Assembly (NCBI GenBank): GCA_000310025.1
Contig: FN649739.1
Span: 2,889,081 to 2,953,080 of the forward strand
Reading direction: 5' to 3'
Length of the DNA: 64,000 nucleotides
From: Ectocarpus siliculosus
Lineage: Eukaryota > Sar > Phaeophyceae > Ectocarpales > Ectocarpaceae
Made by a program: the position numbers and the translations under genes. The notes below the pieces were generated by a model. The model searched no databases. It had not been told where the DNA came from and saw nothing but the letters and a program-made list of their open reading frames with translations. Shown here in pieces: positions 1 to 64,000 of the stretch. Positions within the stretch are counted from its first letter, which is position 1; each line of letters begins with the position of its first letter.

Positions 1-3000
1 CCTTTAACAGGGGGTGGAAAATTGACACTGCGATGTTTAAGGCTACAGACGAAGGAATACCGGCCTGAGACAAATATGACAGTGATGGTCTTGAGAAGGC
101 ACCACCCCCCAGGCATGCATACGGCACCAGGGGGCGTTGCATGGTAACCTGTATCGGGCGTTTCACGTCGACTCAGTGTCTGCACCGCACCATGCCAAGA
201 TCGATGTTTGCAAACACTCTTGATGGTTCAAGGGGTCGGTAAAAGTGCCATCAACAAAATTGAATTTTCTGTGCGTGGGGAACGTCGAGCCGAGAGCAAT
301 GAAAAGCAACGAACAGACTTGCCTTGTCCTTGTAATTGTAGATCTTGTCCCTGCCCTCGAAGACGACGGTCCCTCCTTGTTGAGTGATCAGCTCTTTGTC
401 CGGGGGGGCAAGTTTATTCCACTTGGTGACGATCTGGCGCATGTTCTGCAGCCGTAAGGTGGCGACCTCAAGGGGTCTGGAACCACGCGTCCCAAGGAAG
501 TCGAACTCCTTAGGAGCAGGACGAACGGGGACAGGAACAAACGGGTGTAACTACCCACAAGGAATTTCTTACCTCCGGAAGAACGTCAGTCCTTCGCTCT
601 AGTCAGCACGCGAGGGACGCGATATTGCGTGCATAATCAGGAGCAAAGCAATTCCGAGAGAGCCCTGCCATTCGCCAACAGACAAAACAGCCCTACATCC
701 AGCTAACAACGTATGAGATGGTGATATTTCTGAGGTACCGTGGTATGTCGTAGACACCGCACACGGGCCTCTGCTTCTGCGCGCCCAGGTTTGCACGAAA
801 GCAAACATGCACGTGCTACCGAAAAAAAAAAGGAAATATATTGTAGAACGACACAACGAGCGATGGGATTTTCACTGCGAAGCAAAGCTTCCGCGCGAGC
901 AAAGAACTGCATACGTGCAAGTGCTGCCGAGTCGCTGCCGGAAGGACAGCTGATAGGAGTTTTCACCGCAAGCCACTAATTCTCTGCGATGCGGAGGACT
1001 TGGTTGGGGCGTATACTACCCAAATCGGGCAGTACGTAAGTAAACTAAACTTGTACATCCGACTGGGTGAGAACGATTGAGCGGTACGGTCCTGTGTTGG
1101 TCCCCCGTTTGGAATACCTTGTTGTCGACCATGCTCAGAGCGCTCGAAACCCAGTCCGCGTTCGAGTTGGGGTCTCCTACATACCCCTTCAAAACCTGAC
1201 ATAGACACGCAAACGTAGAGGTGTCCCGTTAGGTTATTGAACGTTCTTTCCGTGTCGAATGGTCTAGGGTCGCGGTCCGCGTTGCACAAGCGAGAGCTTG
1301 GAGTCCTTCAGACCCGTGCCGCCCCAGTCAGCGACTGTCGACATACCGAGGCACGATGTGCACACAAAGGCGGGCGCATCTACCGCAGTGATGCATTGAC
1401 CAGGGCACGTGCATCGGTGCAGTTATGATTAGTCTTGCCGTTTCGTTAGATTGTACTCGAAAACTCCTTGTCATAGCGGTCAACATCGACAATGATACAG
1501 CCTGCACGACAACATTTGGACGCACGCATAGAGTCGTGGGAACTTGCAGCACATTTGCCGAGCTTAAAAACACATCACCGCAACTCTTGAGTCTGCGCTC
1601 TCGCCATTGCGTGGCTTCGTGTGGATCACTATGGAAACATTGGCCAGCACCGCACTAGCACAGGGCAGGGTCGGCAGCAGCCCCGAACTCACCGCTTGGA
1701 TAGTGCCAGGCGACCTGCAGAGACGTCCGGGAGGGTTGGGATTCCACGGCGAAGTTGACGTTGGACGCCGAGACCCATGAGAACATCAAGAAAGGACAGC
1801 ACCAAACGCATCATTGCCTTGGCGGATCGCCCCAGAAACGCTCATAGCATCGACAAGTCGCGATTTGCGCGACTCGGAAGAGGAGAGTTCTCGCCATGGC
1901 ATCCCGGGTGAAATAAGCCAGTATACTGTACCGGAAATAATTGGGAAAATGACTTCCGCAGGTGTGCCCACTGGCGTGGTTGCTATGTCGTGGTGAACGA
2001 TCAAATACCGCGCATCATGAGTGTTAACTTCTTGCACAATGACTCGAGGTGGGGATCAACTTCCCCGGTAAAAAAAGGGCATGCCGAACGCACTTCAGAA
2101 TAAGTACAGGAACAGTCCGGCACTTCAATTGATTCGAGTCATGAAATTTTCTGCGCACACAATAATTGGGTTGGAGCAGATTGATATCGAAGAGCGCATG
2201 CAGAGCCTAGCGGGTGGCATGTAAAATGTTGGCGTCCCCGACACCGTGCGCCCACACCATGCACATGGCGTCATCTCGACCAAGCATAGAAACCATAATC
2301 GCTGATCGACCAGAATACCATATGCGGCAGGGGAGCGATATATGAGCGCAACAACTGTATGACGAATTCCATCAACATGCCCAGAGACGTACTTGTACTC
2401 GAACACAATCCTGTCCATACTGGTACGGCCATATCAAGGGTGCCTCACGGGGCAACGGGGAAGATATCACGCTTGTTTATGAGTGCCGTGCCCCCACAGT
2501 CGCGGGAAGTTTCTTTGAACGCAGGTGTTGAACGAACACACACAGCCAGCACATCTTCCTCGCAATCGATCTGTCGCTTTCTTTCCTAACAGGTCCGGAA
2601 TGTTGAGAAAGGCTTTGCATGCTCACCCGATGCCAGCAAGCATCGGAAGTAGTCGAAGGTAAGGGTTGATCTTCCTGTCTCCGGGCAATCGCGGTTCGAA
2701 GCCGTTCGAGAAGCCGAGCGCGGAGTAGGCTTGCCCCGTTGCATCCTGCACAGTCGCAAATTGGTACGTACCACGTTCGTTTGCGTTCCCGAAATTGGCC
2801 TAACGGCTCTCAGCACTGCAACGATCATTTAACTCGTTCTTCGATGCGATTGGCACAACAGCGATAACAACCCATGCTCAGACGAACAACGTTATTGGAC
2901 GGACCGGTACATCCGTTGTAATATGCATACCCCATTTTCAACCGATAAGCTGTCTAATGTTTGCACAACGAGTACACAATACATCAATTCGCAAAAAGAT

Positions 3001-5518
3001 GTGAATATGCTAAGACAGAAACGCGTGGGCGAAACAACACGGCCGTTTGGCGCGCATCAATTGATGACAGTTTGTCTCAGAGACAACAACGAACGTGTCG
3101 AAAAAAATCGGACAAGTCCCCAAGAATAACATCATCTGTTCAGAGGAAAGGCGTCTCGGTGCGCAAATCACGCTTATGGAATCTTGAAACGGTGCTGAAA
3201 TGGCAATGGAAACGAATAGTCCATAATCTGTGTGTTATGTGACACAACTAGCACCGACCCAACGGATTGTCACCGCATTACGCAACTTCATACGGTACAG
3301 CCAATGAAAGGTAATGCGGATCAGGTTCGAGTGCAGCTCACCATGAACATGTTGTCCAGGGGGAAACCAGTTTCGGCGCAAAAGTCCCTGGCAGCGTCAA
3401 CGGTGCCGAGGCTAACTCCAACTACCCCGACGCCTGCATCGTCAATCTGCGGTAAGTAATGCCGAAGCTTTTGCGCGTACTCCCTATGAGAGGAACACAG
3501 ACGGCGACGAGCATACCGGCGTAGAAGGGACCTTGAGATAGGAACAATCCTCTCTCGTGAACAAGAGAAATCGGTACAACACAATGCCCTGGTCTCCGAT
3601 GTGAGCGAGGCGACAGGAACCATGAGGACCGTTCTACACCTGGGTTTCTATAAGGCGACCCAGCACCAGAGCACGCACTCTGCTAGTTGGAGGGCAACGT
3701 AAGCACCCGAACGTAGTATGCTAGCTGCTGCAATGACACGCCTTGGTATCTTCTAAGGCGCATCAGTTTATCAAACAGACGAACTCAAACACAGGCTGGC
3801 ACATTGGGGATTGGGCCAGTGAGATGGTGCTACCCTGTCTCCATGCTCCTCTGCGTCGACCCCGGGCTGTCTTGGCTCACACCATTTTCATCAGGGTTCA
3901 CTGCAGGACCACTCTCGAGTTCGTTGGATACCCCACTCTCTCTGCCTCACCACGAGTTGAAGTCAGCCGTGTGGGTAAAGAAGGCCACAATCGTCTTCTT
4001 GCCCGGGGCCGGCTCCCACGCGCTCAGGAGGTCCATCTCCTTGCCGCTTGACGCGCTCTTCACGGAAACTCCACGCAGCAACTGCCAAAGGGCGAGCACG
4101 TTGTTTTCCATGGCAAGGTTCGTTTGAAGCACGGGTCTTCCTTGTTGTCGAGGAGGCGGGGGGCGTACAGAGAGAAGGAACAGACTGTCGGGACCCGAAA
4201 CACTTCAACCCCGGATTTCCCGCACGAATATGAAACTGTCTTGTCGAGTACGTCGCCATCTCCTCAACACTATCAAGTGTTGGTCAAACAAAAGAACCAT
4301 GCACCGAACCGTGTGGAAGGAACCCTGTATCATGTCGACACGTTGTCTCACTCACTGGCACGCTGTAGTACTACAATATCATGGCCCCCAATGCGAGCGG
4401 GGTCTTCGAAGTGCGCGTGGGTCGACTCAACACAAAAAACCCACGCTTTTCGACCTAGCCGGGGTGGAGTCATGCTTCGCAGACCTGAACATGCAGAGAG
4501 GGAGGGCTGTAGCACAAGAACCGCTTGAGGGACGAAGAATTCGGAAGGTAAACGACAGAAATTGGTGTTCCGGGGGGACTAAGTGTCACAAAACATAACT
4601 ACAGCAAGGAGAAGCAAGCGCTGTGATCACCAGAGGTCCGCAAACTTGACTAACAAATATTCTATTTCGAGAAGTACGTTGGTAGCAGCAATGTTTTTTA
4701 CACCACCGTATGTATGATCACAAGCGGACAGAGACCGCAACAGCAATGGTCATAGGTCGGAGACCGACAGCCATCAATAAACACAGACTGTTATCGCATC
4801 ATCATCCCACCATTTCTCTGCAGTAATAGGAAGCTGCCAGGACGTCGGACATGCTCGGATTCTCGGATACCAAAGAAGGAGGTGCTGGTTGGAGGTGCTA
4901 CAATATGCATAGACTACGCCATGTGTCTAGGCGCTATCAGCTGTACATGCATACATCGCCTTCTAAAAAAGTAGAGTTGTGGGGATCAAAAGCACCGAGT
5001 CCCGGGCCTGCAAAAATGGAGGAGAAATACCACCCAGGAGCTCCATATACATGTTCCTTTCAATCGTTGCAAGCAACACTCAGCTCGGCCAAACACGGAC
5101 TCCTTGCGCGACCCAACTCTACCGTCAGAACGGCAACCTGACATGATCATCCGCAGCTGTCACAAATGCAGGCAGTCAGCGCGCCTTCCGCGGGGTACGA
5201 GCAGTTCAAATATGTAGATCAACGCATGAACACGACACAAACTCGACAAAGGACACCAGGACCCGTGTCTCTGATGACTCTCATCGCCCCTCCTCTCACC
5301 TCATATTCATCAGACGTGGTCGAGGTCTCCAAGCTGCTGCTGCTGCTGCTGCTGCTCGACCGCACCATAACGCCGTCGCACCGAGGACGCTTCTCCCCCT
5401 GCCGACCCCTTCCAGCAACTGCAGCTCGTTGCCCCCCCGGCACGAAACTGGCCCCTGGATCAACCAGGGCACACAAGACCACTCCACACGACAACGCAAC
5501 ACGCCCAGCACAGCGCAT
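1..5518 (-). CDS. Plastid-targeted peroxiredoxin-like protein (AhpC/TSA fold), 3' end outside window
   Basis: Spliced minus-strand gene. Exons in transcript order: 5518-5300, 4081-3951, 3483-3342, 2745-2627, 1714-1693 (22 bp microexon), 1195-1118, 508-323, and 64 to beyond base 1. All phases agree, giving about 320 aa so far. Exon 1 encodes a hydrophobic signal peptide ending in GASFVP, the A-x-F cleavage signature of stramenopile bipartite plastid presequences, then a basic and poly-Ser linker. The rest fits the plant/cyanobacterial thioredoxin-fold peroxiredoxin-like family: GKKTIVAFFTHTADFNSWEY, ETGFPLD, INPYLRLLPMLAGIGSPGT, LATLRLQNM-type segment (here VATLRLQNM), TQQGGTVVFEG. The usual peroxidatic Cys position reads THTADFNSW, without cysteine, as I recall for several plastid members, so classic peroxidase activity is doubtful. 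The 3' boundary of the sixth exon (AAG|gtattc) is the least certain. The intron after 323 has a GC donor (gcaagt). Seen: motifs and phases. Inferred: plastid location. Confidence 0.82.
5334..5356. repeat. CTG trinucleotide tract
   Basis: About eight CTG units on the plus strand. On the minus strand this lies inside exon 1 of the peroxiredoxin-like gene and encodes its serine run (AGC codons), between the plastid presequence and the folded domain. Confidence 0.9.
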
Positions 5519-5788
5519 CTTGATCTCGGCAGATCGTCAGTGTGGGCTGTTGATCTGATCAATTTTAATTTTTGCGCTGCAAAATGTGCCCCCGGTTTCC
5601 CGAACCACATCGCCTCGTGGATATTCTGGAACGTCGAAATTAGCAATTCTCAGCTGATGTGCCCCCCAGGTTTAGGTTAGGTTGGGGTTAGCGCCCCACA
5701 TGGCAGCAGGTTTTCGCTCATCGTCAACAACGTTGCCATGGCTGGGCCGGATGGGTTGGAGCGAAGAAGGCGGCATGTTGGCACTCCC
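5519..5788. promoter_or_regulatory. Short divergent intergenic region, probable bidirectional promoter
   Basis: About 270 bp separate the ATG of the minus-strand peroxiredoxin-like gene (5518) from the proposed ATG of the plus-strand proteasome-like gene (5789). No other coding signal is visible here. Promoter function is inferred only from the head-to-head arrangement; I see no unambiguous TATA or initiator element. Confidence 0.4.
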
Positions 5789-8700
5789 ATGATAGCCGTT
5801 TTTGTTTTCTTCTATTGTGCGATGCTGTTGAGCTCGGTGTCAGGGGCGAGAGAGTCTAGCAAAGGGTGAGCAATGCATAACGCACAACCTACAGCCGAAC
5901 GTTACGGCACTCGTCTTCGTACACCCCATGACCCACTTCGCAGCGCATTGATGTCGATGTATGTGGGCACGAGGTGCTGTAGACAGCTTGGTACATTTCT
6001 GCAACATGATACGCTGCATGACGTTTGCTGCGGCAGAATGAGAATCATGTGTGCCTTGAAGGTACAGACGTGCATCTTCTCATCCGGATAGGAGCTCGTC
6101 CGACATGGGCGGCTTTTGGGAAACAGCCTCCACATTGCCAAAGCAGTGTGCAATCCTGGCGCCGCGCGTGCTTGACGTGTTGACGTGTCCCAAGTGTTTG
6201 CGGTGCTGTGACTGTGAGCAATAACCAATTTTGCTCTACCAGCAGAGCCAGTGCGACATGTACTACGCATCAGTGTCTGTCTGCAGTCAACAAGCTCTGT
6301 GTCGCATCCCTGGACAGCGATGGTTGTGCTGGCTCTCTGTTTCCTCTGGGATGCTTTACTGTAATCCGCTGTGGCTGGCTACTATTTTACACCACGCTTC
6401 TGGCCGCGCGGCCGGGTATCTCTGGGTTACGAACGCTACGGACTTTAAGGGCGCAGGGGGGATCGCAGTGTCTCCTCTTCAAAAATCCAGGAAACGCCTG
6501 CAAATCTCAGAGTTCCAAAGTCTAACTCCAGTACGAAACTACAGTCGCAAATTAACCGCCCGCCGCGGTCGCTTGGGTACAATGTGAGTTTCTGGGATCG
6601 TAGCCCTTGTAATACACGGCAGATTAGCGGTCCGAGATGTTCCAAACGATCTTTTTATCATCGAGATCGGCAAGCTACAAGCAGGGTTTGCTGCTGTGCG
6701 GTTCGAATTTAAAATGCTTCAAGCATGCAGTTACGGCGAATATGCACCAGTGTGAGTGTGTGGGGCTGCGAACTTCTGCGCAGCTCTTCCCTGACATGTC
6801 CTACTCGTCGCCATATTCGATTTGAATGCCTGGGGTCATGCATATGTAGGTCACGCCACAAACAAAGGTGCTTGAGACGTTTAAAAATCGGACCGCACAG
6901 CAGCTTAAAAAACCCTGCTTGTAGCTGACGATCTCGATGATAGAAAGATCGTTTGGAACATCGCGGACCGCTAGTTTGCCGCGTATCACAAGAGCTACGA
7001 TCCCAGAAACTAACATTGTCCACCAGCGACCGCGGTGGGCGTTTAATTCGCGATGGTAGTTTCGTACTGGAGTTAGACTTTGGAAAACTGAGATATGCAG
7101 GCGTTTCCTGGATTTTTGAAGAGGAGACACTGCAGTCCCCCCCGCGTCCAAAAGCCGATTACCAATGGCTGCAGGTCGCTAAAATATCGTTCGCATGTCA
7201 GTCTGGAACCTTTTCTTACGTGTTCGAGCTGCTGATCGCTTCGGGCGCCTCCTGTCTTGCACTCTCGCTCCAGGTACGATGCAGATCTGACGCTGTTCTC
7301 GCCGGAGGGCAGGCTCTACCAAGTGGAGTACGTCATGCGCGCTGTGGGGCACTACGGTTGTCCAGCGGTCGGGGTGCACGGAGAAGGTTGCTGCGTCGTC
7401 GCGTGCAAGCGAGATTTGCCGGCAAGTCTTGTGTGACACCGAACACACCGCAAGCGTAGTAATACCAGTGTTTATTGGACTTTCTTGCTGTTTTTCTTTG
7501 CGAACGCGTTGGTGAGTGAGATTACACGATGGCTCGGCGGTCGGAGTATGCGGAAGGAGCTAGCAAGTATCATGAAGCGCGGGAATTAGTATGCCTTTCT
7601 GCGTTAAGCTGGATGGGACTTGCTTGCCAGGAAACCAAGGCAAGTACGCATACCGCTGAAGGAAAACGGAAACACGAGAGTAACTCCTGTACGGCCTTCC
7701 CCCTGGAGGCCTCATACGTTCGGAAGACCTACCGAAAGGTGTAACATACATTCGGAAGGTAGATGACAACACGCACAGCGAAATAACCATTTGTAGTGGT
7801 CTGACAAATGGCTATTGTTCGAGAAAGCTGTGCACACAGTTGTGCGCGGGCAACTGCAGGCCGAAACAGCTGAGCAAACGATTGGTAAAGACACTAGTCG
7901 TGGAGTTGGCTGCTGTTGGTGTTGAACGTGATCAAACGGTTGTGTGCGTAGGTTGTTAGTTGTAGTTGAACAGGGTGTGAAGTGTTCCCCCCGTCCCGCC
8001 TATGTATTTACCCTGATGGCCTCTTTGACATGACACTTGTCTCTTCCACACTGTCCAGCCGAAAAGGGAGGACTTTGGTGACAACAGATTCAACCGGACA
8101 GAGGGCACCTACCAAACATTTGGTAGTATACATGCGTGGGGAGCAAAAGAGGTGTCGTACTACTGGTGTAGGCGGGGTTGAATTTAGGTAATACCACCGT
8201 GCCAGGCGAGTCGAACATTTTGCCTGCGAGGTAAGGCTCAATTTCCATTGCCTCATGAAATTATGGAGGATCCTGTCTCTGTTGACTCACATCTCGTGCG
8301 TTGTCACAAATGTTCGCGCGCGTTTGCTGCTTTTTTTGTAGCAGGATGAGCTAGTGTACCCCGATTCTGTAACCAGCATCTTTCGGATAACTGACGACAT
8401 CTACAGTGCGGCCACTGGAATGACCGGCGACGTTCGGTATCAGGTGAATATCATCTAGCCGTTGCCGCCAGCTCCATGAACGCGACAATGACACGTTGCG
8501 AGTGAGAAGACGAAACCGTCACAACCCTCCGATGGACGGTGGTTGTTGGGGTGTTCAGCACAGATTGAGTAAGAACCCGGCATGTACGTCATGCCCTACA
8601 TATTCTAAGAAGAAAATGCCCGCCGTGCAGAACCTTACGGGACAACTCGTTTGTGTCGACTTGTTTTGGTGCTTTACTCGAAGGAATCGATGTCGATGAA

Positions 8701-10682
8701 CGAAAAACGCGACCCCATGAATGCCCAGGCTCTTGTCTGTTGGGCGTTCTTTCATCCACTTGTTTGTCTTTGCTGGTGGAGACTCGCCGAAGCCGATGGA
8801 GAAAAACGCCTGGCGTGCAGCACAGCGACGACTAGCTGGTGGCCACAAAGTCCATTTTGTGAAGCGGGCGGGCCATATGACCGGTACATTCATTATTGCA
8901 GGGCCGGCACGCACGCATGACCGTATCGTGCCGTCAGGTGAAGCGGGCGCGGCTTCAGGCACTAGAATACAAGAGGCAATACGGCAGCTCTATGCCTTCG
9001 CGGTTGCTTGCTCTCGCGATGGCCGACGCCGCCCAGGTTAGTGAGACGGGTTAGTCTTGCATCAAGGGTTCGGTTTTTATCCTGCCGCGAAGTCACTGGT
9101 GTGCTTTAACCTGTCTTGGTGGAAGTGATGCGCACTTTACACAAGCCACGGCAACATGCTTTGACCGTTACGCCCTTGAACAATCTGGTCGGTCCGCAGG
9201 TGAACACTCAGCACGCGGCTCTGCGGCCGATGGCTTGTGTCTCCTTGATTATCAGGTACCTGCACTTCTCCGCAACATATGGCACTGAAGTTGGTTTCTG
9301 TTGTCGAGAATGATTCGACCGAAGTTGCTCCCAGGATAACCCCCCTGTGCTGATTCGTTCGCGTCGGCATCCCCTCAACACAGCTCGCCCGTTCACGCCA
9401 TCTACAGGCGTCTCTCGAACAATGGAGACCTGAGCCATTGATTGTGCGTAACCTGCGTTTGCTTTACGTTGCAGCGTGGATGATCCGACGGGACCCGCTC
9501 TGTTTCGGATAGAACCTTCTGGGCAGGTGTTCCAAGCATGGGTGAGGCGTTTGTGTTCCGATACTTGCCTCTTATTCGTCATGCCAGAGGAAGCTGTGTC
9601 GTGCATGGGCAGAATTCTCGGGTATGAACTTCATAGTGAAGCTGCCAGATCGTTTCTTCGTTGTTGCCTGCCTGAGCTGAATACAGCGTGGCCGATTCGG
9701 GCGAAGTACCTATGCAGACCTTCGGCGGTTCTCGATGTTGCTGTTCAGACACGCTTGATCTCTCTGAGCTGAGCCCAGGCTGAGTCCTCCCAAATCGCTC
9801 TGAGGGTTTCATCATCATCATACGAGCGCCGACGCTGCCGCAGTTAGCGCCCGGTCTTCGTAGCCGTTCTGTCACCTTCCGAACGGCATCATCACATGAC
9901 CAACAGCCTCACTTTTCCCCAAAGAGAATACTGGGCTCGCGTAGCCGCGGTGTTGGCGATTCTCACCCTCGCGAGCATGCGGTGCTGTGTCCATGCAGGG
10001 CACCGCTGTAGGCCGCGGCAGCGCAGCCTCCTCGGATTTCTTGGAGGAGGCCCTGAAAGCAGCGGCATCGAGGGACGGGAGAGGGAACAGCCGACAAGAG
10101 TCCACATCGTCAGTGGGGGGCGACGAGCACCGCACTCCAGACAAAGATTATTTTCCAGGAGTCCCTAATCCGTCAGTGATGAATGCTGAGAAGGAAGACG
10201 ATGATGGTCAAGGCCGTACGACAAGCGATGCACCCGCTCATGAGATCGTTGGGGACCGTGAAGGGGATGAAATTTCCGATGATGATGTTGACGCCGACAA
10301 CGTTGACGTCCAAGGGCCAGATGAAGAAACTCACAGGAAGCGAGGGAGTGAGGCAGGGGGGAAGATGACAGAGCCCTCAGATGAAAGTACGCCGGGGGAC
10401 GGCGGAGAGATTGGGACCGGGTTCGGGGTGGTGGGGGAGATGGAGACTGTGGAGCTGGCGTTACAAGCTTTGTCCAAGGTGGGGTTTGACTGTGTCTGTG
10501 CTTGTTTGCTTAAGGTCGAGCCGAACATCGCCCGTTTCCTTCATCGTGACAATTGTAAGCATGTGTCCCCCATGCGCAATGAAGCCGCAGCACAACTGCG
10601 CACAACGAAGGAGCCCGTAATCATGGTGACACCGGGGAGTTGCGACCGAGAGTCGTCCTCTTTGTGTCGTCCAGTTATGTAG
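5789..10682 (+). CDS. 20S proteasome alpha-type subunit (alpha1/PSMA6-like) with predicted signal peptide and acidic insertion
   Basis: Exons: 5789-5865, 7274-7421, 8345-8443, 8938-9036, 9200-9255, 9475-9541, and 9999 onward (open to a stop at 10680-10682). Phases agree throughout. Exon 2 carries the alpha-subunit signature YDADLTLFSPEGRLYQVEY; later exons give VTSIFRITDDI and ATGMTGDVRYQVKRARLQAL, ADAAQVNTQHAALRPM, DDPTGPALFRIEPSGQVFQA, GTAVGRGSAASSDFLEEAL and ETVELALQALSK, in the order expected for alpha1/PSMA6. Exon 1 (25 codons) encodes MIAVFVFFYCAMLLSSVSG, a classic signal peptide, followed by only ARESSKG before the core. Between DFLEEALK and ETVELAL lies an extra acidic stretch of roughly 100-120 residues absent from usual alpha subunits (235-260 aa). 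Intron 2 uses a GC donor (gcaagt). The C-terminal strand (usually ..EIEVGVV) was not found, so the 3' end is uncertain; exon 1 is also less certain than the core. Confidence 0.75.
6451..7149. repeat. Inverted repeat (foldback-like), 0.7 kb
   Basis: Arms of about 275 bp at 6451-6725 and 6868-7149 are reverse complements with scattered mismatches, around a spacer of about 140 bp. Outer ends share the run gcagtgtctcctcttc. It lies inside intron 1 of the proteasome-like gene. Neither arm has a transposase-like frame; both read open for 60-odd residues, which is a side effect of the arms being copies. No clear target-site duplication was seen. Probably a non-autonomous element. Confidence 0.75.
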
Positions 10683-11652
10683 CACCCACACCCAGCAGGA
10701 TAAAAAACATCTACGCTCCGTTGAGGAAAGGCTGTCTGGGGCGATACTGAGCAGAGGCGTCCCAGGAGGGATCCAGGCTCACGCTTACTTGGGATATAGT
10801 CTGTGCCATGGGATGTGGATACCCTGGAAACATATACCTATGGGCGTAAATATGTTTGAACTCCCCAGTGGGCTAGGCGAAAGTTCCGTTGTGGTTGCTG
10901 AACTACGGTTGTTTCGAGCTTCGGCGTCACGGAATGAACATAGAGCTTTGTTTCGTTGCAAATTCACATTCTGGTTGCCCCAGAAGTAGGACGCGGGTGC
11001 GACAAAGGGCAAAGCAACGGCCTGGAATTCACCAGTGCGTTTTCTCGTTCATAAAAATTATCTCACACGTGTGGTACATCGTGAACACCAGATTTTTCAG
11101 GTACGTCCCGAACACCAGATTTTTCAACTTCCGTTTCACTCCAACTAGCACTGTATTGTTTGACACAATGGTTTTCGACTATCAGTACATGTAGTATGAA
11201 GACGTCTGAGCGACTTACTGTAGTATCCCCATATCACCCTCATCCCCCATTTCCATGACAACTACCAACCGCGAACAAAGCCCCGACCAGTGCACTACTA
11301 ATATGTTAGGAGCACGTGGCGGCGTTTGTTTGCGCCCCCCTGCCTCCCCCTCGGTGTTTGCCATCGGGATTGGGTTTTCGTCGCTTGGCAACGACGTTGT
11401 AAAACAAGCCATTTCACTTCGTGAACTCGGCAACCAGGTTACCGTTTTTTTTTACCTCTGTTTTTTTTTTGCGGTTACCATAATGGTGGTCGAGTAGATT
11501 ATGCTGTGCGGGGTGGAGAACCCTCACTCCGCGCAAGGGGGGTGATCGCACCACGTTGTGTTGAAATGGTCAAGCATCCTCGAGGCAGTCTTCGAGGCAG
11601 TTACACAGTGCTTATAACTGTCTCTGGAAGTGAAAGCACCAGAAAATAATTA
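10683..11652. other. Intergenic, no gene recognised
   Basis: No convincing exon. A direct duplication of a short phrase (gaacaccagatttttca) occurs at about 11082 and 11109. The missing last exon of the proteasome-like gene could lie here, but I could not find its expected IEVG-type strand. Confidence 0.4.
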
Positions 11653-11735
11653 GGGAAAACGACACAACAGGGTATACCCTGGCCGAAAAGCGAAACACCT
11701 GGGTACACAGTCAATAACAGCAGTAAATGCACTCA
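11653..11735 (+). repeat. Left terminal inverted repeat of the 10 kb element
   Basis: 83 bp, reverse complement of 21558-21639 with about two mismatches and one 1-bp indel. It contains the palindromic core cagggtataccctg at 11668-11681. Confidence 0.85.
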
Positions 11736-11739
11736 TATT

Positions 11740-14700
11740 CTGAAGCTTTAGCTTCAGTCTCATCTTTCAATATCCGTGGAACTTTTATTCGCATAGCCCA
11801 CCCCTTGCCCGACCCTGCCTCAAATGCCGATCTCGAGCTACAGTGTAAATCTCGTGGCGCCTGGAGTATGGTTCGGTGTGGAATCGCAAACCATGAGCCG
11901 CCCCCGAGTTTGAGCAGCTTCCGCCTCCTGTGGCCGGCAAGAGTCGACCTTGACTGTTCCTTGCCCTGTTTCGCCATGAGAACGGCCGGTTGAACAACGA
12001 TAGAGGGTCCTGCGTGCTGCGCGCCACACTCTTTTTTTATTTATTTTTTGCGTTTGTTCTTGAGTGACCACTGTACACATGCGTCTGCTGCTGCGGTTTC
12101 TGCTGTTATTGTCGGAATGTGCTGCAATGGTCGTACGGTTATCGTAGTCAGGTTTGACAACAGTCTGCTCGTTCGTATAGCGGTAGCGGTGCACATCTAT
12201 CGCGACGGCAAGCAAGCGCATTGAGATCATAGTTCGTCCGTCGTGCTTCCAGTCTACAGGCGTGTTCTTCTTTGTTGCCACTTCATACCAGAAAAGAAAG
12301 AAGGTCTCCACCAACTTACAGCATCTCCTACAGCAGTTCGGAAACGACGACTAGACTATTTTTCTTTTGTCGTGTTTGTTGTTGCTGAGCGCACATCGGG
12401 TGTCGCCGTTCGTTACACGTGTTCAAGCCTGCGGTGGGCCAGAGGGATGAGAGTGGGTGTCTTCTCTAAAGTTCATGCCTTGTCTGCTCGAGTCTACCTT
12501 CCTTTAGTCTACCTCTCTCTCTCTCTGTTGCATTTTCGCCGTTAGGGTCCCAGTAACATCGAACGTCAACGGCAATCGTTTTGCATCTTGCTGAGTAGGA
12601 GGCTACCCGTGTACCCGGTTGCTGCATATGAGGCGATGGGCGCCGCCTCTTTCCGTCAAGCAATGCGCATGGCCCCTACGGTTCGCCGCACATGCAGTGC
12701 TGTGTATCAGCTTCCAGCGGTTCAGAGCGGCGACGATGTTTTTTGCCGGTAGGGCCCCAGAACACGAACCGCGACTGTTTCATTGTTTTTGGGTCCCCCA
12801 CTGACCCAACCCACCCATGAATTTTGTTTTTTTTGTGTTTCCCTGCCGACTAACAACCTCGGCTACTGCAGTGCAAATTTCATGGCGCCTCAAGTACGGT
12901 TCCGTAGGGAATTGCAAATCACGACCCCTCCCCGACTTTGAGTATAGCTTCAACCTCCTGCGGCGGATAAGACCGACGTCAAACCCTAGATTTTGTCCGT
13001 CTGTGTCGCCATGTGGCCATCCACGAACAGCAAGCAGTTGGAGAGTCATAGCTTCAGTCTCATCTTTCAATATCCGTGGGTGGGTGGAACTTTTATTCGC
13101 ATAGCCCACCCCTTGCCCGACCCTGTCTCAAATGCCGATCTCGAGCTACCGTGTAAATCTCGTGGCGCCCCTAGTATGGTTCGGTGGGCAATCGCAAACC
13201 ATGACCCCTCCCCGAGTTTCAGCAGCTTCCGCCTGCTGCGGCCGACACGACTCGGCCTGGACTGTTCCTTTTCTGTTTCGCCATGGAAACGGCCGGTTTG
13301 AACAGCGAAACAGGGTCCTGCGTGCTGCGCGCCACATTCTGTTTTTTTTTTCTTTTTGAGTGACCATGCTGCTGTTGCTGAATTGCTTCAGACAAGGTTG
13401 AAGGCTATCGTGTCTGTCGCTTTGGGGTGCACGCGTCGCGCATTAGGCGATGCGCGTCGCTTACTTTGTCGCCTGTTGTGTCGTTATACATACATACATG
13501 AAAAGCAACAGCAGCACAACAGGTGAGACAGACAACAACAGGCCTTTTTTCTCTCTTGCTGCATATGCATGGGTGGTATGGTATGCATCGTATTAGTCTA
13601 AGCGGCATATATATGCATAGATGGGTGGCATACATCGAATAAGGGTATTGATGCTTTTTGAGTCTGCTGCGTAGTCAGTCGTAACTTGAGCGATAAGGTA
13701 GATGGCAGCACAATCTTATTTACAACAGAAAGTGAGGAATGGCAACCAACAGCCTGCTGCTCTGTGCAGCGGTGCACATCTATCGCGGACGGACGGACTA
13801 GTTCGTCCGTGTATTCATGTTTTTTGTTCTCACTTCGTCACAGAAGGATGAAAGTCCGCACTACTCTAGTCTAGTTCCAACTCGGCGACTTGTGGTTGTT
13901 GTGTTTGTTTGTTGTTGCTGAGCCCACTTTGGATACCGCCGTTCGGTACAGATGTCTGACAGCCTGCGGTGGGCCAAAGGGACGAGAGTGAGTGAGTGTC
14001 TTCTCGAGAGTGAATGCCTTGTGTTCTCTCCGCTCTCTTCTTTTAGTCTACCTGTCTCTCTCTCGCCTTTCGCCGATGGGGTCCCAACAATATCGAACTA
14101 CAACGTCAACCGCAGTGGTTCCCCATCTTGCTGAGTAAGAGACTACCCGTGCACCGGGCTGCTGCATGAGAGGCGATGTGCGCTACCTGCTTTATGTCAA
14201 GCAATGGACAAGCAATGGACTTGGGGGCCCTACCTAATAATGCTGGACATGCAGCGCTATTTGACATGTTCCAGCGGCCCAGAGCGAGCGACGACCACGG
14301 TGGGTTTTCTATGCTTATTTTTCCTCCTCCCTCAAGCCTGTCGCGCCTGGCTCACTTGTCTTTGATCTTTTCTTTTCTTTTTTCATGGTTTGTTTGTTGG
14401 GGTCCCCCAGCCACCTGCTCACCATTAATGTTTGTTGGGAGGGGTGTTTACTTGCCATGTTCATGACTGGGCCCCGGACTTTTTACTCGCACCCCGTCCA
14501 TTCCACTTGTCAACACACCACCACATCCTATTGTACCATGCCCACCGCCACGTCCAAGGCTTGGGGAATTTTGAAGCTTTAGCTTCAGTCTCATCGTTCA
14601 ATATCCGTGGAAGTTTCATTCGCATGCCCCACCCCTGCCCGACCCGGTTTAAAATGCTGATCTCGAGCTACAGTGCAAATCTCGTGCCGCCTCGAGTATG

Positions 14701-16100
14701 GTTCGGTGTGGAATCGCAAGTCATGAGCCGTCCCCGAGTTTGAGCGGCTTCCGCCTCCTGTGGCCGGCAAGAGTCGACCTTGACTGTTCCTTGCCTGTTT
14801 CGCCACGGAAACGGCCGGTTGAACAGCGAAAAAGGGTCCTGCGTGCTGCGCGCCACATTTTGTTTTTTTTTGCGTTTGTTCTTGAGTGACCATTGTACAC
14901 ATGCGGCTGCTGCTGCGGTTTCTGCTGTTATTGTCGGAATGTGCTGCAATGGTCGTACGGTTATCGTAGTCAGGTTTGACAACAGTCTGCTCGTCCGTGT
15001 AGCGGTAGCAGTGCGCATCTATCTATCGCGACGGCAAGCGCATTGAGATAATAGTTCGTCCGTCGCGCTTCTAGTCTACACAGACAGATAGTCGTGTTCT
15101 TCTTTGTTGCCACTTCATACCAGAAAAGAAAGAAAGTCTCCACCAACTTACAGAATCTCCACATCATCTCCACAGCAGTTCGGAAATGACGACTATGTTT
15201 CTTTTGTCGTGTTTGTTGTTGCTGAGCGCACATCGGATGTCGCCGTTCGTTACACGTGTTCAAGCCTGCGGTGGACAGAGGGATCAGATTGAGTGTCTTC
15301 TCGACGAGAGTTCATGCCTTGTCTTCTCGAGTCTCCCTTCCTTTAGTCTACCTCTCTCTCTCTGTTGCATTTTTGCCGTTAGGGTCCCCAATAACATCGA
15401 ACGTCAACGGCAATCGTTTTGCGTCTTGCTGTTTATGAGGCTACCCTGCATGTGAGGCAATGGGCGCCGCCTCTTTCCGTCAAGCAATGCGCATGGCCCC
15501 TACGGTTCGCCGCACATGCAGTGCTGTGTGACAACTTCCAGCGGTTCAGAGCGTCGACGGTGTCATTCGCCGGTAGAGCCCCAGAACAACGCGAACCCTG
15601 CGACTGTTTCATTGTTTTGGGGTCCCCCACTCACCCACCCATTCATGAATTTCAGCAGTTTTCGTTGGGGGGGTGTTTTTCTTGTCATGTCCATGACGTG
15701 GTGCCCCGAGCGAGTATGGTTCGGTAGGGACTCGCAAACCATGACCCCTCCCCGAATTTGAGCATCAGCTTCGGCCTCCTGTGACGGACAAGAAGACCGG
15801 AAATTGTCTCGCCATCCAAACAACAGTTAGTTGGCCAGAGTTGAAAAAAAGAGGGTCCGGTCCGCCGAAGATTTTGTTTGTTGTATGTTTCCCTGCCGAC
15901 AAATAGCCTCGTCTACGGCAGTGCAAATCTCATGGCGCCTCAAGTACGGTTCCGTAGGGAATTGCAAATCACGACGCCTCCCCGACTTTGAGCATAGCTT
16001 CCACCTCCTGCGGCGGATAAGACCGACGTCAAACCCTAGATTTTGTCTGTCTGTGTCGCCATGTCGTCGCCATCCACGAACAGCAGTTGGAGAGTCACAA
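11740..16100 (+). repeat. Three tandem copies of a 1.3-1.5 kb unit (A1-A3)
   Basis: Copies start at about 11740, 13044 and 14572, each opening with tagcttcagtctcat followed by ttcaatatccgtgg and then a C-rich phrase (cgcatagccc or cgcatgcccc). A1 and A3 align along most of their length, including the tail phrase caagtacggttccgtaggg at about 12890 and 15940; A2 is more diverged. The many short open frames here are shared between copies and show no protein family. Confidence 0.75.
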
Positions 16101-19100
16101 AAGAGGGTCCGCTTCGTCACCAAGAAAACAGTTTTTTTTTCTCGATTCTTCTACAGCTGGATATGATGCTACCATGTATCGGGTATAGCTGTGGTTGAGC
16201 TTGAGGGATATAGGGTCTACGGCAGCGTATTCTATGCGAAGCGTTAACGCCTTCCTCGCGTAACGATGCGCATCTCCCACGGCAAGCAGAATGGATGACG
16301 TCATCATGACGCTATTTCTTGTGACTACAAGTTCAAGTTCGCCGGGGCTTATTGTTCTTGCCGGAGAAAGAGACTAAACTTCTACAACGAACCAGTCCGT
16401 GCATGTATCCGGCTACTGCATGTGAGGTAGTGGGTGCTGCCCCTGCTGTTTGCTGCGGTACATGGAATGCTTCCAGTGGGTCAGAGCGGCAAGGGGGTCT
16501 TGTTTCTTCACTTGTTTCTTTAGCTCTGCTCTCCTCTACTTCTTCTTTGTTTCCTGTCGCTTGCGGTCTCTCTTTTGTTATCGCCCTTCGTTCTTGCTTG
16601 CAAAAAACTGTGAGGATGTAAAATGGCTGGGTCTGATTGTTTCTTAGGGTCCCCCGCCCACCCACGACCCACCTGTCGGCATGATTCATTCGTGGTCTCC
16701 AATATTTTCAGCGTAGTGGTCTATTACAAGACATGCGCTACTACTGCTGCGTCCATGGGTGGGTGCAACAGAAGAGCTCCGGGGGCTGGTGGTCTTCTGA
16801 CCTGATCGCAGAGAGAGGTTCCTGCCACTACCACAATACGGCTCTTCTTATGAAATGTCCATGACGGGGAACGCGTCCTACGCCTCTTCTCTTTTTTTTT
16901 CCCTCTCTCCCGTCCGGTTCTTTCGTTTCGGAGAGGAAACCTACTGTGAAAAGCGCATCTTCTGGGGTCCGCATTCATTTAGTCCCGGATTCTTTCCCAG
17001 CGTGCGGAAGAGCGCGTTCTGGGTGTGGTCTCCTTTTCATTCGGGTGTGACGTGCGCACTACATGTATGTATGTAAACGAACAAACAAAACAGATCAACG
17101 AGATGATTCTTGAAAGTATGGAGTCCCTCGCCACAAAAAAGTGCACGCGCATGGATGGGCGTAGTGAGATATATATGCCGGTCGAAGACTGCCGGTTTTT
17201 TCGGGTGCGCGTGAGGTCGCCTCCAATATTCGTTTGCTCATTTTTTGCTTCATTGTCCAGTCTATAGTTACTACCTCGCATAGCGCATTGAAGCGAGCGG
17301 AGGGTCCTAGACTAATCTGTCGTTGACTTGCGGGCCCTTCTTCGGATCCATTATATTTTTGTATAACTTTTTTGGGTAAGTTCGCCTGTGACCACGGCGG
17401 GAATCGACCGCGTCAACTTAAGTGTCAGACTATCATACATTATAATAGTACGAATAGACGAAGTATATAGAACTCTTTGTCGTGCTCGGTGGGCGAGCGT
17501 GTCGCGGTGTGCGCCCTCGACTTTGTTAGCGGCTAAAAACTGGAAAGCTTCAGACAGGCAACGCGACGATACTCGTCGAGTTGCTATCACAATAGAGTAA
17601 AGAGGGTCCGCTTCGCCACCAAGAAGACAGTTTTTTTTTCAATTCTTCTACAGCTGGATATGATGCTACCATGTATCTATCGGGTATTGCTGTGGGTGAG
17701 CTTGAGGGATAGGGTCTGTCTACGGCAGCATAGTATTCTGTGCGAGGAGTTAACGCCTTCCTCGCGTAACGATGCGCATCTCCCACGGCAAGCAGAATGA
17801 AGTACGTCGTCATGACGCTATTTCTTGCTTGTGACTACAAGTTCAAGTTCGCCCGGGCGTTATTAGTCTTCCCGGAGAGAGAGACTAAACTTCTACTACA
17901 ACACGTACCAGTTCGTGTACCCAGGTATGCATGTTGTGAGGTAGTGGGTGCTGCCCCTGCTGTTTGCTGCGGTACATGGAAAGCTTCCGGTGGGTCAGAG
18001 CGGCAAGGGGGCCTTGTTTCTTCACTTGGTTCTTAGCTCTGCTCTCCTCTACTTCTTTGTTTCCTGTCGCTGGCGGTCTCTTTTTTTATAACCCTTAACC
18101 CTTCGTTCTTGCTTGCAAGAAACTGTGAGGATGTAAACTGGCTGAGTCTGGCTGTTTCTTAGGGTCCCCCGCCCACCCACGACACACCTGTCGGTTTGAT
18201 TCGTGGTCTCCAATATTCTCAGCAGTAGTTAGTTGTCTAGTCAGGACATGCGCTACTACTACTGCTGCGTCCGTCCATGGGTGGGTGCAACAGAAGAGCC
18301 CCGGGGACTGGTGGCCTTCTGACCTGATCGCAGAGAGAGGTTCCTGCCACTACCACAATACGACTCTTACTGAATGTCCATGACGGGCACGCATACTACG
18401 CCTCTTCTCTTTTCTTTTTTCCCTCTCTCCCGTCCGTTTCTTTCGTTTCGGAGAGGAAACCTACTCTAGAAAAGCAAGCGCATCTTCTGGGGTCCGCATT
18501 CATATAGTCCCGGTTTCTTTCCCAGCGTGCGGAGAGCGCGTTCTGGTGTGGTCTCCTTTTCATTCGGGTGTGACGTGCGTACTACATGTATGTATCAGTA
18601 TGTAAACGACAGAAAAAGATCAACGAGATGATTGGCGGCATTCTTGAAAGCATGGAGTCCCTCGGCACCAAAAAGTGCATGCGCATGGATGGGCGTAGTG
18701 AGAAGTGCCGGTCGAAGACTGACGGTTTTTTCGGGTGCGCGCGAGGTCGCCTCTATGACACAGCGAAACCATCTCTATCATAGAAAAGAGTCTGAGACAG
18801 ATTAGCAATGGATTCATAGCGTCAGAAAGTACCTGTATGTCTACGATTTCCCAGACAGCATATAGGGACATCTCCCCTGCGGGTAACAGGCTCAACAAGA
18901 CAGTTTGGTAGCTGTCTTGTGTGTCTCATATATGTTATGTTGGGAAGGTGCAGATGATATGTGTTAGGTACTGGTCGGGCGTTTTGTGTGTGGCACCCTT
19001 GTAATCGTAGGGCATGCAATCTCCCTCAGTTTACAAACGTATTTTCAATGTGGTACACGTATGTACCGGGTATTTGGGTGGTATATGTGTGGATACATTT

Positions 19101-20253
19101 CGGAGTATGTGCGGACACACTTTTGCTTTTTTCTTTATTGTCCAGGCTATGGCTACTACCTCGCATAGCGTATTGAAGCAAGCGGGGGGTCCTGGACTAA
19201 TCTGTCGTTGACTTGCGGACCCTTCTTCGGGTCAATTTCATTTTCGTGTAACTTTTTTGGGTAAGTTAGCCTGTGACCACGGCGGGGATCGACCGCGTCA
19301 TTTGTCAGACTATCATACATATTAGTACGGACAGACGAAGAAGGTACTGGGTAGAGAGAGCAGAACGAACGGGATTGTAATTAATTGTGAAGACAACAAT
19401 AATAACGGAACTGCTGGGTTCGTCCATGGATAATTTTTGCAGCACTTATGAAGTATTAGCGTACAAAACGACTTCTTCATTATGTTTTTTTTTTTTTTTA
19501 CTTCAAATCAGCGCTCACAGCACTAACTAGTGCCGTTTACTCCAACCCGTGGTCACACAGAAGAACCTCTCTTCTACCCTCCCCTCCTGCGGTACTTTGC
19601 CTTCGTTTTTAATGAGAGAAGAGTTCAGCACTCTCTTCCCTCTGTGTACACACGAACTAGCGCTATCCACTAGGCTAGAAGCGGAAGCGAGAGAAAAACT
19701 CACTTTGCAAGAAAAGCTCGCTTACGCCGGGATTCGAACCCATGACCTGACCTTTAGAAGGTTTCGAGGATACCAACCAGACCACCAGGGCGACCCGCAT
19801 ATGTATGGGTATAATGAGAGGTTTCAGTTCAACTACTAAATAAATACAATAACAACTTACTGGAGTATGGAGGGTGCTCCTTGTTCTTATGCATGGCATG
19901 TACCGGCAGTAGGTGACATAACATATCGCATCATCGATATTCACAGCTAATAATGTTAGTCCACGACGACGAGGATGTCAAACGATAGGTTTGTTTCGGA
20001 AAGCTATCGGTGCCAACGCCGCCCGGCCACGCCACGCTTTCTGCTGTGGAGTAAGGTTATAATCGAGCTTTGAAAATTAAAAAAAAATGTTCAGGGGGTG
20101 TGAAATCTTATGTCATATACTCTGTGTACAGAACTCTTTGTCGTGCTCGGTGGGCGAGCGTGTCGCGGTGTGCGCCCTCGACTTCATTGACCGCTAAAAA
20201 ACTGGAAAGCTTCAGACAGGCAACGCGACGATACTCGTCGAGTTGCTATCGCA
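16101..20253 (+). repeat. Two longer tandem copies of a related unit (C1, C2)
   Basis: C1 starts at about 16101 and C2 at about 17601, both with agagggtccgcttc and then tacagctggatatgatg. They match to the phrase ctttgtcgtgctcggtggg (17478 and 20137), which in C2 is displaced by about 780 bp of extra sequence (about 19346-20127). Anchor phrases such as ggtcagagcggc and gggtcccccgcccaccc are shared in diverged form with A1-A3, so A and C appear to be one family. Confidence 0.7.
19727..19803 (-). other. tRNA-like sequence, degenerate
   Basis: Read on the minus strand this has an A-box-like TGGTCTGGTTGG and a perfect B box GGTTCGAATCC at tRNA-like spacing. D-stem and acceptor pairings fail, so it is not a functional tRNA. 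A second A-box-like phrase, TAGCCTAGTGG, follows at about 19674. It lies in the extra segment of unit C2. Best read as a tRNA-derived SINE or tRNA relic. Confidence 0.4.
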
Positions 20254-21556
20254 ATGATTAATCAGCGCCCAATTTCACCCCGGTGCATCCGAAAAGGCGC
20301 AGGGTATACCCTGCCGTGACTACTTTTCTCAACAACTGTACCCTGTTTTCGGAAATGTACCCTGACCTGACGGGAAATGAGACCCTTTCATCTATCATAT
20401 CCCCCGCAGCAATCTTCCCAACTCCTTTTCCCCTCCAACCATGGGATACCAAACGGCGAATCTTCCCGGCCAATAACAACCATGGCAACGGGGCAGGAAT
20501 CAGTTTCCGCCCCTGCGAAAACAACACCAACCATCAACTCTTCTGCTCTAAATCAACAATGGCCAGGCAATACCCCAGCACAATTGTTCCGTTTGGAAAC
20601 ATGCACACACGCGTACAATACCCCGTGGACTACTGCTTGCTGCAGTCTATATGCGAGATGCACGGGTCACGCTGTGAAAGCGAGACCGATCCAGCATGGT
20701 TGACATGCATATGCATGTGTGCGTGCGTGTGTTGTATGTTGTGTCTCAATTGCGATGTGTTTCTTGCCTGAACTACTGCTGTAGCAGCAGCGGTCACGCT
20801 TACCAGCCGATCAAGCCAACCAATCAATCAATGTAGTAAGAAGACGTCAGGCTTCAGCGGGATAAGCCGATGAAATACAACGCGAGCACTCTTCCTCCTC
20901 TCTACCGACAGGGAGGGTGATTGAGTTTGACGACAGAGCAGTGTCCTGCTGCTAGAGTAAGGATAAAACTCGTGTGTGCGTGATTGATGTCAAGGGCGTG
21001 TCTGTGTGTGCTGGTCCTGCCTCTCTCCTCCACCCTCTCTGCGGGCGCGAGCTTGCCGCCAGCACAGCGCCGCACATTGGCACATGCATATGCATGTCAA
21101 CCATGCTGGATCGGTCTCGCTTTCACAGCGTGACCCGTGCATCTCGCATATAGACTGCAGCAAGCAGTAGTGCACGGGGTATTGTACGCGTGTGTGCATG
21201 TTTCCAAACGGAACAATTGTGCTGGGGTGTTGCCTGGCCATTGTTGATTTAGAGCGGAAGAGTTGATGGTTGGTGTTGTTTCGCAGGGGCGGAAACTGAT
21301 TCCTGCCCCGTTGCCATGGTTGTTATTGGCCGGGAAGATTCGCCGTTTGGTATCCCAGGTTGTATCCCAGGTTGGAGGGGAAAAGGAGTTGGGAAGATTG
21401 ATGTGGGGGATATGATTGATGAAAGGGTCTAATTTCCCGTCAGGTCAGGGTACATTTCCGAAAACAGGGTACAGTTGTTGAGAAAAGTAGTCACGGCAGG
21501 GTATACCCTGCGCCTTTTCGGACGCACCGGGGTGAAATTGGGCGCTGACCAATCAT
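20254..21556. mobile_element. Foldback element with arms of about 470 bp
   Basis: Left arm 20254-20720 and right arm 21081-21556 are close reverse complements (starting atgatt then cagcgcccaatttcacc), with a spacer of about 360 bp. Arm similarity is higher than between the tandem units, suggesting recent origin or arm-to-arm conversion. It sits flush against the right terminal repeat of the 10 kb element. The arms contain cagggtataccctg (20299-20312) and a second accctg-rich inverted phrase. No protein is encoded that I recognise. Confidence 0.8.
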
Positions 21557-21557
21557 G

Positions 21558-21639
21558 TGAGTGCATTTACTGCTGTATTGACTGTGTACCCAGGTGTGTC
21601 GCTTTTCGGCCAGGGTGTACCCTGTTGTGTCGTTTTCCC
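21558..21639 (-). repeat. Right terminal inverted repeat of the 10 kb element
   Basis: 82 bp, reverse complement of 11653-11735. It is separated from the nested foldback by a single base. Confidence 0.85.
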
Positions 21640-24439
21640 AATAAATTAAGTCATTCGCAGTTGTCATTCGTACCCAACGAAGTAAGCACAAGATGCCGAT
21701 CACCCTGTGCAGGATGCAGCGCACCCTTCATGCGACTCGCCGAATACCTCACGGCGCTTCGCGCTTGGTGGTGTAAGAGCCTGGTCCGGTGAAAACCCGG
21801 CGTGCTCCGTCCCGGCTTTGTAGGGATGCGAGGGCAATGGTCTAACGACTACCGCATGCACGACTATGAGTACGCCAGCCCCCCCCCTACCTCCAAGGTT
21901 ACTCTGTGGAAATGTTTTTCACCAAGCTGTTTGTTGCCCTAGGCTATTTCACAGGATTTGGAGGCGTTTATTCCGGTAACGTTTGTTGTTGGTTTGATGA
22001 TTGTGGCCGTTGGTCTGATGACCGAAAACGGTCCCATCAACTTAGTAGGAGACAGGCCTTGGTATTCGTACTGGTACTGACACAAACAACGTGTTTTCGC
22101 TCCCACCTCGGCCGCAGGCGTCGTCTGGTAAAGGAGCCCCTGCTCTCACGGACAGAAACGTGGAGATTGTCATAGCTTCCAAGCAGACTGGGTAAGCGCT
22201 GGTGGCATGGTTGTGTAGAAGGCAGACAAAAAGTAGTTTGTTCTTTTGATACAGATCATTTGTGCCTCGACTCCCTCCTTGTGCGTTTCTCATTCTGTGC
22301 CTTCCATAATAATTGGAAAACCACCGCCCGAGAATTAATCATGATGCTTGCAACGATTCTGCATTTCTTATCAAACGTGCTTGTCCTTGGAACATAATGG
22401 CCCGCGTTTCTATGGCACTTCTCGAATTTCTCTCGCCCATCAACTATCAACTGCTGCTAATGGGACCATGTACCCCAGCTGGCCTGACACAAATGTAATT
22501 ATTGTTGATCCGATTGCTCCAGCATGGGGAGCTTTGCTGAATCGAGCAGTGGAGGGGTGGGCGCAGTTCCGCATCCAGCATGACAACCTCCCTCTGCGGC
22601 AATCGAAATGAAAATATCGTTCCCAGAGGCAGGCAGCCGTTACTGGAATTATTTTCTGCACATCTCGCTTGTTCGGAACAACACTGGATAGTCATACCAC
22701 ACGCCCGACTATCGCTTGCCGACCAGTCATTTCTTTTGCTCATGGGTCTTGCCACGAGTGGCTCTTTGAGCGCACGTTGAAAGTTTGATTCGGACGCGAA
22801 ATGAATAGTCCGTGGTGCTGGACTCGAGCGCCTCATCCGCCTCTATGCCGCGGACAGTTCCTCACGTGTTTTACGGCTTGGAAGAGTCTGGGCTGGTTGT
22901 AAAACCTTTCGTCAACACCTGACCAATCACACGCAACCGCCGTAGGTTACTGTTTAGTTTGGGTTGGGACGAATCCGAAAAAAATGTGAACAGACGTCTC
23001 TCCGGCGTTTACAATATTGACCGGAAGCCACACCAACGTCCTCCCGTATCGATTCACACTCCCGTTCGCGGGCCCACCTCGTTCGCGCGCATTTTCTTTT
23101 TTGCCCTGGAATCATTTAATATTTGGCACGCAGCGTGGTTCGAATTTGCTCGCGGAAGGAGGTCAAGGGCTTCCTCGGCAAGATGACGTTTTCTGCGGAC
23201 TGCCCACCGAAATTATGACGATGACCTTCGCCGAGAATTACTGCTGTTCTCGACACTCAGCACTCTTTTTAGTTGAAGAGGTGCATCCTTGGGTTGGAAA
23301 TTGCTCTCTCTCTCTCTCTCTCTCGACGATTTTTGCGCCGAGCGTCATGTGTATACTGCCTTCAGGCTCTTCCGCTAGGGAGTTGGTGATGCGTGATGTG
23401 TTACTGCTGTTGGCGGGAAGGACATTGATGTTTTTGCACATATTCTGGCATGACAGGTGCCACCACGTTGGAGCGCACGGCCGTTAAAAGAATGTATGTG
23501 CCCATATTTACGGCATTGGAGAGCTGTCCGGAAACGCGTCGCTGCGTGGGATCGCCTTCTTAGTTACAGTGAACTCAGCTTTTGAAGGGCGGTGTCTGGG
23601 TGTGTGGGGGGGGTAACTCAAGTAGTTTCGCAACTACCTCCTGGTGCCACGTACAGAGTGGATGGTACACTCTCTTCTCTGTCTGCTGTTGAAATATCCG
23701 ACGACAAGCAACAACAGCACCAGAAAGTGAATAGGAAACCAGCCTCGCATCACAGTAGGATATCGGCGCACTTGTACGTGGTGTAGTTCATGTGGTAATC
23801 TGAAAGTTCCATGATTTATTCCCCGCTCCCGTGCTGCCGACGAAATATGCGTATACATATCTCTATTGGAGGCTAGCTATAAAACGAACGATGTGATATC
23901 TAGACTATGCAAATGGGGGGTATGTCGCCAGAAGTAAGACGAGAACAACAACAACAAGGACACCTCCTTGACATGCGGTGCGGTATGTGTGCATCTCCAT
24001 CTCCACATCTCCACCGTGTTTTTTGGAACCGTTTCTAACATGCGATAAACAAGTACAAGTATGTAATGTTCACTTCCAACATCGATGGTGTATGCCAAGC
24101 TGCCCTGTATTGGCGAATGAAAGAAACCCCATGTCCACATGCACCACCTAGGCCAGCTCACCTAGGCTACCCGACTGCCTCACACACACATAGCATGTGT
24201 GTTGTCGTTGAACCAAGCCTCGTCACACTGGCGGGGAATTATCTGCTGTATGCGTACGTGCGGTGGTCTCCATATCGGCACGCGATGACATGATGCCTTT
24301 CGCCCTTGCTATTCGTGCACGCCAACGTGGACGCGAGACTTGTCTACGCATCCATCCCAGGTACACTGACCTCACATTAACCTGTTGTGTTTTTTTTTTA
24401 GGGTCAGATTATAGAGGCTTTTTCTAGTGTTCGTGCCAG

Positions 24440-24672
24440 GATTCAAGTAATCGAGCAATAACAGTGTAGCGCGAAGAGGGAGCGGAGGATCCCAGAATAT
24501 CTGCCGTTGATTTCTATTGACTTGCGGACCCCTCGGGGCCAGTTTATTTGAGTTTGCCTTTTTAGGGTAAGTTAACCTGTGACCGCGGGAATCGACCGCG
24601 TCGAGTGTTGGATCAGTACGGACATACGAAGGTACTGGGTAGAGAGAGATCGGAACGGTTTTTAATGTGAAG

Positions 24673-24709
<37 letters not shown>

Positions 24710-24710
24710 G
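24440..24710 (+). repeat. Diverged dispersed repeat with AAC tail
   Basis: Shares in order the phrases gacttgcggaccc, gggtaagttaacctgtgacc, atcgaccgcgtc, gaaggtactgggtagagagag and gtgaagacaacaa with 19186-19400 inside the 10 kb element, and ends in an (AAC)n tract at 24673-24709. The ordered shared phrases plus variable simple tail suggest a retroposon-like family. Confidence 0.6.
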
Positions 24711-25309
24711 TGTATGAGAACGTGTGCAAGAAAAAAAAAAAAATGCGGCGTTTCTCGTTTTTCTCTCGTCATTTTTCCCTCCGTCCGGCGGCTGGTCCGT
24801 CGGTCCCGCCTGCTGCCTGCCCCTCCCCCCTGGCCACACCACACAACCACGGCAAAAAAAAAAAAGTCGACGAAGTGCGACTTCCAAGTCCACACGATCT
24901 TGTACATCACCTTTCTCAAAAACGCTCGTTGATGTACGCGCGGTGGTGTGTTGGCTAACACAACACCGGAGAAACTGTGCTGCCTATTGGCAAAAGCGCG
25001 GCTCGCCCCTGGGCAAGATTTATTTGGTCCTCGCGAAGGTGAAGGTGGGTCCTCCGAAAATTTCTTCTATCTCCATGTTTTTCTTATCCCACACACTACA
25101 CATTTAAATTACTGTATACAAGGCACTACAAAGCAGTCGCCTGTCGTAGACGTAGCTAGCGTCCGGTGTACACACCAGCAGAAGAGCGGCACCAGCAGCT
25201 AGCTGCTGCCGCAGCGACGACACCAGCAGCATTCAGAAGCTCTGGCTATGGCACGGCGGCAGTAGAGTACTGGAGTAGCCCAGATTTGTTGGTTGTTGTT
25301 GTTGTTGTT

Positions 25310-25495
25310 TGTCTTCACATTAAAATTTGTTTGCCACGGATGAATGTTGGTTGCCCTGCGAATGATGTCTCCCAGGGCGAACTGCTTCAAGTTCTGCGCC
25401 AGTGGGAGATGCATCGATTGCCCCTCGGGCACCGGAACACCAGCCAAATTCCCTACTACTGCATGCAGAGCTTCTTTGCACGCCCACACGATCTT
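25310..25495 (-). other. Unassigned coding-like stretch
   Basis: The minus strand reads open for about 60 residues of protein-like composition (for example GAIDKIVWACKEAL, GQSMHLPLAQNLKQF, GDIIRRATNIHPW) and then runs into an (AAC)n tract. A related phrase around KIVW recurs at about 24898-24925. I do not recognise a family. The abutting tail phrase ttttaatgtgaagacaa, shared with the repeat at 24660, suggests the end of a retroelement or a captured fragment rather than a stable gene. Confidence 0.25.
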
Positions 25496-28112
25496 GTCGA
25501 TCGCACCCTCCTCAATTAATCACTCGCTGGAGACGCGCGTAGCTATGATGATGTAGATACAGCAGTAAGACAACAGCAGCAGTAAAAGGACATGGTGTAC
25601 GTGCGTTGGTTCAACTCTCTCCGTAGCATACCTCTCATCCCACAGCCCCCCTTCTTCGTCACACATACATCGTGTATATACAGACTACATCTCCTTTGTA
25701 ATAAGAAGTTCGACGAATCTATTTACATTATTGATTGATTGGCGCCCCCCACAACTCAATCAATATGTTGCTGCTGCGTAGCAAACGGGCCAATGGTAGC
25801 AACGCAAGAGCCTAGCAGGGTGGTTATCACATACTGTACTCTCATTATTTACCGGGTATTCGGTATGTCTTCTAAGTTGCGGCGTTGAATGTTCACCCAC
25901 GCGGGGAAAAAAATTAACCGCAACCAGAGGACCAGGGGACATTCCCTTTGAACACTCTTCCTTGCCGCAGATCTGCGTCTATGTCAAACTCAGGCTTGGG
26001 GTTTTCCTTCACACCTGGTAGTTAATTTGTTGTCGCTGTCGCCGCTCCCGAACCATGGTTCGGGAACCTCCTCGGAAATCGCTGTTTTACTTCTATCTCC
26101 GTTCCCGGTTATATACCGTGAACCACTGTTGTTGTTCCGGATGGCTGGTCCGTTTCATGTTGAACAAAGTACAGTGTAGATGACGTGCACATCGACGATA
26201 TAGTCTAAATCGATAGGTTGTGTACCTTGCTGCACAACACATACTCCTCTGCTGTCATACACGTTGTAGAGAGACGTTGTAGAGAGACAGGTGCTATGTA
26301 CAGTAGTGTTGGCCCGGTCGTATGCACAGGAAACATCTAATAATTGTGGGCGAGGGTGCCCAAAAAAAAGGTATCCCGCGCACCCTGGTACCCCAGGGAG
26401 GTCCCAATTCAAGGCGAAACTTGCAGAGCATTGTTTCCCCCGATTTGTTCTCTCGTTTTTGTGGACAGGCAGTAGGCGTACACAGTAGTCAGTGTACAAT
26501 AGTGTGCATATCAAAAATTTTGACCTAAAGTTGTACAGATGAAACACTGGCACTAACATACGTGTTCGATGCCTGTGGTGCGTCAAAACGCGTTGTTCGT
26601 GGTGTAGAAACCACACTGCAATCATCCACGCCAATAGGCCACACCGCACTCGAATCTCGAGTCAATTTGCAGTAATTGCGGGAAAAAACGGAGTAACGCC
26701 ACGGCTCTACGCGCTTTCACGAAGATCCCTCTTGATCGACGGTAACCGCGAATTGCATTCATTTGTTTGTAGGAGCTCGGCAGTTCTGCTGAGTGCTTCG
26801 TTCGCCTACCCACCTAATATTTTTCGGACACAGACTGTACATTCTTCACGCCAAACTACACGCATTTTGGTTCGGCGCGATGTCCTCGAAGTTTCATTGT
26901 GAAAGGAGATGGCAAACATGTACTCCGGTCAAAAAGACACAAGCCAAAATATGAACCACATGCATGTTCTGTGTCAAAACCTAAGAATGGGAACAGAGGA
27001 AGAGGAGGAGGGGAGGAGGAGGAGGCGTACGTAACCTCGAGGGGGCGGAACCGCGCCCCGCGAAACGGCGTTTTTCGGCGCAGTAGGCAGGCGTGAACAG
27101 CCTACTTTTTATGAACCCCCCAACACGCCTTTGTATCATGGCGTGTGTCATGAATTACTATGTAACATACGCATGAACGACCAACGTACGCAACACAGTA
27201 TAGACGTCTTCACCCACTGTTGCGCGTGCATGTTTACCGGCATACGGTAGAAGTTGTTGAACTACCGCTACCAAGACCACTGCATGCATTGAGTCATCTC
27301 TCGGGAGGGCGGACAAATGACATTTGGTCCCCTTGGAAGTTCAACCGTCACGTGTGGTCCCAAACTATTGCAGCTATCCTCATCCCTTGGGGTTGTTGTT
27401 GCGAACGTTGGGAATCCGCGCTCTGAAAGCCGGCGTGCCGCCGGTTTGTAGCGACTGTCGATCGTCTGCATCAACGCCAATGCTCCTACCGCTGCGTTTG
27501 CTTCGTCTACACTCCATAAATGCATGCGTCAAGCTGACGGTGTTTGGATTATATGCCGACACTCATTTGGTTGGTTCGCACGGTAGCCGCCCGATTGATC
27601 TGTCCCCAGAACCACTTAAAACCACACCTCAACGAGCACCAAAAACGCTTAATCAACGCGCAGTCTTGCTTCGGTGGGGTAGGCTCCTGAGGACCAAATC
27701 CGAATTCAAGTTGCATCGCAACGATGTCCTCATGGCGTCGAGATGGTAGTCGCTGTCGAGTCGTGGCATGGGCCAGCCGCCCTGTCTTGTTTCCTCGTGC
27801 ATCCCCAAATCGATGATTTCTTTGTCATTGAGAGGGTGGATTGTGCGATTCTTACTCCTCCATTTCTTATTCCTGTCCAACAGCGAGCCCAAATTCTTAC
27901 GATCTTTCGTCTTGTTTTCTTGAGGCTCAAATTCTTACGAGGTCTTTGATATGAAAAGGGCCGGCACGGTAATAATGTGTGCCAGCAACGGTGGAACGCA
28001 GTTTGCTGATCGAAAACAAAAAGGAAATTATGTTGGCGATAAAACGTTGACTACGTCTGCAGAACGCGCCACCAATAGGAAACTCTTTTCCTTCCCAACC
28101 CTCCGCATTTAA

Positions 28113-28340
28113 TCAGTACGCAAATGTGGTGGTCTTGGCGACACTAAGTATGTAGATAGGCAGGCAAGGCAGGTACCATCCATAGGGCGACACTTGGGCA
28201 AGAGCCCCTAGAATCTGCTTGGTGTCGTCAGCGGGACGGGCTTTGGAGTATTTGTGCCGCATATACACAGATCCTGTTCGACAAGTTGGTCGTTGTGAAG
28301 AGTCAAGGGAGAGGTTTTTTGTCACTCTGCCCGCGCTCAA
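28113..28340 (-). other. Possible terminal exon, function unknown
   Basis: A minus-strand frame ending in a stop reads KARPADDTKQILGALAQVS then PYGWYLPCLPIYILSVAKT, with plausible composition and a hydrophobic end. No upstream exon or family was identified. It may be a chance open frame. Confidence 0.2.
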
Positions 28341-29095
28341 CTAGAGCAGGGCCCATAACAGATAAAATCGAGTCCCAACACCTCATGCTCCTCTACGTTA
28401 GTCGGGTCTGCCCCCGATCGCGATCGCATTGCAGACACCAAAAGGGAATGTATCGGTTTTACGACGGGAATATATTACGTTTTCTCCGCGACAATCGACC
28501 CATTTCTTTGCCAAAGATTTCTCAAAAGTGGCGTGTTCTGCATCTCTCGATTTCTGAAAGTTGAAGTCCACAGAAGGCGTCAGAAGACGAGTAACAACCG
28601 AGCGACGGCAACGCGATCGACATTGGCGACCAAAGGCAGCCTCAACACCACGCAGCACTACCCAATACGGCGGTCCAACAAGGTCCAACACCCACCTAGA
28701 CCCAAAGCTACACCCAATCTGCTCGCTCATATCCAATCCGAGCACAGCATCGATCAACCTCCAGCACACAGCCCCAACACCACAGCGAGTCGGATGACAG
28801 AATTGGGCACGTTACAATACTACTCACCACGGTTTCCTCGAACGATGTCCCTGCGCGGCCGCCCTCGGAACGCATCAAGTGCACCATGGCCTACCCCAAT
28901 ATAGGAGTGCCTCCAAAATGTCATCGGAGAGGTTTGACATGTAGTTATATCTTCAATGTAGTAGCTGGCGCCTTTGTTCTTTGAAACCCTCCTACACCGT
29001 GTTCTTCCCGACATCAGATCCGTCTTCCTGTCTTCAAGAACACTCTGCATTCTCCTCTCCGCAGGACCTTTGAACGAGGGGCTTTCGTGGCCTCG

Positions 29096-32000
29096 ATGAA
29101 ACGAAGCATGACTCGCCATGCTATCACTGTTGGCCTTTTCGCCGCTCTGCTGCTGGCACTTTTCCGCGACGGCTGTGAGGGCAACTGCACGTCGTCTCTC
29201 TTGTGTGAGGACAGCGACTTCGATTGCATGTACTCCGACTGCGATCCGATGTCTATGACCGAGGAAGCGACGTGCGAAGAGAGCTGGAAAGGGGATAGTT
29301 GGTGCGATGCAATCAACAATAACCCGTCGTGCGACTACGATGGGGGGGATGTAAGTTTGTGAGCTGCTGCCTGATGGTGTTCCCTGCATGGGTGTGTTGC
29401 ATCGTGTGTTACCAGTGGGCACGGAGGAGAGGGAAAAACGAAAACGAACTACTAGTACCAATTTCCTCGAGGCCGCGCTGTCCCTCGGGCATGATCGCTT
29501 CATCCTATGGTAGACAGATCCATAGGCCAAGATGAGATCCAACCATTACATTGTTGCGGCATCAGTACACGACACACAATATCACGTTTTTCTTGGAAGC
29601 CCGAAATTATCAGTAAACCTCCTGTGCATGTTTATCAGCGAGCTCCAATACCACAAGGTCAAAAGCGGACCACCGAGACCGCCCAATCAACCACGTTGTT
29701 GTCATCGGGCATCCCTCGTCATTGAGCCCTGTCACTAACAACTAACTCAGCCCGCCGTATTGAACATATGCGCTATACGTCTGGTGCCTGAAATAATCCC
29801 TGCATTTTTGGTCACCCTTGTAAAACCACCTAATCAGACCCCAGGCGATGCAATCAACGTTGTTGCTGGCACGGCATCAATCCTGGTCAACAGTGCTGCC
29901 TCTCTCTGCAGTAGAACTAACACGAGGCATCCCCACCCGTGATGCAAACCATCAATGTCCCTGTTGCCGACGAAAACCTCCTGCTATGACGCCCTCCTTG
30001 AACCCCCCTCCTGCACGTCCTGCTGATATTTACGAAAAACTTTTGATCATTCAAACACGTCAGTGTTGTGAGTGCTCGTGTGCCTCCAGTAGCTCTGCTG
30101 AGCATTCGTGTGGGGAGAACGGGTTCAACTGCCGGGATACCACCTGCTTAGACCTTTCCCTTGTCGCTGAGTTCCCGGATTGCACCGGGGACTACCTGAC
30201 AGTTGGCGATGGCTCATGCTCCAAGGCCAACAACAACGATCTATGCGGCTATGACGGTGGAGATTGTTGTGTGTGCAGCTGCCAGGGTGTCAACTGCATG
30301 AGAACCTCGTTCGAGTGCTTGGATCCCAGTGCTAATGAAGAGCTCCATGACTGCGAACCATCGCCGCAGCTCGCCCTCCCTTGCACAGCAGACGCTCAGC
30401 AGACGTGGGTGGTGGAAAGCTCGACACAAGCGCAGGCTCTGGCCGCAGCGGTCAACTGCTCCGGCGGATTGTTCGAGGTGGAGTGGAGAGGCCGCGTAGT
30501 GGTGGGTCAGCCCTTCTATGTGGTGGATGGTACCGTCCTCACTATCTCAGGTGCCGATTCGAGTGCCGTTGTGGAAGGGAATGCGTCGACACGGATATTT
30601 ACCGTCGTTAACGCCGACCTATACTTGAGCCACGTCAACGTCAGCTACGGCTCCAGCACAACTGGGGGAGCAATCGCTGCGGCAAGGTCCAGCTTGACGC
30701 TCAATGGGACAAACTTCGTCGGCAACACCGCTTCGGCATACGGTGGTGCCATTTATGTGTCCGATGGCTCGAGCGTGTACTGCGTAGGCTCGACCTTTAG
30801 CGGCAATGAGGCGGGCATCGACGGTGGCGCCATGTATGTGACCGGCAGCTCGGTGATTTCAGGAGGCGGAACATGGGTCAACAACACGGCAGGCGATTCG
30901 GGAGGCGCCCTCAGGGTTCAGAGCGGCTCCAGCGCATCGTGGGGCGAAGAGTCTATGTTCGCCACCAACACCGCGGGACGTGCAGGTGGTGCCGTGAGCA
31001 TCGACAACGGCTCGGGCGTGTCCTGGAGTGGCCCAAACGGCTTTTATTCAAACAGCGCTGGACTCTACGGTGGCGCATTGAGCAGCATTCATGGCTCGAG
31101 CGCATCATGGAGCGACTTGACAACACACGCAAACAATTGGGTCGGAGACTTTGGATATGGGGGCGCGCTCTACCTGTGGAACGGGAGCATGGCCTCATTT
31201 AGCGCACAAACGGCATTTTTGGGTAATGAAGCAGGGTACAACGGTGGCGCCGTGTTCGTCGACGAAGGGTCTGCCGCATCATGGAGGGGGGAAGCCATGA
31301 GCGTTTTCGAAGGGAATCGAGCCGGACGTTTCGGAGGAGCTCTGGCGGTGTCGGCAAGGTCCCGTGTCTCATGTACAACAGAAACAACTAGCACATTTTT
31401 CGACAACTCGGCTTTTGATGGGGGCGGTGCCATTTTGGTTGAATTGGACTCGAGCTTGTCGTTCGGCGGCAACACGTCCTTCGAAAGCAACCGCGCGTTG
31501 GGTGACCTAAACACAGAGATAGGGTGGGGCGGTGCGCTTCACGTAGATGGCTCGAATGCCTCTTCTAGCGGACAAGTGAAGTTTACCGGAAACAGCGCCC
31601 GATACGGAGGCGCACTGTACGTGCTTCACGGCAGCGTCGGGTGGAGCGGGGAGACAATTCTAGCAGAAAACGATGCGTCGGTATCAGGAGGTGCTGTGTT
31701 CTCCGGTTTTTCGGCCATGTCATGGTTCGGGGATACGCAGATGTTCAATAATTCGGCCGAAACGGGGGGGGCTCTCTATCTTTCATCCTCGGTCGCTATG
31801 TGGGATGGGAATACGACCATGACTGAAAACAGAGTCACCGGCGATGCAGCAGCAGGTGGTATCATTTGTGCAGTCTTCGCTTCCACGATTTACTGGAGTG
31901 GAGGTTTGACAAGGTTCATCGGGGGTTCCTCGAGCTTCGTCGGAGGCGCACTCTATGTCAGTGGCAGTGAAGTAACCTGGAGCGGTGGGACAGAGTTCTC

Positions 32001-35000
32001 TGGAAATACTGCTCTTTTCGGCGGCGCCGTTTACATGTTGAATGGAACTTCGGTTGGCTGGACCGAACATACCGAGTTCACGTCGAACAGGGCACTCTCC
32101 GAAGGAGGTGCGATGATGTCGCCGTCCTACGACTCAGAGTACAACCCCCTAGAATCAAGCCTGGTTATCAACGGGACCACGACCTTCTTCAACAACACAT
32201 GCGGAGAAAACGGGGGTAGTCTGGCCCTGTTCGATGCATGTTCTTTAGATATCAACACTGCGGATGTCAGCTTCACCGGAAATTCAGCTGGATTTGCCGG
32301 CGGGGCTGTATTCGTGTCTGGGGCCGGGATTGGCCCGACGTTTTCAGACGTGAGCTTCATCTCCAACTTCGCTCAGGTTGGGGGTGCCGCCTCTGTGTTT
32401 GGGTCTGGGAACGATAGAGGTATGTTGAGTCCCATAATTCCAACGAAGTTCGACCGATGCCGCTTCATCGACAACGTGGCGACAACATCCGGCGGAGCTG
32501 TCGACAGCGCAGCTGGGCAAGACATTGTAGTCAACTCCGTTTTCAAGGGGAACTCGGCGGAGGTTGGGGGTGCGCTTAGACTGGCAGGCACTGCATTTGT
32601 GGAAAATTGCTCTTTTGTCGAGAACGTTTCAGGCCGCCAAGAGGGGGCCGCGGTGTCCAACATTGGGCTCGTGTCCACGATGGCAAATTCCTCCTTCACC
32701 GGCAACGGCTTCACCTGTGGACCAGACCTGTTCCTGGAATACGACGCGGTGAGTCGTGGCTGCATTGGATCTGGAGGTCATGCTACGTAGCAGCAAACTC
32801 GGTTGGGGTTTCGATACACTACTTGTGCATGTTGATGATCGAGACATGATGATGTTTGCCGCTCAAGGTCCAAAAACATTATTCGAATATAGGTCGCGAA
32901 CAAGTTTGCTCGGAAGCAACAGGAAGGTTGGTCCCGAAGACATGTCTTGCACAAGTGAGGATAGCCTTTCATAAAGTACCTAGTCCGACGAGAGGAGGCG
33001 CACACCCTACTCACGTGGCCTTCGGAACACTTGCAGGCCTGGGGTGAGGGAGGTAGCAGTAGTAGCAGCATGAATTTGGGGAGCCGTGACGTCCATCTCC
33101 GCTTTCCTCAGCCGTCTCCAATTGCTTATTCCACAGTCCCAAGCGCATTTTGTTTCGAAACTCGGTGGTTTGCCTCCCAATGTTTCGTCTTGTTGTTTCG
33201 CAGACAGATAATGGTACCTTCGAGGCTGTCTGCGATGGATGTCGAGTTGCGTGCGATGGATGCTCCTTTGATGAACCTCCTGCAGTCCCAACTTGCTCGG
33301 ATGTGATGGACCATGGCACAAGCACGGGTGGCAAGGTTACCCTGGAAACACTGTCGATCGATCCTGGGTACTGGAGGGCTACGTCATCCAGCAAAGAGAT
33401 TCTTCCTTGCTACAACGCTGACGCTTGCCTAGGAGGAGTGACTGGCACTGCAGGATACTGCCTTGAGAGCTATGAAGGACCATGTGAGCGCTGTGCTGGT
33501 TGTGTGTGCAGCTTTGAGAATTCTAACAACGAGGTTGCAAGTGCCCTGGCCTTATCTCGAGGTGTGCCTTAACGCCAACGTCAGTTTCCAGACAGAGTGG
33601 CCAACACTCGAAGACAGAGTGGCCAACACTCGAACTATTTTTTGTTTCTGTTGGTGCCCATCAATATCATCACACACGCGTAGTGCTCCAAGATTCACTA
33701 CCGTAAGGTTGCGATTCAGCGCACAGGGGTGCGATCGATTTTCAAAGCCCAATTACTCCGAAACCAGGAGGGTGCGAGCGCCAACTGATACTTGTCCCGA
33801 AAGCTCTCGATGAGATGTTTCCAAAACCACCCTTTTCGACAGTGCTAACCTTCTGGTTGTGGAGAAAGGACTCTTGGAAAATCGACCGTTCCCCTGTCCG
33901 CTGGCTCGCAACCTTACGGTATATCGTTACTGAAGTGCGACATGCTGCCATCTCCCGTGTCTGCCAAATCAAACAGATTGCTCCATCTGCAGCGATGGTT
34001 ACGCGTCGAACCTGGGTTATTCATGCAGCAAGTGCTTCAGCCGCTCTGGCGGCATCGTGTTCGCCGTTGGTATGGCCGTTTTGGCGTTGTTCGTTGCCGT
34101 TGTTGTGATCATGTACATCATGTCTGGGGAGGCAGGGGAGCGGAGAATGTACGTGTTGGAGCGCTTGGGGTGGTACGTTCCGCTGCAATCTGTGAAGATC
34201 GTCATCGTCTCGTGGCAAATTCTGACACAGGTATGACTTTTTGCAGACATCGATTTTGGGTGGGAACGGGATGATTGATTTACTACAATAGATGCGCCTT
34301 CATGAATTCATTCCGCCTTCCGATTTGTGCCAAGAGCTGAAAATCGGGAAAAGGTTCCTATAACTCGCAGAAACATGACACGCCCAGCTGCTTGCCCGCG
34401 TCTACCTCATCACCCGTTCCCATACTACTGTAGTTCGCTTCTGCGGCGAACGTCGTCTACCCGGGTGTGTACCAGCAATTCTTAGACGGCCTGAAGGTGT
34501 TTGGCTTCGACCTGGGATGGTTGATGTCTGCCGGATGTGTCTTGGACATGGGCTTCCATGGTCGACTGCTCGCAGCTACGATCGGCCCGATCTTCGCCGT
34601 TCTTCTCTTAGCTGGAACCTACGCCGCTGCGACCCGTATCAATCGCGAGGCCAATGAGAAGCTGCGGATCATCTGGGACAAGCACGTGTTTGTGTTCCTG
34701 CTGCTGACGTTTCTGGTATACTCAAGTGTAAGCTCCACCTTGTTCAAAACGTTTGCGTGTGACGAGCTCGAGGACGGCAAAAACTACTTGCGTACAGACT
34801 ACCGCATCGAATGCGACTCCAGCAAGCATAAGGTTTTCCAAGTGTACGCAGGTTTCATGATCTTGTTGTACCCCCTAGGCATTCCCATGTTGTATAGCAT
34901 TCTGTTGTTTAAGGATCGTGAGGTGTTAAAAAAGGACAAAGCCGACCGAGACGACAGTGCTCGCGTGAAGTCGACCTCCGAGCTTTGGCAACCGTACAAG

Positions 35001-35429
35001 CCATCGGTGTTCTACTACGAGGTCATCGAATGCGGCCGACGCATATTACTTACTGGGATAGTCGTGTTCATTTACCCTAACACCGCAGCCCAGCTTGCAA
35101 TCACGCTGATGATGGCCTTCTTTTTCGCGTTGCTTTCAGAAGCGATATCTCCGTACTCGTCTAGGTGGGAGACCTGGGTCAATCGTATGGGCCATGTGGT
35201 GGTAGCTGTAAGTATGTATGTTGCCCTCTTGCTGAAGGTTGACGTATCCGACGAGCGGGCTGACAGCCAGAGCGTGTTTGAAGCGGTTCTTGTTACCGTC
35301 CACGCGTGCATGATACTTTCGGTTGTTGTAGAGACCTTTGTTGTGGCAGGATTGTGGACGCGGAGACTGCGAGAGGATTTGCCGGCCAGATTTCGTCGCG
35401 GGAAATTTTTGTTTCGCGGGGGCGTATAG
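29096..35429 (+). CDS. LNR (Notch) / Pmp-repeat / multi-pass membrane protein
   Basis: Five exons: 29096-29350, 30064-32748, 33204-33483, 33977-34230, 34434-35429; 1,489 aa, phases consistent. The start is the first ATG after an in-frame GTG; it opens a signal peptide (HAITVGLFAALLLALF). Two LNR-like modules follow (CDAINNNPSCDYDGGD and CSKANNNDLCGYDGGDCC), split by intron 1 at the DGGD. Residues about 190-980 are a long beta-helix-type array of FxxN..A...GGA(I/L/V) units, roughly 25 copies, as in polymorphic outer membrane protein repeats. Next is a Cys-rich module (CDGCRVACDGC; YCSICSDGYASNLGYSCSKC), one membrane helix, and a final exon with about six more helices, so seven or more in all. 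Expected topology: large extracellular adhesive or sensing domain on a channel- or receptor-like membrane part. Such architectures are, to my knowledge, expanded in stramenopiles. Ligand and function unknown. Confidence 0.88.
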
Positions 35430-36778
35430 CAGTTCTCGGCAAAAGGCTACTAGACTTGTCCGTAAAAACAAGTATGTTTCTCAGCACGTGTGTGCCACGC
35501 CGGGGATCGCGCGCCAACGATGTAGTCGAGAATGATTGGTCCACCTGGGTGCATCGGTGTGTTTTCTTGTGCGCAAGTCGTACCAGTTTGGGAGTTTGAT
35601 GGGGAGTTGCCCGAATAGTGGACGACTACTTGTAGGCCGTACATGAGTTGGTCAGAGTAGGTCGGCTACGCCACACAGTATTGTTCCAATCTATGTTCGG
35701 TAGTTAACGTGCGGCTTGGCACTAGGCTGATGCATCGTGTTCAGTCGGATGGTCTGTGTATTGTAGGTTGTTAAATGTACTGTTGTTGCCCACACGTGGA
35801 AACCTTTGTCAAGGGAGTGGGTGCAGGCAACGGCGTCTTGACGTACTAGTTTTGTTGGTCCTGAGACTGCTCAAATAAATGTTGCTCTTCGGTTTCCCCG
35901 GCCATCCTATATGTTTTATACCGCACGTTGCATTTTTTTTTCGATATGTTTTGTATGCCGTCGACCGCTGCAACCTTCACAGAGACATCAACCCCAACAG
36001 TGTATTTCCTGAGCAATGGCCAGTTCCGTCGGGGTGCCAGAAAACGGCGCGCCCCTCTAGTGCAGGGCGTTTAGGGTTGCAAGAAACGACAGGAAGCTTG
36101 ATTGTTGGAAATGGATTCGGAGGCATTCAAGTATACCTACTCCCGTATGCAGAATTGGTGTAGCCCTTATCGTTTGATATGGTGCTTGGAGCTGGCTGAG
36201 TGACAGCATTACGGAGTTAGTTGTGGACGTTCGTTGCCATCACCCTGCAGATTGTGAGAGTTGCCCCGATCAAACATGATCTGATGGGTGGTTGTGATCT
36301 GCGTGCTAGCTACAGCGTGCTCCCATGATAGATACGATAAGAGAACTGCAACCTAAACCACATCGGTCAGACGTATTCCACACAGCGTCAGCACGGAATG
36401 CAGTTCACAACACATGTGGCATGGTATGACAGGGAGGAAAAAGAAACGAGCCTTGTGCTGAAACTAATCATATATTTTAAGATGTCATCACAACGAGCTA
36501 CATGTAACACGAAACAACGTGCAAAACACTACGTACGTTGTTACAATTACTGTCGGTCCTTCTATGCATCTCGCTCCCTTACCCCACATCAACACCATCT
36601 AAAACGATCCGAAAGTAACCTCTGCCGCCGACACAAATAAAATAATACAAAGCGTCACGGGATTGTCAAACGTCTGATCCGGCGTTGTCAAGCCCATTCG
36701 ACACAAGCAAATATCTACGCAGTACCATGGGCGTACGCGGCACACCACTGCCTTGCAACATCTCGTGGCTACAGTTCT
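35430..36778. other. Intergenic between two 3' ends
   Basis: Lies between the stop of the Pmp-repeat gene (plus) and the stop of the TMEM234-like gene (minus), so it should carry both 3' untranslated regions. AATAAA occurs at 35874. I see no further coding exon. Confidence 0.5.
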
Positions 36779-39307
36779 TCATGGAACTAACGTCAACAGC
36801 TGCGCCTTGCTGGCGACACAAACGGCGAGTCCCATCAGCGCAAGGACAATGCCCGACACCGTTCGAAGTGGACGGTCCACCTTCTCCCCTAGCGCCATGG
36901 CGGTGGCGGCGGTGAACACGAGCGACAGCGCGTTGCACACAGGCACGGCTGTAGACACGTCTGGGGAAAAGGCGCCACGGATGGCGTCAAGGATGAACGT
37001 TTCAATGGTCAACTACGGTCGGAGACACGAACAGCACGTGGAACACGAGAGGTTTACCCGACGAATGCCTCAAATCTCAACAATAAAGCAACAGGGCGGC
37101 TGTACGACTTAGCGTGCGACCCACCATGGACAAAAGGAAGCGATATTATCTTGTTGCGTCGTCACATGACGGTTAGCTGTCTCAGCCGGCAGTAGCAAAT
37201 CACAGACGAGTCGCGGGCAGTTCCTCCCGATGTGCCTCAGTCTTCAATCTACCGTTCCCTCGTGGAGGGGCGAAATCTGTACCTTGGGAGCTGAGAAGAT
37301 AGTAGAAAAGCGTAGACCCGGACTGATTGAGCAAGAAGGGTATTGCGGCCTTCACCGAAGCCAAACTTCGGAGGGGGCCGAAGAGCTTCCCGAGTCGATT
37401 GTTCTCGTTGGTCGTCGGCTGTTGCTGAGTGTCGGGCTCCAATTTGCTTGAGGTCCCTGCGTGTATACGAAACCACACCATCCAGCTGGTGTTATCTCCC
37501 GTTGAAGTAAAACCAGGGTGCACCTCGGTACTAGTTTTTTAGGCGGATCCAGGCGGGGCGGTACGTCAATGTGGCGGTACTTTTTTGGCGGTTGGCGGTA
37601 TTTCGTTTTCCGGCGGTACCGCCTTTGGCGGTTCCCGGTACTGCCAATAATGGCGGTACTTTTTTGGCGGTACGTCAACATGGCGGGTTTTTTTAGGCGG
37701 TTCCCGGTACTGCCAAATACGGCGGTATTTTTCTGACGGTACTGAAATATGGCGGTACCGCCTTCGGCGGTTCCCGGTACTGCCAAATATGGCGGTATTT
37801 TTCTGGCGGTACTGAAATATGGCGGTACCGTCTTCGGCGGTTCCCGGTACTGCCAAATATGGCGGTTTTTTGGTGGCGGTACTGAAATATGGCGGCACCG
37901 CCTTCGAGGGTTGTAGACCAGAATATCAAAATATAAAATATGGCGATGCCAAACTACATTTCGGTGCCCTTGGCGCCCCATCAACCGGCGAACCTCTTTC
38001 CTCTCTTTCAGGATGGGTCTCTTTTTGTCTCTTGTATGTACGCTTGAGAGCCTGCATCTCCCATATGATTTCGTGATTTCACGATGCGATGCATACCCAT
38101 GGTCAAATCGAGCTGTTCATGGACAAACGAAAGGCAACCAAAAGAAGAAAGAAAATGCAAAAAGAGAAGAGCGCGCCAAAACGCGATCCGTCGAATGCCA
38201 CGGGTGTGTTCGAACAGCTGACGATCGGCGACAGATGAAAGAGGTTCCGCCGAAAAGGAACAAGGCAGAACCAAAAAAAAATATATATATATATGTATGA
38301 CGAAAGAGAAAAAGAAAAAAGAATAAATGTGAACAAAGACGCACGCCAGTTGGACTCGAACCACTGTTCTGCGCGAGACATGGCGTTGGAGTTAGTGCCC
38401 TATGCTACTTTAGAGGGCAAAACTGAAGTATGGCGGTACCATTTTGGCGCTACTGCAGTACGGCGGTATTTTTTCGGCGGTACTGCAATATATATGGCGG
38501 TTCTCTTTTGGCGGTTCCCGGTACTACTTCGTTTTTTGGCGGTACCATTTTGGCGGTACTGCAGTACGGCGGTACTTTTTCGGCGGTACTGCAATATGGC
38601 GGTTCTTTTTAGGCGGTTCCCGGTACTTCGTTTTTTGGCGGTACTTTTTCGGCGGTACTGCAATGTGGCGGTACTTTTTAGGCGGTCGGCGGTTTTTCGT
38701 TTTTCGGCGGTACCGCCTTCGGCGGTTCCCGGTACCACCGAATGTGGCGGTAATTCCCGCCAGTACCGGGACCGCCCACCACGGCGGGAAAAAAACGGCG
38801 GGAATTTTCCCGAGGTGTACCCTGGTTACTAAAACCGTTGCGTAGGGCCGTTCTTGATTTTGCATATAGCGACGAACGTATAATATTTTCGCGGGGGGGT
38901 ACTTAGAATGTGATTGCAGAGTGCACCTCTCGTTCGCATCCCCCGTGGGTGTCATTCGACACAATATCGGCACCCCCAACCCATCGAGACCTTCAAACCA
39001 AACCGACTGCACCAGATACCCCGACGTGTGCAGCACCTACCGAAGTCCGTATGTAGTCTAGTTGTCTACGGACGACTGCTGTTGTCCCCAAACGGGCAGG
39101 CAACAAGTAGACTACAAGCGGGGGTCCATCTCAATAATGCCGGTATTCCAAACGAATGCATCGAGACTTGAGGCTGACAACTAGATTTCGCTTTGGTGAT
39201 ACGCGTATCCACATAGCCACCTTAACCTCACCGTCTTTTATGAAAGGAGTGGTGCACCCCCAACACGCTCCCACGGCGACGAAGCTCAAGGCTGTTGAGA
39301 GTGGCAT
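36779..39307 (-). CDS. TMEM234-like small membrane protein (drug/metabolite-transporter fold)
   Basis: Three exons in transcript order: 39307-39232, 37456-37283, 36960-36779; 143 aa with consistent phases. Four hydrophobic segments: STALSFVAVGACWGCTTPFI near the N-terminus, IPFLLNQSGSTLFYYLL in exon 2, VSTAVPVCNALSLVFTAATA, and VSGIVLALMGLAVCVASK. The ordered motifs WGCTTPF, PFLLNQSGS, AVPVCNAL and LGEK are those of the TMEM234 family within the DMT/EamA superfamily (proteins of about 140-170 aa), whose biochemical role is not settled. Exon 1 is the first of a gene read away from the plus-strand gene that begins near 39930. Intron 1 (1.77 kb) contains an inserted repeat element (37512-38826). 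An alternative donor 6 bases downstream in exon 1 is possible. Confidence 0.87.
37512..38826. mobile_element. 1.3 kb terminal-inverted-repeat element packed with GGCGGTA arrays
   Basis: The ends accagggtgcacctcgg (37512-37528) and its near reverse complement (38811-38826) bracket two blocks, about 37545-37905 and 38430-38770, of irregular tandem units built from ggcggtact, ggcggttcccggtact and aatatggcgg. Many phrases are palindromic (ggcggtaccgcc), so each strand can fold extensively. The middle (37910-38430) is non-repetitive and contains a tRNA-like sequence. The element lies wholly within intron 1 of the TMEM234-like gene. No protein is encoded. Target-site duplication not clear. Confidence 0.7.
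38346..38425 (-). other. tRNA-like sequence, degenerate
   Basis: Minus strand has an A-box-like TAGCATAGGGC and a B box GGTTCGAGTCC, followed downstream by T-runs that could end Pol III transcription. Acceptor and D-stem pairings do not form, so a functional tRNA is unlikely. Confidence 0.35.
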
Positions 39308-39929
39308 CTCTTTTCTCTGCTGAGGATGTTCTTGGGCAATCCCCCCCGGCCCGGAGGTGTCCTCGGTGAAGCCTTGAAACAGGAAGCGTTTCCGCAACCC
39401 TCACTGCCTGTTTCTCCTCGAGATTCTGTGCAAACCTTGCGAACAACCTTGCCTTGGTCAACACGCCAGTGCCGAGACGTTCAACGGCAACGGTGCTCTC
39501 AACTGGAGATTGTCTGGGGAGTACCTGCGAAGAGCAATCAACTTGATTGCTTGTATGCTTATAGTCAGCCGCTACTGCTGTGCTGAATACTGCTGCAGGG
39601 AATTTGGGGGCAAGGAACGGTACTCGCTTTATTGACGGATGCGTATCGCATATCGATATGCTGGTCTGTGTGAGGCAAAAAGGTGCTAGCGGTGCCAAGA
39701 GCAGTAGAACGGGCCACTCCTTTCAGATAGAGGCGTGCAGGCGGCGGCGGAAACGAGGAGAACGAGGGGCGGAACTGTGGGAACGAACCGAAATATTTTG
39801 TGGAAAACCCGGGGAGTGCTTGCTTCCTCCCCTAGACGGGCTAGATGCCATCCTCTCTGACGCCATGTGCAATACTTCTACAGTCTACAGTCTACACGGC
39901 CGGTGTGCCACCCCGTACGTGGTGCGGGT
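39308..39929. promoter_or_regulatory. Divergent intergenic region
   Basis: Lies between the ATG of the minus-strand TMEM234-like gene and a candidate first exon of the plus-strand nuclease. Promoter role is inferred from arrangement only. Confidence 0.25.
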
Positions 39930-40113
39930 ATGAAAATCCGAACGTCGTGCGGTCTGCGTCCGTTATCGCTAGCCGTGACGACGCTCTTCCGTGGACCTTC
40001 CGCTCTGGGATACCATGGTAGGATAATACCAAGCGCGACCAACCGCTTGCTCTCTGTTCCGCAAGAATCGGCAGCTGCTACCACAACGCTGCCAGGACTC
40101 CGTGATAGCAGAG
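39930..40113 (+). CDS. Candidate first exon with organelle-targeting-like N-terminus
   Basis: From ATG 39930 to a GT donor at 40114 the frame encodes 61 residues rich in Arg, Ser, Thr and Ala with few acidic residues (MKIRTSCGLRPLSLAV.., RIIPSATNRLLS), like a mitochondrial or plastid transit peptide. It could be the first exon of the nuclease downstream, but it ends in phase 1 while the next recognised exon (40919) needs phase 2, so another small exon would have to lie between. Offered as a candidate only. Confidence 0.3.
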
Positions 40114-40918
40114 GTGGGTTGTTCACATTTTCCTGTTGTGAGAGATGGAAGTGGTTCCCTTCTCGCGTGGCACACACAACGGGTGTACGAGTATGGCTTG
40201 TTCGGCGGAAATCTGCACAACACATCGCAATGGTCTGCTGCCAGAACTCTTTCGCGCGCACACGTGCCAAGGATTTTCTCATGTGATCTTTGCCCTACTT
40301 GCCGGCCGTTATTGTAGGCGCTCTTGATCATGCACGATCCTTGTAGAAATGGGATCTTGCGAGAAGGGTCTGCACATTGAGGCCCCGTTTTGAACATTTA
40401 ACAATGGCACACTGACACCCCTGCAACACCCGCATTTGGCGGCGAGTTGGGGGTGGGAGGTGGCCGACAGATTGTGATTGGTCAACACTTGGCGTCGCAT
40501 CTCGAAGGGGCAACGATAGTCCCATGGTGGGGTAGGCCGATAGGGGATATGCCCTCCCAGTCCTTGCCGCGTCGACTCCTTAGAAAACCCGCCCTTATTG
40601 TCTGCGGAGGTGCCTCTGTAAATACAAGTAACCCTCTTTTGGTGTGCCTCAAACGTGGACGCTACTGACATCCTTTTTATCCTATCGAGCTACTGCTGGT
40701 GACAGTTGTCTATAGACTACTCATGGCTTTCTTGCATAATATTGAAACGAATCTGCAAGTCAAGTTCTCAGCTACATATCGCTACATCGTTTGTACACTA
40801 CCGCCTACCTGATATTGATGCTACCGCTGCTGCCGTGACTGCTGTATCCTCGGTCAGATCTCGGCCAAGGTTCAGGCAAAGCAAGGAAATGGCGTGTCCC
40901 TTGGGGCAACAACTCTAG

Positions 40919-43900
40919 AAAAGGCAAAGACGAAGCGAAGGCTAGGGCGCAGAAACAAGCCCACATGACTCGAAAATTGAAAGTCGTGCCCGGTGCGGCG
41001 GACTTGGATGTTGAAGAATCTGAATGCTTCCGAGTCATGAGGTGAGTTGGATGGGAGAAAAGACACACAACACGTGTCGCGTGTTGGCGAGTAGTATAGT
41101 CGAGGTCGGCGGGGTGTAACTAAAACGCCTGGCTAACGTTTAAGCCGACGATACTGTTCCACGCCTCCACTCGCCTGCCCGCTACCGCCGGTTCACCTGC
41201 CATGCCCAAACACGCGACTCGCGTAGCTTCAATATGTTGGCGCAGCAACTGGCAACCTCGAAGATGTTCAAGTACGTGCCCAGGAACCAGCTCAGAAAGC
41301 ACAACCGGTGGCCTAGGGTGAGAGCTTGTTCTTGTGGGTGGATAGGTTGGCATTTGAGCGCCTTTGACCTTGTCTTGTAAGCGACGGCTCTAGTCGAGCC
41401 TGAGGGGTGGGGAAGCAGGCGGCTTGGCGACTAGTCGCTCGCCGATGTAGCTGAGCAGCCGTGGCTCTCCAGAAGGATGCTGTCGGTGAACCTGTCATGG
41501 CCAAACGAAAAGAAAGGGGTAGCGTAACATTTGGTCTTAGCATTGATTTTGTCGTATCATACTTACGTGCCAGGTGCGGGCCGAAGTTTCACGGTACGGC
41601 GCGGACATCATCTGCCTGCAAGAGTGCGATCTTTACGATCAAATTCTGGCGAGCTTACAAGAACATGGGGAGCGGGCGGATCAGGTGTGTACTGCTGTGT
41701 TGTGTGTGTTTGTTCGACCGTGCTGTAGTTGGGAGACAATGACAATCTTGAGTCTTTCGAAACACGACGAACGGCTGAAGAAGCGATTTCTAGTAGTACG
41801 TCTGGCACGGTGGCACGGGGGAAACTCGACCACGTGTGCGCCTGCGTGCCAATACGAAGGACGGCACGCACGCGACAGAGTCACCGGGCACGTAACGTGA
41901 GACCTGTGGCTGTAACTTCCTACAGCAGCGTCTGTTGCGTACATGTGTGTATTTGTCTGTTTGTTCGTCCTCGTCGCGCAGACTTGTGGTGCTTTACCTG
42001 GTGTTTCTGGCGCAATGGTTCCCAGCTCGCGGCCTAGCAATTCACCGACAACAGTCAGTATCCCGTGATCGCCCCCCGCTCTTGGTGCCAACGATACATT
42101 CACCCGGGACGCGTGGCTGCAGGGAACAAGGTTCGAAGGCGTGTACAAGAGACGTAAGAATAACGGGCTAAGTCACGGCGTCGCAATCCTGTACGACACC
42201 CAGGTCAGGCTCATGTCGATAGCCCTAGCCTTTTCTCTGCAACTGTAGCCCTTGCTGATATTCTTTCGGAAGATGCAAGTTGGTCTCATGTTTGGTCTGC
42301 TTTTCCTTGCCGCCTGTCCGACCAGAGGCTGGTAAGTTCAGGCCTTCGGCCGGGGTGATGACGCCACCATTATCGCGTGGATGTTAAAGGGCGACCAAGG
42401 CTAAAGACCCCAACTCCGGCTGACATTTATCTCGATAACAACCACGCCAACAGGGTCTTCCGTATGCATACAACAAACAATAACGAATGATGCGATAGCG
42501 CAACATCTCCACGGTTGCTGAGGGGATAGTGAGACACTGAAGCTGTCGAACTCGCGCCCAGCGAAGGACGGACAATACTGGTTTATGTTGCTAGCATACG
42601 AAACTTGGTCGATAACCCCGACCGTCTTTATTATGATGTCTATTCCACAACAACAGCAGAACGCAAAGCAAGAACGAGGTGGCGACCACCCAGAGCGTGA
42701 ATATCTGCCGCCATTGCCACCAATACCCGACTCTACCGCCACTTTGTAGGTATTCCGACTGCTTGATTCGGACTCGTGCGAGTATGGAGAGAACCTAATG
42801 GGGGGAGTAGGAGCGTTTGCGCTTTTGGAAGACCGCAGACAGCATCGACGACGAAGACACCCTACTCCTGTTGGCCTTCCTGACAACGATGAAACTGTCG
42901 AGACAGTAGGGGTAGCAGATGGAACTAGGGGCAATGGATCAACGAGAAACGGTCCTCGTGTTGAGCAAGGAGGGTGTGGGGGCGGGAGCGAGGCAGCAGA
43001 AGGAGGAGGAGTGGGAGCGGCGGCAAGGACTACGAAGGACGATCCTTCTGGGTTGGTCTGCGTGGCCACCACCCACCTCTACTGGCACCCGGACGGGTGA
43101 GGCTTGAAACCCCCGTTCGTGGATCTGCCTCCTTCACGGTGCTTTTGCGGCATAACTTCGAAGCGCTAGAAGAGAAAACAGGGTAGAGAACTCCGATTAC
43201 GTGGTGTAGCGAGGACATTCAGTCTCCGCATCCGTGTAAATCTCAAGCGAAACTTGGTTCGAGCTAGAAATTGGTGTCGATGCGGGAGGCACAATTGATT
43301 CGTTGGGCTTTAACGTCTTTTGAGTCACGACACCTTTCAATAGGCACCTTTTCCACGGTCTTGCCACAAAGAGTCCAACGACCGAACGTGGTGTTGCATG
43401 TCCGAACTTTAGGATTGCTTGTATCAGGATTTCGTTGCTGATGAATCTGTTCCACCGGGTCCCGTTATCGAAGTGGGTCAGGGAAGGTCTCGCGGTCGCT
43501 GGCACAGACTAAACAACACAATTCGTCACCTCCCCGTGCTGCGATTCAAGTATTGCACCACGGCGTAGTCGTTTTGCACGTTTGACAGCGAACGCCGGAG
43601 GTCCTTTTCCCCTCACCACCTTTCCCTCCAAAAGCAAACAGACAAGACTCCGTGGTTTCAAGCAAATTCACGAACCTGAACCGTCGGATCACCAAACAAA
43701 ACAGCGTACCCTGGTTGAACCTTACGCATGCTTTGTTGTCGCACTCATCGAAACCCGTGTAAAGGTCTCCTTCCGCCATTGGTCTGCTCTTTCTGCGGTG
43801 GAACTATGACCATACCGTGCTCTCGCCTGAACCTGCGCGTCATTCCACATGACATCCCGTGCTGCGCTTGCCGAACCTTCCCGCGTGTGTGCCAGAGGAG

Positions 43901-46446
43901 CCATACGCCTCGCCCAGGCGGAAACCCTGATGGCGCACGTGGCGGCTTTCCTTCGTGGGCGTTTCGGCGATGATTACTCCGTGGTCCCGGTCGTACTCGC
44001 GGGAGACTTGAACACCGTGCCCGGTGTGGACGTCTACAGGTGCCGATCGTGCGATTAAAAATAGAATATGTCAAGCCCTGCTTCCCGCTTGTCGCTGGGC
44101 GTGGGCAATGCGTGAGCTCTTGTATTTAATTGTGACTTTTGCGGTGCATGCTCCTCCGTGTCTGTGCGGTGGAACCGCCCCCTTGGTGGTACGTCTGGAC
44201 GCGTCCACCCGAAAGTGATTTTGAACCAAACCAGCCCAGCGCGCTCTACATGATACGTACCCCGTCTGCTGGCTGTCTCGTGCAGCACAGGCTGCTCTCG
44301 GAAGGGGGTTTCAACGGCGAGACGCCGGAGGCATTTCACCGGAGAAGATACGAGAAGGCCCGCGCTAAGGAAGCCGACAAGGTCGAAAAGGCTCGCCAAT
44401 ACAACGCCAAGCTGGAGGCGATCCGCGCCAAAAACGCTGCCGTGATCTCCGCGGCGAGGAGCAGTACGTCCCCCGGTGCGTTACGCGAGGTTGTCCACGA
44501 TATAGGGGAAGCAGCAGAAGCGGCAGATGGAACCGTCGAAGAGGTTGCATCAGTGGAAGCAGCGCAAGGACTGGGAGGAACCCCTGTTTCGATGAGTCGG
44601 GCTACGGAAGGAGGTGACTCGGTGACACAAGGGCGTCCCGCCGATTCTGCGGGTCATACTGTGACGGTGTCTGATGATGACAGCGCTGCTGCTGCCAGTT
44701 CGAGTGGTACAGCTGGTGGAGAGCTCACTCCGGCTTCACACGAGAGAGGAGGGGGGCGAGATCAGGACGGGGAAGTGCGGTGCTACGAGCAAGAGTTCCG
44801 TGGGTTCAGCAGTGCCTACGGCGCCTACTCCAGTGTCTTCGACTCGCAGGTTGCGTTGGCTCCTGAAACTCTTCCACGCCGTCCAGAGCGCACGTGTTGA
44901 ATTCAACTACCGTAGCACTTTTCCCTACACGAGCTCGCACCGAGCCACGTCAATTTTCAAGCGTATGCTGTATTTTTCAATCCCTTGCGTCGAGTTTATT
45001 TCTTCTCTGAGATTTGCCTACCGTTTGACAATCAATGCCCAGGTTAACTCCCTATGTTCCCCACCCGTTTGGCTCTAGGATAGGCATTGTTTCGCCTTGA
45101 ACGGGGGTTAGAAAACACAACCCCCCCCCACCGTTGTTCTGATTTTCCTTGGCAGTTATCCAGAAATCACCCTCCTGGAGAGTATTCTGTGTGCGAAGCC
45201 ACAGGAAAGCACAAGATTGGGGTCGTTCGCCTAGGGGCCCGAACCGGCGGTGGCGACAGTCTGTCGCAGAATCAAGATTCAGTGCGACCAAAAAAGTCGC
45301 AGCAGCAGCGCAAGCAACAGCGGCAGCAGCACCAGCAGCAGCAGCAGCAGGGAAACGGGCCGTCCGGAGAGCCGCAGTTGACTACGTGCACTGATAGGTG
45401 AGACTTGTTGGTACTGCGCGTGCGATTCTGTCTGCTCATCTAGTTGTTGCGGCTCCCTTGCTACCGTGTGGCTGCCGGCTTTTGACCCCCCCTAGACCAA
45501 CTTCAGCCTCGGTTGACGTAACCGATTGTGCGAGGAAGGCGCTCTCCATGGATGTCTAGTCAGCATGCCCCTATTCGACAGTGACACCCTCTTGGGTTGT
45601 GGAGCAAAAGAGCTACTTTTGACGTCCACGGGCATGCGACCACTCACACGTTTGCGGTATACTCCGGAATACCATCAGGGGACGTGCTGTTGTAGAATCC
45701 TTCGATCCCTTCCGGGTCTTGGCTCAAGGAGAGCCGTCAGCAAGGATTACGTGTAGTCGTTCTTGCGTATGCGTTTGGTTGTTGTTGCTGCGAAAGCCAT
45801 GCTGATGTGTGTTCCATCACCTGCTCCTCGGTAGCTGTGCTCAGGTTAATACCGCTCTGACGTATGTCACCTGCTCCTCTGCACGCTTCAAAGTAAACAC
45901 GCATTCTAACCCGAGCCCAAAAGAAGACTCGATCCCATGATATGATCCACAACAATTCCCACCACTTGCGCAAGTGAATTATAGGAAGTCTTTCCTTTTC
46001 GGTTCTGTGCTGTTTTCTGTCCGTGCAGCTTCGCGGGGACGATCGACTACATCTGGCACAACCAGCATCTGCAAGTTAGATCCCTGCTGAGTCTCCCTTC
46101 TTTCAAACAGGTATGTTTTCGGTGAGCTCGTGATTCAGAACTGTGATCGTTGTCATCTAATATACGTTGGACATGAAACCGTGCGGTCATGCAGTTATGT
46201 CTCATCATATCAACCGTCGGCAGCGCATGCCTTACTTAGTTTCTTGGGGAGGATTGAGCCTTCCCTTTTCCTCGTCGACCACGACTTTTGTTGTCATGAT
46301 CCCACGAAACGATCATTCCGCAGGCTACCTACGGCAAGGGCCTGCCGACAGCTTCGTACCCATCTGACCACGTGTCCATCATGGCCGAGATTTTCTGGCG
46401 ACATCCAGCACAATCTCGGGGTGAAGATGCACCCGCAGAGACTTAG
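40919..46446 (+). CDS. Endonuclease/exonuclease/phosphatase-fold nuclease (CCR4/nocturnin/Angel-like), 5' end unresolved
   Basis: Exons 40919-41041, 41227-41271, 41473-41518, 41574-41684, 42123-42203, 42750-43096, 43896-44039, 44291-44849, 45270-45397, 46029-46110, 46324-46446 (stop TAG), with phases matching. Conserved EEP motifs appear in order: FRVM-SFNMLAQQLA; YGADIICLQE (metal-binding Glu); FEGVYKRR and GVAILYDT; CVATTHLYWHP (catalytic His region); RLAQAETL; VLAGDLNTVPGVDVY (Asp/Asn); GTIDYIWHN; and YPSDHVSIMAEI (final Asp-His pair). All active-site residues of the deadenylase-type family are present. Low-complexity insertions distinguish it: a Gly/Arg-rich one in the 42750 exon, an acidic/Ala-rich coiled-coil-like one after LLSEGGF, and a Gln-rich one before CTDR. 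Likely substrate: mRNA poly(A) or NADP(H)-like nucleotides, undecided. The junction around 44849/45270 is the weakest. Confidence 0.85.
45299..45352 (+). repeat. CAG-rich tract encoding glutamines
   Basis: An interrupted CAG/CAA run inside the 45270-45397 exon of the EEP nuclease, read as a Gln-rich loop just before the conserved CTDR..GTIDYIWH segment. Confidence 0.8.
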
Positions 46447-48590
46447 TGACAGAAGTACGCTCCACCCTAAGCAAGGGTCTTCTCGTGAAGGCATCTTGAC
46501 TGCTTTTTGTTGCCGAAAACCGTGCGGGTTCAGGAAGAACGGATGTCCGATCGCAAAAAAACGTGCGACTTGGAATCACACTATTAGGTGACGGGTGTGA
46601 TGACATATTTAGGCCTTCTGCTATGTGAAAATCAATGGTACATCTTGGCACCTGTGGGGGTAGTTGGAAGTTTCCAACAGCTACAGATTGTCGTTGTGCC
46701 CATTGGCATCTCTCGCCTGTGGTGTCCGGTGTGTCTAGATGTCTAAGACGGATAGAAGTATGTTGAAACGTTTCTTTGTAACGTCACAGGCAACTAGGGA
46801 TCGAGCGTCTGCGGAACTTTTTTTTAGTTGAACGGGTGTCTGGGAGTTGGCACCTGTCCGTATTGTTTTTTTCTTACCGCGTGCGTGGGGCGCCCAAAGG
46901 GTATTCGGATCATCCCACGGTTGTTGGCTCTGGTGTTTTGGCGCTGTATTTGTACAGGCAATGGGGTAGGATTAGGGGCCTGGGGAGAGTGGGAATGGGG
47001 GGCACCTATCCCTACCGGAAGTAACGGTCGATGGTGTAAGGAGAGGCAGCACTCGTAGATGAATACCTGCTGCTCGGTTGTTGTGTAAGGTAAGACGACA
47101 CACGCTACTGTAAGCGCTCTCAAAAAAAAAAACAAGGGACAAGGATTTGAAACCACCTCTATAATTCTTGTTTCATGCCTCATGCACCAGCTCTCTATTT
47201 AGCAAGATGTGTTGGTCTTGGTTTACCGAGTGTGCCAAGACTAGCTGCAACCAAGCAAGAAGTGAAGGGGGTACATGCCTTACATTGTGCTTTCCTAAGC
47301 CTGCAGAAAACTCGTCGTTTGTTCCCATTGGATGCCAAGTCCCCTACCCATGCCCCCCAAACAATCCTCGCTTGGTTGCGTCAAGTCTCGCACTCTCTGC
47401 ATCTCGCTACCTTGAACGTGCGAGTGATCTCATATCCGTTACACTGACTTCCAAAGGCCGATTGCTTCACAACTAAGAGGATGCGCAACCAACCGATGCG
47501 TGCAAACAGAATGCCGACAGGACCTTCCGAATGCCACCATTTTCGGCATTCGCGGTCACATGGGTGTGGAGCACTCGAGGTATGAAAGAGGGTCTACATA
47601 GGGGGTGGGCGATCACTCGCACATTTACTGTCTTCGAGGCAACCGCCAGTGGTGCGTAGTAGCCATCGGCACAAACAGATGAGAAATAATAATAGACGAA
47701 CTCGCATGGCACGCTCAGCCTCACAGCAGTGCTGGCACATGACTGCCTCGGCATTTGTCGCCATCGAGAACACTGGGAGTAATGTCTTGCCCTTTACCTA
47801 CGAGGCCGTATTGCCGACACTGTGCCCTAGTTCTGGAGACGTTACGCTCAAGTATGGACTGTCTGAAGAGCGTTATTTCAGTCTAGGCTGGTGTCAAGTC
47901 GTTGTAATATTTTTTCTCCAGTCGTTGAACAAACGCCGAACTAGCCCATCGCGTCCACTCTGCCGCACTACACGGGTTACCCAACATGACATGTGACCAT
48001 GAGAGACAATGAAGGTCGGCTAAGCCATGCGTGCAAGGAGCCTGCCGCGCACGCGCGTGCCAAACAACATTCATCTAGTCTTCCACATTTGCAACGCCAA
48101 AAGAACTGCTGGCCAAATGGGGCTTGAAAAAACAGACGGAATATGAAACACCACTAACCCTGAACCCGTTGAAAAGCAGGCCCGATGCATCCATCCGCTG
48201 AAGGCACCCAGTTACAGCATATCGAGTCGGATGGCTTCATCAAGTCGGCTTATCCCGCAGCCTCAGGAACGATGCTTCAGTAAATAAGTCTAATCCAGCA
48301 ACTTTAAAACTCACAGCAGCTGTAGGTGAAACAATTTATCAAAAGCACACACCTTGTGTTGGGCAACATCCATGACCCCTACCCTATAAACGTCCCGAGG
48401 TCTATAATAGCTACGAAGTGAGAGTTGAACACCCGCAACCTGTATCGGGCAAACGCGCCCTTTCTCACTTGTCAAAACTCCAATCACTCAATCGTTCTGT
48501 TCGGACCGAACCCAGACGAGAGGACGTTTCGAAACTCCCCGCAAGGTTAGGCCGCTCGTGCCATCTAGAACATATTGCGATGCGGCAGAA
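46447..48590. other. Intergenic between convergent genes
   Basis: Contains the 3' flanks of the nuclease (plus) and aminotransferase (minus). I see no third gene; open frames are short and unlike known proteins. Confidence 0.5.
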
Positions 48591-51500
48591 CTAACCACGT
48601 TCAGCCTGCGTCTCCGAAGTCTCGTTGGATAACTCTCGCAAGCCCTCTGCTAGGCTTCGAATAGCAGGAAGACATTGCTCCTCCGGAAGGGATCCGTAAG
48701 ATACTCTGATGTGTCCCGGAGCGCCGAACGCCCTGGAAAGAGCAAAACAGAGCCCACGGAAGACACGACGTGTGGTATTGAGGCGATTTTAGCGGAGGAA
48801 ATTGAAGGAAGGGGGGGGGGAAGTGAGCGGACCCGGCACCGAAGTCGGTTGACATGATTCCCACGGGCAAACCTTTGGCGAAGCGGCCCGCACACAGCCA
48901 AAACACCCTGCCAACTTGCCCAGTATTGGGAATATCTGTCTTGCCTCCACCCGCCCAGTCTCAGGCCAGCGCTCTTCAGTATTTAGCTTGTGACTACTGC
49001 CGCTTAACAATTATGCCACAAATAGGAACGGGATTTGATTCCCAATTCCTTCAACATTTCACAACAAGTCTTCAGGGATGGGATGTGATGGCCAATTCCT
49101 CCATCCCGGGAACGAAAGTTGCCACAGCCAATGTTTGTTTTGTTTTCGCAAGTGCAAGGCAAGGTTTCTCCAACGTCGCCAAGGTAGAGTGCCGATAGTT
49201 TCCTTGTTGCCACTTTATCAAGGCCCTAGGTATATCGTCCGCAGCAGCGTCGCGCGTTGTGAGCACCGGAGGCGGCGTTGTGTTGGTCAACACATGACGA
49301 ACGACCATCAAGTTTCTCAATATTTATCTTCCTCCAATCTCTCACCTTCCTGGGGTGGTAAGTACACCCCACCGCCTGGCTAGGACGTCGACCGCCCTGT
49401 CCTCCTCCACCGGCACCGGAACGAGAAAGTAGAAGGACCCCTTGCCCATAACGCCTCCCATATCTTTCACGGCAGCCCACATGGCCGATCGGCACCTTGA
49501 AAGCGATGACACCTTGGACTTCACCCAGTCGACACCACCTTTGGCGATGTATGACATGTTTTAGTTCCAGTTCAAGGAGGGCGAGCGGAAGGGGCGGGAG
49601 GAATTCACACATTCGTGGTATTTTCCGTAGAAATTCATATTTCCATGGCCCCTTGGCGGTATGCCCGCCAACTACCACCGCTGAAGAGTCAAAATGTGTT
49701 CCTCGAGCTTCCTCCCCCTGTCTCTGTAGAAAAACTCTCCTGAAAAACATTCCCCGCCGTCGTCAGGAGCACACCAGCCCCCTCGGACAAACAAAAAACG
49801 GACAGCAAAATCCACAGGACACGGTAGGCACGACATCCTCGCGTGCGACAGCGGCAGCAACCGGGAAAACGTTGAAACCGGATCGAACTGACAGACACCT
49901 TCCAGTGCGGCGAGGGCGATCTTTTGGCTCCCCGTGCAGGCGTGCGTCGGCAGGGTGTCTTGCACCTTGACCATCTCCTTGCTCGCCCAAGACGGGTAAA
50001 CCGCGTAACCCACTCGCCAACCGGCCAGCCCGAACGACTTCGACATGGTGAACAGGTGGATAACGTTATCGGGGCAGCCGAGGCTGTTGCCACAAGGGCT
50101 GAAGTGCCTGGAGAAGAAGAACGGATCGAGCAGGCGGGGGTGTGGTGATTCGTAATGTGGGAACACTGAGTTGGGGGTCCCCGCATAAGGGTTGAGAGAT
50201 GGTGGGAGAATAATGAGAGGGGTGGGAATGGGCTCCAGGCCCAACAACACGAGCCCAACGTCGGGCAAGGGGTTTGGCCTCCGAAGTACAAGAGGATGGA
50301 GTTTTGGACGAGGGATGGCCTGACATGATATTGTCGTTCCGATGACTTTGCTTGCTGTGGCGTCAGAGAGAACAACTATTGCCCGGGTTGACTTGGCCGA
50401 GCCAACGCTCTCACCACCAACCTTGACGACAAGGACAGAGCGACTTTGCGACTACAACAGACCAGTCGATCCCCGCCAGCAAACCTGAGAATGTTGCCCA
50501 AGGGGAAATATCGCAACGACGCTAGCCGCACGTTCCACAAGCCTGGAGCATCGCCGTCGCGCTGACCTACGCAAAACGGTGCTTCCTACACGTATTTACA
50601 CTGCGCTTACTTTGCCTGCAGGTCCCGTTCCCTACCTCTCGCCGTCGTGTAGAAAGTGCTCGTAGGCCTCATCGACCACCAGCCAGGCGTTGTTCTCCCC
50701 GCATAGCCGTGCAATCTCTTCCAGGGTCTCCCGGGGGCACACTGCTCCCGAAGGGTTTCCTTTTGTGCGTGTAAGTGTTGTCGGGCGAGACGCGGGCGGT
50801 GGGGGAAATCGAATCATGGCAACATAACGTTGTCTGCGAAGGAGATAAACTTTGTCTCAAGGGGTCTGCGTCTTCAAGCCGGCACCGAGCCTTTGGGAGC
50901 GAGCGAACGATCGACTATTGGTTCTAGCCTACTGATGAAGGTCGACACAGAGCAGTTGGAGAAGTAACAAAACTTGCCTAGCGACTGACTAGTTCGTCTA
51001 GTGTTGCTGCTAGTGCCTGTACATCCTCTGCATATCGGAATTGGTCACGCACTGCAGTTTTCGCCACAGCATTGCGGCACAAACTATGAAAAAAAACGGT
51101 CACCTGGCGTTGTGATGACCACCATCTTGACACCTCGCTGCACCTCCCGTCGTAGCTGCTCCATGTCCGGCAACAGCGTCGAAGTGTCCCAGTCGCACTC
51201 CACCAGTGTGCCCCCCGCGAGCTGAACGGCACACTGGTGCGCGCAGTAGAACGGACGTGCCTGCGGAAAACCGTGGATAACAACATTCGCATCTCAACCA
51301 AACGATTTCGAAAGGAGTGTGCGAAACACCACATACTACGGCCATGAGCACATTCGCGTACGGCGCGCACACTTTTGTCCCCTACGGTGAGACAGCGTAA
51401 AAACAGAGCGGGACGGGGGATTTCCGTAACGTGTGCACCATCACTGATGCTCTATTCCGTACTGCCGTATGCATGCGCACGTACAATTATCATTTCGGCG

Positions 51501-53201
51501 AAACGAGGGGGACACGTTCGGCCCGTCTGGCAACTACAACGCTGCTAAGAGTTGAGAAAGTAAACACGTTTCAAAAGATGTGTTCGCCCTGGCCAAAACA
51601 GCCTCCGTTCGCAACACCGAACGCTTCAATATTATGTCTTCGCGTGTGAACGATACAGAATACACCACAACCTGTGCTTCGTACCCCTTCCTCGTGGGTT
51701 GTCCCTCTTTCTTTCACCGGCAAGCATGCGATCCTGTCGCTGCTCCTCTCACACGCACTTGGTCTTCCCGCATGGTAACCACACACGGTGCAAGGAGCAT
51801 GGACACCATCCAGAATCCCCAAAGCTACAGTGAATGCGAACCCCTCTTATAGGCCTCACCGATAGCCTCAGTCCTGGTGATAGTGCCGTTGCACAACTAC
51901 TGCTGTGTGGGTGTAGGTACGACTAGGCCTCACCAAAAGCACCCGGTCCCCTGGGTCGAGCAAGGCCAGAGCGACCATGGCGAACGCCTGATTTCCACCA
52001 GAGGTGACCATCACCTGAAAACGGTTGCAATAATCCGAGTATGACAAGAGCGGGACAAGAGCGGGGGTGCTCTGTCAGGAAGAAGGAAGTCCAGCTCGTG
52101 CACTCGTCGCCTCGCAAAGCTGACAGAGCGGCGTCTTTTGAGGGAGAGGGGAGAACATCGCGTTCAAGTCGAGGCCAAAAGGTACCTATCGCGGTGTTAG
52201 CCGTAAACCTTGGGGCTGGGGGCTCACGCTCGTACACGAACTCACGGTAGAAAGGAGGGTTGAGACCAGGGGGTTAAACTATGTTTTGTCCGTCAGCGAA
52301 GGGCGCGCGAAGCCTACATAGGTCACGAGAAAGGGATGGAAGGAATAAGGGCCACCACGTACATCATGATACTACCTCGCATACGTAGGTCAACTACAGA
52401 TACACTTCCGCCAGGGAGACGTCAACGGCACTGCCTGATTCGGAGCCCCTGCCCTAGACCGTAACTCGGCAGCATGCAACTCATACGCGGCCTGTTTGGT
52501 GTCTCGACCGTCACCTCTTGTCCCGTCATATCGAGGCCGTTCTCCTCTTCCAGCTTCGCTACCAGCGCCTCACGCAGCGCCGGGAGGCCCAGCGCAGGCC
52601 CATACTTATGGTTGGCTGGTTCGCGCAGCCCTGACTCCATCTGCCGCAGCGCTGCCGGGGGTGGATCCCAGTGGCAAACGCCCTGAGCAAGGTTTACAGG
52701 CGGTGGGTTCATCCCGGCGTACCTGGAGAGAACGGCTTCGATATGCGCTGGTTCGGTATGGAGGGTTATTCGCCTCGAAAGCTGCGGTCTGGGCGCATGT
52801 TGTTGTGCTGAGTCCGGCTCCCCCGTTGTGGTTGTGGTGGACATTTTTCCAAAGGTAGGGTCCTGGTGCTGCTGTAGCGCACTTTTTCCCGCTCCGGCTA
52901 TGGTTGCTGGCGATGAGGGTGACGACGCGAGGCAGAGCAGGACGCGGGTCCACAGCAGCACTAGCACCTGCTGCAAGTGCAGTTGGTGCATATATCCCGA
53001 AAAATATGAGTAGCTGATTAAGGGAGCGCCGCGCGAGGAGTTCAAGTAACTCCTCCGTGGAAGGGTAGCCGGCAGATAACAGACTCTGACTGCAGAGAGG
53101 GAAGCGGCGGCTGGGATTCGGAGACGGGAGGCGGGAGACGGAAGACAACCACGATCGCCTGGAGACGGCAAGGCAAACACGACGAAATGGTTCAGAACCA
53201 T
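48591..53201 (-). CDS. Class I/II pyridoxal-phosphate aminotransferase (VAS1/ISS1-like)
   Basis: Eight exons in transcript order: 53201-52515, 52014-51934, 51381-51340 (42 bp), 51260-51104, 50759-50636, 50107-49899, 49538-49346, 48732-48591; phases consistent, 544 aa from the first ATG. Fold-type I motifs: NLAQGVCHWDPP, NHKYGPALGLPALREAL, VMVTSGGNQAFAMVALALL, TTPGNPSGAVCPRETL, NNAWLVVDEAYEHF, HLFTMSKSFGLAGWRVGY (Schiff-base Lys in SKS and the phosphate-binding Arg), and C-terminal APGHIRVSYG (carboxylate Arg). The LAQGV.W.PP opening resembles plant VAS1/ISS1-type aromatic/methionine aminotransferases more than aspartate aminotransferase; substrate is inferred. Start choice is open: ATG at 53201, at 52991 (followed by a hydrophobic LQQVLVLLWTRVLLCLASS, a possible signal peptide, 474 aa) or at 52844 (cytosolic form, 425 aa). 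Confidence 0.88.
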
Positions 53202-53512
53202 TTTTGGAACCTATTCAGCACGTCGCCGTTCTGCCGCTCTTCCCAGGCTACTTGAGCCCTCCTTCCCCTTCCGTCTGCTGCGTAGTATGCATAGCGGCAT
53301 GACGCTTTCCCTCTTTCTCCCCTCCAGTGCTCTCTGCAGCAACCTAGTGCCCTCTTTGTGTGGTACTGGATCTCAAAGCTAATCCCTTACACGTGAGCAC
53401 CATCCTGCTGAGCAGGCTCTTTAGAGAAGCTTGCGAAGCAGGCCTCCTGCAAACCTCCGCATAAGGGCAGCTTGCCCAACCCTCTCTAAACGCTGCCGCC
53501 GCTGCTGCGGCC
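53202..53512. promoter_or_regulatory. Divergent intergenic region, probable bidirectional promoter
   Basis: Only 311 bp separate the farthest-upstream ATG of the minus-strand aminotransferase from the ATG of the plus-strand kinase. Pyrimidine-rich stretches occur at about 53230-53340. If the aminotransferase really starts at 52991 the region is about 520 bp. Promoter role inferred from position. Confidence 0.4.
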
Positions 53513-56500
53513 ATGGATGAGTCGGAGGCGGCGCAAGAGATCGAGGCCCTTCGAGCGATCTGGCCTGAACTCCAAGACCGGCCTCCCGTTTGGAATTGTC
53601 CAGCGATCGCGATACCTGTCTGCCCCCTGGGTGAGCGCGCTATGTAGCATCGAGAGCACAAACGTACATGCCGGGGTTTGCGCAGTCGCTTTTCGCGAGG
53701 TAACGTTCTGCTGCCGTGCTGGTGTCTTTTGGTGTGCTTCCAGGAAGGGATGCCCTTCCCATTCGAAATAGGCATCAGCAATGCATGATAACATATGTAC
53801 GGAATATTGGTGCACTTCTGACCTCTGCGGAACAACTGCTATGAACGGAGTTTTTTTCTTGCCAAATTTGCGGCCATCTTCACTTGTAGACTGCAGTCCG
53901 GTGTGCTGTTACTCCATATTGAACAGCTTGCAATCTACTCGCTCGATTCGGAACAATATTCGTCCTGAATGCTTCCCCCGATACAATTGTTTTTCTTGTT
54001 TCAAGCCCGGGTACTGTGGCCTACCGTAGGCCGATAGAGTGCACTCTTGCGAAGACGCCCCGCGATACTTCTCGCCAGCGGGAAAAATATGTGTAACACA
54101 TTGGTACATAGCCAAGCTCCCGCCGCCGAATGCCCCGTCGCCCCTCCCTTCAGGTTCACTCAGAGGATGCCGGAGGTAACCTTGCTCATACCCAAGTCCG
54201 AAACGCAGTTGTCCCCGGGCGATTCAGCTTTCTCGAATGTAACCTTGCCTATGATTGTGCCGCTTGCCCGTGTGGTGCTACCTTGAGCAACTTCGGGTCC
54301 ACGCACATCCTCTTCCGGAGAGGTCGCTCGCTCAACCCCAACGCTTCAAATGTTCACCGCTGTTGGTGTCCCTCGGTAGCCGTTCATTCCAACGCAATTT
54401 TTTCTCATTGCGTGGTTCAAAACGTCGTGGTGTGGTACTATTGCCTCTGTGGCGACAGGTACGTTCGTTGAACAGACGAGCGTGTTTGGCGGGATGGCAA
54501 CACCCCCAAGTGTGTCCACACACTTATCGCTGTTTTCCAACTATGAACGGCCGTTAAGCCACCTGTTGCTGCCCGTAGGTTTGTGTCATGTACGCGCGTA
54601 TACCGACATGCACGCAGGCTTTCCGACGAATAAGCCGAAGCTAAAGCAAAAATCTTGCATTCATGCCCCTTCGATGGATCTCCTTTTTTCTTTCTTGCTG
54701 TACCAGTAGAGCCGGTGTTGTTGGCTGCCACCACTGATGCCCTTGATCCCGGCTGCCGAAGAACCCACCTTTTGATTACTACTTCCCCAGCAATGATGCC
54801 CATACTGTCATCAACTCTTGGGGCAGCAGTCGTGCAACAGTGTCCGGCTGGTGACCCATGCATCTTATCCCGATCCAGGTTCCCTGGACGCCAAACGGCC
54901 TACCCGCATCACAGTCGTGGTCATCTTCAACCCCAGGTGGGTGGCCGCGACTTTTGTCTCTCTAGTTTGGCGTTCGACCAACCAATGGTGCTCCCAAAAC
55001 AATTATCATGTTGACTCAGTCTCCGAGTTGAGCGATGGGATTTATTCCCCTTTTCTGGAAGTCTTACATCCCTCGCTGTAGTAGTGCTGTGTGATTTTTC
55101 TCCCATATTTGGTTTGGGGGTGACCGACGTATGGAACACGTCACACAAAGGGCAGAAGCTGTTACTCTGGTGAGTAAACCCCGTCCGAGCTCACCAAAAC
55201 CCAGTGTAAGAACAATTTCTGTGAGACGTGTTTCGATTGCTTGCTTCGACCTCAGGTACCCGAAAGTGCCGCCGCGTCTGGAGCTGGAGTCGCCAAGCCA
55301 ACTCGACGAGGATGAGGTGTGTCCGTGGGGTTGAGGGGGGATGAGAAACAAGGGGAGGGGATCGCAAGGTAGACGCGCCATAAGGCAGAGGTAGGCAAAG
55401 CCAAAGCTATAGAGCTGGAGCAATAAAAGTAGGGACCACCTCAAGGAGCTCGAAAATCTGTGTCTGTGTGCAAACGTGTCCCACTGTTGTGTCGGAGCTG
55501 CAGCACATCGCTGTCTTGGCCCCCTGTTTCTCGCTATTGAGATCGACATGGGCTTCTAACCCTCGGCCTGTTCACAAGTCATGATCACCCAACAAGGACT
55601 ACACAAATACCTTTGACAACATCATCATCAACAACAACAACAACAGCAACAACTGACAACAATATCAAACGACCAGGTGGCGAGGTTGAAGCACATGCTT
55701 GACGTGAAGGCGGCGGAGGTAGCCGGGACGGGCATGGTGATGGTCCACGACCTCTTGGTCTTAACGAACGACTTTCTCTCGGACAAGAACCGAGCAGATG
55801 AGGAGAGGAGCAGGGGGGGAGACGAGAGCCTGTTCCAGAAGATGCTCACGGAGGAACAGCGCCAGAGAGACAAGAGGGTGAGCATGTCGGAAAGCGAGAC
55901 CTAGACGCGGCAGCAGGGGATTTACCAGCAGCGTCATGAGAGTAAAAATGGCAGACACTAACAGACAAGAAAGGCAACACTATCGTGTTTGTGGTGGTCG
56001 GTTCAACGTTTGGAATATGTGAGCGTCAAGAGCCGTATAACAGGCAAAGGAGACCCACTCCAATTGGAACAACTGACACTAATAATTGGTCAATCGGGAA
56101 AATTGTGTCTTCAGGACACTCTACTGATGATGAGTTGAACAGCTGGCTTGTACTCAACAAGGCGGAACAACGGTGCGGTCGGAAAATAAGTTCGCAGAGA
56201 GAGGCGACGAAACACTTGTTTTCAGAGTTGGCCAACCAATCACATCCCTCGTCAATGACACCTACTAAAGGGGGACGAACATTCGTAAACAAGCCCTCAC
56301 AATCCTTTGAAACGCCATATTTTCCGTTAGTTGAGAGGAGGATGGGGGGGGGGTCAACCATAAATCGATCACCGGGTTGTGACGCCATCCCATCGTGTAT
56401 CCTGAACGTCGGATTCAAAAACATTTCGGTATGTTTGGACTCACTGTACCACCCGAAGTCACACAGGATGAAGGCCATGCAAATGATTTTTTTTTGTGTG

Positions 56501-58075
56501 TTCCCTCCTTCGCCTTGCTTTTGCGGCGGGAATTCGTAACCACTCGCAGCGCCAACTCATACATGTATTTTGCCGCGAATATAGGCGGGATATGTGTGTG
56601 AGTGGTTCCATTTATTCTCGACGTCGGTCTTTTCACTTCTCGGAACACTTTCGGGACACATCAGCCGGTGCCATACAGGTGGAAGGCCAGCCACACAAGA
56701 GCTTCTCACCCCACTCCCGAAATAAATAGTACCACATGAACCGCAAATCGACAATCATTTGGCGTGGACCAGGAGGAGGAGGAGCGGGCGGAAGAGAAAC
56801 GTCAGCGGGATGAGGAAGCCAAGGAGTTGCTAGAGGAAGAGGCCAAGGGCGAAGCGCAGTGGGCGGTGGTCCGGGAAAAACTGGAGCAGGAAAGGGAGGT
56901 GCGTGTGCGCCTTGTTGATCCTGATCTTAGTGTATTGTGTACCAGTCGTAGATATGGGCGTGGCGGGCTACTCGGTTCATTTTGTTGTTGGTGCTGCCTG
57001 CGCCAAGAATTTCGCGCTTGCGGTGTCTGAGTTCTTGCAGCGACTGCTAGCTGTTGAGACTTTTTGTTTCCTTGGGGGTCGATTCAACATAGATCTCCAT
57101 TGTGCTTGACGTGGAGCAGCTTTCAGACTTTTCGTGAGCGATATCTAAGCGCGCGCACACACACGCCCCGATACTCCCCCACCCGCCCGAAAGGAGTATC
57201 GATGCCAGCATGGATTTCGAAGCAGCCATTCGAGCCCTTATTGTTGAGTTCTTCGGCATCGCGCCGCCATGTCACAGACGCCCGACCCTCTCTAACTTTG
57301 CCATGGTGTTCCTTCGGGAAACGTTCACGCGCCCGCCCGCACGTACTTCCACGTTTTCAGAGAGCCGCCAGCGCGGGGTTTCTAGGGGCGATGGAAGGCG
57401 TCATCCCCGAGGTGTCTGCCGGCGGCGAGCATGAACACGACACCGGGGGGGAGGGGGCACAAGACCAAGAGGCTGGGGCAGCCGGAGAACGAGGAGGTGC
57501 GCACACATCGGGCCTGTTGCCATTTTCCTCTTTTTTCTTGTTTATCTTGTGCTTGGGTTGATGAGACGTAGGTTTCGTCAGCGCGCGTAGCGGCCAGTGC
57601 TGGGTTTTCAATGTACCACGAAAGTAAAGGAAAACGAAAATAAGAGGGTTTTGCAACTCGTTTTTGGGCGTGGAAGGGGGCGTGGTTGACGCACAGGCCG
57701 AAGGGGCCTACGGAGCACCGTGGCAGAGTACATGAGAACGCTACTTGTGTCTTGAAACGCTCTAGTCTATACGAACAAATGAGCCCTGGGTGCGTTCAAA
57801 CTCTTTTAAACAGGTGTGAAACGTTATCGTCGAATGGAGTGTGGCCCGAAATTACTTTGAACTGCCTGCACATAGCTTGAATGTGAAAAAAAAATTGCGT
57901 TGGGGACAAATTGGATACGTGTAATGTAATTTTGTAGTTTTCATTTTCGGGGTTTGTCGAACCGTCTTGGCGGTTTTGCACGTGCCAGGAAGGCACGAAA
58001 AAAGACAGATTCGAGGGTTCTAACTGAAAGTGGACATATGGCGAATGAGGGAAGTCTCAATGCACGAGAGTAAGC

Positions 58076-58125
<50 letters not shown>

Positions 58126-59782
58126 GAGATCCGAGGGTTCTAAATGAAAGTGGAGATATGACGAATGATGGAAGTCTCAAGGGAGAGTAAGCATGAGCAG
58201 CAGCAGCAGCAGCCTGCGTTTTGCAATCCAACGTGCGGAGGATGAAAGTCCAACACGGCGGCCGCTAGACTGAAAAACTGCGGCAGGAACTAGAGGGCAA
58301 GACTGCATGACAGAGCATCACGCAACAGAGCCCGACCAATTCCCACTTATAGCGAATATTTTAAGGTGACGATATCGACTGCGGCTTCTCGCCCGAGTAA
58401 ACGAAGACCATAACTTGTAGGGTAAAGGAAAATAGAGCTCTGACGTCGCGAAAACACTGTTATGTTTATGTCAACAACCAAAACCACACTGCTGTGCACC
58501 AGCGTGATGTACGATTGTGTGCATAGGGCTGCTGGTTTGGTGTGCGCACTACATTTCGACTGTCGGGGGGGGGGGGGGGGGGAGTACGGTTGACCCGGCC
58601 ACTGCAAGGGTGGGTAAATAGGCTAACGAACCCATTATTTGTCCTTCATCTTACAACGTATATGCTCTTGCTAGGGCTCTTGGCCTCCCAGCTAAGATAG
58701 CAGTGATATCCGGTGCGGACCCCTGGCCATGCGCTGCTGGAATAGTCTTAACAGTGCCTCATAGTTTGGTGGTTGGGAATCGAACCCGTGTTTACATATG
58801 TTGTCAGTGAAACACTAATCTATTAGAACTACACAGTCAGCGCGAACATGGATCACTTCGTCGCGGTTCTTTGCACCAGTCGGGCGCCTCTGCTGGAGTC
58901 TTCCCCGAGATGTAAGACTCATGAAGATGACCTTCATCTCATAGCCATCTGTAACCCGTGGGTGGAGGATTTCTATTCATTCTGCAGTATTTTCGTATTC
59001 AGGCACGAGCTTAATCCATTGGCTTTTTTTATCTCACAGGCATCTTCCATCCCCGCTGACCGGGCCTGGCTATCGCTCTGTCTGCCCCTCTCTGCCTCTG
59101 TCTTCCTCTCATTCTCTTGGGGTGTGTGTCTCTCTCTGTCTCTTGTCTCTGTCTCTCTCTCTCTCTATATATATATATCTGTGTGTCTCTGCTCTCTCTC
59201 TCTCTCGTTCTCCCTCGTTGCTAATGCATTTGAGGTCTAGGCCGCGAAGAAGACGACGAAGACTCGAATGCCTCCGACGATAGCTGGATGAACCATCCCC
59301 AGGACAACCACAACGGCGCAGACAGGAGGTTTCCCGCCGGCGGAGGCGGCGGAGAAGGGGGGAGTGGGGCCGTCAAGGAACGGAGTAGCTGGTACCGCTC
59401 GCAGTTCAAGGAGCTGGAGAATCTGGGGAAGGGGGGCTTCGGGACGGTCGTGAAAGTAGGTTTTGGATATTTGTACGAAGGAGTGTTCGTGTTCGTCCGC
59501 GAGCACGGCCGGCTTGGTGATGACCCCAACAGTGAAAAATGGCTTTGGAGTCTTGGGCTGGAAATCAGCAGCAAGATGCGGACATTGGCAGAGCAAGTCC
59601 CCCATACCATACGATTGTCATTTTCCTTGTCCATATGGGTGTGTGCAACTCTCCGCGCGGTGGCAGGTATTCTTATGTTTTATGTGCCCGTGAGCTTGTA
59701 TTGGCGCGCGTGAAGTGTTTCAAGCGGTGCGTCGATGATACGACCGCTACTTGTGCATTAACGAATTGAAGACAACAATAAC

Positions 59783-59820
<38 letters not shown>

Positions 59821-61407
59821 AATAGCGAAATCACAAACGTTCTACACTCGCACAACGCAGGTCCGCAACCGAGTGGATCGTCGTCTTTACGCCGTGAAAA
59901 AAGTGGGTCTAGACCCCTTCGACAAGGAGACCAACCGGAAGATTAGGAGGGAGGTCACCACCATCTCTACCCTCATCCACAAGAACATCGTCCGGTATGT
60001 ATTGTCCCCGGTGTCTTCGTTCTTGCCGAACCTATATTATGATTTGAGGATAGTCTCCGGTAGTTTCGTTGATAGCCGGTAAGTGATCTCTCGAGTCTCG
60101 CGTGAGAATCGTGTACGCGCGCATTTCTTCGATCCAGACACTACGGTCTCCGCTGATTTGGCGAACGTTTTCTGGTCTTGAACCAAAACGAACTCGTCGA
60201 CGTCACTGCTGTTTGTCGGGCCGGTTGAAGTTGCTCTCGGCGTCGCATGTGTGTTGAGGGAGACGGGGACACAAGAAACGACGGTGTTGGTTTCACGGGT
60301 GTGATCTTCTCTGCAGAGGTTTGTTTTTGCTGTCAATTGTAACAATTCCGTGTCCACGTATGCTTGCGTTCGGGGTTATTTTTGTTTTACCCTCTGTTTT
60401 TTTTTTTTGTGGTGTACCCCTTGGGGGGTAGTTAGCCTGTGGCCACTGAAGGAGTCCTCCTCAGCTTGACCAGTATCGGTTGTAAATGGTGCTAAAGAGC
60501 GTAGGTCGTAGCGATGTTAACGTGATAGACAACAATGACGACGGTACACAAATTTGCAAGACAGCTGTAGGCGCGCCTGACGGTAAACCCCCGACGTGGT
60601 TCAGTAGCGCCTGGCTTCGGATGTTTTTTTTTTTTGTCCGCGCAGGTACTACCAGGCGTGGCTCGAAGGGGGCGGGGGAGCATTCCCGGCGGCCGTCGAA
60701 GAAGAGCACAGCGGCGACGAAGATGACGACGACGACGACGAAGACGACGCAACAAGGGCTGAAGGAGCACCCGCGCTCGCGAAAACCGCTGCTGCTGCTG
60801 TTGCTACCAAGGGCGAAACCACAGCGGCAGCAGCAGCAGCAGCAGCAGCAGCAACCGGCCACGACGTCCCGGGAGCGACCGATATTGGCCAATCAGAAGA
60901 GGACCAGTCCGAAATCGAGGCTGGGCTGGGGTTCTTCCGCACCACGAAGTCGTCATCGAGGGCCAAGAAAAACCGAAACTCGGAACCAAAACCGACCGCT
61001 TGCGCCGCCGAATCGGAGCACCTCCCGAGGGATACCGGGACCATGTCTACGGGTTTGGAGGACAACGAGGCTGACGGTAGCCATGTCCACTTCGACGATG
61101 GCGTTGGCGGCCGCGGTTGCCGGGCAAGGCACAGCATGCAGCTCGGGGAAGGCGATGCTGGCAGCACCGTTGCCGTGGGAGGGGAAGACAGCAGTGCCGC
61201 CCCGGGGACAACGGCCGTGCTGGGCAAAAAGGCCAAGCGGCTGCTGAGGAAGCAGGCCAGGAAGAAGAAGCGCTTGCTAGTCGTCGCAGCGGCAACGGCG
61301 GCCGCTGTTGGTAGTGGTGATGCCGGGGTTGCTGGCAAAGGCTGGGAGGGGACGACTGGCAAGGGGGAATCTGAGCCCCTCCGGATACCGCGCGGGCGTC
61401 GAAAGCG

Positions 61408-61447
<40 letters not shown>

Positions 61448-63810
61448 ACTGCTGTTGCTACGAAGAGAGGTATGGTCCTTAGTGTGTTCAATGCAGGGGA
61501 GGGACGGGATGGGACGGAAAGCCATGTTATGGCGGCGCTACAGGCAGGAAGAGGCCGGCACAGGGGTCGCCGTGGCAGCCCTAGCAAAGTCGTTGTACAG
61601 TAGAATGTAAGGTACTCCTGGAATAGACGCAGAATTGAAACCAAGTGCTAGATCCGCAATGAAGGTAACTCTTTCGCAGGGTCAAGCTGATGTTACCGTA
61701 CAGGAGATTACCGTTTCTGAAATCGCGGTGTGGTATTTATTCCCACGAGCAAAACAACAATTACGCTGGCCACAACGAGCCCCTCCGTGCATTCTGCACT
61801 GTGATGTTCCAGGCATGCATCTGTTTGGGCTAAATATTTGTTTTCGTTATTTTTTCGAATGATAACTTCTCAATAATTGTTTTTGTCTGAACGTCCGCAC
61901 GGGGCCAACAGAAGAACCAACGCAAGCGGTATTGGCGCCACCGACAGCGCCAGCCACGGCAGAGGCCCCGTGGACCCAAAAATGCGGCGGAACTAACCAC
62001 CTGGGAAGTTTCGGTTCGATGGCGTCTTCGTCCTCGTCTTCCGGCGACAGCGAAACCGTCGATACCGATAACGAAGCCGCCGCCGATGGACGCAAAACCG
62101 TTCGCACTTCCGACGATGACGATGACGACGACGACGACGACGATGATTGGTCAGACCAAGAAGGAAGCAATGACCAGGGGAACACCGGAAGCGAGGAGGG
62201 ATCGTGGGGCTCCGGGGGAGGCGACTACCGCTCTCACGGCCAAGGGAAGCTTGTGTCTGACGCTGAGTTTTTTCAGTACTTCGGCTCGCCGGAAAGAGCG
62301 AGGTGAGTGAGAAAGTCCGAGAGGATTTGTTTGCCGCTCAGGACAAGCGAGAGAGTACATAGAGCAGGGACGCGGTGGTGGAGAAAGAATATTTTGTGAA
62401 TGGTTTACATCGTGTTACGGGCCTTTCCATGCTTGTTTGGTTGTGAATTTTTTGTCAGTTTATCAAGTACTTTCTTGTCCAATCCAGAGAGAAAGAGCAA
62501 GGAAGAATAGCCGCTCGTCTCACTGCAGGCGCTGCGTGACGAGCAAGGCCAAGTTCCCAGTCCCCTATCAAAGAGGCGAACCGCCCCCCCCCCCAAGAAT
62601 CGAAACGGGAAATCACGAAGTGAAAGATGCCGCAACTCCATCCTTGCCTGCCCGCAGCAACAACATCAACAACATGAACAACGACTTCACAGTCAACGAA
62701 GTGCCTGCACCCAATTCCTCCAGCACATACACGTTCTTGCCAGTTTTAGACACGCGGGCGAGCGAAACGTCACGACGACCAAGCAACATCCGAGACGAGT
62801 GCCTTCACACACCCCCCTCCCCACGACATACATGCTCTCGTGGTCCGCATTTACCCGTACATATTTCCCCGCACAACGACGACAAAGCGCAGGCGACCGA
62901 AGCACCAGAGACGAGCGCCTACCCCCCCCCCCCCCCCAATACATGCTTTCGTGGCCCGCAATTTCCCCTCTCCATTCCCCCCTCACAACCACGAAAACGA
63001 GCAGGCAGGTGAGCGACGCAGGGGCGCCGCCGGTGCCCGCTTCGTGGTCCTCGGAAGACGCCCTGATGCAGCTCTACGAAGAAACGCGGCGGAATAGGGA
63101 CCGGGGAAACAAACCATCGGCGGCCTCCGCCGCTTCGTCGTCGGCGAAAACGCCCAACAGATCGCTGCCGTCGTCGCTGCCAGGGAGCCCGAGACCTGGG
63201 GGGACGGGGGGGTTGGACTCCCTGATTGCCCCGCCTCCGCCCGTGACGAGGGGCGGTGAACGGCAGTTTCTGTATATCCAGGTGCGCTTTGTTTTTTTTG
63301 TTGTTGTTTTGGAGCGGGGTTTTTAACTGTCCTTGTCGATGGTGGTGTAGTGGTCTTCGGTGGCGTGACCTGATGCATTTTTTTGTTTTCATGAGTATGG
63401 ATGGACAATGGGGGGAAAGATAATTCGCACCCAGAATACGCTCGCGTTGTAGGATACTGCGAGATTTCGGGATGGAGACGTTAAAACACCATTAGTTGGG
63501 ATACCCTTGCGGATTGGAGTACCGCGAGACTTGGGGGATTGTAAACATTCGGACAAAAAACATATGATGAATTTTATTCAATGTTGACCCCCGTGCGAGG
63601 CTGGAACACCGCGAGGTATGGAGAACGAGATACGCAAAAACAAGTGTACGCGTTATGACGATGCCCTTGCCAGATGGAGTACTGCGAGAACACCCTGCGG
63701 CACCTAATCGACCACGGTGAGCTTTGGCGAGAAGAGCAGCGGTGCTGGAGACTCTTCCGGCAGATGTTAGAGGGCGTGGACTTCATCCATTCCAAGGGCA
63801 TCATACATAG
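53513..63810 (+). CDS. GCN2-like eIF2-alpha kinase, 3' end outside window
   Basis: Twelve exons: 53513-53630, 54879-54936, 55256-55316, 55677-55877, 56773-56898, 57361-57496, 59241-59455, 59861-59994, 60646-61469, 61912-62302, 63005-63281, 63674-63810; phases match, 892 aa so far. Residues 1 to about 125 form an RWD domain (QEIEALRAIWP; FNPRYPKVPPRLEL, with the YPxxPP motif), the GCN1-binding module of GCN2. A Glu-rich coiled coil (about 130-190) follows. The kinase domain starts near 286: GKGGFGTVVK loop, YAVKKV Lys (about 318), RREVTTI alpha-C Glu, KNIVRYYQAW, then a low-complexity insert of about 485 residues with poly-Asp, poly-Ala, poly-Ser and basic KKAKRLLRKQARKKKR parts, then QFLYIQMEYCENTLRHLI and GVDFIHSKGIIHR, where the window stops. 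The kinase insert is a hallmark of eIF2-alpha kinases, though usually far shorter. No pseudokinase lies between RWD and kinase. The HisRS-like region, if any, is beyond the window. Confidence 0.87.
58007..58212 (+). repeat. Tandem duplication carrying CAG tracts, in a kinase intron
   Basis: Two copies of a segment of about 70-120 bp (gagggttctaa.tgaaagtgga, gaagtctcaa, gtaagca.gag) each end in a CAG tract: about 14 units at 58081-58123 and about five at 58197-58212. They lie in the 1.7 kb intron between exons 57361-57496 and 59241-59455. Confidence 0.85.
58565..58582 (+). repeat. Poly-G tract
   Basis: A run of about 18 G, liable to sequencing-length error, in the same kinase intron. Confidence 0.85.
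58768..58843 (-). other. tRNA-like sequence, degenerate
   Basis: Minus strand contains a perfect B box GGTTCGATTCC and an A-box-like TAGTTCTAATAGATTAG at suitable spacing. Anticodon and T stems pair poorly, so I read it as a tRNA relic or SINE head inside the kinase intron. Confidence 0.35.
59090..59215 (+). repeat. CT-rich microsatellite with TA run
   Basis: Pyrimidine-rich (tc)n with an embedded (ta)n at about 59167-59178, immediately upstream of the 59241 acceptor; it may double as an extended polypyrimidine tract. Confidence 0.8.
59700..59819 (+). repeat. Dispersed-repeat tail plus CAG tract
   Basis: The phrase attgaagacaacaataacgg at 59765-59784 matches the tail phrase at about 19378-19400 and is followed by about 12 CAG units up to 59818. 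It lies in the kinase intron before exon 59861. Confidence 0.55.
60420..60540 (+). repeat. Diverged copy of the dispersed repeat
   Basis: Phrases gggtagttagcctgtggcc and gttaacgtgatagacaacaatgacg line up in order with gggtaagttagcctgtgacc and ttaattgtgaagacaacaataa at about 19258-19395. In a kinase intron. Confidence 0.4.
61408..61447 (+). repeat. CTG tract read as poly-alanine in the kinase insert
   Basis: About 13 CTG units in the plus strand, read in frame GCT as a run of Ala near the end of the 60646-61469 exon. A matching GCA/CAG-type tract at about 60820-60852 in the same exon also encodes Ala. Confidence 0.85.
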
Positions 63811-64000
63811 GTAGGGGAGGTAGTATGGTAGCTGATTGCACGTACAACAATCCCTCCTACCTGAAGCCAACCCTTCGATGCCAGCGTAGGCATTCCGAAA
63901 GCATCGCGCTGGTTGGTGTGTGCTTGGGGGCCGGGATCGCGCGTTCAGGCGAAACAGTTGGTATCCAATGCGCACAAGCATACGAAGCACCAATCGACGC

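Follow-up and report, generated by a model that had tools for sequence, protein, structure and literature searches.

A proteasome alpha1 gene with a predicted signal peptide in Ectocarpus siliculosus and its membership of a probable second 20S core of the periplastid compartment

The window analysed here, 64,000 nucleotides of the brown alga Ectocarpus siliculosus (assembly GCA_000310025.1, contig FN649739.1, positions 2,889,081 to 2,953,080), contains a gene for a proteasome alpha1 (PSMA6-type) subunit. Its seven exons, which were placed manually with homology and splice signals as guides, join in frame to encode 409 amino acids without a stop (Table 1); the donors are GT throughout except for a GC donor at 7422. 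In profile searches the protein scored above cut-off against both PF10584 (43.4 bits; 47.3 bits recorded for exon 2) and PF00227 (110 bits), while spliced alignment with the seven alpha types gave 338 for alpha1 against 295 for the next type. The best match in the PDB was PSMA6 (E 5.5e-44), and the first ten rows were all alpha type-6, one being labelled only 'alpha type'. At an acidic insert (33 D/E and 12 K/R among 124 residues) the automatic spliced alignment goes wrong and fragments the last exon. Here the hand model was kept because the PDB alpha1 aligns through this exon as far as the insert. Neither the human reference nor the canonical paralogue, as far as the latter was modelled, has the insert; judging by the insert's open frame and composition, we infer that it is coding sequence and not a retained in-frame intron. 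The C terminus of the protein lacks a KDEL-type end.

Table 1. Features of the alpha1 gene, in window coordinates.
Feature	Position	Strand	Evidence
Exon 1: signal peptide and mature start ARESSKG	5789..5865	+	splicing; RESSKG homology to human alpha1
Predicted signal peptide MIAVFVFFYCAMLLSSVSG, within exon 1	5789-5845	+	
Exon 2: N-terminal signature of alpha subunits (YDADLTLFSPEGRLYQVEY) and first strands of the core; GC-AG intron downstream	7274..7421	+	PF10584
Exon 3: core	8345..8443	+	hand model, spliced alignment, PDB alignment
Exon 4: core	8938..9036	+	hand model, spliced alignment, PDB alignment
Exon 5: core	9200..9255	+	hand model, spliced alignment, PDB alignment
Exon 6: core	9475..9541	+	hand model, PDB alignment
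Exon 7: core end, acidic insert, C-terminal part, stop codon	9999..10682	+	hand model; PDB alignment as far as the insert
Acidic insert of 124 aa, between the FLEEALKAA and METVELALQALSKV helices	10068..10439	+	open frame, composition

The original prediction started the gene with the exon at 5789-5865, and this choice is borne out by the open seven-exon frame, the splice score and the homologous residues. Of 41 pairs of ATG exon and acceptor that could lie ahead of exon 2, the three with the donor at 5865 score best (15.6; next 14.3), and spliced alignment to human alpha1 gives an identical junction of exons 1 and 2. The exon-1 residues RESSKG pair with RGSSAG of the solved human alpha1; exon 1 is therefore homologous coding sequence. 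The strong signal peptide claimed for it is likewise apparent, with a mean Kyte-Doolittle hydropathy of 2.66 over 11 residues, a von Heijne matrix score of 9.4 and a predicted cut at SSVSG/ARESS. A second in-frame ATG upstream, at 5738 (MAGPDGLERRRRHVGTP-MIAV...), leaves this cut unchanged. At random pseudo-starts a signal-peptide-like in-frame extension occurred in 337 of 20,000 cases (1.7%).

A conventional alpha1, which the original prediction had proposed looking for, does exist: an ordinary gene without a signal peptide lies on another contig (L017 on C10). The window protein is 45% identical to it over 161 aligned columns. The assembly contains second, diverged copies for 13 of the 14 types of 20S core subunit, although several models are partial. 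These comprise alpha1 (the window gene), alpha2 (L012), alpha3 (L010), alpha4 (L011), alpha5 (L018), alpha6 (L019/L033) and alpha7 (L034), together with beta1 (L028), beta2 (L026), beta3 (L027), beta4 (L030), beta5 (L031) and beta6 (L025); the models of second alpha3, alpha6 and alpha7 leave the C-terminal halves unresolved. Canonical copies were found for 13 types, alpha5 being the exception. Neither set is thus complete in the assembly, which was searched for a second beta7 and for a canonical alpha5 and yielded neither, and both results count against the reading we favour below. Three candidates were rejected. L018 scores just 149 bits against human alpha5 and was therefore rejected as the canonical alpha5; as a yardstick, human alpha5 gave 236 bits with yeast, 292 with entry 7qve and 221 with entry 5fmg (which we take to be spinach and Plasmodium, respectively). 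L035, which has a signal-peptide-like in-frame extension (score 8.3), was ruled out as a second beta7 by its canonical-level similarity (197 bits against human and 237 against 7qve, compared with 202 between human and 7qve). The beta candidate L029 was dropped, its frame resembling HslV. Contaminant origin of the second genes is unlikely because canonical and second genes sit on common contigs: one megabase contig (C11) carries second alpha4, second beta1 and canonical beta4, and another (C2) second beta6 and canonical alpha4.

Second and canonical copies share 31–57% identity over the parts compared, and in all 12 types for which both are available the canonical copy is nearer to human than to its second copy. 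At sites where two of the three sequences agree, human and canonical were paired 460 times, human and second 151 times, and canonical and second 177 times; the two copies therefore reflect an old split and not a recent duplication. In 10 of the 12 types, however, canonical and second are slightly closer than human and second, which counts against the reading we favour below. Of the second betas, beta1 alone was compared with solved chains, and it displayed no particular affinity to the plant chain (177 bits to plant versus 198 to human), a further point against that reading. The catalytic Thr1 is retained in second beta1, beta2 and beta5, as are the positions that we take to be Asp17, Lys33 and Asp166. 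In second beta1 the predicted signal-peptide cut, LVDA/TTLVAARF, falls directly before the threonine, which is preceded by Ala and not Gly.

Signal peptides were sought in both sets by one automatic rule applied to the open frame ahead of the core. Eight of 13 second copies passed, compared with one of 13 canonical copies; seven second genes besides window alpha1, of both the alpha and the beta type, thus have a signal-peptide-like start, as had been proposed for examination. Second beta3 narrowly fails (hydropathy 1.62 against 1.7). For second alpha5, beta4, beta5 and beta6 a signal peptide is obtained only through a guessed upstream exon, and similar hydrophobic candidates also precede five of the six canonical genes tested. 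The single beta7 gene, canonical by divergence, also passes and has both plain and signal-like in-frame starts, and canonical beta4 reaches both cut-offs within its own core. The expected lack of Phe at +1 after the cut was found throughout: no second-set model has an aromatic residue there (0/13, four of them on guessed exons). For alpha5, alpha7, beta5 and beta6 this residue was read at a hand-chosen cut rather than the top-scoring one, and the top-scoring cut of second alpha7 has Tyr at +1. In six of the nine second genes whose signal peptide does not depend on a guess (alpha1, alpha3, alpha4, alpha6, beta1 and beta3), eight or fewer residues separate the predicted cut from the conserved core, a spacer about as long as canonical N termini; a longer stretch follows in alpha2, in beta2 and, at its best cut, in alpha7. 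The extended transit-like part that a bipartite signal should have is missing from many second subunits, a point against a periplastid destination. None of the 13 has four acidic residues in the first 11 of the mature protein, the most being three, in window alpha1.

The ATPase OB-domain PF16450 was detected at five loci by profile search, which fits one 19S set of about six; no second set of 19S ATPases, the only cap parts searched, was seen. A search for a second UMP1 chaperone also returned none, which counts against the favoured reading. The genome encodes fucoxanthin-type antenna proteins. Five of 87 light-harvesting matches were taken up and four of their frames read; all four have the SAFNG motif, in contrast to the second proteasome subunits with their non-aromatic +1. 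A Der1-like protein is also encoded, its presequence combining a candidate signal with a long transit-like part. Together the antenna and Der1-like proteins speak for a complex red plastid with what would be SELMA-type import. A second Cdc48 gene is present, the first exon of its model being unresolved.

Most probably, on the evidence of these sequences, the window gene encodes alpha1 of a second 20S core that is sent by signal peptides to the periplastid compartment, where it would act as a capless protein-degrading barrel. Second alpha1 would be made in the cytosol, enter the secretory route by its cleavable signal peptide and then pass through the periplastid membrane to reach what remains of the engulfed alga's cytoplasm. 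Delivery would rely on the signal peptide and a mature N terminus that is not strongly acidic, in place of a long transit-like peptide. In the compartment alpha1 would join the other second alpha and beta copies in a barrel that has all three customary protease activities and lacks its own 19S cap; this barrel would break down misfolded or surplus periplastid proteins, perhaps fed by the second Cdc48. We infer both the red-algal origin and the periplastid location of the set.

It could be argued that the second set acts in the ER lumen, further along the secretory pathway or in the extracellular space. This would accord with signal peptides followed by hardly any transit-like stretch, when the genome's Der1-like gene does have a candidate long one, and passages of PMC12136025 describe periplastid and secreted or ER locations as easily mistaken for each other. 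In a diatom, however, a four-residue uncharged remnant joined to a neutralised reporter sufficed for passage across the periplastid membrane, so that the transit-like stretch need not be long, and acid-rich mature N termini are proposed to cause ER retention (as far as the consulted parts of PMC3017844 go), a feature lacking in all 13 second-set proteins. Likewise, the part of PMC5070193 consulted places host-encoded 20S subunits, sent by signal peptide, in heterokont periplastid compartments. The window protein also ends without a KDEL-type sequence, and we consider an ER or secretory site unlikely.

Less probable still is that the signal peptide is a chance reading and that some transcripts start in an alternative first exon, yielding a cytosolic proteasome subunit. 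The many possible ATG-exon/acceptor pairs and the two kinds of start in beta7 give this idea some purchase, but the exon at 5789 combines the top splice score with homologous residues, seven other second genes pass the same signal-peptide rule, and a conventional alpha1 exists elsewhere; we regard it as very improbable. That the second genes are non-functional, being either foreign or in decay, is scarcely credible. Their strong divergence, the acidic insert of alpha1 and the 3' ends of some models, which could not be completed, might suggest as much; against this stand the uninterrupted frame of the seven-exon window gene, the conserved catalytic residues, the contigs common to both sets and the recurrence of signal peptides.

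In diatoms and heterokonts, a periplastid 20S proteasome was reportedly described by Moog (2011) and Stork (2012). This kind of machine is already reported in diatoms, and the brown-algal set would be a further case. The two resemble each other in host-encoded second subunits with signal peptides, in the absence of any second 19S ATPase set seen and in the lack of an aromatic +1, and differ, against the diatom and heterokont system as described in the available parts of PMC5070193 and PMC5756292, in the organism, a brown alga, and in extending to 13 of 14 types. Judged from the brown-algal copies, unusual details of this set are the transit-like stretch that is nearly absent in many subunits, the predicted processing of beta1 and the insert in alpha1. 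The cryptophyte nucleomorph proteasome also belongs to an endosymbiont compartment; according to the same portions of PMC5070193 and PMC5756292 it is encoded in the relict nucleus with 19S parts, whereas the brown-algal genes are nuclear, bear signal peptides and have no second 19S ATPase set that we could see. The canonical cytosolic/nuclear 20S shares subunit type and N-terminal signature with the window copy, but its alpha1 has neither the signal peptide nor, in the modelled part, the insert.

If the relict-cytoplasm proteasome of diatoms is also encoded, nearly whole, in a brown-algal genome, the compartment would retain a degrading core, and the second set offers a test of the minimum targeting information for a periplastid protein. 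It also bears on how ERAD-like import spares its own cargo. More tentatively, these sequences may hint that signal peptides alone deliver a near-complete 20S, with mature N termini finishing the targeting, and that signal peptidase frees Thr1 of beta1 without self-cleavage after Gly-1; this stronger version, which would leave room for an ER-lumenal instead of a periplastid site, is possible, though we lean slightly against it. Second beta1 provides a test of whether signal peptidase can stand in for self-cleavage in proteasome maturation and, if so, the catalytic activation of the (caspase-like) beta1 would be coupled to membrane passage. In the alpha ring, a column that presumably holds the activator-docking lysine has K in canonical alpha2, alpha3, alpha4 and alpha6 and in second alpha2, alpha3 and alpha5, whereas second alpha4 and alpha6 lack it; loss of this lysine in the second ring is only a lead.

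The proteasome gene in the window is genuine and is one of at least 13 genes for a second 20S core. The assembly searched comprises 189 Mb in 492 contigs, the window lying at C14:2889081-2953080. Searches used PF00227, PF10584 and single-subunit queries, and spliced alignment was applied to 24 loci and the window, with further loci added later. Across the whole assembly these searches and alignments identified 13 subunit types as canonical copies, alpha5 being missing, and 13 as diverged second copies, beta7 being missing. The original prediction had proposed looking for a conventional alpha1 gene elsewhere in the genome, and such a gene is indeed present on contig C10 (locus L017). Contamination is argued against by megabase contigs that carry both canonical and second genes.

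Alignment margins assign the second alpha2, alpha4, alpha5 and beta1-6 copies to their types clearly; the margin is fair for alpha1 (338 versus 295) and alpha3 (338 versus 288), and weak for alpha6 (263 versus 250) and alpha7 (242 versus 223). In PDB searches alpha7 ranked first among types for the second alpha7 (L034), while the highest matches of the second alpha6 were two archaeal-type alpha chains, followed by a 7qve chain that we take to be plant alpha6. The models of second alpha3, alpha6 and alpha7 are partial, their C-terminal halves being missing. Two queries found no canonical alpha5 in the assembly, the alpha5 locus on contig C1 (L018) being the second copy; the canonical gene may lie in an assembly gap or in sequence outside that searched, or may be truly absent. 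One of the first 24 loci (L029, C489:1458500-1465500) was rejected as it contains no 20S subunit; its frame reads like HslV, the bacterial-type threonine protease.

The window gene was modelled by hand as seven exons with every junction in phase and one GC donor among the introns, giving a protein of 409 amino acids.

Exons of the second-set alpha1 gene (window positions)
Feature	Position	Strand	Content
Exon 1	5789-5865	+	Signal peptide and mature start
Exon 2	7274-7421	+	
Exon 3	8345-8443	+	
Exon 4	8938-9036	+	
Exon 5	9200-9255	+	
Exon 6	9475-9541	+	
Exon 7	9999-10682	+	

The signal peptide is followed by the alpha-subunit signature, the proteasome core, an acidic insert of 124 residues (33 Asp/Glu and 12 Lys/Arg) and the last helices. 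Both PF10584 and PF00227 exceed their Pfam cut-offs, and the top solved relatives in a PDB search are alpha type-6 (that is, alpha1) subunits (E 5.5e-44), the human N-terminus aligning with RESSKG, the first residues past the signal peptide. Spliced alignment with human alpha1 gave an identical exon 1/exon 2 junction. The aligner split exon 7 around the insert; the hand model was retained there because alpha1 in the PDB supports exon 7 as far as the insert. Among 41 possible pairs of ATG exon and acceptor, the three that use the donor at 5865 score highest (15.6 versus 14.3 for the next) and vary only in the ATG (5738, 5789 or 5822), the predicted cut being common to the starts at 5738 and 5789. 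Intron 1 also contains an inverted repeat (6449-6672 and 6926-7149) with 224-nt arms that are 89% complementary and separated by 253 nt, resembling foldback or MITE-type elements.

Signal peptides on other subunits, which the original prediction had suggested seeking, are predicted for several of them. An automatic criterion was run on all 26 genes. It required an ATG lying 12-75 codons ahead of the core within one uninterrupted reading frame, a hydropathy ≥1.7 and a matrix score ≥3.5; for the window alpha1 it was applied to exon 1, which an intron separates from the remaining exons. Eight of the 13 second copies passed (alpha1, 2, 3, 4, 6, 7, beta1 and beta2) compared with one of 13 canonical copies (beta7), and 337 of 20,000 random positions passed under the same cut-offs. 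This control favours the reading that the second set carries signal peptides, with beta7 as the one exception. For second beta3 a cut is predicted (score 6.6), but its hydropathy of 1.62 falls just short of the threshold. Six of seven canonical proteins with a plain start scored <3.5, and canonical beta4 meets both cut-offs within its own core (4.3, 1.87). For second alpha5, beta4, beta5 and beta6 the signal sits in a guessed upstream exon and is weak, as similar hydrophobic candidates precede five of the six canonical genes tested. The only beta7 gene found (L035, C6:2618800-2625300, minus strand) shows canonical divergence, yet starting from an ATG further upstream in frame lengthens it by a signal-like segment (score 8.3). 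Use of two starts could let this gene supply both proteasomes; alternatively, the signal might be chance (about 1.7%).

The residue after the predicted cut (+1) is aromatic in none of the 13 second-set models used, although the cuts were partly hand-chosen. For alpha7 the second-best cut, after G23, was counted, the top-scoring cut (after C15) giving +1 Tyr; those of alpha5, beta5 and beta6 were hand-chosen, their top-scoring cuts giving Val, Thr and Gly, respectively. Among the first 11 residues after the cut, no model reaches four acidic ones, the maximum being three in the window alpha1. The predicted cut lies ≤8 residues from the conserved core in second alpha1, alpha3, alpha4, alpha6, beta1 and beta3. 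In alpha7 the distance is 16 residues, which the second-best cut shortens to 8, while alpha2 and beta2 have long intervening stretches. Thus, many second subunits appear to consist of a signal peptide followed by an ordinary-looking proteasome N-terminus. Such proteins could end up in the ER lumen or in the periplastid compartment. Passages of a diatom study describe a truncated, uncharged transit-peptide remnant with a neutralized reporter as sufficient for periplastid passage, and acidic N-termini as keeping the reporter in the ER (PMC3017844); periplastid proteins generally lack +1 Phe and can carry early charged residues (PMC12136025). Given these features, the periplastid compartment would be the likelier end point and the ER lumen the less likely one.

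Identity was compared over the first 130-165 residues of the 12 types having both copies. Canonical-human identity (40-74%) exceeded canonical-second identity (31-57%) in all 12, by only about one point for beta4, and the canonical-second pair was slightly closer than human-second in 10. At sites where exactly two of the three agree, human and canonical share 460, human and second 151, and canonical and second 177. A recent duplication of the cytosolic subunits would predict many more sites in the last class; the comparison fits a possible endosymbiont origin of the second set.

The second beta1, beta2 and beta5 retain the N-terminal threonine and the stretches GADSR/GADTR/VDSR, DK/QK and RD/ND, residues with catalytic roles. 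Gly precedes Thr1 in beta2 and beta5 of both sets. The reading of second beta1 opens with MHPF, no Met coming earlier in the open stretch of 180 codons, and includes AAAGLVDA-TTLVAARF; since the best predicted signal-peptidase cut falls directly before Thr1, we infer that signal peptidase would generate its active N-terminus. For canonical beta1 the upstream exon, and with it the residue preceding Thr1, was not found.

In heterokonts, the periplastid compartment is described as containing 20S subunits that the host encodes and that signal peptides deliver (PMC5070193). Diatoms have periplastid 20S proteasomes without a 19S cap, according to PMC5756292. A second 20S core is a kind of system already known; no report of one in brown algae was recognized in the literature searched, judged from titles and passages, and what may be new is how short the presequences are, together with the N-terminus of beta1 and the acidic insert of alpha1. 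Major parts of SELMA, the ERAD-like import system of complex red plastids, are described in passages on Nannochloropsis as missing, indicating that heterokonts differ among themselves (PMC6610115). One gene for the chaperone UMP1, five 19S ATPase OB-domain loci, two Cdc48-N loci and four derlin loci were seen; no signal peptide was resolved at the second Cdc48 locus. A Der1-like gene (L050, C23:1696400-1698900, minus strand; PF04511, 53.9 bits), whose upstream exon has a putative signal peptide along with an extended transit-like region, is a possible SELMA derlin. Antenna proteins gave 87 exon matches in the assembly and match fucoxanthin proteins, the best being FCP17 of entry 9ygv. Resemblance to kelp FCP sequences is the basis for taking the sequence as brown-algal. 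Contigs C92, C232, C488 and C16 carry closely spaced arrays of light-harvesting genes, the first three with many equal-scoring matches. Elsewhere in the window, a 988-codon open frame (29824-32787) with Chlam_PMP-type repeats (PF02415, 74.9 bits over the whole frame) perhaps encodes a large surface protein.
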